A stretch of DNA of 64,000 nucleotides from Branchiostoma floridae (lineage: Eukaryota > Chordata > Leptocardii > Amphioxiformes > Branchiostomatidae): assembly GCF_000003815.2 (NCBI RefSeq), contig NC_049989.1:2832342-2896341 (forward strand). Reading direction: 5' to 3'. Every line of letters starts with the position of its first letter. Within the stretch, counting starts at the first letter, position 1. Below, one piece after another: positions 1-64,000 of the stretch. The notes beneath the pieces are model-generated. The model was not told the DNA's origin. It was given only the letters and a program-made list of their open reading frames with translations, and made no database searches. The translations under genes and the position numbers were made by a program.

Positions 1-3000
1 AACAGGCGGTCTTCTCGTAGATGGGACGCTGCAGTCCCAGCTCCCTATGTTGGAATGGAGACAAAAGAGTGATGAAAGGCTTAATAAATGGATTGACGAA
101 GGTTAGACATCTAGGTAATAAGACACGTGAAATAGCAGTTTCTCAAGCAACTGGCTTTATAGAATGATTGATATATAACATTATATGAAACCCCTTGTTG
201 TGCCTTTAATATCTCTTTTACCTATTTTAGCTATTTGATCTAAACATTTTCCACAACTACTAATATCAAGAGTGATGATAAAACATGGCGATTTCTTTAG
301 GTACATTTTAGTACGTGACTCATGAAAAACTACGCTTTGCTAGTAACGTTAGTATGTAGCAACATTGACACTATTGCACATTGAATCTGCTCTATGCCTT
401 CTATGATGCTAATTGGCATATGTAGTAGAGATGGATGGTGAAGATTTGAAGTGTTGATGTCTAAACTTTAAGTCGTATTGCTGAGATATTGTTTCCTAGC
501 TCACCTGACGATGACTCCAGGGCGCAGGTCGAAGTTCTTGTTGACGATTTTGAGCAGACGTGCGTCGGTCATGCCGTCCTGACAGGTGCCGTAGGAATTC
601 ACCAGCACGGACAGGGGGTGGGAGATGCCGATGGCGTAGGACACCTGTCAATTATAAGGTACAATGACTTGAGTCAAGGAAACTGTTCCGGAGTATGAAA
701 CTGAAAAGAAAAATATATTCATAGAATACAATGTGCATATTTCATGTGACTTTTAAGATGTGGAAGACTCTACAAAGATTCTTCAAAGTCTTTGGGTAGT
801 TTGGAAATAACAATATACCGAATAACATATAAGCGTTGCCAGCCTAATTTTGGGACGCAAGGAATTATTCAATCATGAATGATTGAGATAGCGCTACAAA
901 TGAATGGGCAACCTTGGCATGCACAGAAGTGACTGCAAAATATCATTCCGAACATAATGATTATGTGTCGTCAAGACTACAGGCAGGTGTTGTAACGTTA
1001 CGGTATCCACATATGAGCCAGCACTGAAGAGGACAGCAAAGGAAGCGAGGGAAAAAGCCACCAAATAACGTAATAAGAGTAGAAAACAGTGTCAAAGCCC
1101 TACCTGCACCAGCACACGGCGACACAGGCCTGCCTTCACCAGGGACTTGGCGACCCAGCGCGCGGCGTACCCAGCAGAGCGGTCCACCTTGGAGAAGTCC
1201 TTTCCGGAGAAGGCACCTCCGCCATGTGCGCCCCACCCGCCATAGGTGTCCACGATGATCTTACGTCCAGTCAGACCTGCGTCGGCCTAATGATAAAGTC
1301 ATATATGCAAACACATTAACGTAACATTTTTTTGTTTTTGTTTTACAAAAATCGTTAAATCGAGAGTCAGAGAAGCCGAAAGAACCACAAGGCCCAGCAG
1401 GTTGTTTCTACAAGATTCTCATGACGTGTCAAAAGAGTCACCTGGCGACAACTTTTGTTACTGCAGCATACGCATAAGGTGGTTGCAGTACTTTCATAGA
1501 TAACTAGAACGCGCTTTTGATCTATGACGAACATAGACAACAAACACTTAGACTTTGACTATTTGGATCCACATTTAGCTTAACAATACTGGGCATTTTC
1601 AAAGAGACTTAACAAAACAATACAGAAAGCATTACATACAATCAATCAATAAATTGATTGAGTGAGACCTTGATTGAATGATTGATCGATCGATCGACAT
1701 TAATCAATTTTGCAGGTTTGATATCTACCTGTGGTCCTCCACTGGAATTTCCCGGAAGGCTGGAGGTGGTAGATGGTCTTGTCGTCCAGGTATCGTGACG
1801 GGATGACGGCTTTCACCACCCTCTCCTTCAGCTGTTCGCGAAGGTCATCCAAGGTCACGACGTCATCCGTCTGCACTGACATCACCACCGTGTGCACACG
1901 GATCGGCACGCATGCGCCGCCGCTCATTCTGTACTCAACAGTCACCTGTTGGCGTGACGTGAGAACTCGTTCCTTTAACAATTTTTTCACTTCTAAAAAT
2001 TTCAGACATTAGGTTTTCAATATAGTCTTCATTTGAGCCGATTCAACATTGTGCCTAACGGTTGCTTGGTCAACATTTTATATTGCTATATTTGAACATG
2101 CTAATACCCGTCTCAGAAAATCTTTTTTGAAACAATGAAGATATGATGATCAGATGCTTTTGTAACTTACTCCAGAATGCACGATTAAACAATCATTTCC
2201 TGTTCACAAAGGGTGAAGATGATGTACGTGATGGTTTACAAACTAACGAGCCATGCAGCTGCAATACGAGAATACAGGCCACTGAGGAGGTTAGTCTCCC
2301 TTAAACCTCCTTGTAAAGGGAGATATAAACTCCTTGTACAGACCACACGCTCACCTGTGTCTTAGTGTCGGGCCGGAGCCAGGTGAAGGTGCCATCGCGG
2401 CGCAGCTCCGCCAGCTTACGGTTCAGTCCGTGCGCCAACATGCACGTGAGCGGCATGCACTCTTCGGTCTCGTCACTAGCGTAACCGAACATCAAACCCT
2501 GGCGGTGGAAAGTAATCAACAAAACGAAATGTTGTTTAAAAAATGTGACGAAGGCTACACGAAGATTTAGAGGCTGTATCATTCAAGCTTCCAATGCCTG
2601 TTCATGTTGAAGGATTGTCACTTTTTGTGAGCTACGGTGCAAAAGACGTAAACTGCTAAACTTTTTCTGAACCAGTGGCAGATAAATTGTGATAGGCTAT
2701 CAACCTATAGTATGCGCTATTAGGTCTAGTGGGATTACAAAATTAGTACAAATTCTAAAGATAAAGTTGTGCATCTGTAACAGAGGCTTAGGGGCGCCCA
2801 TCTCCATTTATGTAGCCCTTGGATCACACATTCGTGCAAGCAACTACAGCAGGGGCTAGTCCGCTGGTAGTGGTGTGTGTTTAGCTCCCATACACTTCCT
2901 CATTAGTACTAACGGCAGAAGAAGTAATAACATGTACCATTAATTTTTTTTTCTTACATGTACAATCGATCGACCTAGAATGATGTCGAAACCACAACAA

Positions 3001-6000
3001 TGATGTAACGTTACAGTTCTAGTTCTGTACCTGGTCCCCTGCCCCGATATCCTCGGCTCCCCGCTTCTCATGCACACCCTGTGCGATGTCAGGGGACTGC
3101 TGCTCCACAGCTTGGATCACTGCGCACGTATTGTAGTCAAACCCTGCGTTGGAGGAGAGACATCCATGTTTATGAAGGTTATCAATACCAGGTAAACAAT
3201 ATCTAAAACAAAACGATCTCTGCAGCTGGGTAAAATGCGGACTGATTATTTCTAGATGTTGCGAGGAACATCCATCCTGGATGTTGCGAGAAACATCCAT
3301 CACTCTTCTACCACTAGAATCAACTCGGATGGAAGAGAGCAATGCTAGTAACATTTAACGGTTAAGCATGTCTATTCGCAAAGGTTGTATATATTTAGTT
3401 ACATGTTACGTACGTATATACTTATACTACTTTGTTCTACTGGCCAATTCTAGTAACGCAGAAGAAGAGTGGTGAATGTCACTGGAAACGTGCGGACTCC
3501 GGAAGCACCTTCATCAGGCGCACCTATTGTAAAGTTATACTATTCAGTTGTTAATTATATTAGTTTGTTAGAAACTATGAGACAGTCGTTTGAAAGAATT
3601 TGATTCCTTGCAAGGCAGTAACACTTCATCTTTTAAATCTAATAAGTGAAAAATGCACCAAGAGGTGAATATATTGAAATAGATTATCACAAGTTCCTTA
3701 CCCTTGTCGCTGTGGTCGTAGCCGACACGTTTGATGACGTCACGCACCACAGTCTGGTAGTCGATGGTGGCGGTGGTGTTGACTTCACCGAACACCATGA
3801 TGTAACCCGTCTTAGTGCAGGCCTCTGGGATATGCACAAACAACAGCAGGTTTCTAGGGGTTATACTAATGTTTGCTTTTCAGTCATACTTTTGCATTTT
3901 TCGTGATATTCCAATTATGAAATTAGGGGTTCACGGTTGCAGCGAGATTGCAGCGCGATCGCCGTCTAGTGGAATGGGGGCCTAGTGGAGCGACTATAAT
4001 AAACAACATGCATGTTAAACTTTAACTACAATTGAAATGTCGTGTGAAGAGTTTCTGCTATTTGTGAAGATTACACATTCCAAATTAGCAAACAAACTTC
4101 TTCCCTTTTTGTGCCAATGAAGTTGAGTTGCAATTGGCGTTGGGAATTTCCCGAGCAGCCTCGTTACCCCTGCTTCGCCTATTGAGTCAGTGAAGTCAAG
4201 CTTGCCGAAGCTTGATGTTTCTGACCTAGGGAGAAGAGTTGCTGCTACAGTTATCGCTACGGGACGCTCTACATCTTCATGATGGTAACGTCTGGCCCTA
4301 CGAGCCTGATTTAGAAAACAAATTGTTACGTACCACAGGCGACCTTGGCATTCGGGTCCTTTTTCAGATGTGCGTCCAGAATGGCATCGCTGATCTGGTC
4401 ACACAGCTTGTCTGAAATGTGAAAATTTTGCGATAAAACGTAGTTTCTAACAATCTAACTGTCCTGTTTATGCAGGAAATAATTTAGCAGGAGAGGTTGG
4501 CGATCACCGTTAGATTACATTTACCCCGAAAGGAGGAAAAGATGCCCGTTCCACGCAAATTCTTATTCGGCGAATTCTACTTTCCACTTTTAGCGTTTTC
4601 ACTGTAACAGTACTAGTGGACCGGTCTTTTGTTTTGAAAAAAAGAAGAAGAAGATAACAGAACGGTAGAACAAAACGGATTCCTAAAAAAGAGTTTTATT
4701 ATTGAAGTAACATTATCAAGATGTATGTTATAGATTTAATTACATAGTTAGGTTGTCTTTGCTTTTATTCGTGAAATGGCTTGGTTCTTTAACCCTATTC
4801 AGACCGGGGGGGGGGGGCTTTTGAGGCCCGCGCTAACTTCGATGTCCTATAACGCCTGAACGCCTTACGCTAAAGCCACCAAATTTGGTGAGTTTTCCTA
4901 AAATATTGTTGGCAACAATTTTGCGAAGTTTGACAAATTTTCCATTTTTTCGTGTTGCCATGGTAACCGTTTGCTGACAGGCAGTTTTGCCAAAAATCAC
5001 TATTTTTGGTTCTAACAATGTATTTTTCACATTTATTTGCTATATTACTGCTATTTTGTTACATAAATAAAATCTTATATTATTTAGCATATCTTTCATA
5101 ATTATATATACATAAATTATGCTAATTTGATGACGTCATCAGCCCAAAATCCAAGATGGCGGACCGTATGGCCAGATCAAGAATAACAAGCTTATTTTCC
5201 CTTAAAATTTGTAACTACCTGGTATTTTTTCATCAAAAACCATCTAAATGAATGAATTTAGTCTATTTCCATTGCCCTTTGTGATTATTTGTTGCAAAAA
5301 AAGAAGTTTTAAAAATTCAAGGTGGTGGATATAATATGGCGGAGCCTATCTCGTATCTTAGATGTGCATGACGTCATTTTATGACGTAATTATGACATCA
5401 TCGATGTTGCTATTGGCAATACAAGTCGTAATAAACATTATTATTCTGTTATCTGCACTTATTGTTACATTTTTGTAGTATAACTTGAAGTTTTCTGAGA
5501 ATACCCTTTTTTCATGGGTCCGGCCAATATAATCAAATTGATGACGTCATAATTACGTCATCTTACATCAACGTAACGTCAAACGTCAAATACTTGTCAG
5601 ATATTATGTCGATATAATGTCCTGAAAATTTGGTGGCCTTACGGCACGTCGTTCGAGAGTTAGAGGACTTAGAAGTGGAGGGCCTCAAAAGCCCCCCCCC
5701 CGGCCCAGGGATGACCAAAAAAGCCCGGTCTGAATAGGGTTAAATGTCTTAGACATTAACAACAGCTTAACTATCCCGTTTGTAAAACTTGTATCTCTAA
5801 TATCTAACCGTATCATTTCTGATTGATGTGTCAACTTTCAACAAAGGATGAGGTCCGAATATCAAAACAGTGAAAGTGTAAATAATGTTGCACGATCAAA
5901 GCGTTTCCGTGGGGTTTCTGAGTAGACCCTTCATCAGGCGCACCTATTGTACCTGTGCACTCACCCTGATCATGAGTAATGCCGTATCATGGCGCTAGTT

Positions 6001-9000
6001 TCAGTCATTGGATAGATGCCAGCCCCCAAAACAAAGTACTCTAACCAAATACGACGTTTGCATAGTATTAACAAACAAATACGCCTTCTCACAGTTCAAC
6101 CAGGGGACACTAAACGTAACTGTGGTGCGAAGATTGAATCAAAGATTTCCGTTATTGCGCTAACAGGGTGACAGTACGATAACCTGAGTAGGATCAACAA
6201 CAGCAGTGTCAACAACTCTAACGGAGGGTAGCAGATGGGATTCGTACTGGGAGAGAAAAACAATTACTGTAATGGCCGACTGTGGATTCAGCTCATTATA
6301 CGTCTATGTGTGAAAGTGAAAGTTGTTATGTCGCAAGATCAAAGCGTTTCCGGGGCGGGGTTTCTGAGGGCGCACCTATTATACCTTCATCAGGCGCACC
6401 TATTGTACCTGTGCACCCACCCTGATCACGAGTAATGCCGTGTCATGGCGCGAGTTTCAGTCGCTGGATAGATGCCAGCCCAGCCCACCCCCACCCCCCA
6501 CCCCCCCCAAAAAATAACGTACTTTAACCAAATACAACCAAATACGTATTTGTTTAACGTTTGCATACCAAGCAAACGCGCCTTCTCGCAGTTCAACCAG
6601 GGGACACAGAACGTAACTGTGGTGCGAAGATTGAATCAAAGATTTCCCTTATCGCGCTAACACAGGGTGACAATACGATAACCTGAGTTGGATCAACAAC
6701 AGCAGTGTCAACAACTCTAACGGAGGGTAGCAGAGGGGATTCTTACTGGGAGAGAAAACAATTAATGGCCGACTGTGGATTCAGCTCATTATACGTTTAT
6801 GTGTGGATTGAAAAGCAAACAAAATGCATGGAAAAACATGTGAGAAGAACTAGACATTTTACCACTTCGTTTGTGTTTGTTAAAACCAAGGTTCACACAA
6901 AACTAAGTGTGATCGGTGACCAGTCGCGCAGAGTTCGCCGTCAGAGGAATGAGGGCCTAAATAAAGTAAGGTTCATGTGTTCCGTCTGAATACTTAGTAG
7001 TGTAATCTATGGGAGGAATCAAGCGTAACGTAAGGAGTTAAACTCTTTCCGGTCGTTTCCTTTAAGGGGTAGGCGTAGGGGCCGTGGCATATCGACGTCA
7101 CGTAACTTTATACTTTTACACATAAAACCCCTATCACAGCCGCCGACTTTATTCACATTTACAACGTTCGCGTCGTACCACTTGCTGCCGACATTATCGG
7201 GTCGGAAGGCTGGGAAAAGATCAAGGTTAGTTTAACAGCTGTCTTAGGCCGTGTTTTGTCTCGGGTGAGGCGTAAATTAAACTTGTAGGACCGAGCAGAG
7301 CCACGCATCGAATAGCCTCCATTGCATTGTCTCTTTTTTCAGTCTTTTGGGGTTTATAATACGATTTTGCTGGCCATTTCGTTTTGTACTGTACGGGGCC
7401 AATGGTTAAGCGACCTAGTACAAAAAAGAATGGCCATCAAAACTGTATTATGAACCAGAAAAAGACGGGAAAAGGGTCACAGCGAGTATGCTATAGAGGC
7501 TACGCCTCGAACACGTTAAGATCCCACCACACATTTCGAATAGAGTAAGAGTCCTTCCCGGTTCTAACCTTACTGTCTAGTCTCCGGGTTGACATTTTGA
7601 AAAGGCGATAGTCACCTGTTATTTCAATCCTTATGTAAATCTCAATAGATAGACAGAATAGATAAATGACGTACTGTGTAATGTTTTAGTGATGGGCAAC
7701 CTTCCATCAAGGTTTCAGGTGGGTAAATGGCGGGTAAATCTTGCCCAAAACATGCATGCGTAGTGAAACCGGATGTTGCGTGATGATACACGAAGTCAAA
7801 CCTGTGCATGTTAAATGTACGATCGATAGAGCTGTGGAGCATTGGACCACTGTAAAGCCTCTGTCACGCAGCACGAAATGCGATCATCTGACGAGTCTGC
7901 GAGCTATAAATGACATTTTCGGTAGACTTGCGTCAAGCTTGCGCCACTGCGGGGTTTGAAAGATGCTCAACGAATTTCAGAGATAAACAACAAATTTTCT
8001 TACTTTTTGTGTATTTTGTCGTCTTCTAAGTAATACTTTTACGTATTACGCAATATCTAAATTATACAAAAAATCGGAGAAAATAACAAAATAGTGATAC
8101 AGTGAACGAACCCCGCAGTGACGCAAGCTTGACGCAAGTGCAGTGAGAGTGCACCTTGAGTGAAAGTGAAAGTTATGTCAATCCGGTTTCGGTGTAGCTC
8201 ACTGGCTATCATCTTCCACTGGTCGTGACAGAGCAGACAGCCACTATTTACAGTTTTTACAGGTTCGTTTTCCCGGGTAAATTCCCCTAGCACTTTTCGA
8301 CAAGCACAATGAACAGTGGGCGACTGCAACGTCCCCTCTCAAGGACCGCAGCCCTTTCCAGTAAACTTGACTTAAGGTATTTAGGTTGGCTAAATTGGCA
8401 TTTTGACCTTCCATTGTTTCCTCATTGATGAATTAAGAAAGAATGGAGCCGTAACGAATATTGAAAGATGGGCATGACATCATTCTAAATCTAATTTTTT
8501 GGGGCCATATTGATAACGTCATCAGGTTTATTGCCCCTAATATTATTTTTATTCTATGACAAAATACACTGCAGCACTTTGGTACATACCACTGCAATGA
8601 AACTATGTTTTTCATGTGCATAATGATGAAAGCCTCCTGTAGCGCGCATATCAGGTGAGCGACACAGTCGAAATCGAACTCACGGCTTCTAGTTCTATAA
8701 TCTAGAGGCAGGGCCGCTAACCACTGTAGACTATACACGCTACAGGCAATAGTCGTTCTCTTGATCATCGCTCGATTTTAGGTATCGGCCAATGCTCACA
8801 GATCACCGAGCCTCGTAGATATGGTAGGACAGGTTTTCCGAAAAATTACCCACCACCCTCTATCGATTTTGAAATCGGGCGACAGTCTAGCTGGCGATCA
8901 ACAAATACGACCGAAGGCGCGTGGACTGTATGGCAGGGGCGAAACTACCAGTGCTGAGTTAGTGACTATGGCAAGAGCACTGACAAAGTGGAAAGCTCTG

Positions 9001-10078
9001 GTGCACCGTGGTTAAAAGTAAAACGATAGCTCTGGTATATTCAATGGATTATCTACCACAATGTAAGGAAGTAATGTGCATATCGCACACGGATGTTAAA
9101 CAGTACATTTGTCTCCAAAACATGGAAAATCGCACCGCCCGTTTGAAAGTACAAACCGCCCCAAACCGGTAACACCTAGTACCTGCGCACCCTGTGTACC
9201 GCACCCAAAGGGTACGTTTACATCATGAGGGCGTCGTGCGATTTTGATGCCATAGGATTTTCAAACAGGCCGCGACAGAACCAACCACCGACATGAACCC
9301 ATGAAACAGCAATTTTTTGTACCAAGACAGTTGAACTTTGCCGGAGACCTACATTTTTGTCCTCCAAAATACCCAAAGTTTGATAGCGATCGCACGAGCT
9401 ATGTGACCACGCCCATACTCTGTACATTTCTAAACTGAGAAATATCTGCGCACGTATATCTTGCAAAATTCAGGTGTCTTGTTACCAAAAAAGGCTGTCT
9501 TAGAATTCTTGGATCCTTGCTCCGTCACAGCCTGTCTGGATAGGGCGCATAATCATCAGAACGACGTGACTGAAATGTCAACGATTCGTGTCGATAGAAA
9601 CCTTTCCATTTCAAATCTATGGGTGAATATCACTAATTCATGGTGTAACGATATATCAGTATGTATTAGACGTTTGATGTATTCGACATTTTGTTCGGAA
9701 ATCTTTTTCCCACGCAAAACGTCAAAACTCGTAACACATGAAGAAGGACATATAGGGTTGTAAAAAAAAGGTCACGTTCAGTTTCTTGAAAAAAAAAGAA
9801 GTAAAAGAAGTCCTCCAGGACAGGTGTAGTGTGAAGCAGCCGCCTTGAAATGGAACATTTTTTTCACAATAGTCAGAATTTGCATGCTAAATTTGCCCAC
9901 AGGAAAGTAAACCAAATAGTTGTACCAAAAAAGAGGTATTTAAAAAAAAAACACAAGTCCAGTAGAAAACACGGCAGGAATTACAAACCAATACCAGTGA
10001 TATTAGGGCTTCCAACTTACCCGGATGTCCCTCCCCGACCGACTCCGAGGTGAAGAGGAAAGTGTCTTGGTTTGCCAT
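1..10078 (-). CDS. MAT2A-like: S-adenosylmethionine synthetase (MAT), 3' end outside window
   Basis: Makes S-adenosylmethionine from methionine and ATP in the cytosol. Coding exons on the minus strand, in transcript order: 10078-10021, 4411-4334, 3824-3702, 3143-3031, 2498-2355, 1945-1729, 1286-1104, 644-505, 44-1 (partial). Every junction is GT-AG. The start [19 protein letters not shown] leads into the ATP-binding GHPDK motif, completed across intron 1. Exon 4 ends in GAGDQ, continued by GLMFGYA in exon 5. Exon 7 carries the glycine-rich GGGAFSGKD loop. Exon lengths equal those I recall for human MAT2A except exon 6, which is 217 nt where 219 is expected. The two missing bases fall after QPSGKF, where the family has VIGGPQ, and break the frame into exon 7. 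Exon 7 also opens ADAGLTGRK instead of the near-invariant GDAGLTGRK. This may be sequence error or a real lesion. MAT1A and MAT2A cannot be told apart in an invertebrate. Identity is very secure. Confidence 0.93.
4793..5739. mobile_element. Non-autonomous piggyBac-like element with TTAA target duplication
   Basis: The termini are inverted repeats: CCCTATTCAGACCGG at 4793 and its reverse complement ending at 5739. Each is flanked by TTAA (4789-4792 and 5740-5743), the target-site duplication of piggyBac transposons. Inside the TIRs are a G-run and a matching C-run, then more inverted similarity (GAGGCCC.../...GGGCCTC; CCAAATTTGG-like words). It is 947 bp and has no transposase-sized reading frame, so it is non-autonomous. 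It lies in MAT intron 1. Confidence 0.85.
5868..6805. repeat. Tandem duplication, two units of about 440-490 bp
   Basis: Unit 1 (about 5868-6311) and unit 2 (about 6312-6805) run in the same order: GATCAAAGCGTTTCC, CTTCATCAGGCGCACCTATT, TCATGGCGC, GATAGATGCCAGCCC, then ACGGAGGGTAGCAGA. They differ by scattered substitutions and small indels, including a C-rich run near 6485-6508 only in unit 2. The word CTTCATCAGGCGCACCTATT also occurs near 3508 in MAT intron 3, so the unit contains a dispersed repeat. It lies in MAT intron 1 and I see no coding signal. Confidence 0.8.
7927..8138. mobile_element. MITE of about 212 bp, 31-bp TIRs
   Basis: CTTGCGTCAAGCTTGCGCCA at 7927 is inverted, with one change, in the sequence ending at 8138. 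The core (ACGAATTTCAGAGATAAA... ATTACGCAATATCTAAATTAT) matches the cores at 16691-16903 and 34680-34800, which defines a family. Non-coding, within MAT intron 1. Confidence 0.8.
9229..9415. mobile_element. Dispersed TIR repeat, second copy at 34082-34276
   Basis: The block running from GTCGTGCGATTTTGATGCC through CCACCGACATG and TTGAACTTTG to GATCGCACGA recurs at 34082-34276 with the same order and spacing. The ends are partly inverted (GGGCGT / ACGCCC, CGTGCGAT / ATCGCACG), which fits a small non-autonomous DNA element. No coding potential. Confidence 0.65.
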
Positions 10079-10198
10079 CTTCTTTTTCTTCTTCAAGTTG
10101 TCGCTTCTTCCTGTCAACCACAGATGAGACGGACACAGGAATCTTACCTTTCTTCCGATAACCTACAGATTTATAGTATGGCAAGTTTCGAAAGCCTA

Positions 10199-10415
10199 AT
10201 GATATTCACATTACATATGCGCGCATGCGCCAGTTTGGACCAATGGTTCGCCGGCAACGCAGTCGACTACTGAGAAACCATGTCCTAGACCATACTTTAA
10301 CCTCATATTGCTCACAAAATGTTTTGATGATATTCACATTATATATGCGCGCGTGCGCCAGTTTGGACCAATGGTTCGATGACAACGCAGTCGACTATTG
10401 AGAAAACAAGTCCCA
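10199..10415. promoter_or_regulatory. Tandemly duplicated NRF1/CCAAT promoter module
   Basis: A segment of about 100 bp occurs twice (about 10199-10280 and 10326-10410). Each copy has GATATTCACATTA, a CG-rich palindromic core, CAGTTTGGACCAATGGTTCG and CAACGCAGTCGACTA. Copy 1 holds a perfect NRF1 consensus GCGCATGCGC at 10221-10230; copy 2 has GCGCGTGCGC at 10349-10358. Both have a CCAAT box (ACCAATGG). It sits 120-340 bp upstream of the MAT start codon, so it is probably the MAT promoter and could also serve divergent MARS1. The motifs are seen; promoter activity is inferred. Confidence 0.65.
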
Positions 10416-10984
10416 ACTGCATCCTTTCACTTTCGTATGTTTTAACAGTGACTTGCAATTTTGAATTGTACATTTCCAATACATGTATGTACGAAGTTAA
10501 ATTTGAACGAATAACGAATGTGTAGCAATTCTTACTCTCTGTCTTAAGGATCTTATTGAAAATTTAGATCCCTTGTTAAGGGACTTGAATTTCAGTGAAA
10601 TTCCAATGACATCATCGAAACCAACCTGCCAAAACTGACGAAAGTCATCACTGACGGATGATGAACATATAAGGAGTCTGATAGGGAGTTTGGAGAAATT
10701 ACATCGGGAGGCACTTGGAAAAGGGTCTATTCGGGATATTGGCATTGAAAAAAAAGAAAAATTAAACGATAAAAATGAAATGAACTGTTGCCATGGCTGA
10801 ATAAAAACAATAGTAACTCACACGCACGCACAAAACCTCCACCCACCCACCCATTTTCTTCACGGTCCATATCTTCTACAGTTTATGTCAATGACCTGGT
10901 GACAATGACAAAGAACTTTGTCAAGGGCAAGTTAGAACCTGTATCGAACCCGTGATCAAGTGTCAACTCACGGACCTTCTCAGA

Positions 10985-11225
10985 AACACCCAGGAAAAGG
11001 TGAAAGCATCTATACGCTCAGAACAATAAAAGTTCAAATTTAGCGAATAGAAAAAAAAAACATGCAGGAGAAAACTTAAGGTAAATGGATGTACACGCTT
11101 AGAACAATAAAAGTGTTTTCAAGTTCAAAATTAGCGAATAGAAAAAAATACACAGGAAAAAAGTGATAGCATCTATACGCCCAGAACAATAGAAGTGTTT
11201 TCAAGTTCAAATTTAGCGAATCAAA
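10985..11225. repeat. Tandem repeat, three units of about 80 bp
   Basis: Three diverged copies of a unit containing AGAACAATA(A/G)AAGT and AAGTTCAAATTTAGCGAAT, starting near 10995, 11078 and 11163, in the shared MAT/MARS1 upstream region. No coding signal. Confidence 0.7.
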
Positions 11226-11489
11226 AGAGGGACAATTTGACCAAAAAAGAGACAAGACACCCGAGCGCCGACGATTATCCGGATAGGCTTGGTCGTGAAA
11301 TGGTGGTAAGATGAATTTATCACTTTTTGCTCTAAAAACTCTTTAAAAAAGGGAAAGTTTCGTGACATGTTCTATATTGCACCACCGAAACTAGGGTGAC
11401 GTAGTTTCCATCACGAGATAGAAACTGAAAGAAAGCCCCAATATGAGTCATTCTCTAGATTTTTCTATCGAAACTGTATAATAAGATTC

Positions 11490-11671
11490 TCCTTCAGCCA
11501 ATAGCAGTACGCTTACTTAAAATGGGCGGAGTCTATCAGTAACGGGTATGAACGACCCGAACCGTTCTCCATCACAGCTACTGCGGAGACTCCTACCATA
11601 GCATTACAGATATCCTGCAGTACTGAAGACGAAACAGACGGCCGCACTGGTACAGAAATCAAGGATTCACC
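11490..11671 (+). promoter_or_regulatory. Probable MARS1 promoter and 5' UTR
   Basis: Just upstream of the MARS1 start are a CCAAT box (11498-11502) and a GC box GGGCGG (11524-11529). Leader sequence follows, ending in a good Kozak context (TTCACCATGG). I see no TATA box at the expected position. The transcription start is not determined. Confidence 0.45.
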
Positions 11672-14600
11672 ATGGCTGACATTGGACAGGTACTTTCTTC
11701 TAGCACCTGTTTTTTGTTTAAATTTTGTTCCGCAAAATGCGCCCGTAACATATGCCGTTTGAGTAGCAGCCTTTTTTTCGTTATATGAACATGCAGTCGT
11801 AATTATAAAATTGTAAAACTTCTTTTGAAGCCGCAAAAAGAATTCATTCAAAATTTAAAATAGCTCCTTTTGGCGCTAACCGCGAGATTCTGTACAAGCG
11901 CCCGTCATACTCGGATAAGCGGTAGGCTACAGCTTTGAGTGGAGTTGCATCAGCCAAATGCGCAGCCTTTAGTATCTGACAATACATGTAGCCCATACAT
12001 TAGGGCGGCGATCTCGCTGCGACCGCAATTGGACCTAAAATTCAACCGATCGATCAACGAATTTCACGAATGTTTTCACGCTTAGCTTATTTCGTTGTCT
12101 TTTGAGTCATCTACATTTTTCTGTTATTCCAATTATGCCATAAAGTGTTACCAATTCAGGTCGCAGCGAGATCGCAGCGCGATCACGGTCTAGTAGAATC
12201 AATTATATTCTATCTCCGCCCTAGGCCACTCCGGGAGGGGGTCCGATGACACCAGGGGAGAGAGCGGAGGCGCTGTCCTTCTTCACCGACGGGAAGAGCG
12301 CGTGCCCCAAACCGGTGATACGGAAACACCCCATGTAAGCCCTCCGTTTTATAAATGGTAAACCATACTACAAAGGTTGAATGAATGACACAAAGCGCAG
12401 AAAATTTTAGAGTCGAAATTGGTGAGAGGTTGCAATTATATTGCCATCGGTACCAATACCCCTTGACAATGTGTGAACGTGCCCGCTACGTCGTGGTCTG
12501 GATCGACCGATAACAATTCCCATTTCATCACGAATGAAAGACTCAAATGTTGGCAATACTTAGTATCTAAAACATCGAACAATATTAATTGTAAACGTAT
12601 CATTCGTTGTAGTACATCCGCGGTGTATTTATAAGGGGTTAACCAAAATTTAACGGCATTGTCAATGTACACTGACATTATATGATAGCTTTTGCTGTGA
12701 CTTCCTGTCCACGCGCAATTTCTGGATTTATCATTTCAAAAGAAACCTCTTGGAGAGAGAGGACAGAGAGAGGGAGAGAGAGAGAGAGAGAGAGAGATAA
12801 ACGAGAGTACCACGAAGACTTGTCACATTATCATTTAACGTGTGGTATGGTTCGTTTATTGCCGAGATTCCAACTTTCAGTTTCGGTGGGGCTGGTCTAG
12901 ACTGCGCCATGCTTAACATCAACAACTGACGGAACACATTTGTATGCAGCGCAGTACGAGTATTGAATGGCTATAGACTGGGCAATGTTCCAAGTCTGAT
13001 TCGAGTTCGCCGACGTACATGTATACTGTTACAATGGCTACAGAATAAGTAATTACGGCCTGAAAATGACAGATGAAAACAACATACAATGTATGATGTT
13101 ACCGTTTCGTTGTGATAATCGCTTAATTCCATCAAAACATTGTATAAAAATTTGTTTTTCCCGTCTCAGTTGAAATACAGCAAGACTGGGCAAGAGTCCA
13201 AGTTCGGTATAGTGATTCTGTTCGTCAACGTACACGGTTACAATGGCTATAGAATAAGTAATTGCGGCTTGAAAATGAAAACAACATATGATGTTACCGT
13301 TTCGTTAATTGTGATAATCGCTGGATTCCATCAAAACATTGTGTACAAAGGTGTTTTTCCCGTCTCAGTTGAAATACAGCAAGACTGGGCAAGAGTCCAA
13401 GTTCGGTATAGTGATTCTGTTCGCCAACGTACACGGTTACAATGGCTATAGGATAAGTAATTACAGCTTGGAAATGACAGATGAAAACAACATATGATGT
13501 TACCGTTTCATTGTGAAATCGCTTATTCCATCAGTACACAGTATAATCCAGATCTTTTTCCGTCTCAGGTGAAGTACAGGAATGAAGTATCAGTATGTTG
13601 TATATATTTGTGGGAGGGAATTTTGTTGTTGACACGCTGAAGACCAAATTTCCCCCTCGCACATACAGTCTACCCAAGCCAGGTGAGAAGAACGTCCTGA
13701 TCACGAGCGCCCTGCCGTACGTCAACAACGTGCCTCACCTGGGGAACATCATCGGCTGCGTGCTGAGCGCCGACGTCTTCTCAAGGTGAGTTCACGGCGT
13801 CGACGTCACGACATGTCTGAGAGAGCATCAAGCGAGTGTTACCTATACGTGCTGGGGGTGTGCAAGGGGGTTCACAGAACCGCAGATGTACGTAGGAGGT
13901 GATGATGGACCTTGAATAATTTACAAGTCTGCCATGGGTTTGAGACTCTCTTTCTACGCTTTCGCTTTCAAATGGCGTAGAATCGCTTATGCTGCTAACT
14001 GACGAGTACGGCACGGCCACCGAGACCTAAAAAAGTTTCGAAAAAACGAAATAATTCCTGGTGGTTTATGATAACCGCGTACCGTTTGCAGGTACTGCCG
14101 TCTGCGCGGTTGGAACGCCCTGTACATCTGCGGCACTGACGAGTACGGCACTCTAGTATTCCTTGGACGCGATATAGCTTTACAGAGACCTAAAAAAGTT
14201 TCGAAAAATGAAATAATTCTAGTTGGTTGCCGTACCGTTGCTAGCTCTTCAGTGAGCTAAAACTGGATCGAGATCACTTTATTTCTTTTCTAGGTACTGC
14301 CGTCTGCGCGGATGGAACGCGCTGTACATCTGCGGCACTGACGAGTACGGCACGGCCACGGAGACCCGCGCGCTGGAGGAGGGACTCACCCCGCAGCAGA
14401 TCTGCGACAAGTACCACGCTCTTCACGCAGACATCTACCGCTGGTTCAACATCGACTTCGACTTCTTCGGCAGGACGACGACTCCCCAGCAAACAGAGTA
14501 AGTCATGATCATCTTGTTATGTGATCAAGTCTAAAGACTAAGAAATGGGCAAGTTATCGTTTAGGATAGGACTATCAATCACGGGATTCATATACATTGC

Positions 14601-17600
14601 TGTACTTAATTTGATTACAGGGAGAAACTATTGTCTATAATGCAAATTTAACTGTTTCAAAACTGCGAAATTCTCGCGATAAACATAATAGCATAATTTC
14701 CTCAGCTTGATCATTTTCACCAAAAAATGATTCTTCGTTATAAAGCTACCTGCAAATGAAATATACCCGTTGGAGGTTGATTAACAGATCTACTCGAGTC
14801 ATGAACCCATTAGGGGGAAACTCGTATTGGACCGCATTCTTCACTGCAGCAGCGACACCTAGCTGCAGTGTGAAGTAGAGCAAGTTAATACATGTATTGC
14901 CCCGAGTAAGGTGACAGACGGTCAACGAAACTCTTTCCATAGAACTTTGTTATTCAAAGTACTACTTTGGCCGTGTAACCAGGATTGCCCAGGACATCTT
15001 CTGGCGTCTGCATCAGCGTGACCACCTGCTGACCGACACCGTGGACCAGCTGCTGTGTGAGAAGTGTGACAGGTAAGACCCTCACAACTCTACCCACTTC
15101 AATGGTGGACAATTACTCAGTACCTGTATACAGTAACCATCTAGACCTATACACGAAAATCTACTAATGATTGATTTTAGTTATTGAAGTTATGAATGTT
15201 ATGATTGATATGATAAAGTTATTTTTGTCATCAGTAAAGTTAATTGCAAATTCTTGCCCGTGGGCTAATTCCAAGTAACATGAGAGATTCAAACAATGTG
15301 AAAACAATATCTGAAGTGTCATCATTACTGTAATAATCATTACCAACTGTTCATCATCAAATATTGGGCAGATGGTCAATTACAGCAAATTGTGCTGTAA
15401 AATAAAGCATACGCCATACCTCGCTACTGTAGTGTGACTGTGTAATTACTGCATCAAGAGTAGACACTGCAAAAAAGAATTGGTATCAAATTTTCAACAG
15501 GTTTTCCGTGATGGTTTAGTGATCTAAAGGCAGTGATCTCTTACCGTTAGTCCTTGTAGATGATGTATCGTATTGCCGTATGTATTGTAGGTTTCTGGCA
15601 GACCGTTTTGTGGAGGGAACCTGTCCCCTCTGTAACTACGAGGACGCCCGCGGCGATCAGTGTGACAAGTGCGGCAAACTCATTGTCGCCACTGAGCTCA
15701 AGGTAGGACATGTACATGTATATATGAATTGTCACTAGTCAGTGCACACTGCATTAACAAATAGACAATTGTGAGGTAACCCATAAATAGTATAAAATCG
15801 ATTATAATAATGGAATTTGAATTATGATTTAAAAAAATAATTTTGTTTGTTCATGAGAAGCTAAAATCTGTTTGCATACCGCTTTTCAGTGAAGTCATGA
15901 GGGTAAAGGTGCGTAAGACTACTTAGAGTCAGTGAAAATACGATAGATTACATCAAAGTCATTAAAATTCTAATTTCTGATACTTGAGCTTTTCGACCTC
16001 TGGCGGTTGATGTCTTTTCCTTTCTCCTGACAGAAACCGAGATGCAAGGTTTGCAGCGCCTCTCCTGTGGTGAAGACATCAACCCATCTGTTCCTCAACC
16101 TGCCGCAGGTAACAGGGGTTTTCTGAAATTAGAAACTAGAACGGCAGTATTTACCTTCGTATGGTCTATATAAATGGTGACCATCCCTTCCAGCTCTGTC
16201 CTGCCACTTGCTACATTATCTAATAAAACACCACAGGTTATCTGCTACTTTACCAGTAACCATGGTGACAGCCAATCTGGTTCAGATCATTGAAATGATT
16301 TGTTTAGAAGGGAAGATGAGAAAGAAAAAAACTGAGAGAAAAAACAACATTTTTCTCTTCTGTAACTAAAGTAGACATAAAGATACAAACATTATGCATT
16401 TAATTAACCTTCAGCACTCAAGGAGTGCCTCATCATAGAATTGAATATGCACCGAAGTTAGATTGGTAACCACCAACAGACATAACGTTGCATCCTCACA
16501 GATCGAGCCTAAGCTGAGCGGCTGGCTGGAGGAGATTCTTCCCAGCGACTCCTGGTCGTCCAACGCCCGAGTCATCACCCGAACTTGGCTGCGCGACGGC
16601 CTGAAACCCCGCTGTATCACGCGAGATCTCCAGTGGGGCACCCCGGTACCCTTGAAGGGCTTCACTGAGAAGGTATGTTATGATCATTGTATCTCACTGC
16701 ACTTGGGGCACTGGTGAGGCACTGTGGAGTTTGAAAGATTACTCAACGAATTTTAGAGATAAAGAACGAGTTTTGTGTATCTTGTTGTCTTCTTAGTCAT
16801 ACTTAACGTTACATATTACGCAACATTTAAATTATAAAAACAAATCGGCGACAATATCACAATAGTGCCACAGTGAACGAACCGGTGCCCCAAGTGCAGT
16901 GAGATACGACCTTTAGAAATCACACTATATGGATACGGAACATCTGCCCAGGCTGGAAAATGGTACTGTTTAACGATACGCTTGTTTCCTAACTCTACCA
17001 ACATGTTCTTCTGTCCCCGAGGTGTTCTATGTCTGGTTCGACGCTCCGATTGGCTACCTGTCCATCACGGCAAACTACACCGACCAATGGGAGAAGTGGT
17101 GGAAAAATCCCGATGAGGTACAGGAAAAAGATATCGGTTATTTGTTTAGATAGTCATCTAGGTTATCATTATTCTGCGAATATTGGTGCTACATAAAGTA
17201 GAATTTCTCCAATTGTGTGGAATTCAGAAAGAAGGTACAAAAACTGACTGTTGACACGTTCGTGCACAAGTTTAGTGTAGTGTCTCCCAAGAAAAACATT
17301 TGATTTGGAATATTTCAGAACAGCAACGTAATGTTAACATTACTTTTAGACTGTATTGACTGTAAATATCACAATGTGGCATGATTTTAGACTAAGTAAC
17401 CAATGACTGCACTGTTGTAATATAAAGTCTTGAAAAGCACATATTGATTTGTGATTAAACATTTAAACATATTGCATTGTCTTTTCAGGTAACCCTGTAC
17501 AACTTCATGGCCAAGGATAACGTACCCTTCCACAGTGTGGTGTTCCCCTGCTCACTGCTGGGTGCCGAGGACAACTACACACTGGTCAACCATCTCCAGG

Positions 17601-20600
17601 CTACTGGTAATGTTAACTTCTGTCACAGAGTCTTTCTCTTAAATCAATTAACATTATTCTTGAATCATCAATAAAAAGGCAACAGCGAATAACAAGTAGA
17701 ACACTCAAGTGTGCAATAAACATTGATCTAATGACAAAAGGATTTTTGGCCTAGGACATTGAATTGAAAAAAGATGTCATTGGAAAAGAACATATGTTTT
17801 CTGTAGTTTATAAATTGTCCATATTCTTTTCATGGTTAGGGTAGTCAGAGTTGTATAGCAGGATAGCTGTCTGACTTGGTTGAATTGCCTCTAAACATTA
17901 ACCAAGATCAAAGCACAATTTAACATTCAAACGTCGCAGGATCCATTTAACAACCTATTCAGCACCAAGGCTAGACCAAGGTTTATCATCTGACATTCAT
18001 CACCAAAAAAGCAGTTACTCAAGCAACTGGATATGATTTCAAGTAATTGGATATGATTTAAAGCAACTGGATATGATTTTCAGTTGCTTGAGGAACTCTT
18101 TTTTGGCATATCATACTTCCTGGTTGTCTAACCTACATCACCATTGTTTAGAAAAGTCCTTACCGTACCAAACAGTGAATCGGACAGCACCCATCTCTGT
18201 TTCTAACTCGTTCACCATCATTGCCCTTTCAGAGTTTCTCAACTACGAGGACGGTAAGTTCTCTAAGAGCCGCGGGATCGGCGTGTTTGGTGACGACGCC
18301 AAGGACACGTCCATCCCAGCAGACATCTGGCGCTTCTACCTGCTCTATGTCCGCCCTGAGAACCAGGTCTGCCTTCTTAAATAGATTCTACAGTCAAACC
18401 TGTACAATTGACTACTTCTACATATATTATTAGGGACCACCTGGCCAATATGACCATATTTGGCAGTCTTTTAGACATCTGGCGCTTCTACCTGCTGTAT
18501 GTCTGCCCTGAGAACCAGGATGTGATTAAAACCTAGACACAGCCAAGCCTGTATGAGTGACCACCTCTATAAAAAAACACCTGACCACATTTTGGTGGTC
18601 CCTTGGATGATTTTTCTCATTAACAAAAGCATTGCAAGTCCTGTCCTCAAAGACCAGATTTTATTGGTCCTTAGAATGCTAAGTGTCTCGGCAGTTTTGA
18701 TTAAAGGTTCATTGATTTGTTTATGATAGTTGCTTTAATTTTCCCAGATGGGTGCTAAGGATATCACAGTTTTGCCTCTCAAGTTGGCCATGAGTAGTGA
18801 AAAAAAATCAGACAGTATGTAACAAATAAAATGAAGTTAAATAAAATCACAGAATGCATTTTAAAGGTAAAGCTTGAGAGTGAAGACAGAGTGAAAACGA
18901 CTCTCTATTATCTATCAATTTTTTTCTTTCCCCTTCAGGACACCACCTTCAGCTGGGAGGATCTGATGGTGAAGCACAACTCTGAACTCCTCAACAACCT
19001 GGGCAACTTCATCTACAGGTGGGAAGCGCAGATTCTCTGTACAACAATGCCCCCTGGCAACCATGATTATGATTGCAAGAAACCCACATATATGCTCGTG
19101 ATGATAAGTGGTCGCCACAATTATAATATGTATCAAAGCCGTGGAAGTATAAATACAATCAACATTCTAAGATAATAGTATTTAGATAATACGTAATGAA
19201 GAGGTTGGTGCTGAATCCTCAAACAAACCCAGTTGCATTATTAAGAGAAGTTACCAACAAAGCCAAAGATGAAAGACAGATGAAAGTTGTTAGGACTCAC
19301 TCAGGTTATCAGGATATCAAAGCTTAAGGTTTTTCAAGCAATTGTCCAATGATGTACATTATCAACACTTATGTTTGGGACTACATCTGTTTATTCAGCA
19401 GCGACACCTAGCTGCGGTGTGAAATAGAACCAACTACAATTGCCCTGAGGAAGGTGACTGACGGTCATTGACATGTCAGCTTGGTTGTGTTCAAAGATCT
19501 TTGATGTTCAGTGACTTACCAACCTTAATGAAACTACTCACATGTCCATTCCATGTCCAGGGCCCTGACCTTTGTGGTGAACAACTTCCACAGCACCATC
19601 CCCACCATGGACCTCGATGAGTCTGACACGGAGATGCTGGCTCAGGTGAACAGGGAACTCCAGATGTACAACTTCAACATGGAGAGGGTCAGGTAGGCTG
19701 GCACCTGAGTCTTCTCTTGATATAGAGTACAAAGGAAACATATAGGTGAACACATCCTTTTTGGGTAGAATTGTGTTACACACTATCATCTGTAGCCACA
19801 GATTTCAAAAGTTGAAAGTGCAGTATGGTGGATTCAGAAGATACCAAATTTGCAATTGGAGAAGCAAATATCATACTACATTTCTGGCTTAGTTTGCCAC
19901 TGACATGGTGACTTGTCTCGACTTCTTAAAAACCAACAATCTGAAAGCAAATAGCAAAGCAATGATCTAATGGTATGGGCATATACTTATATACATAATA
20001 TTTACTACATAGATACAGGTGCAGGACCCATGTTTGTGCTATATGATGGTTCACCACTTAAGTTATGTGACAAAGGCTAACTCTCAGACAAGCACAATGT
20101 TTCCTCCCCTCCCTCTGCAGACTGCGTGAAGGTCTGACGACCATACTGAACATCTCCCGGCTGGGGAACCAGTACATCCAGGCAAGCAAACCATGGGTGC
20201 TGCTCAAGGGCACAGAACAGGAAAGGTACGATAAAAATTGACCCCAATTTTAGTTTTAACAGAATCACTGGTGCAATACAAGTGGACATGTACAGAAAAG
20301 TAAAGGTAGACTGAAATTACAGCTGATTTCAGTTTGAAAATGACAAAAATTGCAAAATTAACAACCTTGTGTTTTGCTGTGTTTCAGAGCCCGGGCGGGT
20401 ACAGTGGTGGGTCTGTGTGCCAACATAGCGTGTGTACTGTCAGTCCTGCTCCACCCGTACATGCCTGACATCAGCACACAGATACAGGCACAGCTGGCTG
20501 CACCTGTAGACGTGAACGTTGTGGGGGACAGACTGGTGTGTCATCTGGCGCCTGGGCACAAGATTGGACAGGTAAGTCTGATTTGAAAATCTTTTGTACC

Positions 20601-21128
20601 ATCTGCTAAACAACCCTGCCCTGACAATTTTCATCCCATAACACATCCAGGATCTTCCCATGCCATGACTTTGTTGGTAGTAGCCTGGAATTCATCCCGT
20701 TCTAGCTTCAGTTTGCTTCTCTTTAAGCAGCAGAATATCACTTTTCCAACTTTGATTTTTAAAGATGATGGGTGACATTGACTAGCAAAAATTTGAAAAG
20801 AATATAGAAGACATCTCGATGACCAACTCCCAACCACAGATGACCTTGCTTGTCACTAGTTCCCTACCATGGTCTGGAGAAGGTTGGGAGGCCATGGTTG
20901 GCTTCGTGTAACAAGGGCTTAAGAAATTAAAGACCTAGAGTAAGAGCATACCCCAAGGCAGACTGTTCTCTGGTGGGGTGGGGGATATTGTGCTATCTAG
21001 CTGACTATCCAAGTGGAGTGAACCTCTTTCTTTTTCCCACACCACAGCCCAAGCCTCTGTTTGAGAAGCTGGAAGCAGCAGTGGTCCAAGACTTGAAGAA
21101 CAAGTTTGCTGGTCGACAGAAGGAATGA
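11672..21128 (+). CDS. MARS1: Methionyl-tRNA synthetase, cytosolic type
   Basis: Charges initiator and elongator tRNA-Met with methionine. Exons: 11672-11689, 12225-12334, 13669-13785, 14294-14497, 14983-15072, 15591-15702, 16034-16108, 16502-16672, 17022-17117, 17489-17606, 18233-18366, 18939-19018, 19561-19692, 20121-20225, 20388-20571, 21048-21128. They sum to 1827 nt in one open frame (608 aa) with GT-AG junctions. Class I signature HLGN is at residues 66-69 and the second signature KFSKS at 379-383. Paired cysteines (CEKC, CPLC, CDKC, CKVC) form the zinc-binding insertion. The body closely follows human MARS1 up to the end of the anticodon-binding domain. The GST-like N-terminus (about 260 aa) and C-terminal WHEP domain of human MARS1 are absent. 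Initiation at MADIGQ is chosen for its Kozak context and phase-0 fit to exon 2. Upstream exons outside the divergent interval are unlikely but not excluded. Confidence 0.93.
12001..12223. mobile_element. MITE abutting the MARS1 exon 2 acceptor
   Basis: Ends TAGGGCGG (12001) and CCGCCCTA (ending 12223) are inverted. Inside, GCGATCTCGCTGCGACC (left) is inverted as GGTCGCAGCGAGATCGC (right). A related piece (GCAGCGAGATTGCAGCGCGA) lies at about 3938-3960. The right end stops at the AG used as the MARS1 exon 2 acceptor. No target duplication was clearly visible. Confidence 0.6.
12764..12798. repeat. GA-rich microsatellite
   Basis: A near-pure (GA)n tract in MARS1 intron 2; it accounts for the low-complexity translations in this stretch. 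Confidence 0.8.
12966..13575. repeat. Tandem repeat, three units of about 200 bp
   Basis: Three copies (starting near 12970, 13180 and 13385) of a unit containing AGACTGGGCAAGAGTCCAAG, TACAATGGCTATAGAATAAG, GATGTTACCGTTTC and CCCGTCTCAG. The first copy is the most diverged. It lies in MARS1 intron 2, just before exon 3, and has no coding signal. Confidence 0.8.
13990..14263 (+). pseudogene. Two decayed partial copies of MARS1 exon 4 in intron 3
   Basis: Copy A (about 13997-14050) matches the exon 4 segment ACGAGTACGGCACGGCCAC and then runs into AGACCTAAAAAAGTTTCG. Copy B (14094-14263) keeps the exon 4 acceptor (TTTGCAG) and the frame for [20 protein letters not shown], then diverges; it shares the AGACCTAAAAAAGTTTCG tail and reaches a stop near 14260 with no evident donor. 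The true exon 4 begins at 14294. These look like unequal tandem duplications of an exon edge. Copy B, if ever spliced in, would truncate the protein. Confidence 0.8.
14827..14941. repeat. Dispersed repeat (copies also at 19372 and 31991)
   Basis: A block of about 100 bp with the ordered words GACCGCATTCTT, GCAGCGACACCTAGCTGCAG, GAAGTAG, TGCCCCGAGTAAGGTGACAG and ACGGTCA. The same order recurs at 19372-19472 and 31991-32087 in introns of two genes. Short size and no obvious TIRs fit a SINE or MITE fragment. The family name is not known to me. Confidence 0.65.
16691..16903. mobile_element. MITE of about 213 bp, second member of the 7927 family
   Basis: TCTCACTGCACTTGGGGCAC at 16692 is inverted in the sequence ending at 16903. 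The core is shared with 7927-8138 (AACGAATTTTAGAGATAAAG, CAACATTTAAATTATA). The termini differ from the 7927 copy, so the family has divergent ends. It lies in MARS1 intron 8, just after exon 8. Confidence 0.75.
18003..18106. repeat. Hairpin element with internal tandem copies
   Basis: CCAAAAAAGCAGTTACTCAA at 18003 is inverted near the right end (to 18106). Between the arms are three near-copies of AACTGGATATGATTT. A related word (GCAGTTTCTCAAGCAACTGG) is at 135-154 in the last MAT intron. Probably a small foldback element. Confidence 0.7.
18474..18605 (+). pseudogene. Partial copy of the MARS1 exon 11 3' edge
   Basis: GACATCTGGCGCTTCTACCT at about 18474-18519 repeats the end of exon 11 (the segment encoding [15 protein letters not shown]) with few changes, one turning Arg into Cys. 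The donor GT is replaced by AT. The sequence after it also resembles the intron after the true exon (ACCACCT... words near 18436 and 18562), so exon edge and intron were duplicated together. Confidence 0.75.
19372..19472. repeat. Dispersed repeat, second copy
   Basis: Same ordered words as at 14827: GTTTGGGACTACAT, GCAGCGACACCTAGCTGCGG, TGCCCTGAGGAAGGTGACTG, ACGGTCA. It lies in MARS1 intron 12. Confidence 0.65.
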
Positions 21129-24100
21129 GCTAACACAACCGCACAGGCAATACTGCACCACAAGAAAGATATCACATCTACATAGGAGACACGTTCGACT
21201 CCCTATACGAATGTCTTGAACCAGATGCTTTCATAAATGCAAACAGCTGTCATTTCCAACAGATGTTCACAAATTAAGTAAGCAAAAGACTCAGCTATAA
21301 GATTTGATGATAGGCCAGGCAACGTAAGCTAGGCTATCAAACTAAACCATTTGCAGCAGGTAAACAATCATATAAACAAATTAATGTAACATTATCCAAT
21401 TACATGCCACATTGTATGGTATATGTCATGTGATTGACTCACAGTAAAATTTCACTGTAATCCTTGCAAAACATTATCAGTAAAGATAGAGACAATTGCA
21501 TTTTGTGCTTATGAAGAATTGCATGAATACTGTTCCTCAGACGAAAGGTGTTTTCATTGCTATGTAAAATTTTTAGTCATCCTCCACCAGTCACTATTGA
21601 TGTATTACTGATGTCTACAAATAATCAAAATATATGGTAATGGATATGTGCTTTGCCACTGAAGCTACTTAAAATTAAACCAAGATTAAGAAACTGTGAT
21701 CAGCATTCTTTTCCTTTATACCTTGTCTTGCTTTCTTCACACACAAAAGGACATGATACTGTATCATGGGAGAGTCGTATATTGTATAAAAAAACATCCT
21801 AAAACCAATGCCATACAAAAAAATGTGAGTACTTCCATTGGCTGGAATGAGATACGATTGTTAGTTTGTTCCTTTCAAGAAAATAATTTGTATTTAAGCA
21901 GGTTTACCTGTATCATCATTGAATCTATCTCAGAGCAGATCCTACAGTCGCATAAAGTAATTTCAAAAGCTGGCAGAGGAGTGAAGCCGGCCTAGGAGTG
22001 CGTATGGCTACCAGATCTGCTTGGAGATTATCATTGTATAGCTATGACACAAAATGTTGCCTTACCACATTATAACACTGATACATACATGTATATCTAT
22101 CAAAGTACCCTGAAATCACATCATACAAGACAAGTAGACTTTCCCATCTTTATTTTAAGTAGATTTTATGTATCCCAACAAGCCACCTATATAAAGATCC
22201 TGTGGACCAACACATATATTAGACTCCTAGGAGTACTGGCATTTGTTTTGAGAGTAGCACTGACTTGTGGGCATACAAAACTGATCTTTCCTAGCAATCC
22301 TAGAGACCCTCGTCTGATATCTAAAACAACAATGCTAATAAAAGGTCTGCAAAGGAGGCCACAAATAGATGCCAGTGACAACACACAAAAATGCCTGTAT
22401 TTCTCATGGCTTATGAGATTTCCTACATCAATGTGTTATTCCATTGGTTACGGGTAGAACACCAAAAATATGTTACCAGTCATTGTATTGTATAGGACAA
22501 AACATATAAAGGCAGCAGCAGTAAGTAGTAGTTTAAAGAGCCTTGCATATCTGAAGATTGTAAGCAAGAACAATACTGACAACTGTGTGTGTGAGCACAA
22601 ATATGGCACTGAATCTAACATTTAGGTAACATCAACATGCTAAAAGAAACAGACAAAGATGACAATAAAGTTGAAGCATTGGACACGTGTCAATGCACCA
22701 ATACCAAATGGCATGTTCCACAAGTGAGTAATTTTGAACTGTGCAGAAAACAAACTGAAACGATCATAGCTGACATTTTTACTGAAGCCCAAACATACGT
22801 TGAGCATTCCACTAAGCAACAGCTTGTAAACATATGCTATCTTCCACAGGAAATTCTTGGTCCAACACCGTGGAATATTCAATCCCTACATCTTAGCAAT
22901 TTACCCATACCCATTTAACCTATTTCCTGCTGAAGCCATTGGCACCAAATTTGAATTGGTTATGGAGTTGGGCAGCAGGGATATGGCCATGTTGATTTGA
23001 TAATATGGATGACATCCTTTGTGGACCACAAAACTAATGTGAGCATGCGAATAAAAAAGTTGGGCCAAAAAAAGTTGCATTCATTAAGAAATCTAACAGA
23101 TCAGGAAGGTTCAACAGATGACCAAATACGCAAAGTATGGTATACTGAACGATATCTTCATTTTTGTTCTTTCACATCTTCTTTGACCTTGGAAGTAATG
23201 CTTGACTTGTACATGTTTTTCTATATATATGTTTTAAAATCTTAGCATATATTTGCTCAATTTGCAGCTACTTTGTAGGACTAACATGGATGAAAACTTT
23301 TTCTTTTTTGGAAACGGCCAAACATTTATCAAATCAACATGGCCTTAGGTTAAATCAAAGGAACTATACATAATATGCATACACTAACATAGATACAGTA
23401 CATGGTGAGAAATGTCTGCTGCTGATGGTCAACATAGCATGAATATATTACATGAGCAACAAATCTGCATATACTCTCTGTACATGTAACACTCTATTAT
23501 TGGTTTAAAAGCAGACTAACCATCTTATACTCTAACTCACTTTTGTGATAGAATTCTTGAAAAATGTGGTTTCTCAGAAAAAGCGGTTATTTTGATTGCA
23601 GCTACAAAAAAGCATGGCATGTAATATCATTTTACAATTGATGTTAAGATTTATCATATTAAAACAGAATACAAACATCAAGACATGTGGCACCCAGTGA
23701 ATAACGTTTGTCATGGAGCAAAACCAAAACTTTTCTGTAATGTAAGAAGGTAATGGTTTTTTTATCATCTTTATCGCCTTACATTCAGGGCATCTCTGAA
23801 ACTTCTGTGGAGCATTTTACGTCATTCTGCATAGAAACAACCCACACATTTTCTTCATCAAGCAGTACATCGGGTACCTGTCCAATAGACAATTTTGTAA
23901 ACTTACATGTACATAGGAGGTTCTTGTAAACTGAATGAAATGTTATCATTATAGTTTACTCAGTATCACATAGTGTAGTTCCAAGCATTCTTGTAGTCTC
24001 TGACTTTTGTTTTGTTTTGAATTATATCTTCTGTTGCTTTTTATTAAGTTTTTTTTTTAATCTGCAAAAAGCTAAATCACATTAACCACAAGCCCTTTCA

Positions 24101-24570
24101 CAGATCCATTTGCACATGCACAAGTCAAAGGTAAAGGCCCCCTAAGGCTTAGGTCACATTTCCAAAGCGGGGCCCAGATGGGATGTTTGAAGAAACGAAA
24201 AATTAAAATGTATGCCTAGTAATATACACAAACCACATCAATCTTCTTTTGACATCTTGTGTATTTTAAATCATAATTTTCGCTCCCGAAAGCTGCCTGG
24301 CCAGGCCCCGCTTTGGAAATGTGACCTAAGCCTAAATGGTAAACAGTTCTCATCTTGACTATGCTTTTCGAATTTCAAGATATATATGACCTCCATTGGT
24401 AGGTCTGCATATATAACAATGCCCAGATGTGTTTTGTTTATTTCTCAGGGGTCTTCAACTTTGACCAGCTTATGTGCAGTTGTTTCCATAAATGGGCAAA
24501 TAGCTGGTCACAAAACAAAAGAGTCTAACTTGATGTAGCACTTAGTAAGCACATTGCACTTGTCCTTTGG
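21129..24570. other. Convergent 3' flank of MARS1 and DERL2
   Basis: AT-rich sequence between two convergent stop codons, expected to hold both 3' UTRs. Open frames here (for example 22044-22457) have no family resemblance and AT-driven composition. The only organised element I see is the MITE at 24145-24333. Confidence 0.6.
24145..24333. mobile_element. MITE with about 30-bp TIRs
   Basis: AGGCTTAGGTCACATTTCCA at 24145 continues AAGCGGGGCC and is perfectly inverted at the right end (to 24333). It is 189 bp with no coding capacity and lies in the DERL2 3' flank. A target duplication is not clear. Confidence 0.85.
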
Positions 24571-27500
24571 TCACTGGCGCTGTTCGCCCTCAGGTGCTTC
24601 CCCCTCATTCGCTGCCTCATCCCCCCCTCCAACCCTGACCCCCTCTCCCCAGCGGAAGCCCCCCGGCCTGTCCTCCTCTGGGAGGGGGGCGTAGTTGGGG
24701 TCCTCAGGGGGGGCATCGAAAATCCATTTCCTGAATTTTACAGATGGATGGAGAAGGTTAGAAAAATCACCACAGGACTTTGTTGGCTGCTGATTGTAGT
24801 AATTACAACGTACATTCCTACATATTCTTTGTAATACTCAATACATATTTGTACCAAACAATATCATCACTGATGTCACAAAACTTATACATCTGTAAAT
24901 TACATGAGACAATGTTGATAATACAAAAAAAAAATGTTAGTAACTGTTAGTAAATCTAGAATAAGTAGTATGATATCATGTTTTAAAGTGCTACACTGAT
25001 GATAGCATAGTAAACTTGACAAGAGATTGTACATTGCTTTCATTTAGGAAAAAAACTGCCTTCATTTAGGAAGATACAATAATTAGATCTTGGGTAGTAA
25101 CAAGTACAGTATCAACATGAAAAAATTCTACTTCTACTCTTTCTTGGAGGTTATGGATGATACATACAGAATCCCCGGTGTCTTGAGTATCTTAAAACCG
25201 CCCGGCTGTTCAGGGAAGACGTCTTCAAGGAAGTAGTAAATGTGTCCCACAGCAATTCCTAGGAAACATGACAGAGAAACATGCTAAAAAAAATGTTGTA
25301 AAACACAACTTCACACTATCTGTGATGAACATCAAAGGATTTACTGTAAATGCATCAAGTTTGCGGGGATTTACTTTTGCGATAGCAGGATCATGGAGAT
25401 TTTGCAGGGGTTCTAAGTTTGCTGTAGCGCCATAGTCAGTAGTCTCATACTATAATGGAAAAAAGTTCAGGGTGGTTTTAAGTTTGTGGTAAAGTGTCCA
25501 CCATAAAAATAGTGAACATTTCTGCATTTACAGTATTCACACAGTTTGAGTGCAGTGTCCATTCAAATTATGTACATTTGACCTCATTCAAGGCATCAAC
25601 TTGGCAAGGAGATTTGGTTTTCATAAGCATCATATGAGGATCATCAAATTAGTTACAGGCTTACAGCTGTATAAACAGATTTCTATCATTTCTATTTTGT
25701 GTAGGCCTTTACCAAAGGTGCAAAGGAATAGTGAGGCACTTTGTCCTGTATCATGAAGAAGAGAAGAAGAACACTTTTTCAGACAGGTCTCAAGTCACTC
25801 ATTCACTAAATATTTAACATTATGATACATGTAGTATGTTGTTTGCAAGGGTGTGATGTCTTTGCAGCTCATCTAACGTATTACATATAACATCCAAAAC
25901 TAATTCAAAACCTTAATAAAGAATGTACTTACCTAACAAGTCGACCACCACAGAGTAATACCTTTCAGACAGGTCTCACCCTCACTCATTCACTAAAGAT
26001 TTAACATAGCATGTTGTTTCCTGTAATGCAGGGATTTCATGTCCTTGCACCTCGTGTAAGATCTAACATCCAAAACTAATTCCAAACCTTACAATAGAAT
26101 GTACTTACCTAACAAGTCGACCACCACCGAGTTGCCCAGTAGTAGAGAGAAGCCGAACAGCACCCAGGGCAGGTAGGGTGCCTGGAAGTTGAGCAGGCCG
26201 AAGAAGTTCATCCTGACGTAAGGGTTCCTCCTGCTCCACACGTAAACCAGCATGATGGTGAAGGCCTGGCCCAGGAACACCAGGTTCACAAAGTACGCAA
26301 AGATCTATGGAACATTCCATGGACAGATAGTGAGGATTAGGGGTGTGTACCAGTACAATGTACCAATACAAAACACTTTTTTCTTCTTGGAAAAGAAAAA
26401 AACGGACCTGAAAAACCGGACCAGAAAAAATAGACCTGAAAAAAATCTGTGGACCGGATGTTGGACTGATTCGAAAATGAATAGATCATATCTGCAGGCA
26501 GTGTTTTAGGGCTGACATGTCCAGGAAAAGAACAAGATCGAAGTACAGGAGAGTTGATAGCCAAATTTACCAAGCTTCTATAGCCAAACTTGGTCTAAAA
26601 CAGAGGCCGTTAATGTTGTTTACATGAAAGATGGTCACCGATGGACGTCGGATACTACACCAAACAGAAAGTTTCACACATAGTAATGAAGACAAGTGCA
26701 TATGAGTCTTTTTTAATACCCAGTAATAAGTTACATGTGTATAAGAAAATTTACTACCAATACACATATGAAAATCTATGAATGCCTATAAAGAAATGGG
26801 GAGAATGGTACCATCATTAGGGTTCCTCCAAACAGGAACATGAAGAAAAAGTCTGCTGTTCTTCCCCGAAACGATCCCTCCTCTAGCATCCGGCAGTACC
26901 GGTATCTGTGGTTACTGGTTAAGGAAGCATGGTCTACTCACATAGAAAACCTCATTCAAAAACAAAAATTAAAGATCTCATACACACATATCTACCTGTG
27001 AAATATCTACAGTTTTTCAATTTCTTGTTGTATTCATTATTGTGCATTTCCATACATTTTCCACCAGCTCTTAAGGTAACCTTTGACCTAACTTCCTGAG
27101 AAGGCCATTCATACCTATGTCCAAGACAAATCATCCACAGTTCATAGCTGGAGGAATAGAGCTCATATACAATGTACTAGTATTAGTAAAGCATTCAAAC
27201 ATAAACTTCATGTATACGTCATGACACATACAATACAAATTTGCAGATGAAAGGATACGTGAATATCATATTAAATAAGAAGTTGAATCCTATCGTGCCA
27301 AAGAAGAGGAAGTTTGTGACGAGCCGCCATACCTACAGAGGAAAGAAAAATATGTTTAAAATTAAATTAGATCCAAAATAATTAGGGATGCATCTTATTT
27401 CCTGCAGGGCCTTTCCTAGAGTCCTCCCTGTTATGCTGAACTTTACTGTAATGTCATTTATTTTCACTGGGAATGAATTTACATTATGTAATGCTAGTAG

Positions 27501-28774
27501 TGTAAAGGATATTTTCACAATTGCAGTTGAAACAAGCATATGCATGTACCACAAAAACACATATTCACGCATGGAGTCATGATTTCAAGTTTTCGGTGGT
27601 TTGGAGTCTGCAGTGAAGTAATCACTGAAAGTTTGCGGTGAAGTAATCACTAAACACAGTAAACATAAAATCATCTTGAAAATTTCGAGAATTACTGTAT
27701 TTGACTTACCTGGTACTGGTAGAGTATGAGATCTGGATTGAAGTACAGCTGGAATGGTGTGATGATGTCTAGTTGCTGAAATTCAAGAATACCTTTGTTT
27801 CAATACATTGCAGTGGTAGACATAATTTTTCACCCCACTTTTCTTCCCGACCCACACAGCAACCTAAATTACATAATTCCGGTTGGGTTGACGTGTACTT
27901 CAGCTTCATGAATACTTAGCTTTAGACATGCGCTATATAAAAAAAATGATGTAACGTTAGGTCACTCTGTGACATTTTGAAGACAACATACTACTGTATT
28001 TGAACAAATCTGTACTCCTCTTAAATGTGTAATAGTGTAATATTACTGATTTAAGGTAGCAGAACACAGTTTTCGGCCTATGGGGATTTCTATAGTTAAG
28101 GACCACAAGGTGACTGACATCGACGCTGATAAAATCATAGTAGGGTGCAGTTTTCAAACACGACAAACTAATATGTTGAAGTCGAGGGTATAAGCTACCA
28201 AAATAATTGAAAAACAGAAAAAGTTGTCGTTTTGAATTTTTGTAAAGACCTCTTTTAAATGGGGTCATGCGGGGTCATGCGGAACTGCAGCCGACTCACA
28301 GGGGCAGGCAGCTGTAAAGGTCACGCGCATTTATACACCAAATGGACAAACATCAAAATCTTACACATACCACCTGAAAGTCGACTTGTTATACTACCAT
28401 ATAGCAAAGCTCATCCCCAGCTGTCTTTCACGTTACGGTGTTTACAGGCGCTTCCAGATTTCGGCCGCACTACTTTCTTACCCCTACGTAATAGACCACG
28501 GGGGTCGCGGAGTAATACTGTGGGCTGCGACCTTAACGCTTGCAACAAGAAGTAAACAACCGGACTTCTACAGCCCCCCCTCCCCCTTTGCAAGGTGTGG
28601 AAATATCCATGGATTTCTCCAGTCGGGTACAACACACGCTGCTCAAAATTTCACAGTTTTTTCCTGAAGACGAGAACTCACCACGGCGATGGTTGTGAGG
28701 ACGGAAGCTGTTGTGTAAGCCCGTGTGATCAGGGGCATCTGAAGATACTCCTGCTGAAACGTTTGGTACGCCAT
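24571..28774 (-). CDS. DERL2: Derlin-2, ER-associated degradation membrane protein
   Basis: A rhomboid-like pseudoprotease of the ER membrane that helps move misfolded proteins to the cytosol with p97. Exons in transcript order: 28774-28682, 27775-27710, 27332-27259, 26905-26812, 26304-26109, 25258-25168, 24730-24571; 774 nt, 257 aa, all GT-AG and in phase. The protein aligns along its length with human DERL2: start [23 protein letters not shown], the WR motif in [27 protein letters not shown], then [20 protein letters not shown]. Hydrophobic segments match the usual membrane spans. The tail [12 protein letters not shown] fits the p97-binding SHP box, followed by an extra acidic extension ([16 protein letters not shown]). 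Human DERL2 is 239 aa. Derlin-2 and Derlin-3 are hard to separate in invertebrates; Derlin-2 is the better match. Confidence 0.94.
25338..25534. mobile_element. MITE with TACTGTAAATGCA termini
   Basis: TTTACTGTAAATGCATCAAG near 25340 is inverted near 25520-25534 (GCATTTACAGTA). The interior has GTTTGCGGGGATTT and GTTTTAAGTTTGTGG. A diverged relative is at 61369-61566, and remnants with GTTTGCGGTGAAG lie near 27600-27690. Confidence 0.65.
25780..26108. repeat. Tandem duplication reaching into a DERL2 exon
   Basis: The segment from CAGACAGGTCTCA through CACTCATTCACTAAA and CATCCAAAACTAATTC to GTACTTACCTAACAAGTCGA appears at about 25780-25950 and again at about 25967-26125. The right copy runs into the real exon 5 (26109-26304); the left copy keeps its donor and about 20 nt of exon edge, then ends. 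Same pattern as the MARS1 exon-edge duplications. Confidence 0.8.
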
Positions 28775-29925
28775 CTTGCGGTTCTTGGATCCGGCATGCA
28801 CCGCGGCACCGGCTCGCCACGTCAGCCTTAGTATGAAACTCCAGTTTGGCGGAAACTTTGAAATGAGCTTTAACAGTTAAGGGTGGATTGAAAAAGAACA
28901 AATGATGGACAGGACTCAGATTCGGATGGATCATGACCAAGATTGATCAGCATCAGTGGATAGGCAAGAACAGGAAAAGTTTGCAAGAAAGTATGAAACT
29001 TTGCGATCGGTTTGGCGGAATGTATGAAATGTTCTAAGATACCCAAGTGAACAAAAATGCACTGACTGCACGTTCTCTTCAATTTATGAAATGCATTGGA
29101 CAGTGGAGTAACTGCAACTTACGGTAATGTAACAAAGTTATTGGCTGACACCAAACTTCAAAACACAAAATTGGAAGCTGCGTTTGTTTGGAACATGAAG
29201 CTTTGATATTAAAAAGCAAAGCTCCTTAGTAGTTTAGAACAAAAGTGTGTAAAAAACGTTCGTGATAAACGTGTAAAATTGAATACGGCTATGATATTGC
29301 CAATTTGATGAGAGGCCATGTAAACTTCAAGAAGCTTGTCTGAAGGCTAGATTATAAGAGTCAATTCTCTGGGATTACTAAGTACACATCCTGGTTCTGG
29401 TTACTTAGCAACCAACTGACACCTGCTGACACCTGTCGGTCGGAGCAGAAAATGCAGAAGTCATCATGAACACGCGACATGTGGCATTTCCGTGTTGATG
29501 TCAGATGTTCTGTATCGTTACAACTACAGCTAATGTCTAATTACTGCTCAACTAAAGGTGTATTTATCCAATCATGCGCAAAGTTTGCCCCGCATCGCGA
29601 ATGAACATGGCATTTTATAAAATCTAGTTACTTAGTAAGATGGTATGTATGTCTTGTAAACCTGTTGAGGGCCATACTCTCCAAGCAGAGGAGAATTGTG
29701 GCTTTTTTTTCCTTTTTTCCGCTCTCCTCAAGATCGCTATGGAGGGTGAACAAAAAGGCACAAACGTGAGAAGGTCACAACCCCCAACAACCTCTGCTTG
29801 GAGAGTAGAGGGCACAGGGCACCGGACGACGTGCTGCTTTCAGTCAGAACTATGGCGCCGAAGAAGAAGAAGCCTAAGAAGCCGAGTCGGACGGGGAGCC
29901 TCCTCGGAAGAAATCGGCGCCTCCG
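28775..29925. other. Divergent upstream region of DERL2 and the dioxygenase gene
   Basis: 1.15 kb between two divergent start codons. It probably holds both promoters; I see no TATA box. The one clear structure is the inverted-repeat element at 29675-29807. Confidence 0.5.
29675..29807. mobile_element. Small TIR element (17-bp perfect TIRs)
   Basis: TACTCTCCAAGCAGAGG at 29675-29691 is perfectly inverted at 29791-29807. The interior is pyrimidine-rich then purine-rich. It lies in the likely 5' leader of the dioxygenase-family gene. Confidence 0.7.
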
Positions 29926-32900
29926 ATGTGCTGTCCCGAAGTCTATCTCACTCGGCCACCGCAACCGAAGGTGAAGAAGCCTGGACAACTGAACGACGAT
30001 CAACTCCGACAGTTTTTCGAGGAGGTCTGTATTTTGACTTCTGGTGTAAGGCGTCATTTGTGTTTGTCATGTCAACCCAGAAACCGTAAAATGCAACCCT
30101 TTCTTGTCTTTGTGGTATACTCTAAACTAAAAACCGTGACAAGAAACACCCTTAAACTTCTTAACGTGAACTTCATGTAAAGACCTGCCAAACGATCGAC
30201 ATAAAACACGCTCGGTGTATAAGTAAGATGTTTGTAGGCGTAGTGATACTCATTTGTGTTTGCTGGTTGCTTATTATCGCGGAGGACTTTGGAACTACAG
30301 TACATGTATTTGTGTAAGTAGGTGGGAGCGGTGTACTTAGATCAACAAGTCTACGGAAGAGAGCGACGTAAAAACCGTTATTTTGTCTGAATATGTGTGG
30401 TTGTACACGAGTATTTTTTCTATTGTTTTGTAGGGTTTTGTCCTAGTGAAAGACTTCTTGAAGCCAGAAGAACTCCAGCCCGTACAGGATGACATAGAGC
30501 GCCTTGTGGACGACCTGGCCGAGCGGCTGTTCAAAGCGGGCAAAATCAAAGGTTATTTGATAAAGCACAACACTGAGCACGCCCATGCGCCCAGTACATA
30601 CACCACTCCATATCTGCTTGGTGGATGTAGTATTTACCTATAAGTTATCGTTGAATAGATCTGTGAATTGATAGAAGAAGAAGAAAAACTTTATTGCGCG
30701 ACAATTATAACAGGTACAATGTATGACGAATATATGCAAGCACCAAACAAAGGTTGGTCCAACATTATGAAATCTAGTATTGATTCTTTTACTAATAAAT
30801 ATAGGTTACGCCTCTTTCTCGGCTCTGTCTTCGTATTGGCATGCTCTTTCCCCCCAAAATATTGAAGGTAAAGAAGGTAAACTGTAGCTCGAATTTGCGC
30901 AAATTAAATCCAAAACTAAATACAGCATGACTATGAGACAAATATGAAATCCTTATTTTCCAGATAAGCACAAAGATGCCGGTTTGTTTAAACGACTGAC
31001 ACTACTCGAAAAAGAATTTCCCGGAACTGCCGTCATCTTACACAAGACTGGGAAACTGCCGAAGGTATATACTATATACCTCAATTTTGTATACACTGGA
31101 TTCAATGACCTTCGACATATGTTCACAACTTTGAAACGGTTAATTCCACCTTTATGCTACAAGACTACTGCTATTTGATACATTCAAAGGCTCTCTTGTA
31201 GGGTTTCCGAGATCTTTGGTCCAATGAACGCCTTCTTAATGTGATGGAACAACTGGTCGGGCCTGAGGTCGCAGGAAACCCCGTCTGGAACCTCCGGACC
31301 AAAGTCAGTACATGTATACATACATACCGAAAACGACCGCGTATACGCACAATGAAAGGTGCAAAATAGCAAAATTTTGAAAATCAATGCAAGTTACATA
31401 TTGACAGAGTATGAAGTTCCTGTCATGTAGCACACTTGAACTATAGATTTACCTTACTAATTATGCAAAGACGTAATTCCACAATTAACATATTATTACA
31501 TGTATGTAATTGTAGGATTTCATCAAAGTTACCTTCAGGATCATGAATCTGCATTCATCCATTTTTGACTTATCCTGTTTCAAAGTTTGTAACTGAAACG
31601 CTCCCTGCAGTTCCGAAGAGAGCTAATTGAGGGCCCACACGACTATTATTCTACGCGCGACCACCAAAGCTATGTCTACCAACTAAATTTCTATCCTCTC
31701 ACGTCTGTATTTTGTTTCCTCAGACACCATACAACGAACAAACTGAGGTCCCATGGCATCAAGGTAAAACTTTTCAATTGTAGTCAACCACACTAACGCA
31801 TTTTTATTGTTATCGTTGCGCAGTGCATATCCAGATCTAGAATATAAAACACCTGTCAAGTCACTTCACCAAATTATAATTTCTTTCTTATCGGCTGTTA
31901 TTATATCTGTCATTTCTCTGCCGTAGTTAACTGTGACCTTGTTTATCGCTGCTGGACAAGATTAATCTTTGTACATATGACATACTTAATGTTTGGGACC
32001 GCATTGTTAGCAGCGACACCTAGCTGCAGTACGAAGTAGTACCAGTCAGTGTTGCCCCGAGGAAGGTGACAGACGGCCACTTAAACGTGTTGCTGTTGAG
32101 ATCACAGGATAAGAAGGGTCATATCATAATCATCAACATTGTTGATATCTTGGGTGTGATTATGATATGACTCTTCGTATCCTGTGATCTCTGAGGTGGC
32201 TCTCCATACCATCTTCGTTGCTATGGTTTCATTTTAAGTCAGTACCTGAACTAGCATGAGTACCATCCTCCGTGCGTAGTGGCACTTGCTCAATACTTTC
32301 GCTTGCTAACCACGGAGTCTGGACCTGCTCATATCCCTGGCGGTTCTTTAATGTAGATATTCGTTCAGATACTGTGCAGAGCTCCGTAGAAAGCGAAAGT
32401 ATTGAGCCAGCGGTCACTATGAAGGATGGTACTCAGGCTAGGTCATATAATTATCTTCCTTCCATGAACTTCCTTCCAACCACATTGACAGACAACGCCT
32501 ATTTTGACGAAGAGGCGTTGGGCACGCTGATCCCCACGGCCTGGATCCCCTTGCTGGACGCTACCGTACAGAACGGGTGTATGCAGATGGTGCGGGGCGG
32601 GCACCGGAAGGGTGTTCTAGCCACGCACGTGTGCTGTACGGGCGGCACGTGGTACGTAGAGATGGCCAAGGAAGAGATGGAACAGACTCTCGGTATGTTA
32701 GACATAGCATGGGATGTATAAAGGATATAGTGGAATAGTTTAGTGGTTTATTAATAGGCCAGCAAACCCTTTTTGATCAGCGTTAACCGACCAACCCCTC
32801 TGGTAAAAACAGCCACATTTATGGGGGCATTTCTACTCCTTTTATGGCATAGAATCTGGAGGAGACTAATTTCTACTATATTACCCCTGTGAGAACGGAG

Positions 32901-35900
32901 ATGTTGTTTCCTGCTTGTTTGCATGTCTTGATGTTTGTGCAGCTTTGTTACCGCTGGCCCTGGTCTAAGATTGGACCGGGTCGCGGAAAAGGCCTGCAGG
33001 ATGGGTACGCTGCTTTGGCCAACAGACTCCAAAGTTGGTGCTGCAGCACAGGCTTGGCTCGCAGGACAGCAGAAACATGCAAATAAAGAATTAGCAAGAA
33101 ATTAACAAAAACAAATATTTCACGGAGGTATGTGATCTTTATTCAGGTGCCCTGATTAAACATAAGTCTGCAAGAAATGTTTCATTGCAAAGTGAAGTTT
33201 GTCGTACTCACAGGGTGTGACCTGACCAAAGACGTGGTGACGTGTGAGATGACGTATGGCAGTGTGCTCCTCTTCAACAACCTCACTCCACACAGGGGGT
33301 GAGTATTATTTAGGACGTCATAGAAAACACGACAGCCAATTCGGAATCCATCACCGCGGCTGCCTTGTGCTTTAAATTTGTCACCGGGGCCGAATCCTCC
33401 TGTCCTCGTCCGACATTCGCAACCTTGTGACAAACGCTCTTTTGAGAAGCAAACATACATGATAACATCTGTGTGGTATTGTGTTTACTTTTCAAAAAAA
33501 CGTTTTTCCCCGAGACGCAGTGCCAGATTCAGAACAGACTGCCGTGTCCACACTTTGTTTACCTGGATGCAGGAATCAAGAGCTGGAAGTATGGTTTATA
33601 AGATTCAATGTTCAGTAACATGCACCAGAAGGCTTGTCCAAACGCCTATGTTCATTAAATGATGCTTGTTGTGATTATGAAAGAAGACGAAACTTTAACA
33701 TCTGCAGACTCAAACTTTATCATCTCAGGCCAGCGCGCGCGCAAAAAAAAAAACAAGTTGCACCAAAAATCCTACATATTTAAGTCTACAGACCATGAAC
33801 CTTGTAATCCAGTAAGAATTTTATTCCTGTATTCAACGCTACTCCCCCAGCCTCCCCAACATTTCTACCGATGTCCGCTGGAGTCTGGACCTGCGCTGGA
33901 TGGACCCCTGTAAGCCGGCCGGCCTGTGGGGCCTGAAGGACAGTCTGCCCATGCGCTCCGCCAAGAACCCGGACCTGGCCATAGACTGGGATAAGTTTGA
34001 GGCGGTGGATCGGAATAAACAGCAACAAAAGAGTGTGGTGAGTTTCGACATGTACATGTTTAAATGGTCACCTGTCATATAGGTCGTGCAATCGTCGTAC
34101 GACTTTGATGCCATATAATTTTCAAGCAGGCTGTGGCAGAACTAACCACCGACATGGATCCAAAACACTATTTTGTGTACCAAAATTGTTGAACTTTGCA
34201 GGAGACGTACATTTTGTTTTACAAAATGTCCCAAGTTAGCGATCATACGACGATCGCACGACCTCTGTGACCGCGCCCTTATACCCCTCTCACATTACGC
34301 GAAAATCGATCGGACGACGAGCTCTAAATTACGAGGAGGCATGACCCTAATGCCGACGAAGAAGTGTCAGAACCCCCCCCCCCCTTCCCGTCAGGGTCAT
34401 GCCTTCTCGCAATTAAGAGCTCGCAGACTCGTCGTCCGATCGATTTTTGGGTAATGTGAGGGGGTATAAGGGCCTGGCTTCATGCGTCGTACGATCATAA
34501 ACCAGGGACAGGCAGTTGTTCACGAATCTTGCAAAATCTAGCTGTCTTTTTGCCAAAAAGACATTTTGTTGGTGGTTGCAATTTGTTCTGCCTAAAAACT
34601 CTACGACAACAAAATTGTACGACGACGAATGTGACCGTACTGGTACTAGTATGTACTAGTATGTACTAGTACAATTATGACTCAGAAGACAACAAAATAC
34701 ACAAAATGTAAGAAAATTCGTTCTTTATCTCTGAAATTTGCTACGTAATTTTTCGAACCCCGCAGTGCCGCACCGGTGCCCCAAGTACAATGAGATACCA
34801 CCTTTTGCTCATTGAATCATAACGCAACAGCCCATTTAACACAGCACTGTATTAAAACGATTTTTAAACATCGATGTGCTTTTTTGTGAACACGTGGTCC
34901 CATCGTTTTCTTTCATAGTTTAAACATAATATTTTATGTTTTTCTAAAAACAGTGGGGACAAAGTTACAGACTTCCGGTCCACAAATCCTGGGTCATGAA
35001 CTCAAAATAGAGATCGGACGACGTTGAAGGAATACTAAAAGGACTAATTATACTACAAAGGGAAGAACGGAAGTAGTGGTATACGTATCTTAAAATCACG
35101 GCACAATCTTCAAATTTTAGAGAATATACCTTAACCCTTAGTAAAACATGCATTCATTTTGCATGGGGTTTATTTTTTTTTAGTAACATATAATTTTGAC
35201 ATTATTTGACTGAAGTCTTATACAAAGTGCTGAAGAAATATCAGTTTTGAATGATGTCGAGAGGAATATTTCCCTATGTGTGAAAACAAGTTAGGCTCCA
35301 CGGCAAACTGTCTATACCCACGTTTCCTCACAAAATCGTCCAGAACCCCGTCCAATGGTGCGGGGTCATGCCTTCCGGAGGTTTGCATGTAAGGCATCAA
35401 CTCCAAAGCAGCGCCTTTGGGGTACAAAATAGCTTGCGTGCAACAGTCGTTGGCCTCGATCATGAGGTAAAGATGCTTTGATATCCTTCTCAACTCCAGC
35501 AGATGTGGTCTGGAGATAGCCAGGGCCGCCAGAACACAGCAGACAACAGCAGCGATAAAGAACCTCCTGTCTAGCACGTAGGGTCGCTTGCACTTTTGAA
35601 CAAGCAGGACATGAAAAACGATAATCGCTGTTCCACCGACAATACCGAACCCTAGGAGTTCAAGTCCATTGATAATGATTCGTTCTGGTTTTGTCGTAAA
35701 GAAATCGCGCTGGTGATATTGCGGAGAAAAAAGTTTAATGATACTTTTTGTGGAGTCCCTTTTCATCAGTTCAAAACCGTGGTATTTATTTTGTAGCTTG
35801 GTCCGTATGACGTGGTCCAAGATGTCGAATGTTCCATGCGATGCCAAAGCGTCGTCTTCCATGATGAGGATGTACTCGGAGTTAAGAGCCAGGGTTTGGT

Positions 35901-38900
35901 TCAAACAGAAGACGTAGTCTTCCTTAAGTTTCTCATGTTCATTTGAAGAGGCCGGAGTTTTCTGCTTATTCTCCTGCTGGAGTTTTGACTGAACGGGCAC
36001 AAATCGTGACAGGAAGGCGGCGTCGGAATGAGAGAGGGGGTCGGGATCAACGTTACAAATCAGAACGCGAGTCGAGAAAGGTGGATTTTCTTGTAGAATC
36101 GCTGCTACCGTTTGAAGAAGATATCCAGGGTTATAGAAGCTTCCGTCTCGCGTCCGTAAACGCCTGTTCACAGTCAGGACCCCAATGGCTAACTTCACTT
36201 TGGTGTGTGTTTGTAGCGCAGCTTTCGTAGCCCCACCGTCCGTTTTTGAAGCGAAGAATGTTTTGGCCTGACTCCGGCGTTCGTTGTTAACTCTTCCCGA
36301 GTACGAGTTGGGGTTCTCCCCACCCATGTGGAGGTACTGGCTGTAGTAGACGGAGAAGTACATTCTGTGGCACAGGGCGGGTAAAATCACACAGAACACC
36401 AGGACGTACAGTTTCAAGATGGGCGGAATGGACACAGAGCGGGACATCCTGACTTGTCTAATCTTTTACACTGGCGAACCGCTTTCCACGAGATACTTCA
36501 GATGACGTTGCGAGGCAAAAAAATGATAGTATCTTAACCATAGCATTAGCGATGGTGGCGTCAAGACACCCACCCTTTTCATTCATGCGATGACATGAAC
36601 AGACAATGAAATGTATTTGTGCTTCTGTATAATGTCGTATTTCCGTCAATTGGAAGTTGTTATTTTCTTCCCGGGGTTACAGAACTCTATGCAATCTGCA
36701 ACATAGAAACATAAAATTTTCCTTTGAAAATTACATTAAGAAAGACAGTGAAGGAATATTACAACAACATTGTTTACACAAGAGACTGTACTCTGCGATG
36801 AATAGAACAAGTGAAGCGAAACAGGATGCTACTTATTTACGGTCAATTTACGCCCATAATCGCTCAGTTCAAAGGTAGCTACATGTAATATTCAACAAGG
36901 TTCAATTTGCCTAGGTTTGGAACTGTTTGGACCATATTACGGTGAGTTATCAACCCATGACATATGAAATCATTATATAGCTACCATGATGGCATAAAAG
37001 AGGGTCTTGAAACTTGCAAACATTGTACATTGGACAATATACTTGTAAGACCGCCCCATACCACCACTAAACATTTCCAATGCCATATTCCTATCATGTA
37101 GTTTTATATTGCACTATGCTTACCTGGGCAAAAGTTGGAGCAGCTTCAGGTGAAAATTGTGAAGAAAACACGTCGGACAACGGTGATATTTGGTGCGTTT
37201 GTTAGCTAGATATCCCAGTAAATAGTGTTGTACTGAAAAGCACCGCTCCCAGCAAGAATTATACCCTGTCCGATGACTTGTGACAACCTTGGGCAACGCC
37301 CTCTCTCCTTCTTGCGTTACAATCTAGAAATTCAGTACGACTTAATTCTTATTGTAGAATTCAGAATAGAGGGTTTGTGCGAAATGTGCCCATTGTTTGC
37401 TTGTGATTTCTTTAACAGCAAATTTGAAAGTCATAAGATACTTGAGTGTACATGTATATCCTTATGTCAAAGACGAGATGACCCTGTGTTCACGCGACTT
37501 CTACTTGCCCCAGGCAGTTTTCACAATGTCGTTCACAGTGATAATCAGGATGTGACGTTTCCTGCGTTTCCGGTTCTCCTACTGTTATCTAAGGGACTGT
37601 ACGATATTTATCAGGGGGGGAGGCCGAGATCTAAATCACACGCCTCTCGCTACAAATTGAACAGGCGCTAGCGCCTGATTGGTGGACCGGCGGGTGGCAA
37701 AGCTGGCTCTGATTGGCTTATTCTGGCACTTCGGGGTTACAATTATTCAGCCAAAATGGCCGCCGCTGGATGTTGTCGAGGACTGTGTTTTCCTGACTTT
37801 TGCGTAATTTCTCAGCGAAACAGTAGGTTTGTAAAGAGATTGTCAACATCTAATCCAAACATCATGCTCGATTTTATTACCACACAGATGTTACTGGCCG
37901 AAATTCTATGACGTTAGTGTAGTTTTGAAAAGTTAACGTTGCCGTGCATTGCGTTATTCTGCTCAAACGGCTTCGAGGTTTTTGTAGAGTTGTGGCTTAT
38001 AAAAAAAAATTATGACGATAACTGTTACCAAAATATTATGGACACGATGAAGTTCCACGAAACATATTGATGACACATTTGTAATAGCTTCATACCTTGA
38101 ATTTACTCATCGTTTATGTGAAGGAGGGACGGCACTTTTTTTCAATGTCGCTACATGTGATTAATTACGAAATCCCTCTTCAAGTTTTTAGTAGAACTGG
38201 AACCTTGATAAAAATGCATAAGTTAATCTTAGTCTTTACATCACGTTGTATAACCTCCTTGTTTACAACAGAATACACCATGATAATATGAACTGACTCA
38301 GTGTGCACTTGGGTCTATGAATTATTTGCCTTGCTGACCAACAGTTTTATGATGACATCTACCTTGGGAATAATTTGTGTGGTGCATGGTCAGAATGGTT
38401 GTACTTCACTTGTAGACATATAAAACATGACTTGGTTATGAGAAGAAAATGAAGACCTTTATTGCACAGTTTTGCCCAACCAAGCTAAGTACAGGTCACA
38501 ACAAGTCAAAACATGTGTATATATATATAAAGTTATGATAATAATAATAATATTGGTTGTATTATGTTATAATAATGATATCGGGTGTATTTTGCAGCCA
38601 GTAGGTACCCAAAGTGAAAATTTCACAGACCTAGTCTAACACAGAAGTTTGGCTTCTCGCTTCTTGGTAATGGTGAAAATGTAGGACTGTGGGTTTAGTT
38701 ATGGTCGGTTTGTCAAAATGCATGAGGAATATAAACTTGTCAGTGCTAACTCGTGTGTAAAAATACAACAGTGAAGTGCACTTCATCTTCTACCATGTTT
38801 GAAGTACAAAATTGGCAGACTCTTTGTTATAGAGGAGTACGGTTGTGCCTTCCTGATTCAATTTGCAGTTTGTGGCAACTGATTCTTACTTTAGCAATAA

Positions 38901-41900
38901 TGGTAATTCTGAGCCGATTGTTTGTAATTTTCAAATACTGCTCTTCATTGTATGAGGACTTGAGTAGTCTGTACGTTCGGAGTTTGGTTTTCGCACTTAG
39001 ACCTTTATTTTCATTATGAATGTTGGTTAGGAAATTCTGGAAATATATATCCTTCATACGCTGGTGAATTGCAGAAATTAAGTGGGATATGTTTGAATCT
39101 TTTGATTGAGGGGCTTGCCAAATTAAAGGGTAACCACACTTGAAGAGTTTGTTTTTAACTGATAATGGTGCGTCTGCTTTGTCTAATGATTGTCTAATTC
39201 CAAATAAAGCTTTCAATCCCTTGCTGTTAAGTATTTGCTGTTGACTTTGAATGTGCCCGCTGAGGATACAACAACAAGATTAACAATAAGATGCTACTGT
39301 TTCTAAATCATACAGAATGACCCAAAGTAAGTGTTAACAAAGTTACATAATGCAAGGTTTCAATTAGATAAGATCATGTGATAATAAGATAATACTATCT
39401 GCAGTTCTGGAAAAAACAAATTTCTTCAAATTTCAAATCATCCTTGTCAAAATTGTATCAAAGCATCTACTTGCATCTGCATTTCGAACTTGAAAATGTA
39501 TTCCTTACGNNNNNNNNNNNNNNNNNNNNNNNNNNNNNNNNNNNNNNNNNNNNNNNNNNNNNNNNNNNNNNNNNNNNNNNNNNNNNNNNNNNNNNNNNNN
39601 NNNNNNNNNGTGTGTGTAGAAACATGACTCGTAATAATTGACTTATAGTAAGAGACCAGTATAGACCTATGCTCTGTAGAACTGTACAAAATAAAACTGC
39701 CAGCTGATGTCTCACACTGAATAGCAACCCAGTATTGTCATTACTTCATATTCTGGGCTAAATATTCTTCAACAAGCTAATTTCTCTATGATGTGTAGTC
39801 TTACTTCAATTTCTTATCTGTTGCTCTTCATTGTATGAGGACTGAAGTAGTCTGTACGTTCGGAGTTTGGTTTTCGCACTTAGACCTTTATTTTCATTAT
39901 GAATGTTGGTTAGGAAATTCTGGAAATATATATCCTTCATACGCTGGTGAATTGCAGAAATTAAGTGGGATATGTTTGAATCTTTTGATTGAGGGGCTTG
40001 CCAAATTAAAGGGTAACCACACTTGAAGAGTTTGTTTTTAACTGATAATGGTGCGTCTGCTTTGTCTAATGATTGTCTAATTCCAAATAAAGCTTTCAAT
40101 CCCTTGCTGTTAAGTATTTGCTGTTGACTTTGAATGTGCCCGCTGAGGATACAACAACAAGATTAACAATAAGATGCTACTGTTTCTAAATCATTGTTAT
40201 CAAACAAAAAACAACAATCTTTCCATAATTGTCCTCCCTTTGTAAATACAATAACTTTTTCAGGTTAACCTTCAGCTTCCAGGATTTACAATATTGTTCT
40301 TTCATGTTGTACAGAACCGGAGAATTGTGATAAAAGTTATCAAATTCAGATACTATATCACTTATTAAACAGATTAAACAATGTAGAGTAGAGTTAAACA
40401 ATGTAGAATAGAGTAGAGCATATCATCCCTGTTTGTTTATATTGTGCTGTTTTGTTTTGTCAATGAGTAACTGTTGTTAAAATCAATAGCACCAGAAATC
40501 ATAAATTATCCACTGCATGACCATGTCAGAAGTTGAATACTTGTTGAGAAATATCATTTGTTGGCGAGTGAAACTTAAGTACTAGTACAGGTCTCTCTGC
40601 TGCAAGTTATACGCCAAAAATGCAGGTACTCCAGCAACTCTATATGATTTTGGAAATGATCAGATGCTACAAACACATTCTACATTGGAATGCTGACCAT
40701 GATAAGCCAGCTTTCTGATATATTTAATTTAGTGGTGTCTATCACTATTACTTTATTGTCTAATTTATGCCTTTATGGTTTCTGACATTACTTACAGATC
40801 TACAGTGAGTTCATTCCAAGACATACAGATTACTAGTACTTGATAACACCAGGTCAAAAAAGGTGGAAGGAAACTTCATGACTACAACAAGTGATGTGCA
40901 TGTGATAATGACCAGGTAGGGCATCCATATGTGATAGGGAACAGGTAGGGCATCCATACTATTGGGACCATGTAGTGCATCCATACTATTGGGACCAGTT
41001 AGGGCATCCTTGCAATAGGACATGAGGGCTCAAAATTCATTTTTGGGATTAGTTATTGGTTAACTAATTAAGTTACAGATGATAGTAACTAGGTAGGGCA
41101 CTGTATGGGTAATAGGGACAAGGTAGGGCACTTTATGGGTGTATAGTATAGGGAGAGGGTTTATATATAAGGGGACTTTATGGATGGAGCTGTGTAAGTT
41201 CTAACTAAACAAATTCTAGGTAGAGGTACACGGGTTTAGGTACAGGTCCAGACCTGACTTTCTTGTTCAAATAATGATTGATCTTTGATCACACCAAATG
41301 CATGTTCGAACTGATACCTAAGCGTGTTTAATTGTAGGATCTATAATTCCCCACCACCAATACCACCAGTAGGGATTACTAGTAGTAGTAGTTTATGGAA
41401 ACAAAGCCAAAAATCATCCACATGTTGCCAACAAGAAAATTTGATTGCATTTTCTTCCTGAATGCTAGCATGTTTACAAAATGTGAAAACTTCTGTCAGT
41501 TCCTTCGTGTTGGCTAAGTAATAGACAAGCAGTCCTTCTGTGTATACATGTGTTGTAGGTACAGTACTTGTATGCCAGGGTTCGGTTATTTTCGACCTGT
41601 TCCTTAATTGATTGTACTGGTACTGTATTGGTACAGTCTATAACGTTACGTATACCAGTACACAGCTCTATGTATGGGTGATAGGGACTAGTTAGGGCAT
41701 CTGTACATGATAGGGGCTAGGTAGAGCTTTTTATATAGGTGGTAGGTTCTGTTTTTGAGAAACTGCCTTTCTTTGATTGGTTATGCACTGTTCCATCAGT
41801 CTGGAACTCTAATGTTCTTGACTAATGCAACATTGCAAAAGGTGTCATTTCACCACAAAATTTCCCCAACAATGGAGACTGCCTTGCCGTGGCGTTGGGG

Positions 41901-44900
41901 CTTCACACCAACTGGAGTGTGACTAGATGTCTCCAAGAAGGCAAGTTTGTGATTGAATTATTTATCCCAGCAATATTCTGGTTTGTTAATATGTTAACTG
42001 TCATATTTCTACTAACAAATGGGTACATGTCTTTCATGTAGCTAAGGCTATAAAGGGGCTAAGTTTACTAGTACTTGAGAACAGTTTTCACAAATGCACA
42101 ACTGAAGGAAAAATAATCATGATCCATGGTCAGGCCTTTTATTGTAACATTATGGCAAGTATTGCAACACAGTAGATCTACCATAAACTCTTGAAGTGAT
42201 AAAATTAGTTACCTGAACACATTGCATCAATCATATCCTCCAAATAATCTGAAACTGTATTTTCATCCCTTATGTCATAATGTTCGAAGTTTTTGTAGGA
42301 GCTACTGGTACTGCCATTTAAAGTGATAGTCAACTAATAAGTGAATCCAAACACCTTGAAGCAATATGAAAATAGTTGTACTTTACATAGAGAAGACCAT
42401 TGGTTGTTGACAACAAGTCAGTTAATTAACATCAGTATACATACTAGTACATGTATACTAGAACATTAGGCACACAGAAGTTGTATCCAATTTGCAATTA
42501 GGGTTCAAGAGTTTACCATAACAAATCAGTGAATTGCAGTTTACCAATGATGGATCAAAACAAGTTGTAAGATTGAACAACAATTACATGTATGTCAATA
42601 TTTCACTAGACTATAATTTGTATTTCAAAACATGCTCTAGTCTACAGGTATAGTTGAATTGATGCAGCTGGATGCTGATTGTAGAAGTAATGACATTTCT
42701 TTCTGGTAAGCGGGCTCGAAAGTAAAGGTGTCCCAGTGGCCACAGATCATTAAACGTTTGGCAGGGATTGAGCTAATATAAGAAATACATTTTTAACAAC
42801 GGGCAACATCACCAATATCTTGGCCCTTCAAGCATGTCTGAACCACTATTCTACTTAAAAGTGGACATGATGTTGACTGAAGTATAATAATAACACAATC
42901 AGGTTGTCCATGCCTAAAGAAGGTACTAGTATCTCTCACTCAACTGTCATGATTAAAGACAGAACTTCAAAGTGATACATGTACAGGAGCCTGCATCGAG
43001 TTTTACAGGTAGGCGTTGTGAGCCCTCTCCTAAACCTTAAATCTATATCACACCAAGCAGGAAGGCGGTGCATTATGAAGTTGAATCTTGATAGTAGTAA
43101 GATATAACAACTTCTTTCACAAAACTAAAATTGTCTCCTGTAAACAGGAGGGTTTGGCATGCACTCTATCTGTACCAAAGAACTTGCTTATGATGCAGCT
43201 AGTACATAGAATGATTCTTAATGACAGAATTTACATAACAAAATAATATACATAGACCAGATAATACCAGTACAAATCCAGATAACATTAATTATCAAAT
43301 GTAGCATGTTACTGGCAGCCACATCAATGGAGGCCTGGCTAATACAGTTTAATAAGTACAAGTACAATGTTTGTAACAAAACCAGCACAGAAAAATTAAC
43401 ATCTTCTGTGACCAAGCTCTTTAAGACATCAGACTAAGTATATCTAAGCTACATAAGATATTGAGGTGTCACAGTTTTTGCAGGTTGTACTACCCTTGAC
43501 TATTTTCCCCTTCTTGGTGACGCCTACAAAAGTGTTTGTGTCACAGTTGTCACAGCGCACTCTCTTATACGATGCATTCTTGCCTGGAAGCCTTACACGT
43601 TTGTGCACCTGTTTTACTTTCATGCGTCTTGATGATGTTGCAGTAGGACCTGTCATATTGTCCGCTGAGGCAGCAGCACTTGCAGGTGTACTTGCCCTGG
43701 CCTTTCTTCTTCTAGCTGCCATGTTGCTCTGCTGTATAGACTTGACTAGTCGAGCTGCTGTTACCCGTTCGTCTTTCGTCTGTGGCTTTTGAAGTGTTGC
43801 TGTCATTGGTAGTTGCTGGAGGCATTGGTTTACAACTGTGGATGCCTGCTGACATTGGTATTCGGTCATCTGTGCTGTGTTTTCCTTCATTCCAGTTAAA
43901 ACAGACTCTAACTTTGTGATACCATCCATTAGTTTGCCCCTGCAGTCTTCTTGAGTCGTGTCAAGGTGGTCCTCTGCTAGCACAGCAGACATTTCAGACA
44001 GCTCACTTGAATTTGAAGTAGGAACAAATGTACTACTGGTATTGTACATCTCTGGAGGCATGATGCTGTTGATCAGACTGGGGTGGTACTGCTGAAGGAA
44101 CTTGGTTGCTGTTAATAAGTGCTTACATGTCTGTCCATTTGTGGCATTGTCCCTACATGTACAGAACTGTTCTGTAAGGCTCACACTGTGTGATACACCC
44201 TCCACACTCGTGCTCTTGACATGGAAGAGCAGCACGTTCTGGTTTACCATTGTTATCACTGAAGGGTCTTTCCTGTAGGCAGCCATGTACATATCTGCCA
44301 TGTCTTGGCGACCGCGCTCTGTTTTTGACAATGACTTCGTGTTGAAGCCCATGTCGGCTTCCTCTTGCTTTTTTACATGAAAGGCCACTGTGGTCTGGCC
44401 ACCCTGATACCTCTCGTCCCTAGGGTGTCCAATCAGCGCATCTAGGAGCGTATCTATACGGTGATTGGCGCGTCCAGTTAGAATGGTGTATTTGATCGTC
44501 ATCCATTCTCTCTCCGTCAGATTGGTGGTGTTCTGGTCTCCATGAGGGAACATCCTCCCAGCCCTGACCCACATGTGTCGCCAGTCATCCGAGTCCCAGC
44601 CACGTAGGTACTTCTTGATTGCTGGGTAGTCGTTAAACTCATCCTCCATTCGTTTACTTTCTTCTTCATACTTCTCCCATGTGCTGGCAAACATCATCGT
44701 GCAGAGCTGGTCATACACTTTTGCTGCCACGTCCGCTGGCAGCTTTGGCAGGAGGTTTTCCGTCCACGCCTTTTTGCAGTGGAACCAGCACAGGATTATC
44801 CTGCACTTTGTTTGTTTGGATTGTTCCCACGACAAAGCATCCTGGTCCACTGCGGCCTGTATCCCTCGTCTTTCTGTAAGAGATTTGTCTATAAGGATGG

Positions 44901-47900
44901 CGTTTGGTCGTGCTTGCACATTCTGAAAGACTGCAGAGAAGCCAACCTTGATCCCTGTCTCCTCCTGGTTTGTGTTCTTGTCTGCCGATGTGATGAGGAA
45001 GAACAGTGGAATTCCTTCTTTGTTTTGATTGGGAACTGTGGCTGTGAACAGTGGCAAACCATATGAGTTCAGTCCGAAAGTTGAGTCAACGCTCCAAGCG
45101 CTGTTCGGGGTAAAGCGCTCTGCCATTCTCCTCTGCCATTCTGTCTGTAGGACGGCGACAAATGGCCGTTTGTCGCTATCGGCGTTGTCTGGGTCATACT
45201 TCTGGAAGTAGATGCACTTTCCTTGGGACTTGTACTCATTGAGCTTGCTGTAAGTACTAAACCAGTCATCATCAGAGAGCCTATGCTTCCGTCTTCGCTG
45301 GTGCTGTAGCCTTGTTAGCTCTTTGCGTGTCATGACTGCCCTGTATCTGCTCTTGTCAATTTCCCCAATGCTACCAGAACTAACAACATTTTGTATAATG
45401 TTCACAGTTTGTTGAATGCGTAGGCCAGCGTCCAGGCAATCGTGAGCAATGTCCAGTACCCGACTGTCTACTGGAAGGAACTTGCTGTCTTCTGTTGACC
45501 CAGGCACATGGTTAGCGTGGACACTATGGAGACGTATCTCAAGCTTTATAGACATGTCTTCAGGCTCCATAACTTTCACGTGAAAAGTGCACCCAACCTT
45601 TTTACTTCTTCTGTTGCGCTTGCTCCCACGCTTGCGTGACGGAGCTCCATGTCTGTGACATGCGTACTCCCTGACCGTGCCACGACAGAGCATGCCATTT
45701 GCTCGCCTGAAGGTAACCTTACGCTTGGCTCTGATGAAAACCATCTGGCAGCTGAACTTGGCAGCCAGAGTAGCTATGTGTTCATCAGTGGTATCACGCT
45801 CTATTTCATACACCTGGTAGTCATTCTTGGTAACTTTTCTTTTGCGTTTTAGGGGACTTTGATTTTGACATGACGATACTCCAATTTGATGGAACAAGTT
45901 GAATTTTGGACCTTTGGACTCTGCCGTGGTCTCTGGACATGCAGGTTCTGGCTCTTGCGTGGACTCTGGACACACAGGTTCTGGCTCTCTCATGGACTCT
46001 TGACTCACAGGTTCTGGCTCTCCCGTGGTCTCTTGACACACAGGTTCTGGCTCTCCCGTGGTCTCTGGACACACAGGTTCTGGCTCTCCCATGGACTCTT
46101 GACACACAGGTTCTGGCTCTCCCGTGGACATTGGACACACAGGTTCTGGCTCTCCCGTGGACTCTGGACACACAGGTTCTGGCTCTCCCGTGGTCCCTGG
46201 ACACACAGGTTCTGGCTCTCCCGTGGACTCTGGACACACAGGTTCTGGCTCTCCCGTGGACTCTGGACACACAGGTTCTGGCTCTCCCGTGGACTCTGGA
46301 CACACAGGTTCTGGCTCTCCCATGGACTCTGGACACACAGGTTCTGGCTCTCCCGTGGACTCTGGACACACAGGTTCTGGCTCTCCCGTGGTCTCTGGAC
46401 ACACAGGTTCTGGCTCTCCCGTGGACTCTGGACACACAGGTTCTGGCTCTCCCGTGGACTCTTGACACACAGGTTCTGGCTCTCCCGTGGTCTCTGGACA
46501 CACAGGTTCTGGCTCTCCCGTGGTCTCTGGACACACAGGTTCTTGTGCCACTGTATTTTGGCACCCACACTCATCAAAGACCTTGCGAAACATGCTCTGT
46601 GGGATTCCAAAGCGCTTGCTATTCGTCTGGTATGTAGACACTATCTGAAAATGACGAAAATGAATGGAAATGTAAGATCTCTTTTTCTTCACAAGCAATG
46701 CATTTAGTTAGACAAAACAGGTATTTCCATATGGCAGTAAGTATTTGACAAAACAGACAATTCTAGTAACATATCATTCCGTACGGTAGTAAGTAACACC
46801 ATTAGTATCATAGTAGGTTTTTGTCCTTTACTAAGAAGGTTATGTTTTTGGTAGTGTTTGTATGTGTGTATGTGTGAGATATGAGGTCCAGGTGAGACCA
46901 GGTAAAGTACCTTACAGGTGAGATATGTATGGTTTCTTTGACTGAGGTCCAGGTGAGACCAGGTAAAGTACCTTACAGGTGAGATATGTATGGTTTCTTT
47001 GACTGAGGTCCAGGTGAGACCAGGTAACGTACCTTACAGGTGAAATATGTATGGTTTCTTTGACTGAGGTCCAGGTGAGACCAGGTAAAGTACCTTACAG
47101 GTGAAATATGTATGGTTTCTTTGACTGAGGTCCAGGTGAGACCAGGTAACGTACCTTACAGGTGAAATATGTATGGTTTCTTTGACTGAGGTCCAGGTGA
47201 GACCAGGTAACGTACCTTACAGGTGAAATATGTATGGTTTCTTTGACTGAGGTCCAGGTGAGACCAGGTAACGTACCTTACAGGTGAGATATGTATGGTT
47301 TCTTTGACTGAGGTCCAGGTGAGACCAGGTAACGTACCTTACAGGTGAAATATGTATGGTTTCTTTGACTGAGGTCCAGGTGAGACCAGGTAAAGTACCT
47401 TACAGGTGAAATATGTATGGTTTCTTTGACTGAGGTCCAGGTGAGACCAGGTAACGTACCTTACAGGTGAAATATGTATGGTTTCTTTGACTGAGGTCCA
47501 GGTGAGATCAGGTAACGTACCTTACAGGTGAAATATGTATGGTTTCTTTGACTGAGGTCCAGGTGAGACCAGGTAACGTACCTTACAGGTGAGATATGTA
47601 TGGTTTCTTTGACTGAGGTCCAGGTGAGACCAGGTAAAGTACCTTACAGGTGAGATATATGTGTTTTCTTTGACTAGTTGAGACCAGGTGAGATACCTTA
47701 AAGGTTGGAATGGATAGAAATGATTTTATATACATGTACCAGGGACCATGTGAGCATTAATGTTGAAGTCGTTTGTATAACTTTATTAATAAAACTATAT
47801 CACTAGAACAATGAATCCTGCATGGCACCGTTTTCAGACTCTGCTACAGGAGAGACGCGACCTTGGAAACAAAAATATTTCAGAGCTTGGAAGACGCATG

Positions 47901-50900
47901 TTTCACACAATTACTTTTCATGTGTATTAAATTTCGTAAATTGTCTTTATGAAATTGTGTTTATCCATGGAAAGTCTTCGTCTTTGTTGATTATAAGAAT
48001 GCAAATTTTGTTGTAAGTCCGCTGCAATTTCGTTAAAGCTGTAATTTGCCTAAGCCAATGATTTTAAGTGTAAAAGAATGCAATTCAGCCTGTGTGTATA
48101 CCATTCATTCATTCACACTGTCAGATTCATCCCTGTGTCATTAAAGGTTTACCGGTATGTCATAACTTCATGTTTTCAGTTGTTTTTGCCATTTCATTGT
48201 GTCAAACAGTCGCACACTGGTCAGAGACAGTTTGCTTCAAAATTGTGTGGTTAAAGTATCCTTCATAAATTGTGTTTTGGCCAAGTTCGGAGGAAAGACT
48301 GACTCGTCAAACATTGATACCTTTCATACAGTAGTGCAGCTTTCTACTTTCTACTACACCTGAGCCACTGAAGCTTTGAACAATGATGGTTTGGCTGTAT
48401 TACACAAGAGATGCAGTTTTCACGCACTGGTCTTCCGCTAGGCCATGTATGATAACCAAAAAAAATACACTTCAAGCAATGTTTGTCTTCGACTAGGTCG
48501 TTGGCAAGTAACAAAGGAAAGCAAAGGTCTTTTCAAGGCTGTGTTACTGGAACGATGGCACACCCTTCATAAATTGATAGGTCAGCACTTAGCAGTGCAA
48601 TTGGAAAGTCTTATAGTTAGTGTTAAAAAGTTCCCATCATTTACCACAATGACAATATAACATTTTCTCATTAATTATGCAAATTAGGTCTTTATTTTGC
48701 ATCATATATATCTAACAATATTCTTCTCTTTCTCGGTTACAAATGTCTTGTTGCAATGGTCCTATAATTGAACTGAGCATGTTTAGACGATATCTCTAAT
48801 TAATTATGCAAATTAGATTCCAATTTGCATATTCAATATGTAGTTATATGAGGCATCACTTAAGCTACCTACATACAAAAATCATGACAATCCGTCACCT
48901 TCTTGAGTTATTCCCTTTCAAAGTCTCACACTAAACCTGCACTGCAGTTCCAAAACAAGCCACTATGGGCCAAAACCTATACCAATTACTATAGGCATCA
49001 AGAGCTGTATACTACTCAAAAATCATAGCCACAGCATGTGGAGAACTCGAAATATGAAACCAGGAAGTTCATCTGCAGTACTGGAACAGGCCGCTAGGGG
49101 CCCAAAATCTAATTGTTTCCAGGTCTTATCAAGACCTACCAACATACCGAATATCAACACAATCCTTCCAGGCGTTCTCGAGTTATGTTGGTTTTCTAAC
49201 GTTACTTACAAACATAGAAACATACATACAAACCAGTGTTTCCGCCAGAGGGGCGTCCACCCGTCCAATGACGGTCTCATTTCGTTTTGGACGGCTTGAA
49301 CGCAACCAGAGGCCGTCCTCATAAAAAAATTGCGACCCACATTTTGCCGAGAAATCTGTACAAAGTTGATAAATGTAAACCGCAGTTTTGTGTTTTGTAT
49401 TGAAGCTAGAGGCTTGGGACGCCGTCCACAGTCAGAAAGCCGCTCACTGTTTGTTTTGCTATTGTTATGGTTGTTGACAATGTGTGTCGGCGGCCTTTCG
49501 CATACGATAATCAAAACCCGTTTTTCAAGGCCTCAGTTACACGAATTTGCCCTGTCACATAATTCGCAAACTTGGCGGTAGGTCGATCTCGCTATAAGTA
49601 TAACACTACAAACTAAACTTTGTTATTGGGAGAAATAAGACAACACACTATTCAACTTTGTCTAGATTAACAACTTTAGTCTCTGTTTTCATCGTCAATC
49701 ATCGTAAACAAAACAAAACACAATCAGATACATGTGCCCACCGGCCCGGGTGCTCGGCACGGGAAATCGACCTCGTTCAAGTTCGCTATCGGCAACACAG
49801 CGGAAAAATAAAGTGTTCACATAAGAGATGATGGACGTAAAAAACATCAAGTATAACTTTGGTTCCTTTTTATATGAGTTTTGAGCCCGAAAAATCTCCG
49901 AAAACGGCAGAAATTTTCGGGATAAATGTTGTTGTTGTTGTTGCATCAAAAATGGCGGTCGGTAGTTGTTGTGTATCCTAGCCAATCACAGCGCTAGTTT
50001 CCCGTGACGTCGCTAGCTTTCCCAGATCTCGCGAGAAGTCACCACGTGAGATTGCGGGATTTCGGCCGCCATTACGCTCACTGTCGCCGATAGACGATGT
50101 TTTTCGTCATTTCTGAACGCAAATTTCTCGATCTATGGAAGGTTTTAGATGATTTATAAGTATACCACAACATAAAAGAGAATATATACAAATGCTATTT
50201 CTTTTTTGAAAGTCCAAGAACCGTTTCTAGAACTTTTTAAAAGTCGTAGTACCCGTTCGGTGCGGCATACCGGTACGCGGCACAGATCATAACACTTCGG
50301 CACTGAACTTAATCGGACGTTAGTTGTTTTGTTTTTTCTTGCGACAGTTAACCATTAACTTTAATTTTCGCGATTTTACAATTAAATTTAATTTTCGCGG
50401 TTTTACAATTAAATTTAATGTTCGCGGTTTTGCAATTAAATTTAATTTTCGCGGTTTTCGCGCCCCAAGGTGGACGGCCTCCCAGCTGAGGTCTGGCGGA
50501 AACACTGATACAAACGCTACCCAAAACATAACCATCTTGGCTAAGGTAACAGACCGGTGGTCTTAGCGCTTTCAGCGAATTCATTGCAAAGACGGAGCCT
50601 TCATACGACCAGCTAGAGTCTTTAGATTTCAAAAGGTGCGAACTTTATGTGGTAAGAGGAACACTGAGAAATGTCCGCTCGGAATTCAAGTATTATCTAA
50701 CTACATACTGCACCAGGGGTAATACTAAAAGGAAATCTGAGCGGGGTTCAGTGCCTTATAGGGATATGGATTGCGACACTTATGCAGATCCAGTCTCCTC
50801 CAATTATTGCAATTAAGTCAAGAAGATTTTAGTCGAACCTACAGTTTATGGCTCTTTGATTTTGACGAGCGATTTAGCAATGCACGCGAATATATCACCC

Positions 50901-53900
50901 ATAAATTGTTCACAATAATATTACTAATTGGACCATGGTACGACCGACGAGACAGGCGAAATCTACTTTCCACTCTGCTATTTTTTTTTCCTGAATGTAA
51001 CAGTATAATATCATTACGCTTGTGTGGGGACAAGAAAGCCTTACTGCATCTATCAAGTAAAAAAAACAAGCTTCGTAGAATTTCTACTACATCTGTTGTC
51101 ATAAACATTTATTGCACAAAACACTTGCGGTGACTCTGTGACGTTCATCATATGATAGCATATCCACAGCGTTAGACTCACGTCCGTGGGGTTACTAGCG
51201 GTCATCTGATTACCGTACCTACAGTAACATGCGGATTATGACCATCTTTATCTGCTCAAGACAAACAGAAATCTTGGACAAGGAGTAGATTCGACTCATT
51301 ATTCATTTCGCACTGTTAAATACCACACAGTCGTGAAAACTGCCAATCTGATTGACTTTGTAAGGCCAACTTCTTACGTGACTGACTGACCTTGTAACGG
51401 CAGTTGAGTCAGTCATGTTTTGATGTCACGGACTTTGAGTAATTGCTCGTTTATAACATATTGGGCGTCAGTTTTCTTTATTATGTCAGTGCAGATGGGT
51501 TGAATGTGTATTTGTGTCGATTGTGATGTATTTATTAGCAAAGTTGTAAAACTCAAACGGATTAATTCGTTTAATCCTTTTTTAAATGTCAGAATTCTAT
51601 CAATAAGGGCTATTGTAACGTTGCCAATTGTACATCCGTTGTTTTAACAAAATGTACACTGTGACCTACCAGCTTCCATGTTTCCTCCCATGAGCGATGG
51701 TTGTGATGACATCTCATGAAAGTTTCCTGCACTGCTTCAACGGAAATAAGCTGCAGTTGTGGCGCGTCTTTATGCGCGAGGACGCCGTTTTTTAGCGTTA
51801 GTTTCGCCATAACTTCTCGCCATTTCTGCTGGCGTCCGGTTGGCGAAAGCTGACTTTTTGTGGGGAAGGAAGGGTCGTTCTCCACTATTTCCTTCTCTTC
51901 GGGACAGTGGCCATCTAATAATGAAAGCTCCATAAGTCGCAGCGCGCGACTATTGAAGCTGTAATACTTCATTATTTCACCGGTCCCTTACTTACTTCTA
52001 TATACTGGTAACGTAACCTTCAAGCATGCTATCCCGTATATGCCGCTTTGGACGGCTTGGCCAATCAGGAGCTCGCGCGTGGGCGTGGCAAAACGCTCCC
52101 CGCCGATTGGCTCATCCTGTGGCGCCCGCCGATTGGTCCATTTTGTGGCGAGAAACGTGTGGTTTAGACTTTCCGGGGGGGGGGAGGGCTGGTGCGTTAG
52201 GGGGGGAGGGCCATGTTAATTTTTTTTGAGGTGGGGGGAGGGCCATGTTAATTTTTTTTGAGATAGGGGGAGGGCCATGTTAATTTTTTTGAAAGAATTG
52301 TTTATACTATTTTTAGTTTTGATATCTTGACATGGCCCTAAAACTGATAAAATAAGCCTTCTGAATAGCCTAAAATGCAAGAGCTTCCGGGGGCTTCGCC
52401 CCCCTAGGTCCCCCAAAGTGGCGCTTCCCTGGACCAGCGTTCCCGCCACGCATACGTCATTCCGTCTCCGGACTTATTTTTTTCTGGAAAGACGCACTCG
52501 GCTCGGCTGAGTTTCCCCAAATATTTAAGTTACAAAAGCGGTGCGCGGTAAATATGTGAAGAATCCAAAACTATACACTTTATTTTTTATTTATAACATT
52601 TCTTTTGTTTCAAAAGGACAAAATTTGCGGCAGAAAAGGGGCCGCAATATTGTTGTCAAGCGTCGATCGAGTCGACTGTGCACTGGCATTGTCGTCTGTG
52701 GCACATGGCGCGGCACGCCCCCCTCCCCAGACGGACTGTCGATCGCAGCGCCCAGCACGTTGGGACGTCTTTTCTGGCTACTCCTTCAAGGCTACACCGG
52801 CACTGATTACTGCCAAAGACGCAGCAGATCACCGTCCTTCGTATAATGTATAACGTTCTTGGTCTCTATGTAAAAAGAAATCCAGCGGTGAGCCAAAGAT
52901 TTCACGCCGAAAACGGGGTTACCTGAGGTCGCACGAAACAAACGCACGCTCGTGGAAAATGACGGCGCGGCCTTGTAAAACCCGACCGATTCGATAAATG
53001 ATAAATTTTAGTAAAATCATCGGGCAAAATAGAAAAAAAAACACAAGGTGTGATGGCACCGTTATTTTATCCTCTGGAAAAACTACTAGCATTTGATGCG
53101 GGAGGGCGCAACATCGATCGCACGAGGTAGGCATTCTTTATTCAATGTCGGAAAAAAATTGGCAGGATTTTTCCATGGGCTGACGAACTCACTGGCTAGA
53201 GACCTGTTTGGAAGCATCAAAAACCCAAAATTTTCATATAGACATGACTGGACAAATAATACCCGGGCCAGATCACGGACTGCTGATTCCCCGAGCTTAT
53301 AGTTATTTTGGGGGGAGGGCGGACGTCGATTACTGAAAAACGGGAGTAAAAAAAGGCAACCGGCATCCAATCTCAAGGGCATAATTTTCCTCTCAAATTG
53401 CAGGAAATTCTGTTTTAGAGGGTTTGAAAATCCAAATTTTCCCGGGGGAGCATGCCCCCGGACCCCTGCCACGACGCTGTGAAAAAATCCTGGCGAGAAC
53501 ACTGGCGAGAACACTGGCGCCCTTGTGCCCTGACGTCTATATCAAGATTATTTTATCGGTTGTTTTTCTACCCGTTTGATTATGCCTGTCGGGGGGGAGG
53601 GCCATGTTGATTTTTTTGAGGTGGAGGGGGAGGGTCACGTTAGATTTTTTTGAGATGGGGGGGAGGGCCATCAAAATTTTTTTTGATCCGACTTCGAATG
53701 CACCAGCCCTCCCCCCCGATAAATATCGTACGGTCCCTAAAAGATTACTGTTCTTGGTGGTGAATGTTCTGTTCTTGGCAGACTGGCGCGCCAAGTCAGT
53801 GTGTGTCTTCACCAATGTATACGTGCACACTTTAGACAATGGATTAGCCGCCAGGCCATCACTTCACAGTTAAGTGGGGCAAGTCGTGTAAGGTAAATCT

Positions 53901-54210
53901 CCTATATAGATCCCAATGGTTGATGCGTTTTTATGGCATCAATGGATAGGTAAGAATGAAATAGACTACCTAAGGGAATGTAAATCGATATCCATTATAT
54001 ACGAAATTAACAGATCACGCCGGTTATCTGAACAGTTTGATTCTCATAGTTTTCTTGTCCTTGAAAAATAAAAATCTTTTCTTTTTTCAGGACAACGTAG
54101 CCGGAGCAGAGGACGAATTTGACGCCACTATCCAGGGGCCGTGGATGACACGGTGGGAAATCGTCCATCACAACAAACACACTCGCTCAATGGTCAACCC
54201 TGGAAAGTAG
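29926..54210 (+). CDS. Phytanoyl-CoA dioxygenase (PhyH) family protein
   Basis: A predicted Fe(II)/2-oxoglutarate-dependent oxygenase; the substrate is unknown. Exons: 29926-30024, 30434-30551, 30964-31064, 31202-31303, 31724-31763, 32492-32692, 33214-33298, 33851-34037, 54091-54210; 1053 nt, 350 aa, in phase throughout, ending MVNPGK-stop. The iron-binding HxD is in VPWHQDNAYFDE, split over exons 5/6. The distal His is in NNLTPHRGLPN (exon 7), followed by an Arg-rich strand VRWSLDLRW in exon 8. PTAWIPLLDA and NGCMQMVRGGHRKG are typical of the family. The first exon is the weak point: the ATG at 29852 has a plausible lysine-rich start (MAPKKKKPKK) but is in another frame, and the in-frame stop at 29877 leaves 29926 as first ATG. 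A start frameshift or missing upstream exon is possible. The exon 1 donor (GAGGTCTGT) is weak. Intron 8 is 20 kb and holds two minus-strand genes. A likely polyadenylation signal AATAAA is at 54740. Confidence 0.85.
31991..32087. repeat. Dispersed repeat, third copy
   Basis: GTTTGGGACCGCATTGTTAG, GCGACACCTAGCTGCAG and TGCCCCGAGGAAGGTGACAG in the order seen at 14827 and 19372. It lies in intron 5 of the dioxygenase gene. Confidence 0.65.
32097..32194. repeat. Near-palindromic hairpin
   Basis: GATCACAGGATAAGAAGGGT at about 32099 is inverted near 32172-32193, and GTCATATCATAATCA pairs with TGATTATGATATGAC. The loop is short. It lies in intron 5 of the dioxygenase gene, directly before a second hairpin. 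Confidence 0.7.
32256..32432. mobile_element. TIR element of about 177 bp
   Basis: TGAGTACCATCCTCCGTGCG near 32256 and CTCAATACTTTCGCTT near 32290 are inverted near 32395-32431 (CGAAAGTATTGAGCC ... GGATGGTACTCA). It ends about 60 bp before exon 6 of the dioxygenase gene. Confidence 0.7.
34082..34276. mobile_element. Second copy of the 9229 TIR repeat
   Basis: Same ordered words as 9229-9415: ACTTTGATGCCATA, CCACCGACATG, GTTGAACTTTGC, GATCGCACGA. It lies at the start of dioxygenase intron 8. Confidence 0.65.
34278..34470. mobile_element. Long hairpin MITE
   Basis: CTTATACCCCTCTCACATTA at 34278 is inverted at 34451-34470, and the complementarity continues inward (GATCGGACGACGAG / CTCGTCGTCCGATC; AGGCATGACCCT / AGGGTCATGCCT). 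A C-run sits near the loop. About 193 bp, non-coding. Confidence 0.85.
34680..34800. mobile_element. Third, partial member of the 7927 MITE family
   Basis: In opposite orientation to the core at 16740, it has AGAAGACAACAAAATACACA and TTCTTTATCTCTGAAATTTG, then GAACCCCGCAGTG and GGTGCCCCAAGTACA. The end carries both terminal types seen at 7927 and 16691. Confidence 0.6.
35218..36447 (-). CDS. PGAP4: PGAP4/TMEM246-like Golgi glycosyltransferase, intronless
   Basis: PGAP4 adds the GalNAc side chain to GPI anchors in the Golgi. One uninterrupted frame of 409 aa; human PGAP4 is close in length (about 403) and also has a single coding exon. A signal-anchor/TM segment is at about residues 11-27. 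A GT-A-type catalytic part follows with the acidic metal-site motif EDDA at 197-200 (IMEDDALAS). A tandem pair of TM segments is at about 263-283 and 295-311, the family's distinctive insertion. After these come HLLELRRISKHLY, the ECC-like NDCCTQAILYPKGAA and the C-terminal VEPNLFSHIGKYSS. The gene lies within dioxygenase intron 8 on the opposite strand. It could have a non-coding 5' exon; the CpG/CCAAT-rich region near 37.7 kb is a candidate. No frame damage is seen. Confidence 0.9.
   Translation of the reverse strand: MSRSVSIPPILKLYVLVFCVILPALCHRMYFSVYYSQYLHMGGENPNSYSGRVNNERRSQAKTFFASKTDGGATKAALQTHTKVKLAIGVLTVNRRLRTRDGSFYNPGYLLQTVAAILQENPPFSTRVLICNVDPDPLSHSDAAFLSRFVPVQSKLQQENKQKTPASSNEHEKLKEDYVFCLNQTLALNSEYILIMEDDALASHGTFDILDHVIRTKLQNKYHGFELMKRDSTKSIIKLFSPQYHQRDFFTTKPERIIINGLELLGFGIVGGTAIIVFHVLLVQKCKRPYVLDRRFFIAAVVCCVLAALAISRPHLLELRRISKHLYLMIEANDCCTQAILYPKGAALELMPYMQTSGRHDPAPLDGVLDDFVRKRGYRQFAVEPNLFSHIGKYSSRHHSKLIFLQHFV
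37655..37830. promoter_or_regulatory. Candidate promoter or short first exon inside intron 8
   Basis: A CG-rich island in AT-rich surroundings. It has two inverted CCAAT boxes (CTGATTGGTGG near 37676 and CTGATTGGCTT near 37710) and AAAATGGCCGCC (37750s), which resembles a YY1 start-site motif. Its ATG opens a 51-codon frame (MAAAGCCRGLCFPDFCVISQ...), and a weak donor follows at about 37825. It may be the promoter of PGAP4 (minus) or of an unannotated plus-strand transcript. Both readings are inference. Confidence 0.35.
38447..39310 (-). mobile_element. LINE fragment: RT C-terminus and 3' UTR
   Basis: The minus-strand frame (39216-38827) reads MKALFGIRQSLDKADAPLSV..., then KTKLRTYRLLKSSYN and a frameshifted KVRISCHKLQIESGRH. 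This has the layout of the extreme C-terminus of invertebrate LINE ORF2 proteins (LRTYR... KFR.S.H.L.IE.GR). Downstream on the same strand, the 3' UTR-like stretch ends at GCAATAAAGGTCTTCATTTT (about 38466-38447), a LINE-like AATAAA tail. It is 5'-truncated and inactive. Confidence 0.7.
39510..39609. other. Assembly gap, 100 N
   Basis: Exactly 100 ambiguous bases, a conventional placeholder; the true size is unknown. Near-identical LINE fragments lie on both sides. Confidence 0.99.
39822..40195 (-). mobile_element. Second, near-identical LINE fragment
   Basis: About 370 bp repeats 38940-39310 almost base for base in the same orientation (from CTCTTCATTGTATGAGGAC to AGATGCTACTGTTTCTAAAT), including the frame MKALFGIRQSLDKADAPLSV. 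Either a real segmental duplication or a failed merge of haplotypes or reads at the gap. Confidence 0.8.
40905..41165. repeat. Short-period degenerate repeat
   Basis: A loose tandem array of a unit of about 30-35 bp based on AGGTAGGGCATCCATA and ATAGGGACCAG, tight at 40911-41015 and degenerate to about 41165. More diverged copies are near 41670-41740. Intronic. Confidence 0.65.
43444..51972 (-). CDS. MULE transposase-derived SWIM zinc-finger protein
   Basis: Two exons in my model: 51972-51670 (303 nt) and 46644-43444 (3201 nt), 1167 aa. Exon 1 ends WEETWKL before GTAGGT. Exon 2 starts after TTTTCAG with IVSTYQTNSKRFGIPQ; both are phase 0. In order: an exon 1 region with TGRQQKWREVMAKLTLKNG; about 19 units of GEPEPVCPEST; a basic Cys/His region (ACHRHGAPSRKRG ... 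GCTFHVKV ... HSVHANH) like FAR1/WRKY-GCM1 DNA-binding domains; a MULE transposase core with WSVDSTFGLNSYG, AILIDKSLTER, LCWFHCKKAW and NLTEREW; a SWIM finger CTCRDNATNGQTCKHLL; and a C-terminal zinc ribbon CDNCDT ... CKNCDT. Candidate DDE acids are in VDSTF, LIDKS and TEREW. A long intact frame, an intron and CCAAT boxes upstream suggest a domesticated host gene; an active element is the alternative. No flanking MULE TIRs were recognised. Confidence 0.75.
45930..46550. repeat. 33-bp coding minisatellite
   Basis: About 19 tandem 33-bp units in exon 2 of the MULE-derived gene, encoding GEPEPVCPEST with variants (PETT, QESM, PGTT, PMST). The unit length is a multiple of three, so length changes keep the frame, and several other frames are also open through the array. 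Confidence 0.95.
46881..47676. repeat. 61-bp tandem array, about 13 units
   Basis: Unit: TGAGGTCCAGGTGAGACCAG, GTAAAGTACC (or GTAACGTACC), TTACAGGTGARATATGTATG, GTTTCTTTGAC. Copies are almost identical, differing mainly at AAAG/AACG and GAGA/GAAA, which indicates recent homogenisation. Each unit has three 5' splice-site-like words on the plus strand. It lies in the intron of the MULE-derived gene and in dioxygenase intron 8. Confidence 0.95.
49980..50036. promoter_or_regulatory. Promoter-motif cluster inside the hAT element
   Basis: AGCCAATCACAG (CCAAT box) at about 49980-49990, GTGACGTCG (CRE-like) near 50004, and the palindrome TCTCGCGAGA (BANP/M8 motif) at 50027-50036 lie within 60 bp, spaced as in vertebrate CpG promoters. 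Motifs are seen; function is inference. Confidence 0.45.
50355..50462. repeat. 27-bp tandem repeat, four units
   Basis: Four copies of AATTTAATTTTCGCGGTTTT plus ACAATTA, with point changes (GCGATT, ATGTTCGCGG, TTTTGC). Within the hAT element. Confidence 0.85.
51973..52165 (-). promoter_or_regulatory. Likely promoter of the MULE-derived gene
   Basis: Directly upstream of exon 1 (minus strand) is a CG-rich stretch with three CCAAT boxes: GGCCAATCAG (about 52059) and two inverted copies in CCGATTGGCTC (about 52102) and CCGATTGGTCC (about 52129). Such spacing is typical of NF-Y-dependent TATA-less promoters. Activity is inferred. Confidence 0.5.
52169..53719. mobile_element. G-rich TIR element with subterminal repeats
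   Basis: CGGGGGGGGGGAGGGCTGGT near 52169 is inverted at the right end (GCACCAGCCCTCCCCCCCG, to 53719). Three direct copies of GGGGGAGGGCCATGTTAATT followed by a T-run and GAG lie inside the left end, and three diverged copies precede the right end. The interior has CG-rich, hairpin-prone words (TTCCGGGGGCTTCGCCCCC; CCCGGGGGAGCATGCCCCCG) and short frames but no transposase I can name. Confidence 0.65.
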
Positions 54211-54889
54211 GGCACAACTAGCTATAGGGACATGACAATAGTCAGCAACAAGACGTCAAGTGCAAGTGGCCCATATTGTCGTAGGTTCAGGCCAATAGAA
54301 GGTTTTTCAGCACCAAGGCGAACATATTTTATCATTTGGATCAATACTGTATAACATTATACATTTGGTTTATGCATAAGTAAAATTTTATACATGTACT
54401 TTACACAGTTAAAAGGACTGTATAATCAATCTGAAACTATGAAGTGGTTGTACTGTTAACGTGCCCTTGTGAATTCTGTGAGCAGATAAGAATCTCATGT
54501 AACGTTACAACGATTGCAACAATATAACGTTACATTTATTAGCGTTAACGTTATCATGCATCGTTTCATTGTCAAACGCCCCTGATATAAACCATAACGT
54601 GTACATTTACTACACGAACCACGCTCTGATTATGTAGCAAGTAACTTTAACTAACGTTTCTTTGCATTGTTAGATTTAACAACGATACCACTGTTGCCTT
54701 TATTTGGTATAACCAGAGCAAACATCAAAGTAGATTTTCAATAAAAAAAGGATTAGTTAAAACTCGGGGTCTTTTCTTATTGCGTCGAATTAATTCAGTA
54801 ACTCTAGATTGTGACACGACAACAACACAGAATTTCTACTATTGCTAGAACTATTAAAGATAGATTTACATTCTGCATTGTCGTTGTCT

Positions 54890-55131
54890 TTTGCAACACC
54901 CCCTACTGACCTGGTGGAATGGGCCAATTGTTAAGTAACCATGCTTGTGATTGGTCAATACTAAGCGGCGATGTAAGCCCTCGCGTGATTGGCCTACTGT
55001 AGACAAACTATCTTGTCTCTCATTGGTTGCCACAGTGTTTCCATAGTGACAAGGGAAGCACAAGTTCTGTTGTTTTGTTGACAAGGTCAAGTTGCCCTGG
55101 TCATTCTACGCTTGGATTTCGCAGCGAGAAG
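54890..55131 (+). promoter_or_regulatory. CCAAT-rich promoter of the modular gene
   Basis: Four CCAAT/ATTGG boxes within about 110 bp: GGGCCAATTG (about 54917), GTGATTGGTCA (about 54949), GTGATTGGCCT (about 54985) and CTCATTGGTTG (about 55020). The start codon is about 110 bp further on. No TATA box is seen. Inferred promoter. Confidence 0.55.
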
Positions 55132-58100
55132 ATGTCAGAAGTTTACTGTGAGACTAAACAAGCGTCAGGAAGCTTTCATCCGATGTCAGAGATGCATCAA
55201 GTGTCCTATTTGACCTTGGTAAGTTGATAATAGGATGTGTTGTTGTGTAAAAGGTTTACGGATCAAGTTTTGTAAAAGAATTGGCTCAAAAGACGTGATC
55301 TATCAACAGTAGATCTCTTTGCGATCATACTCGTCAGGACTTGTGGACAATGGAGCCCAGCCCACTGAGTTGTCCCCTGTATACAACGAGCTTTACTTGT
55401 AAGCTGTGCGCGTTTGTATTGTGTCCCTTTCTTGAGTTGAATAATTTTTGTGTGAAGATAAAAAAAGCATAGTGTGTAAGAATGAAACTGTGAAAAAAGA
55501 GCCCCGCCCGACAAAACAACGACAAACATTACAGACTCGCCTCTCCTTCATTTCTGACGCTACATGACAGCTAAAACACCCGTGTCTTATTTCAGGACGG
55601 CAAGTACCACGTCTGTGGACAGGATGCTGTGTACTACACAGATGATAACGGTACAGAACGGTTTGTAGAGGGCGGGACAGTGGACCTGTGCCTGACAGAA
55701 GACGAGTGGGGTTGCGTCATGCCGATAGACGATGGGTACGGGCCGGATTTCATCTTGAAGAAATATCTCGAATGCCCCTGTGAATATTATGAAGAGATAG
55801 AACAAGATGTTCAAGAATGTGAGGAGACAATGTGCGTCCAAGATCACGACGACATAGAGGCGGGAAAGTGGAATTTCCCATGGTTTAGTGCTTGGAGCGT
55901 TGAAGAGTTCCTGGATGAGATGGAAAATCTCCAGAAACCAAAGGAGGTAAACAACATTGACAGCATCAAGGCAACCAGCCACACGTCTCAGAATGACGGA
56001 GAAGTGTCCAAGAAGTTTGAGAAGGATCAGCCCCACAACCAACCACATGTGGAGAGTCAGAGGATGTGGGAAGACGGCATGACTATCTACATGTCGGAGA
56101 GTGATCTGGATGAACAGCTTCTGGGACATGCAGAGGTAAACTGGCTGTGTTGTTTTTGTTTATTTCTTTTTCAATGGTTTTGTCAATGTCAGAGAGTGAT
56201 TTGGACAAACAACTGCAGTTTCTGGGGCATGATGAGGCAAACTGGCTGTCTCACTACAGTCTTGTTTCTTTTTCTTGTTTCTAATGTCCTTGTCAATGGT
56301 CTTAAATCTTTTGTTTGCTTGGTTTGTAAACTATAAATCTAAAAGTTCTAAACAATGTCATGGAGGGGATAAGCATTAAGGGGGCACACACCAGTTTATT
56401 TGGGGGTTCAAATGGAGGCGGCACACCCTCAAGTCTAGCGACCATCTCTTCCAGGGAATTATCCTGAAGGAAAATAACTGTATATGGGGTGAGAGGATAT
56501 ACCTTCAGCTACAAGACCAACTGAGTTTCGATCCTTCAACTTCTCTAATTTTGAAAAATTATAGGGAAAAAACATTATTTTCATGTCAAAAATGATGCAC
56601 AAAATCGGGCATTTTCGCATTGGATAAAACAGATGAAGAAGATTTTTCCGGCAAGCACGACTGATACTGCCAGAAAGAGGAAAATCTAAAGACTAATCCA
56701 GCCAATTATAAAGAAAATTCTAGTACTACAGTTTTTTTAATCATCCACGGCGCGCGGCATTGCAACTTTGCTTGACACAGCGCTTCAGAGGTAAATCTAG
56801 GTCACGGGCCTCTTTACATTCAGGCGTAGGGATATCGCGGAAGCAACGCGCGGACCAAAACACAATTTGCACCAAAAACACACCATTTCCTACGCTTTTC
56901 AGCCATGTAACCGTTTAATGTCATTTCGCAGGAAATAATGAGAAATGTCAACTCAAACTTGGGCCCTCGGAAGCCTTTCGTCACTTTTTGGTCGCGGACT
57001 ACCACGGACCCCGGTCGCGGAAGAACTGGGGTGTGCACCGTTAAGCTATGAGATACAAATGACTACAATGTATTCATCTTTACTTTAGGGTACATTGAGT
57101 CAGAACTTGTGGGAAGATGGCATGTCCATCTACATGTTGGAGAGTGATCTGGACAAACAACTGCAGCTTCTGGGGCACGATGAGGTAAACTGACTGTCCT
57201 GTTTCTTTTGATTGTTTCTAATGTCTTTTCAATGGTCTTTAAATCTTGTTTGTTTGGTTTATAAACACTAAATCTTAGAGTTTTAAACAGTATCATGGGG
57301 GGATATCAAAAGCATAGCTAAAAGATACAAATGACTACATTGTATTCATGTGATTACTTTAGGGTTCGTTGAGTCAGAACTTGTGTGAAGACGACATGTC
57401 CATCTACATGTCAGAGAGTGATGGTTGGACCAACTACACGTCGGAGAGTGATGGTTGGACCAACTACACGTCAGAGAGTGATGGTTGGACCATCTACACG
57501 TCAGAGAGTGATGGTTACACCATCTACACGTCAGAGAGTGATGGTTGGACCATCTACACGTCAGAGAGTGATCTGGATGAACAACTGCAGTTTCTAGGGC
57601 ATGATGAGGTAAACTGGCTGTCTTGTTTCTTGTGTTTGTTTCTGTTTGTTCTTGTCAATGGTGTTGTTTGTTTGGTTTATAAACACTAAATCTAAGAGTT
57701 CTAAACAGTATCATGGAGGGGATAAGCATAGCTATAAAATACAAGTGACAACATTTTGTATTCGTCCTTAGGGTTCCTTGAGTCAGAACTTGTGGGAAGA
57801 CGGCATGACTATCTACATGTGTGAGAGTGATCAGGACCAACAACTGCAGCTGTTAGGACAGACTGAGGTGGGTTGGCGGTCTTGTTCTTTTGTTTGATTT
57901 GATTAATAACACTGAATCTATGGGTTTTGAACAGTGTTATAATGGGATAAATATAGCTATAAGATACAAGTGACAACATTTTGTATTCATTGTTACTTCA
58001 GAGTTCATTGAGTGAGAACTTGTGGGAAGATGGCATGACCATCTACATGTTGGAGAGTGATCTTGACGAACAACTGCAGCTTCTGGGGCATGATGAGGTA

Positions 58101-59454
58101 AACTGACTGTCTTGTTTCTTAACTTAATTTCTAATGTCCTTGTCAATGTTTAGTCTTAAGAATGAGACTGACTTTTTTTGTGTACAATGTATTCATTGCA
58201 CATCCAAAGGTTGATAATAGCAGATGTGCAGAATTCAGCAGCATTTTTCTGAAGAATCAATAGACTAACAATTGTACAGCTGGAATAGCTTTAGTTCTTT
58301 GTATTACCTACGAATATAAATAGTAATAAATCTAAAAATTGACAATATTCTGTAATACGAGCAGTTGAGGCACTCACTATTTGATAAGCCAAGCCTATGT
58401 GATTCACAGTTCTGTACAGTCAAAACTGCCCAAGAAGACCAAAGAGATCTGGTCTATGTGTACAGGATTCTAAATTTTGTGTAAATGGAAATTTATTTTA
58501 AGGATCACCAGAAACTGGTCAGGTGGTCCTTACATGTATGTGAAGGTGGTCACTTGTACAACTACAAGTTCAACATTTGTTTATGGATAAATTTATGGAA
58601 GAGCAAAACGACATGTCTGATTAACTGGTACAATATCTTCCTGTAGGTTCCCATGCTGCATGTTAGGGAGAGCGAGAATGTCTATAGTCCAGTCATGAAG
58701 ACAGCTACCAGACTATCCAGATACGACCTACATCACGGGCCAGATCACATCGCTCACTCCCCAAGTCGTCCTCTGATTGGTAGCCGTGGTGACAGCAAGG
58801 AAAGGATTGTTTTGGATAGAGAGGATTGTTTGGTAAGTTTAAAGTTATTACACATCATAAGCCTGTCACACATAGCTGCCCTTCTCCCAGGTTGGAAGTC
58901 ATTGAGAAAGTTCATCTGTGGTTGGGAGTTGGTCGTGAAGGGGCCTATGATAGTTGACTGTAGATTTTGAAAAAAAGTTAAAAGTCTTAGTCTGCTTGGT
59001 TGTGATCAGAGGAGCTAACTGAACATAGAATATGCTGGATTTAGGGCTTCAGACAACTTTGATCACTTTCACCTAAAATAAGTTTAGCTTTTAGTTTTAG
59101 CTTGAAAGGGATATATATTACTATGCCATGCCAGCTGCATATCTAACCCACCACTATCTTGTCGTTTCTCAGGAAGCACCATTGCCTGTATACACCATAA
59201 CTGGTGCAAGGCACCAGAGAAAAGTTCACAAGGCAGACCCTCAGAGACGACTTCAGCAGGCAGCTATGTACAAGAGGCAGTCATTCAGTTTAAAGATATT
59301 TGATAAAGTTTGTTTCACCTACATCTGCTGCTCCTGTTGGCTTCTTCTCATGGGTTTACCAAGTCTTTTTACCCTTGTGATTGGGTTACAAAAGTTTGGT
59401 AAGTGTGTGGGAAAAAGCCAGCAGGGGCAGCAACGCTGGCAACCTCCCACATGA
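55132..59454 (+). CDS. Unrecognised acidic modular protein with C-terminal TM segment
   Basis: I do not recognise this family. Exons: 55132-55218, 55596-56135, 57089-57184, 57363-57608, 57772-57867, 58002-58097, 58647-58832, 59173-59454; 1629 nt, 542 aa. All introns are phase 0 and GT-AG. Exon 2 (180 codons) encodes an acidic, Cys-rich region (VCGQDAVYYTDDNGTERFVE, LCLTEDEWGCVMPIDDGYG, ECPCEYYEE) ending in one module copy. Exons 3, 5 and 6 are each exactly 32 codons and repeat the module (G/S)(T/S)LSQNLWEDGM.IYM.ESD.D.QLQLLG. Exon 4 is the same module expanded by repeats of SDGWTNYTSE. Exon 8 has basic residues, then a hydrophobic span ICCSCWLLLMGLPSLFTLVI, so a membrane-anchored protein with a long acidic part is likely, with no signal peptide at the start. 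An alternative donor at 59399 would change the last residues. Splicing is inferred; exon conservation makes the locus convincing. Confidence 0.7.
56180..56240 (+). pseudogene. Ghost copy of the 32-residue module in intron 2
   Basis: ATGTCAGAGAGTGATTTGGA and the sequence to TGGGGCATGATGAG match the second half of the module exons. The donor dinucleotide is GC instead of GT, and the acceptor half is missing. A decayed or partial exon duplication directly after exon 2. Confidence 0.7.
57415..57572 (+). repeat. 30-bp coding repeat in exon 4 of the modular gene
   Basis: Five near-identical 30-bp units (GAGAGTGATGGTTGGACCAA then CTACACGTCG or variant) encode SDGWTNYTSE-like decapeptides, derived from the IYMSESD stretch of the module. 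In-frame expansion. Confidence 0.9.
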
Positions 59455-60297
59455 CAGAGAACAGGTCCTACATCATCCGACTTGGCATTACAAGATGGAG
59501 GACATGTGTTCTGTTGTGTTGGAGGTTGTCATGGTAACTGACAACCAGACTATGGTTGCCAGGTAACCCAGTAGCTGCCCCTTTTTGCGTGCACCTATCA
59601 GTGTGAAGCTCAACAATTTGTCCACATGTTCTACATATCATCAACATACATAAATATCTTGGCTTCACACTGGTAGGTACACTAAAAATATTGTTCTGAC
59701 AGTTAGTCATTCTGTTTGTAGTAGAGCTTTCAGTATCTTTATATACACCCCATCCTACAAACTCCAACTTGAACAGCACACCCAATACTTTGTCAGGAGA
59801 GACATGCATTGTAAGAAATTTCCTTCTATTAATAGAATTGGCCATTGCATACCATATACAAATGAATGTAGAAAGAATAAAACAAAAATCCAAGGGTTGA
59901 CATAGTGGTAGAAAATGTTTAATGTCTCTCAGTTTGCCTAACAATGTTATACTATAAAATGACATGTTTTTTATGACCAGTGTATGAGAATCTCAGACTC
60001 TGTATACTTGACAGTCAAGATTAATAAATGTGAATGAATTTACTCAAGAGTTTATCTGCTGTCTTACACATATGAGTTTGTAATTAGTGTACCTGCTTTT
60101 GATTTAAAACAAGTAGCATGATGGATTTATGAATATATACAAAGTCATTCAATGAAAGAGGATATTCACTGGAATGGAAGGTCACTTTCACATAGATGCC
60201 TTTTCTACTTTGGAAGAAATTGGCAAAAGAAGGGGCACATGAAAGGAAATGGACAATGATAGGACTTTTGTTGCCCAGGTTCCACATTCGGTATCAG

Positions 60298-63200
60298 TCA
60301 TACGCCACAGTGTAGCTTCAAACTGTTGACTTGTTTCACCAGCTCACCGATCTTGTCACCCCTGAAACAAATAAACAAACAAACTTAAAGGAGATAAGAA
60401 AAACAGTCTATGGTCAAGCAGTGGCCTTCCTCTACATGACAGGATATAGAGGATACTAATTGTCACGTTGAAGTCTTGTGGTATGTGTCAATGTGAAATT
60501 CACATTAGATTCAGGGATACATCAACATATGACACTCATTCTTTTGTCACCCATAACTGAGGTGAAGTATGATGCTTCTTTCAAGTAGCCAGAGGTGCAA
60601 TGCCACTTTGCTACAGCTCATTTTTTTTTTTCACCAATTGTACTGAGCAACCCCTTCTCTTCTCGATAAGTGTGTTGGGTTCTTTTACGTGAAGAAGTTT
60701 GATGCCTGAGGCTAATGCTTGAATATCCATCATGCAGCAGCTGGCTTTATGCCACCTTCTGAAGTACCAAATGCCTCTAGTAGATTCATCTTCTCTTCTC
60801 TTAGTTGGAACTTAACTTTCCACACTAGGGGTATCTACCAGACTAAGTACAGATCATTCAGGTTCGGTTCAGGTCCAGGGAATTACAATGTAGGTCCAGG
60901 TCCTGACCTGAATCTGATTGTGAAGACATGTGAATGGGCGATACTCCCAAGAATGGTCCATTTTGCTATTAAAGAAACTGTTTGGTGGAATATCCACTGG
61001 CGTTTTCAAAACCTATATTCATGGAAACAATGCTAACTGTTACCTTAGACTAAGTTTGACTGCAGAAATATACATGTCACTATAAAATAGATACTATATG
61101 TTCTCTTGTTATTTTCTTGGATCGGTCGCACAAGAAAAAACGGTTTTATACCACCTCTATTCTACACCCAATACAAGCACGAGTATTGAAAGAATTGCAG
61201 AATGAGACTTACTCTTGCTTGAGCAGTTCTTTCATGTGTTTGCTCTGTGATTGGCTGAGAGCAGGGCTGGAGGACTGCCGAGCCTGCTGGGTAACCTGCC
61301 TTTTCTGGTAGTCCCACTTGGTTTTCACCTTGGAGAGAAAAAACAAATATACTATAAATATAAATATACTGTAAATGTATTCAAGTTTGTGGGGATCTAA
61401 GCAGAAAAATGAAGTATTCGTCGTGGTTTTAAGTTAACGGAAGTACCATATACTTAAGTCACATACTGTAGCTAAAAGGGAAAATGTTTGGGATGGTTTT
61501 GAGTTTGTGGTGAAGCCGCCACTGCGAAATCCCCGAACGTAAAACCACCACAAACATTTCTGCATTAAAGAATTCTGCATTGAAGAATGTACCCAAGACA
61601 ATGATATCCATTGTTATCACCACCGTATATAGTAAAGTAGATTCATCTATGTCGGTTTGAATACAGTTCCTAAACGGGGAACATGCGGCTCCAGCGTCTT
61701 TTCTGAAGATGTGGCGTAAGTGTGAACGGTTGGCTTGAGGTTGTCCTTCTCCACATACACATTGTTATCACCACCTGTTTGACTGTACCCACCTGTTGTG
61801 TGGAGTTCTTCAGGTGCTTCAGTTTCTCCTGCAGGGACTCCAGCTCCTTCTTCATACTGACCTCAGCATCAGACAGCACAGGGAGCCGGGCTTGCAGATT
61901 CTTCAAAACATTCTCCACTCTGAACATCAAAACAAAACAAGAGATTGAAAATCTAATGAGATGTTTGAGTTTTTTGTATGTCTTGCTTAATTGTAGTTCA
62001 TAAATCATGAAAAGACGGTTTTCATTAATATTGCTTATTGCCTGTGTCCATTGATCACTTTCTGTCACTTAATAGTATGACAAGCATATGAAAATACATA
62101 CACAGAAATGCAAAACAATACTTCCCCTGTGAATTAGTAGGCTCAACCATTGACCCCATGACCTGGAATGTCTGTTAGGAATAATAAATAACTAATTCTA
62201 CCAACACTGAACTCTACTACCTGTAACCCACAACACTGACTTTTTTGTCCTTCATACTTCCTTCCAAACTGTGGTGCAAAGTGCCTGTACCAGCATATTG
62301 CATTAACACACTGAAAGCAATACTTCCAAATACTGAGGCAAAAATTTTATTGCTTTTTAAGTTTGCCATTTAACATAGTATCAGATGCATCTAATACAAT
62401 GTTAAATGGCAAAAATATGCCAGAATAAGGAAAGGTCCCAAAACACACCAGTCACATGACACTACAAAAATACAAACAAACCTTCTTAAATACTCCTGTT
62501 GCTTCTCATTGGCTTCTTCATATTTCTCGGCGAGTTTCTCAGCTGTCTCAGTCAGACTCTTCCTGTCCTCCCGTAGTGTGTGAAGGTCTGTTTGCTGCTG
62601 GGCTTTCTGTTCCTTCAGTAAGTCCACTCTGTAGAAACATAGATGGAAAGTGGACATAACTTATGACTGTGTACTGCTACAGGATAGTCTTACTGGGTTA
62701 CTGGTAACAATGTTTCTCAAGGTACATGTACAAGCCAGGGAGACTTATAAGTTAGAATAATCTATGATTAATTTTTGCTTACCAAAGTGGCTCATGTATT
62801 GAGTGCAGTTACATATAACATGCACCTTTAATAGTCTGTACACATTGTTTTCTTGTTTATGTAGCCTAACTGTTGTGGAAACTCTCATAACACATTCCTT
62901 GCACCCTGATTTGAGTCTGTTGTTAACAAACTTAAAATGGGATCTCTCTCAGCTCAATACAATTGTCAAAACAACCAGATTGCAATCTCCACCCTGGTGT
63001 ACACATGTATGTTTGTACAAGTATGTTCTATACATGTATGTGCCAACTGTAAACCCCTATTTTTTAACCTTGTGTGATCTTCACACAATACCCCGATAAA
63101 AAAACCCAGTGAGTACCCCTACCTCTTCTCCACCTCTTCCCTGGCCTGGTACTGTTTCTTGATATACTCGTCCCTGAACACCTGGGTCGCTCGGGTCAGT

Positions 63201-63920
63201 AGCTGGAAACATTCCTGGTCAGACGGCTGCGAACCCTTTGGGATGGACCTTAAGAACAAAAACATTTGTTTCTCAAGCGCACTGAGGCTAATATGAAGAA
63301 AATATCATACAAGTTACCAGCAGACAAATGTAAAAAGTCAATACATGTACATTAGTCCACAGTAAGGAAACATACTTGAATTAGCCTAAATGCTACCACA
63401 CTCTCTACATCTGGAATGTTTGAGACACAAAATGTAGAACAAGGAGAACTTAACAACAGATTTTTCCATTTTAGGTCTTTCCTTGTAAGGTTGTGCACCA
63501 GAGATGAACAAAACTTCCTCCTATGTTTTTCCTTGGAAATCAGGTGAAAATCAATACACATGCTGATGTCATCCATAAAATTTACTTACTTTGACTTATC
63601 ACATAAAAAGACACCATCTAGACAACCAACATGTTAAATCATGATGACAATGACAATGACGTTTATTGCATGTTCAAGCCCAAATAGGGCTAAATGCAAA
63701 TGATATAAATTTAATAACAACATGTCGACAATGATATGTCATAAAAGGCAAAGGTGTCTACAGAAAGTCTTACTTGAGGATAGGATTGGATGCATCTCTT
63801 CTCAAGATATCTCTGATGTGTTGGTCAAATGGCTTGGAGTGGAGCTTCCTCAGAGGGGAGGTGACTGGTTGGGAGGGTAAGGAGGAGAGTGTGGGGGGAG
63901 GGGGGTTGGCATAGTGTGTC
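60298..63920 (-). CDS. NUP88: Nucleoporin 88, C-terminal part (5' exons outside window)
   Basis: A cytoplasmic-face nuclear pore protein that partners NUP214 and CRM1-dependent export. Visible exons in transcript order: 63920-63774, 63248-63123, 62628-62482, 61919-61793, 61328-61213, 60361-60298; all GT-AG and in phase, ending NSLKLHCGV-stop. It matches the human NUP88 C-terminus: KPFDQHIRDILRRDASNP, then ECFQLLTRATQVFRDEYIKK, KEQKAQQQTDLHTLREDRKS, AEKLAEKYEEANEKQQEYL, LPVLSDAEVSMKKELE and KELLKQEGDKIGELVKQVN. The heptad-rich, Gln/Glu/Lys-rich composition is the coiled coil that docks NUP214/NUP62. A Pro-rich linker (YANPPPPTLSSLPS) precedes it. The N-terminal beta-propeller lies beyond position 64000. 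Confidence 0.92.
61369..61566. mobile_element. Diverged relative of the 25338 MITE
   Basis: TACTGTAAATGTATTCAAGT at the left and CACAAACATTTCTGCATTAA at the right, with GTTTTGAGTTTGTGGTGAAG inside, follow the layout of 25338-25534. In a NUP88 intron. Confidence 0.55.
63639..63706 (-). mobile_element. LINE 3'-tail remnant
   Basis: Read on the minus strand, GCAATAAACGTCATTGTCAT with short ATTGTC/ATGTC repeats is the usual look of a LINE 3' end (AATAAA plus microsatellite). A similar tail, CGCAATAAAGTTTTTCTTCT, lies at about 30700-30680. Weak evidence from pattern only. Confidence 0.4.
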
Positions 63921-64000
63921 CTGGTAAAAGGGGAATCAAGGGGCAAACAATTTAGTAAGATTGAAATCCAACGAACTTTAATACATTAACATACAACATT

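Follow-up and report, generated by a model that had tools for sequence, protein, structure and literature searches.

The repetitive PEVK region of titin grows and shrinks by the duplication and loss of exons, as the part of PMC6469411 that deals with this region describes, and collagen evolved via exon duplication, which a passage of PMC4838654 ties to runs of symmetric exons. A figure of about 10% of animal genes with tandemly duplicated exons is quoted in PMC9013439. Here we analyze an exon array in a 64,000-nt stretch of the genome of the amphioxus Branchiostoma floridae (NC_049989.1, positions 2,832,342 to 2,896,341), which is called the window in the following. The array resembles titin PEVK in that a repetitive region changes through exon duplication (PMC6469411), the fibrillar collagens in that exon duplication coincides with symmetric exons (PMC4838654), and genes with tandemly duplicated exons in that homologous exons lie next to one another in one gene (PMC9013439). 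However, titin is a giant muscle protein (PMC6469411), and the amphioxus gene is set apart from the genes with tandemly duplicated exons by having a module in each of five exons and, in addition, an array of decapeptides within one exon. The Gly-X-Y sequence of the fibrillar collagens is absent from the amphioxus protein. The exons of fibrillar collagens are of phase 0 and built on a 54-nt unit, and titin is not known to be tail-anchored. The mode of origin by exon copying is already well known.

Predicted gene structure

The gene is predicted on the + strand from 55132 to 59454, where eight exons bounded by GT-AG encode a protein of 542 residues, followed by TGA. Exon 1 (55132..55218) comprises the start codon, an ATG with an A at -3, and in total 29 codons, and it ends at the donor GTAAGT. 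Exon 2 (55596..56135) has 180 codons, which encode an acidic, cysteine-bearing region, a linker, and, at the 3' end, the first module. Modules are also encoded by exons 3 to 6, while exon 7 (58647..58832, 62 codons) is without one. Exon 8 (59173..59454) encodes a basic segment, a single predicted transmembrane helix and a short tail that ends with TGA. The first two AATAAA/ATTAAA strings 3' of the stop codon are found at 59876 and 60023.

All exon lengths are divisible by three, GT follows exons 1-7 and AG precedes exons 2-8; therefore, all seven introns are of phase 0, as the original prediction had stated for the introns that flank the modules. Each of the seven introns, if retained, would add an in-frame stop. 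As far as can be judged from the DNA, the eight-exon structure appears to be a sound gene model of textbook construction. That it is partly wrong, because at least one exon is unused or because the gene is a pseudogene, is unlikely: the core of exon 4 has lost its W and G, which would fit such an explanation, but a succession of eight open exons that share one phase and have GT-AG sites argues against it.

Two further sites were noted along the gene. A donor-like G|GTAAGT lies at 59399 in exon 8, just past the transmembrane segment and in phase 1, and could give an alternative tail. An RFX-type X-box at 55037 in the promoter was dismissed as not special, because the window contains 34 such sites versus a mean of 30 in shuffled sequences, 25 of 100 of which reached 34.

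Module copies and splicing

Three exons of exactly 96 nt encode the same module, in agreement with the original prediction, namely exon 3 (57089..57184), exon 5 (57772..57867), which has the donor GTGGGT, and exon 6 (58002..58097). The end of exon 2 also proved to be a copy of the module, with 69-76% amino-acid identity to the three 96-nt modules, and it is two residues shorter than these. When the exon 6 module was used in tblastn searches, it matched exon 3 with 87% identity (E 1.7e-16), exon 5 with 81% identity (E 4.7e-14) and the end of exon 2 with 76% identity and two residues missing (E 6.4e-11). The likeness among the copies, with E values down to 1.7e-16, is beyond chance.

Exon 4 (57363..57608, 246 nt) had been described as an expanded version of the module. 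The expansion was verified, and its content had to be corrected: the module is interrupted by an amplified core, and the exon contains one altered WEDGM-type core and five decapeptide cores. The latter are encoded by a tandem array with a 30-nt period (57400..57572, 5.8 copies, 93% matches), which repeats the module core DG-x-T-x-Y-x-SES five times. The whole array of modules comprises five plus five cores. A half module is located in intron 2 (56188..56236), where 45 of 49 bases are identical to the end of exon 4. It is followed by GCAAAC, whereas GTAAAC follows exons 2, 3, 4 and 6.

Stretches consisting of AG, 96 open nucleotides and GT are found 128 times on the two strands of the window (55 + 73). 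A rule requiring a pyrimidine tract and a donor retains seven of them, six on the + strand and one on the - strand, and exons 3, 5 and 6 make up three of the seven; the rule is a rough guide, since it was drawn up after the exons had been seen and lets the GTGG donor of exon 5 pass. A fourth stretch passing the rule, at 56100, overlaps the end of exon 2 and the half module.

All 16 possible subsets of exons 3-6 remain in frame, so that free skipping of these exons would be possible. Isoforms with two to six modules had been predicted; provided that exon 2 is never left out, skipping of exons 3-6 would instead yield between one and five exons with a module. The in-frame subsets would also be compatible with mutually exclusive splicing, in which one of the duplicated exons is chosen at a time and each protein carries few modules. 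We regard this as unlikely, because introns of 134-178 nt suffice in length for ordinary splicing, and because none of the five acceptors examined shows unusual local RNA folding (z between -0.36 and 2.74), although the latter is weak evidence.

Duplication of exons with their introns

The repeats do not end at the exon borders, but extend into the introns. Compared pairwise, the introns that follow exons 3, 4 and 5 share 69-85% identity and show two to four gap runs per pair. In the corresponding exon pairs, identity is 82-88% and gaps are absent, when exon 4 is taken without its array. The exon identity exceeded the intron identity in all three whole-intron pairs. The introns were copied along with the exons, which is direct evidence for the exon multiplication that had been proposed, and from which it follows that the array expanded as units of one exon plus one intron were duplicated in tandem. 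Three features by which tandem exon duplication is recognized, namely adjacent homologous exons, symmetric phases and copied flanking intron sequence, are found at this locus. At the level of DNA, these comparisons show that a 96-nt exon has been tandemly duplicated together with its intron, and that its 10-residue core has been amplified further inside one copy, exon 4. The half module, the 30-nt array and the copied units are, judged by their sequences, marks of gain and decay, and the half copy in intron 2 is probably dead.

It is quite possible, albeit on balance somewhat improbable, that the array stems from instability of the DNA at this place, through unequal crossing-over and slippage, and that additional copies are tolerated because they are in phase and have no function of their own. 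Such an origin would fit a locus at which exon copies, introns and the 30-nt array all look repeatedly duplicated, and at which a probably dead half copy adjoins the array. It would also fit the similarity of some intron flanks to each other, which is as high as that of the exons: upstream of exons 3 and 4, 39 of 43 bases match (91% versus 87.5% in the exons), and upstream of exons 5 and 6, 48 of 55 bases match (87% versus 82%). The flanks of exons 3 and 6 behave differently, with 42 of 58 and 41 of 60 matching bases (72% and 68%) versus 93% in the exons. Furthermore, a shortage of amino-acid changes, as would be expected under selection, was not significant in any of six module pairs in a neutral simulation (P 0.096, 0.117, 0.123, 0.137, 0.205 and 0.656; the six simulated pairs are not independent).

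On the other hand, several observations speak against functionless copies. Exons 3-6 are free of stop codons, while a stop arose in 28-64% of simulated copies with the observed number of changes. The lack of gaps in exons 3, 5 and 6 and in exon 4 minus its array, versus the gap runs in every intron pair, points in the same direction. In addition, all six module pairs have a dN smaller than their dS (dN 0.07-0.15, dS 0.12-0.67), values that rest on few changes and on non-independent pairs. Taken together, the indication of selection on the modules is weak, and some of the evidence runs counter to it.

C-terminal hydrophobic segment

The original prediction that the protein seems tail-anchored was supported. 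Residues 501-519 are strongly hydrophobic, with a mean of 2.03 compared to a best value of 0.46 elsewhere in the predicted protein, and 21-23 residues lie C-terminal to them, the number varying with the point at which the helix is taken to end. For exon 8 alone, one helix was predicted at exon residues 40-81 (pLDDT 71-85 in the block 41-80, 63 overall). A 15-residue hydrophobic stretch is absent near the N-terminus of the protein as predicted by the model with its present 5' end (hydropathy). The single transmembrane segment near the C-terminus that characterizes tail-anchored proteins is therefore found by hydropathy and by single-sequence helix prediction, and a C-terminal membrane anchor is supported for the predicted protein.

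The 35 residues before the hydrophobic stretch include ten basic and two acidic residues, the 21 residues after it four basic and no acidic residues. According to the positive-inside rule, such a charge bias favors a cytosolic N-terminus. The 178 residues encoded by exons 3-6 include 41 acidic residues and one basic residue, and seven cysteines are present among the first 115 residues of exon 2. Structure prediction, which had been proposed as a check, was useless for exon 2 (AlphaFold with a single sequence, mean pLDDT 39). A dileucine sorting motif, sought by eye, was dropped, because it is not common to the copies.

Similarity searches

Searches of Pfam with the complete spliced protein, with two of its parts and with four pieces from the gene retrieved no family at the cut-off. 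The best Pfam match was DUF1764 (PF08576), with 17.3 bits versus a cut-off of 27 and an E value of 0.0087. The linker of exon 2 together with the module reached 16.9 bits, the linker alone gave no match to DUF1764, and neither did the other modules when they were searched alone. Because of this failure of the other modules, and because unrelated families score about equally, the sub-threshold match to DUF1764 is taken as a likely chance match, and membership in this family is not supported. Three matches up to E 1 were found among the PDB sequences, the best with an E value of 0.29. The statement that the cysteine-rich N-terminal region is unlike any family holds for Pfam and PDB sequences, the two collections against which it was verified.

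A search of the whole window against Rfam at gathering scores gave zero matches, and no match was found among viral contigs, as is expected for an animal gene. WEDGM at the start of a word and three longer module strings were absent from the literature searched, and among the papers retrieved for amphioxus in combination with tandem exon duplication, no title concerned this gene.

Several other open frames are present in the window. The C-terminal part of a NUP88-like gene is located tail to tail with the module gene (61209-63985, - strand); its open frames match two Nup88A chains (best E 7.4e-50) and one Nup88 chain (E 9.3e-46), which we take to be frog and human proteins. A piece near 18.3 kb matches methionyl-tRNA synthetase above the Pfam cut-off, while a second neighboring piece retrieved nothing in Pfam. 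A fragment on the + strand (32260-32721) matches phytanoyl-CoA dioxygenase (PhyH) with 27.4 bits versus a cut-off of 22. On the - strand, a frame of 415 codons (35218-36465) has no Pfam match at E 0.01 and is, we assume, reminiscent of PGAP4/TMEM246. Two near-identical open frames on the same strand (38827-39279 and 39806-40162), the starts of which are 883 bases apart, probably represent a repeated element; the first has no Pfam match at E 0.01. A frame of 1087 codons (43444-46707, - strand) has weak matches to ZSWIM1-3, MULE and SWIM, all three below the cut-off, and a run of 19 EPVCPE-type repeats in its N-terminal part.

Discussion

With somewhat less than even confidence, we propose that the gene encodes a cytosol-facing, tail-anchored, multivalent scaffold with repeated acidic docking peptides, the array of which arose by duplication of exon units. 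The protein would be inserted post-translationally via its C-terminal helix, and its long N-terminal part would face the cytosol. The repeated acidic-aromatic cores, of the type DG-x-[ST]-[IN]-Y-x-x-ES, might provide peptides to which a partner docks with low affinity, with the number of copies, and possibly also exon skipping, setting the valency. Owing to the phase-0 introns, copies could be gained or lost without a break of the frame. It had been suggested before that the modules could be binding sites, and this is conceivable. Features that count against the scaffold are the missing two residues of the module in exon 2, the altered core of exon 4, the lack of a significant simulation result, those intron flanks that are as alike as the exons, and the donor-like site at 59399, owing to which the tail may differ from the one predicted.

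A more far-reaching version of the scaffold proposal would be a hitherto undescribed and lineage-restricted family of tail-anchored scaffolds, in which the number of exons and the decapeptide array within an exon tune the number of nearly identical docking peptides, and in which splicing grades the valency. This version we consider improbable.

If the modules are not used, the locus would be an ordinary instance of exons duplicated in tandem, in a gene of which little is known. If they are used, it would represent a compact natural example of a binding peptide that has been multiplied at two scales, both inside a single exon and through the copying of entire exons, and one gene would harbor complete, expanded and decayed copies next to one another.
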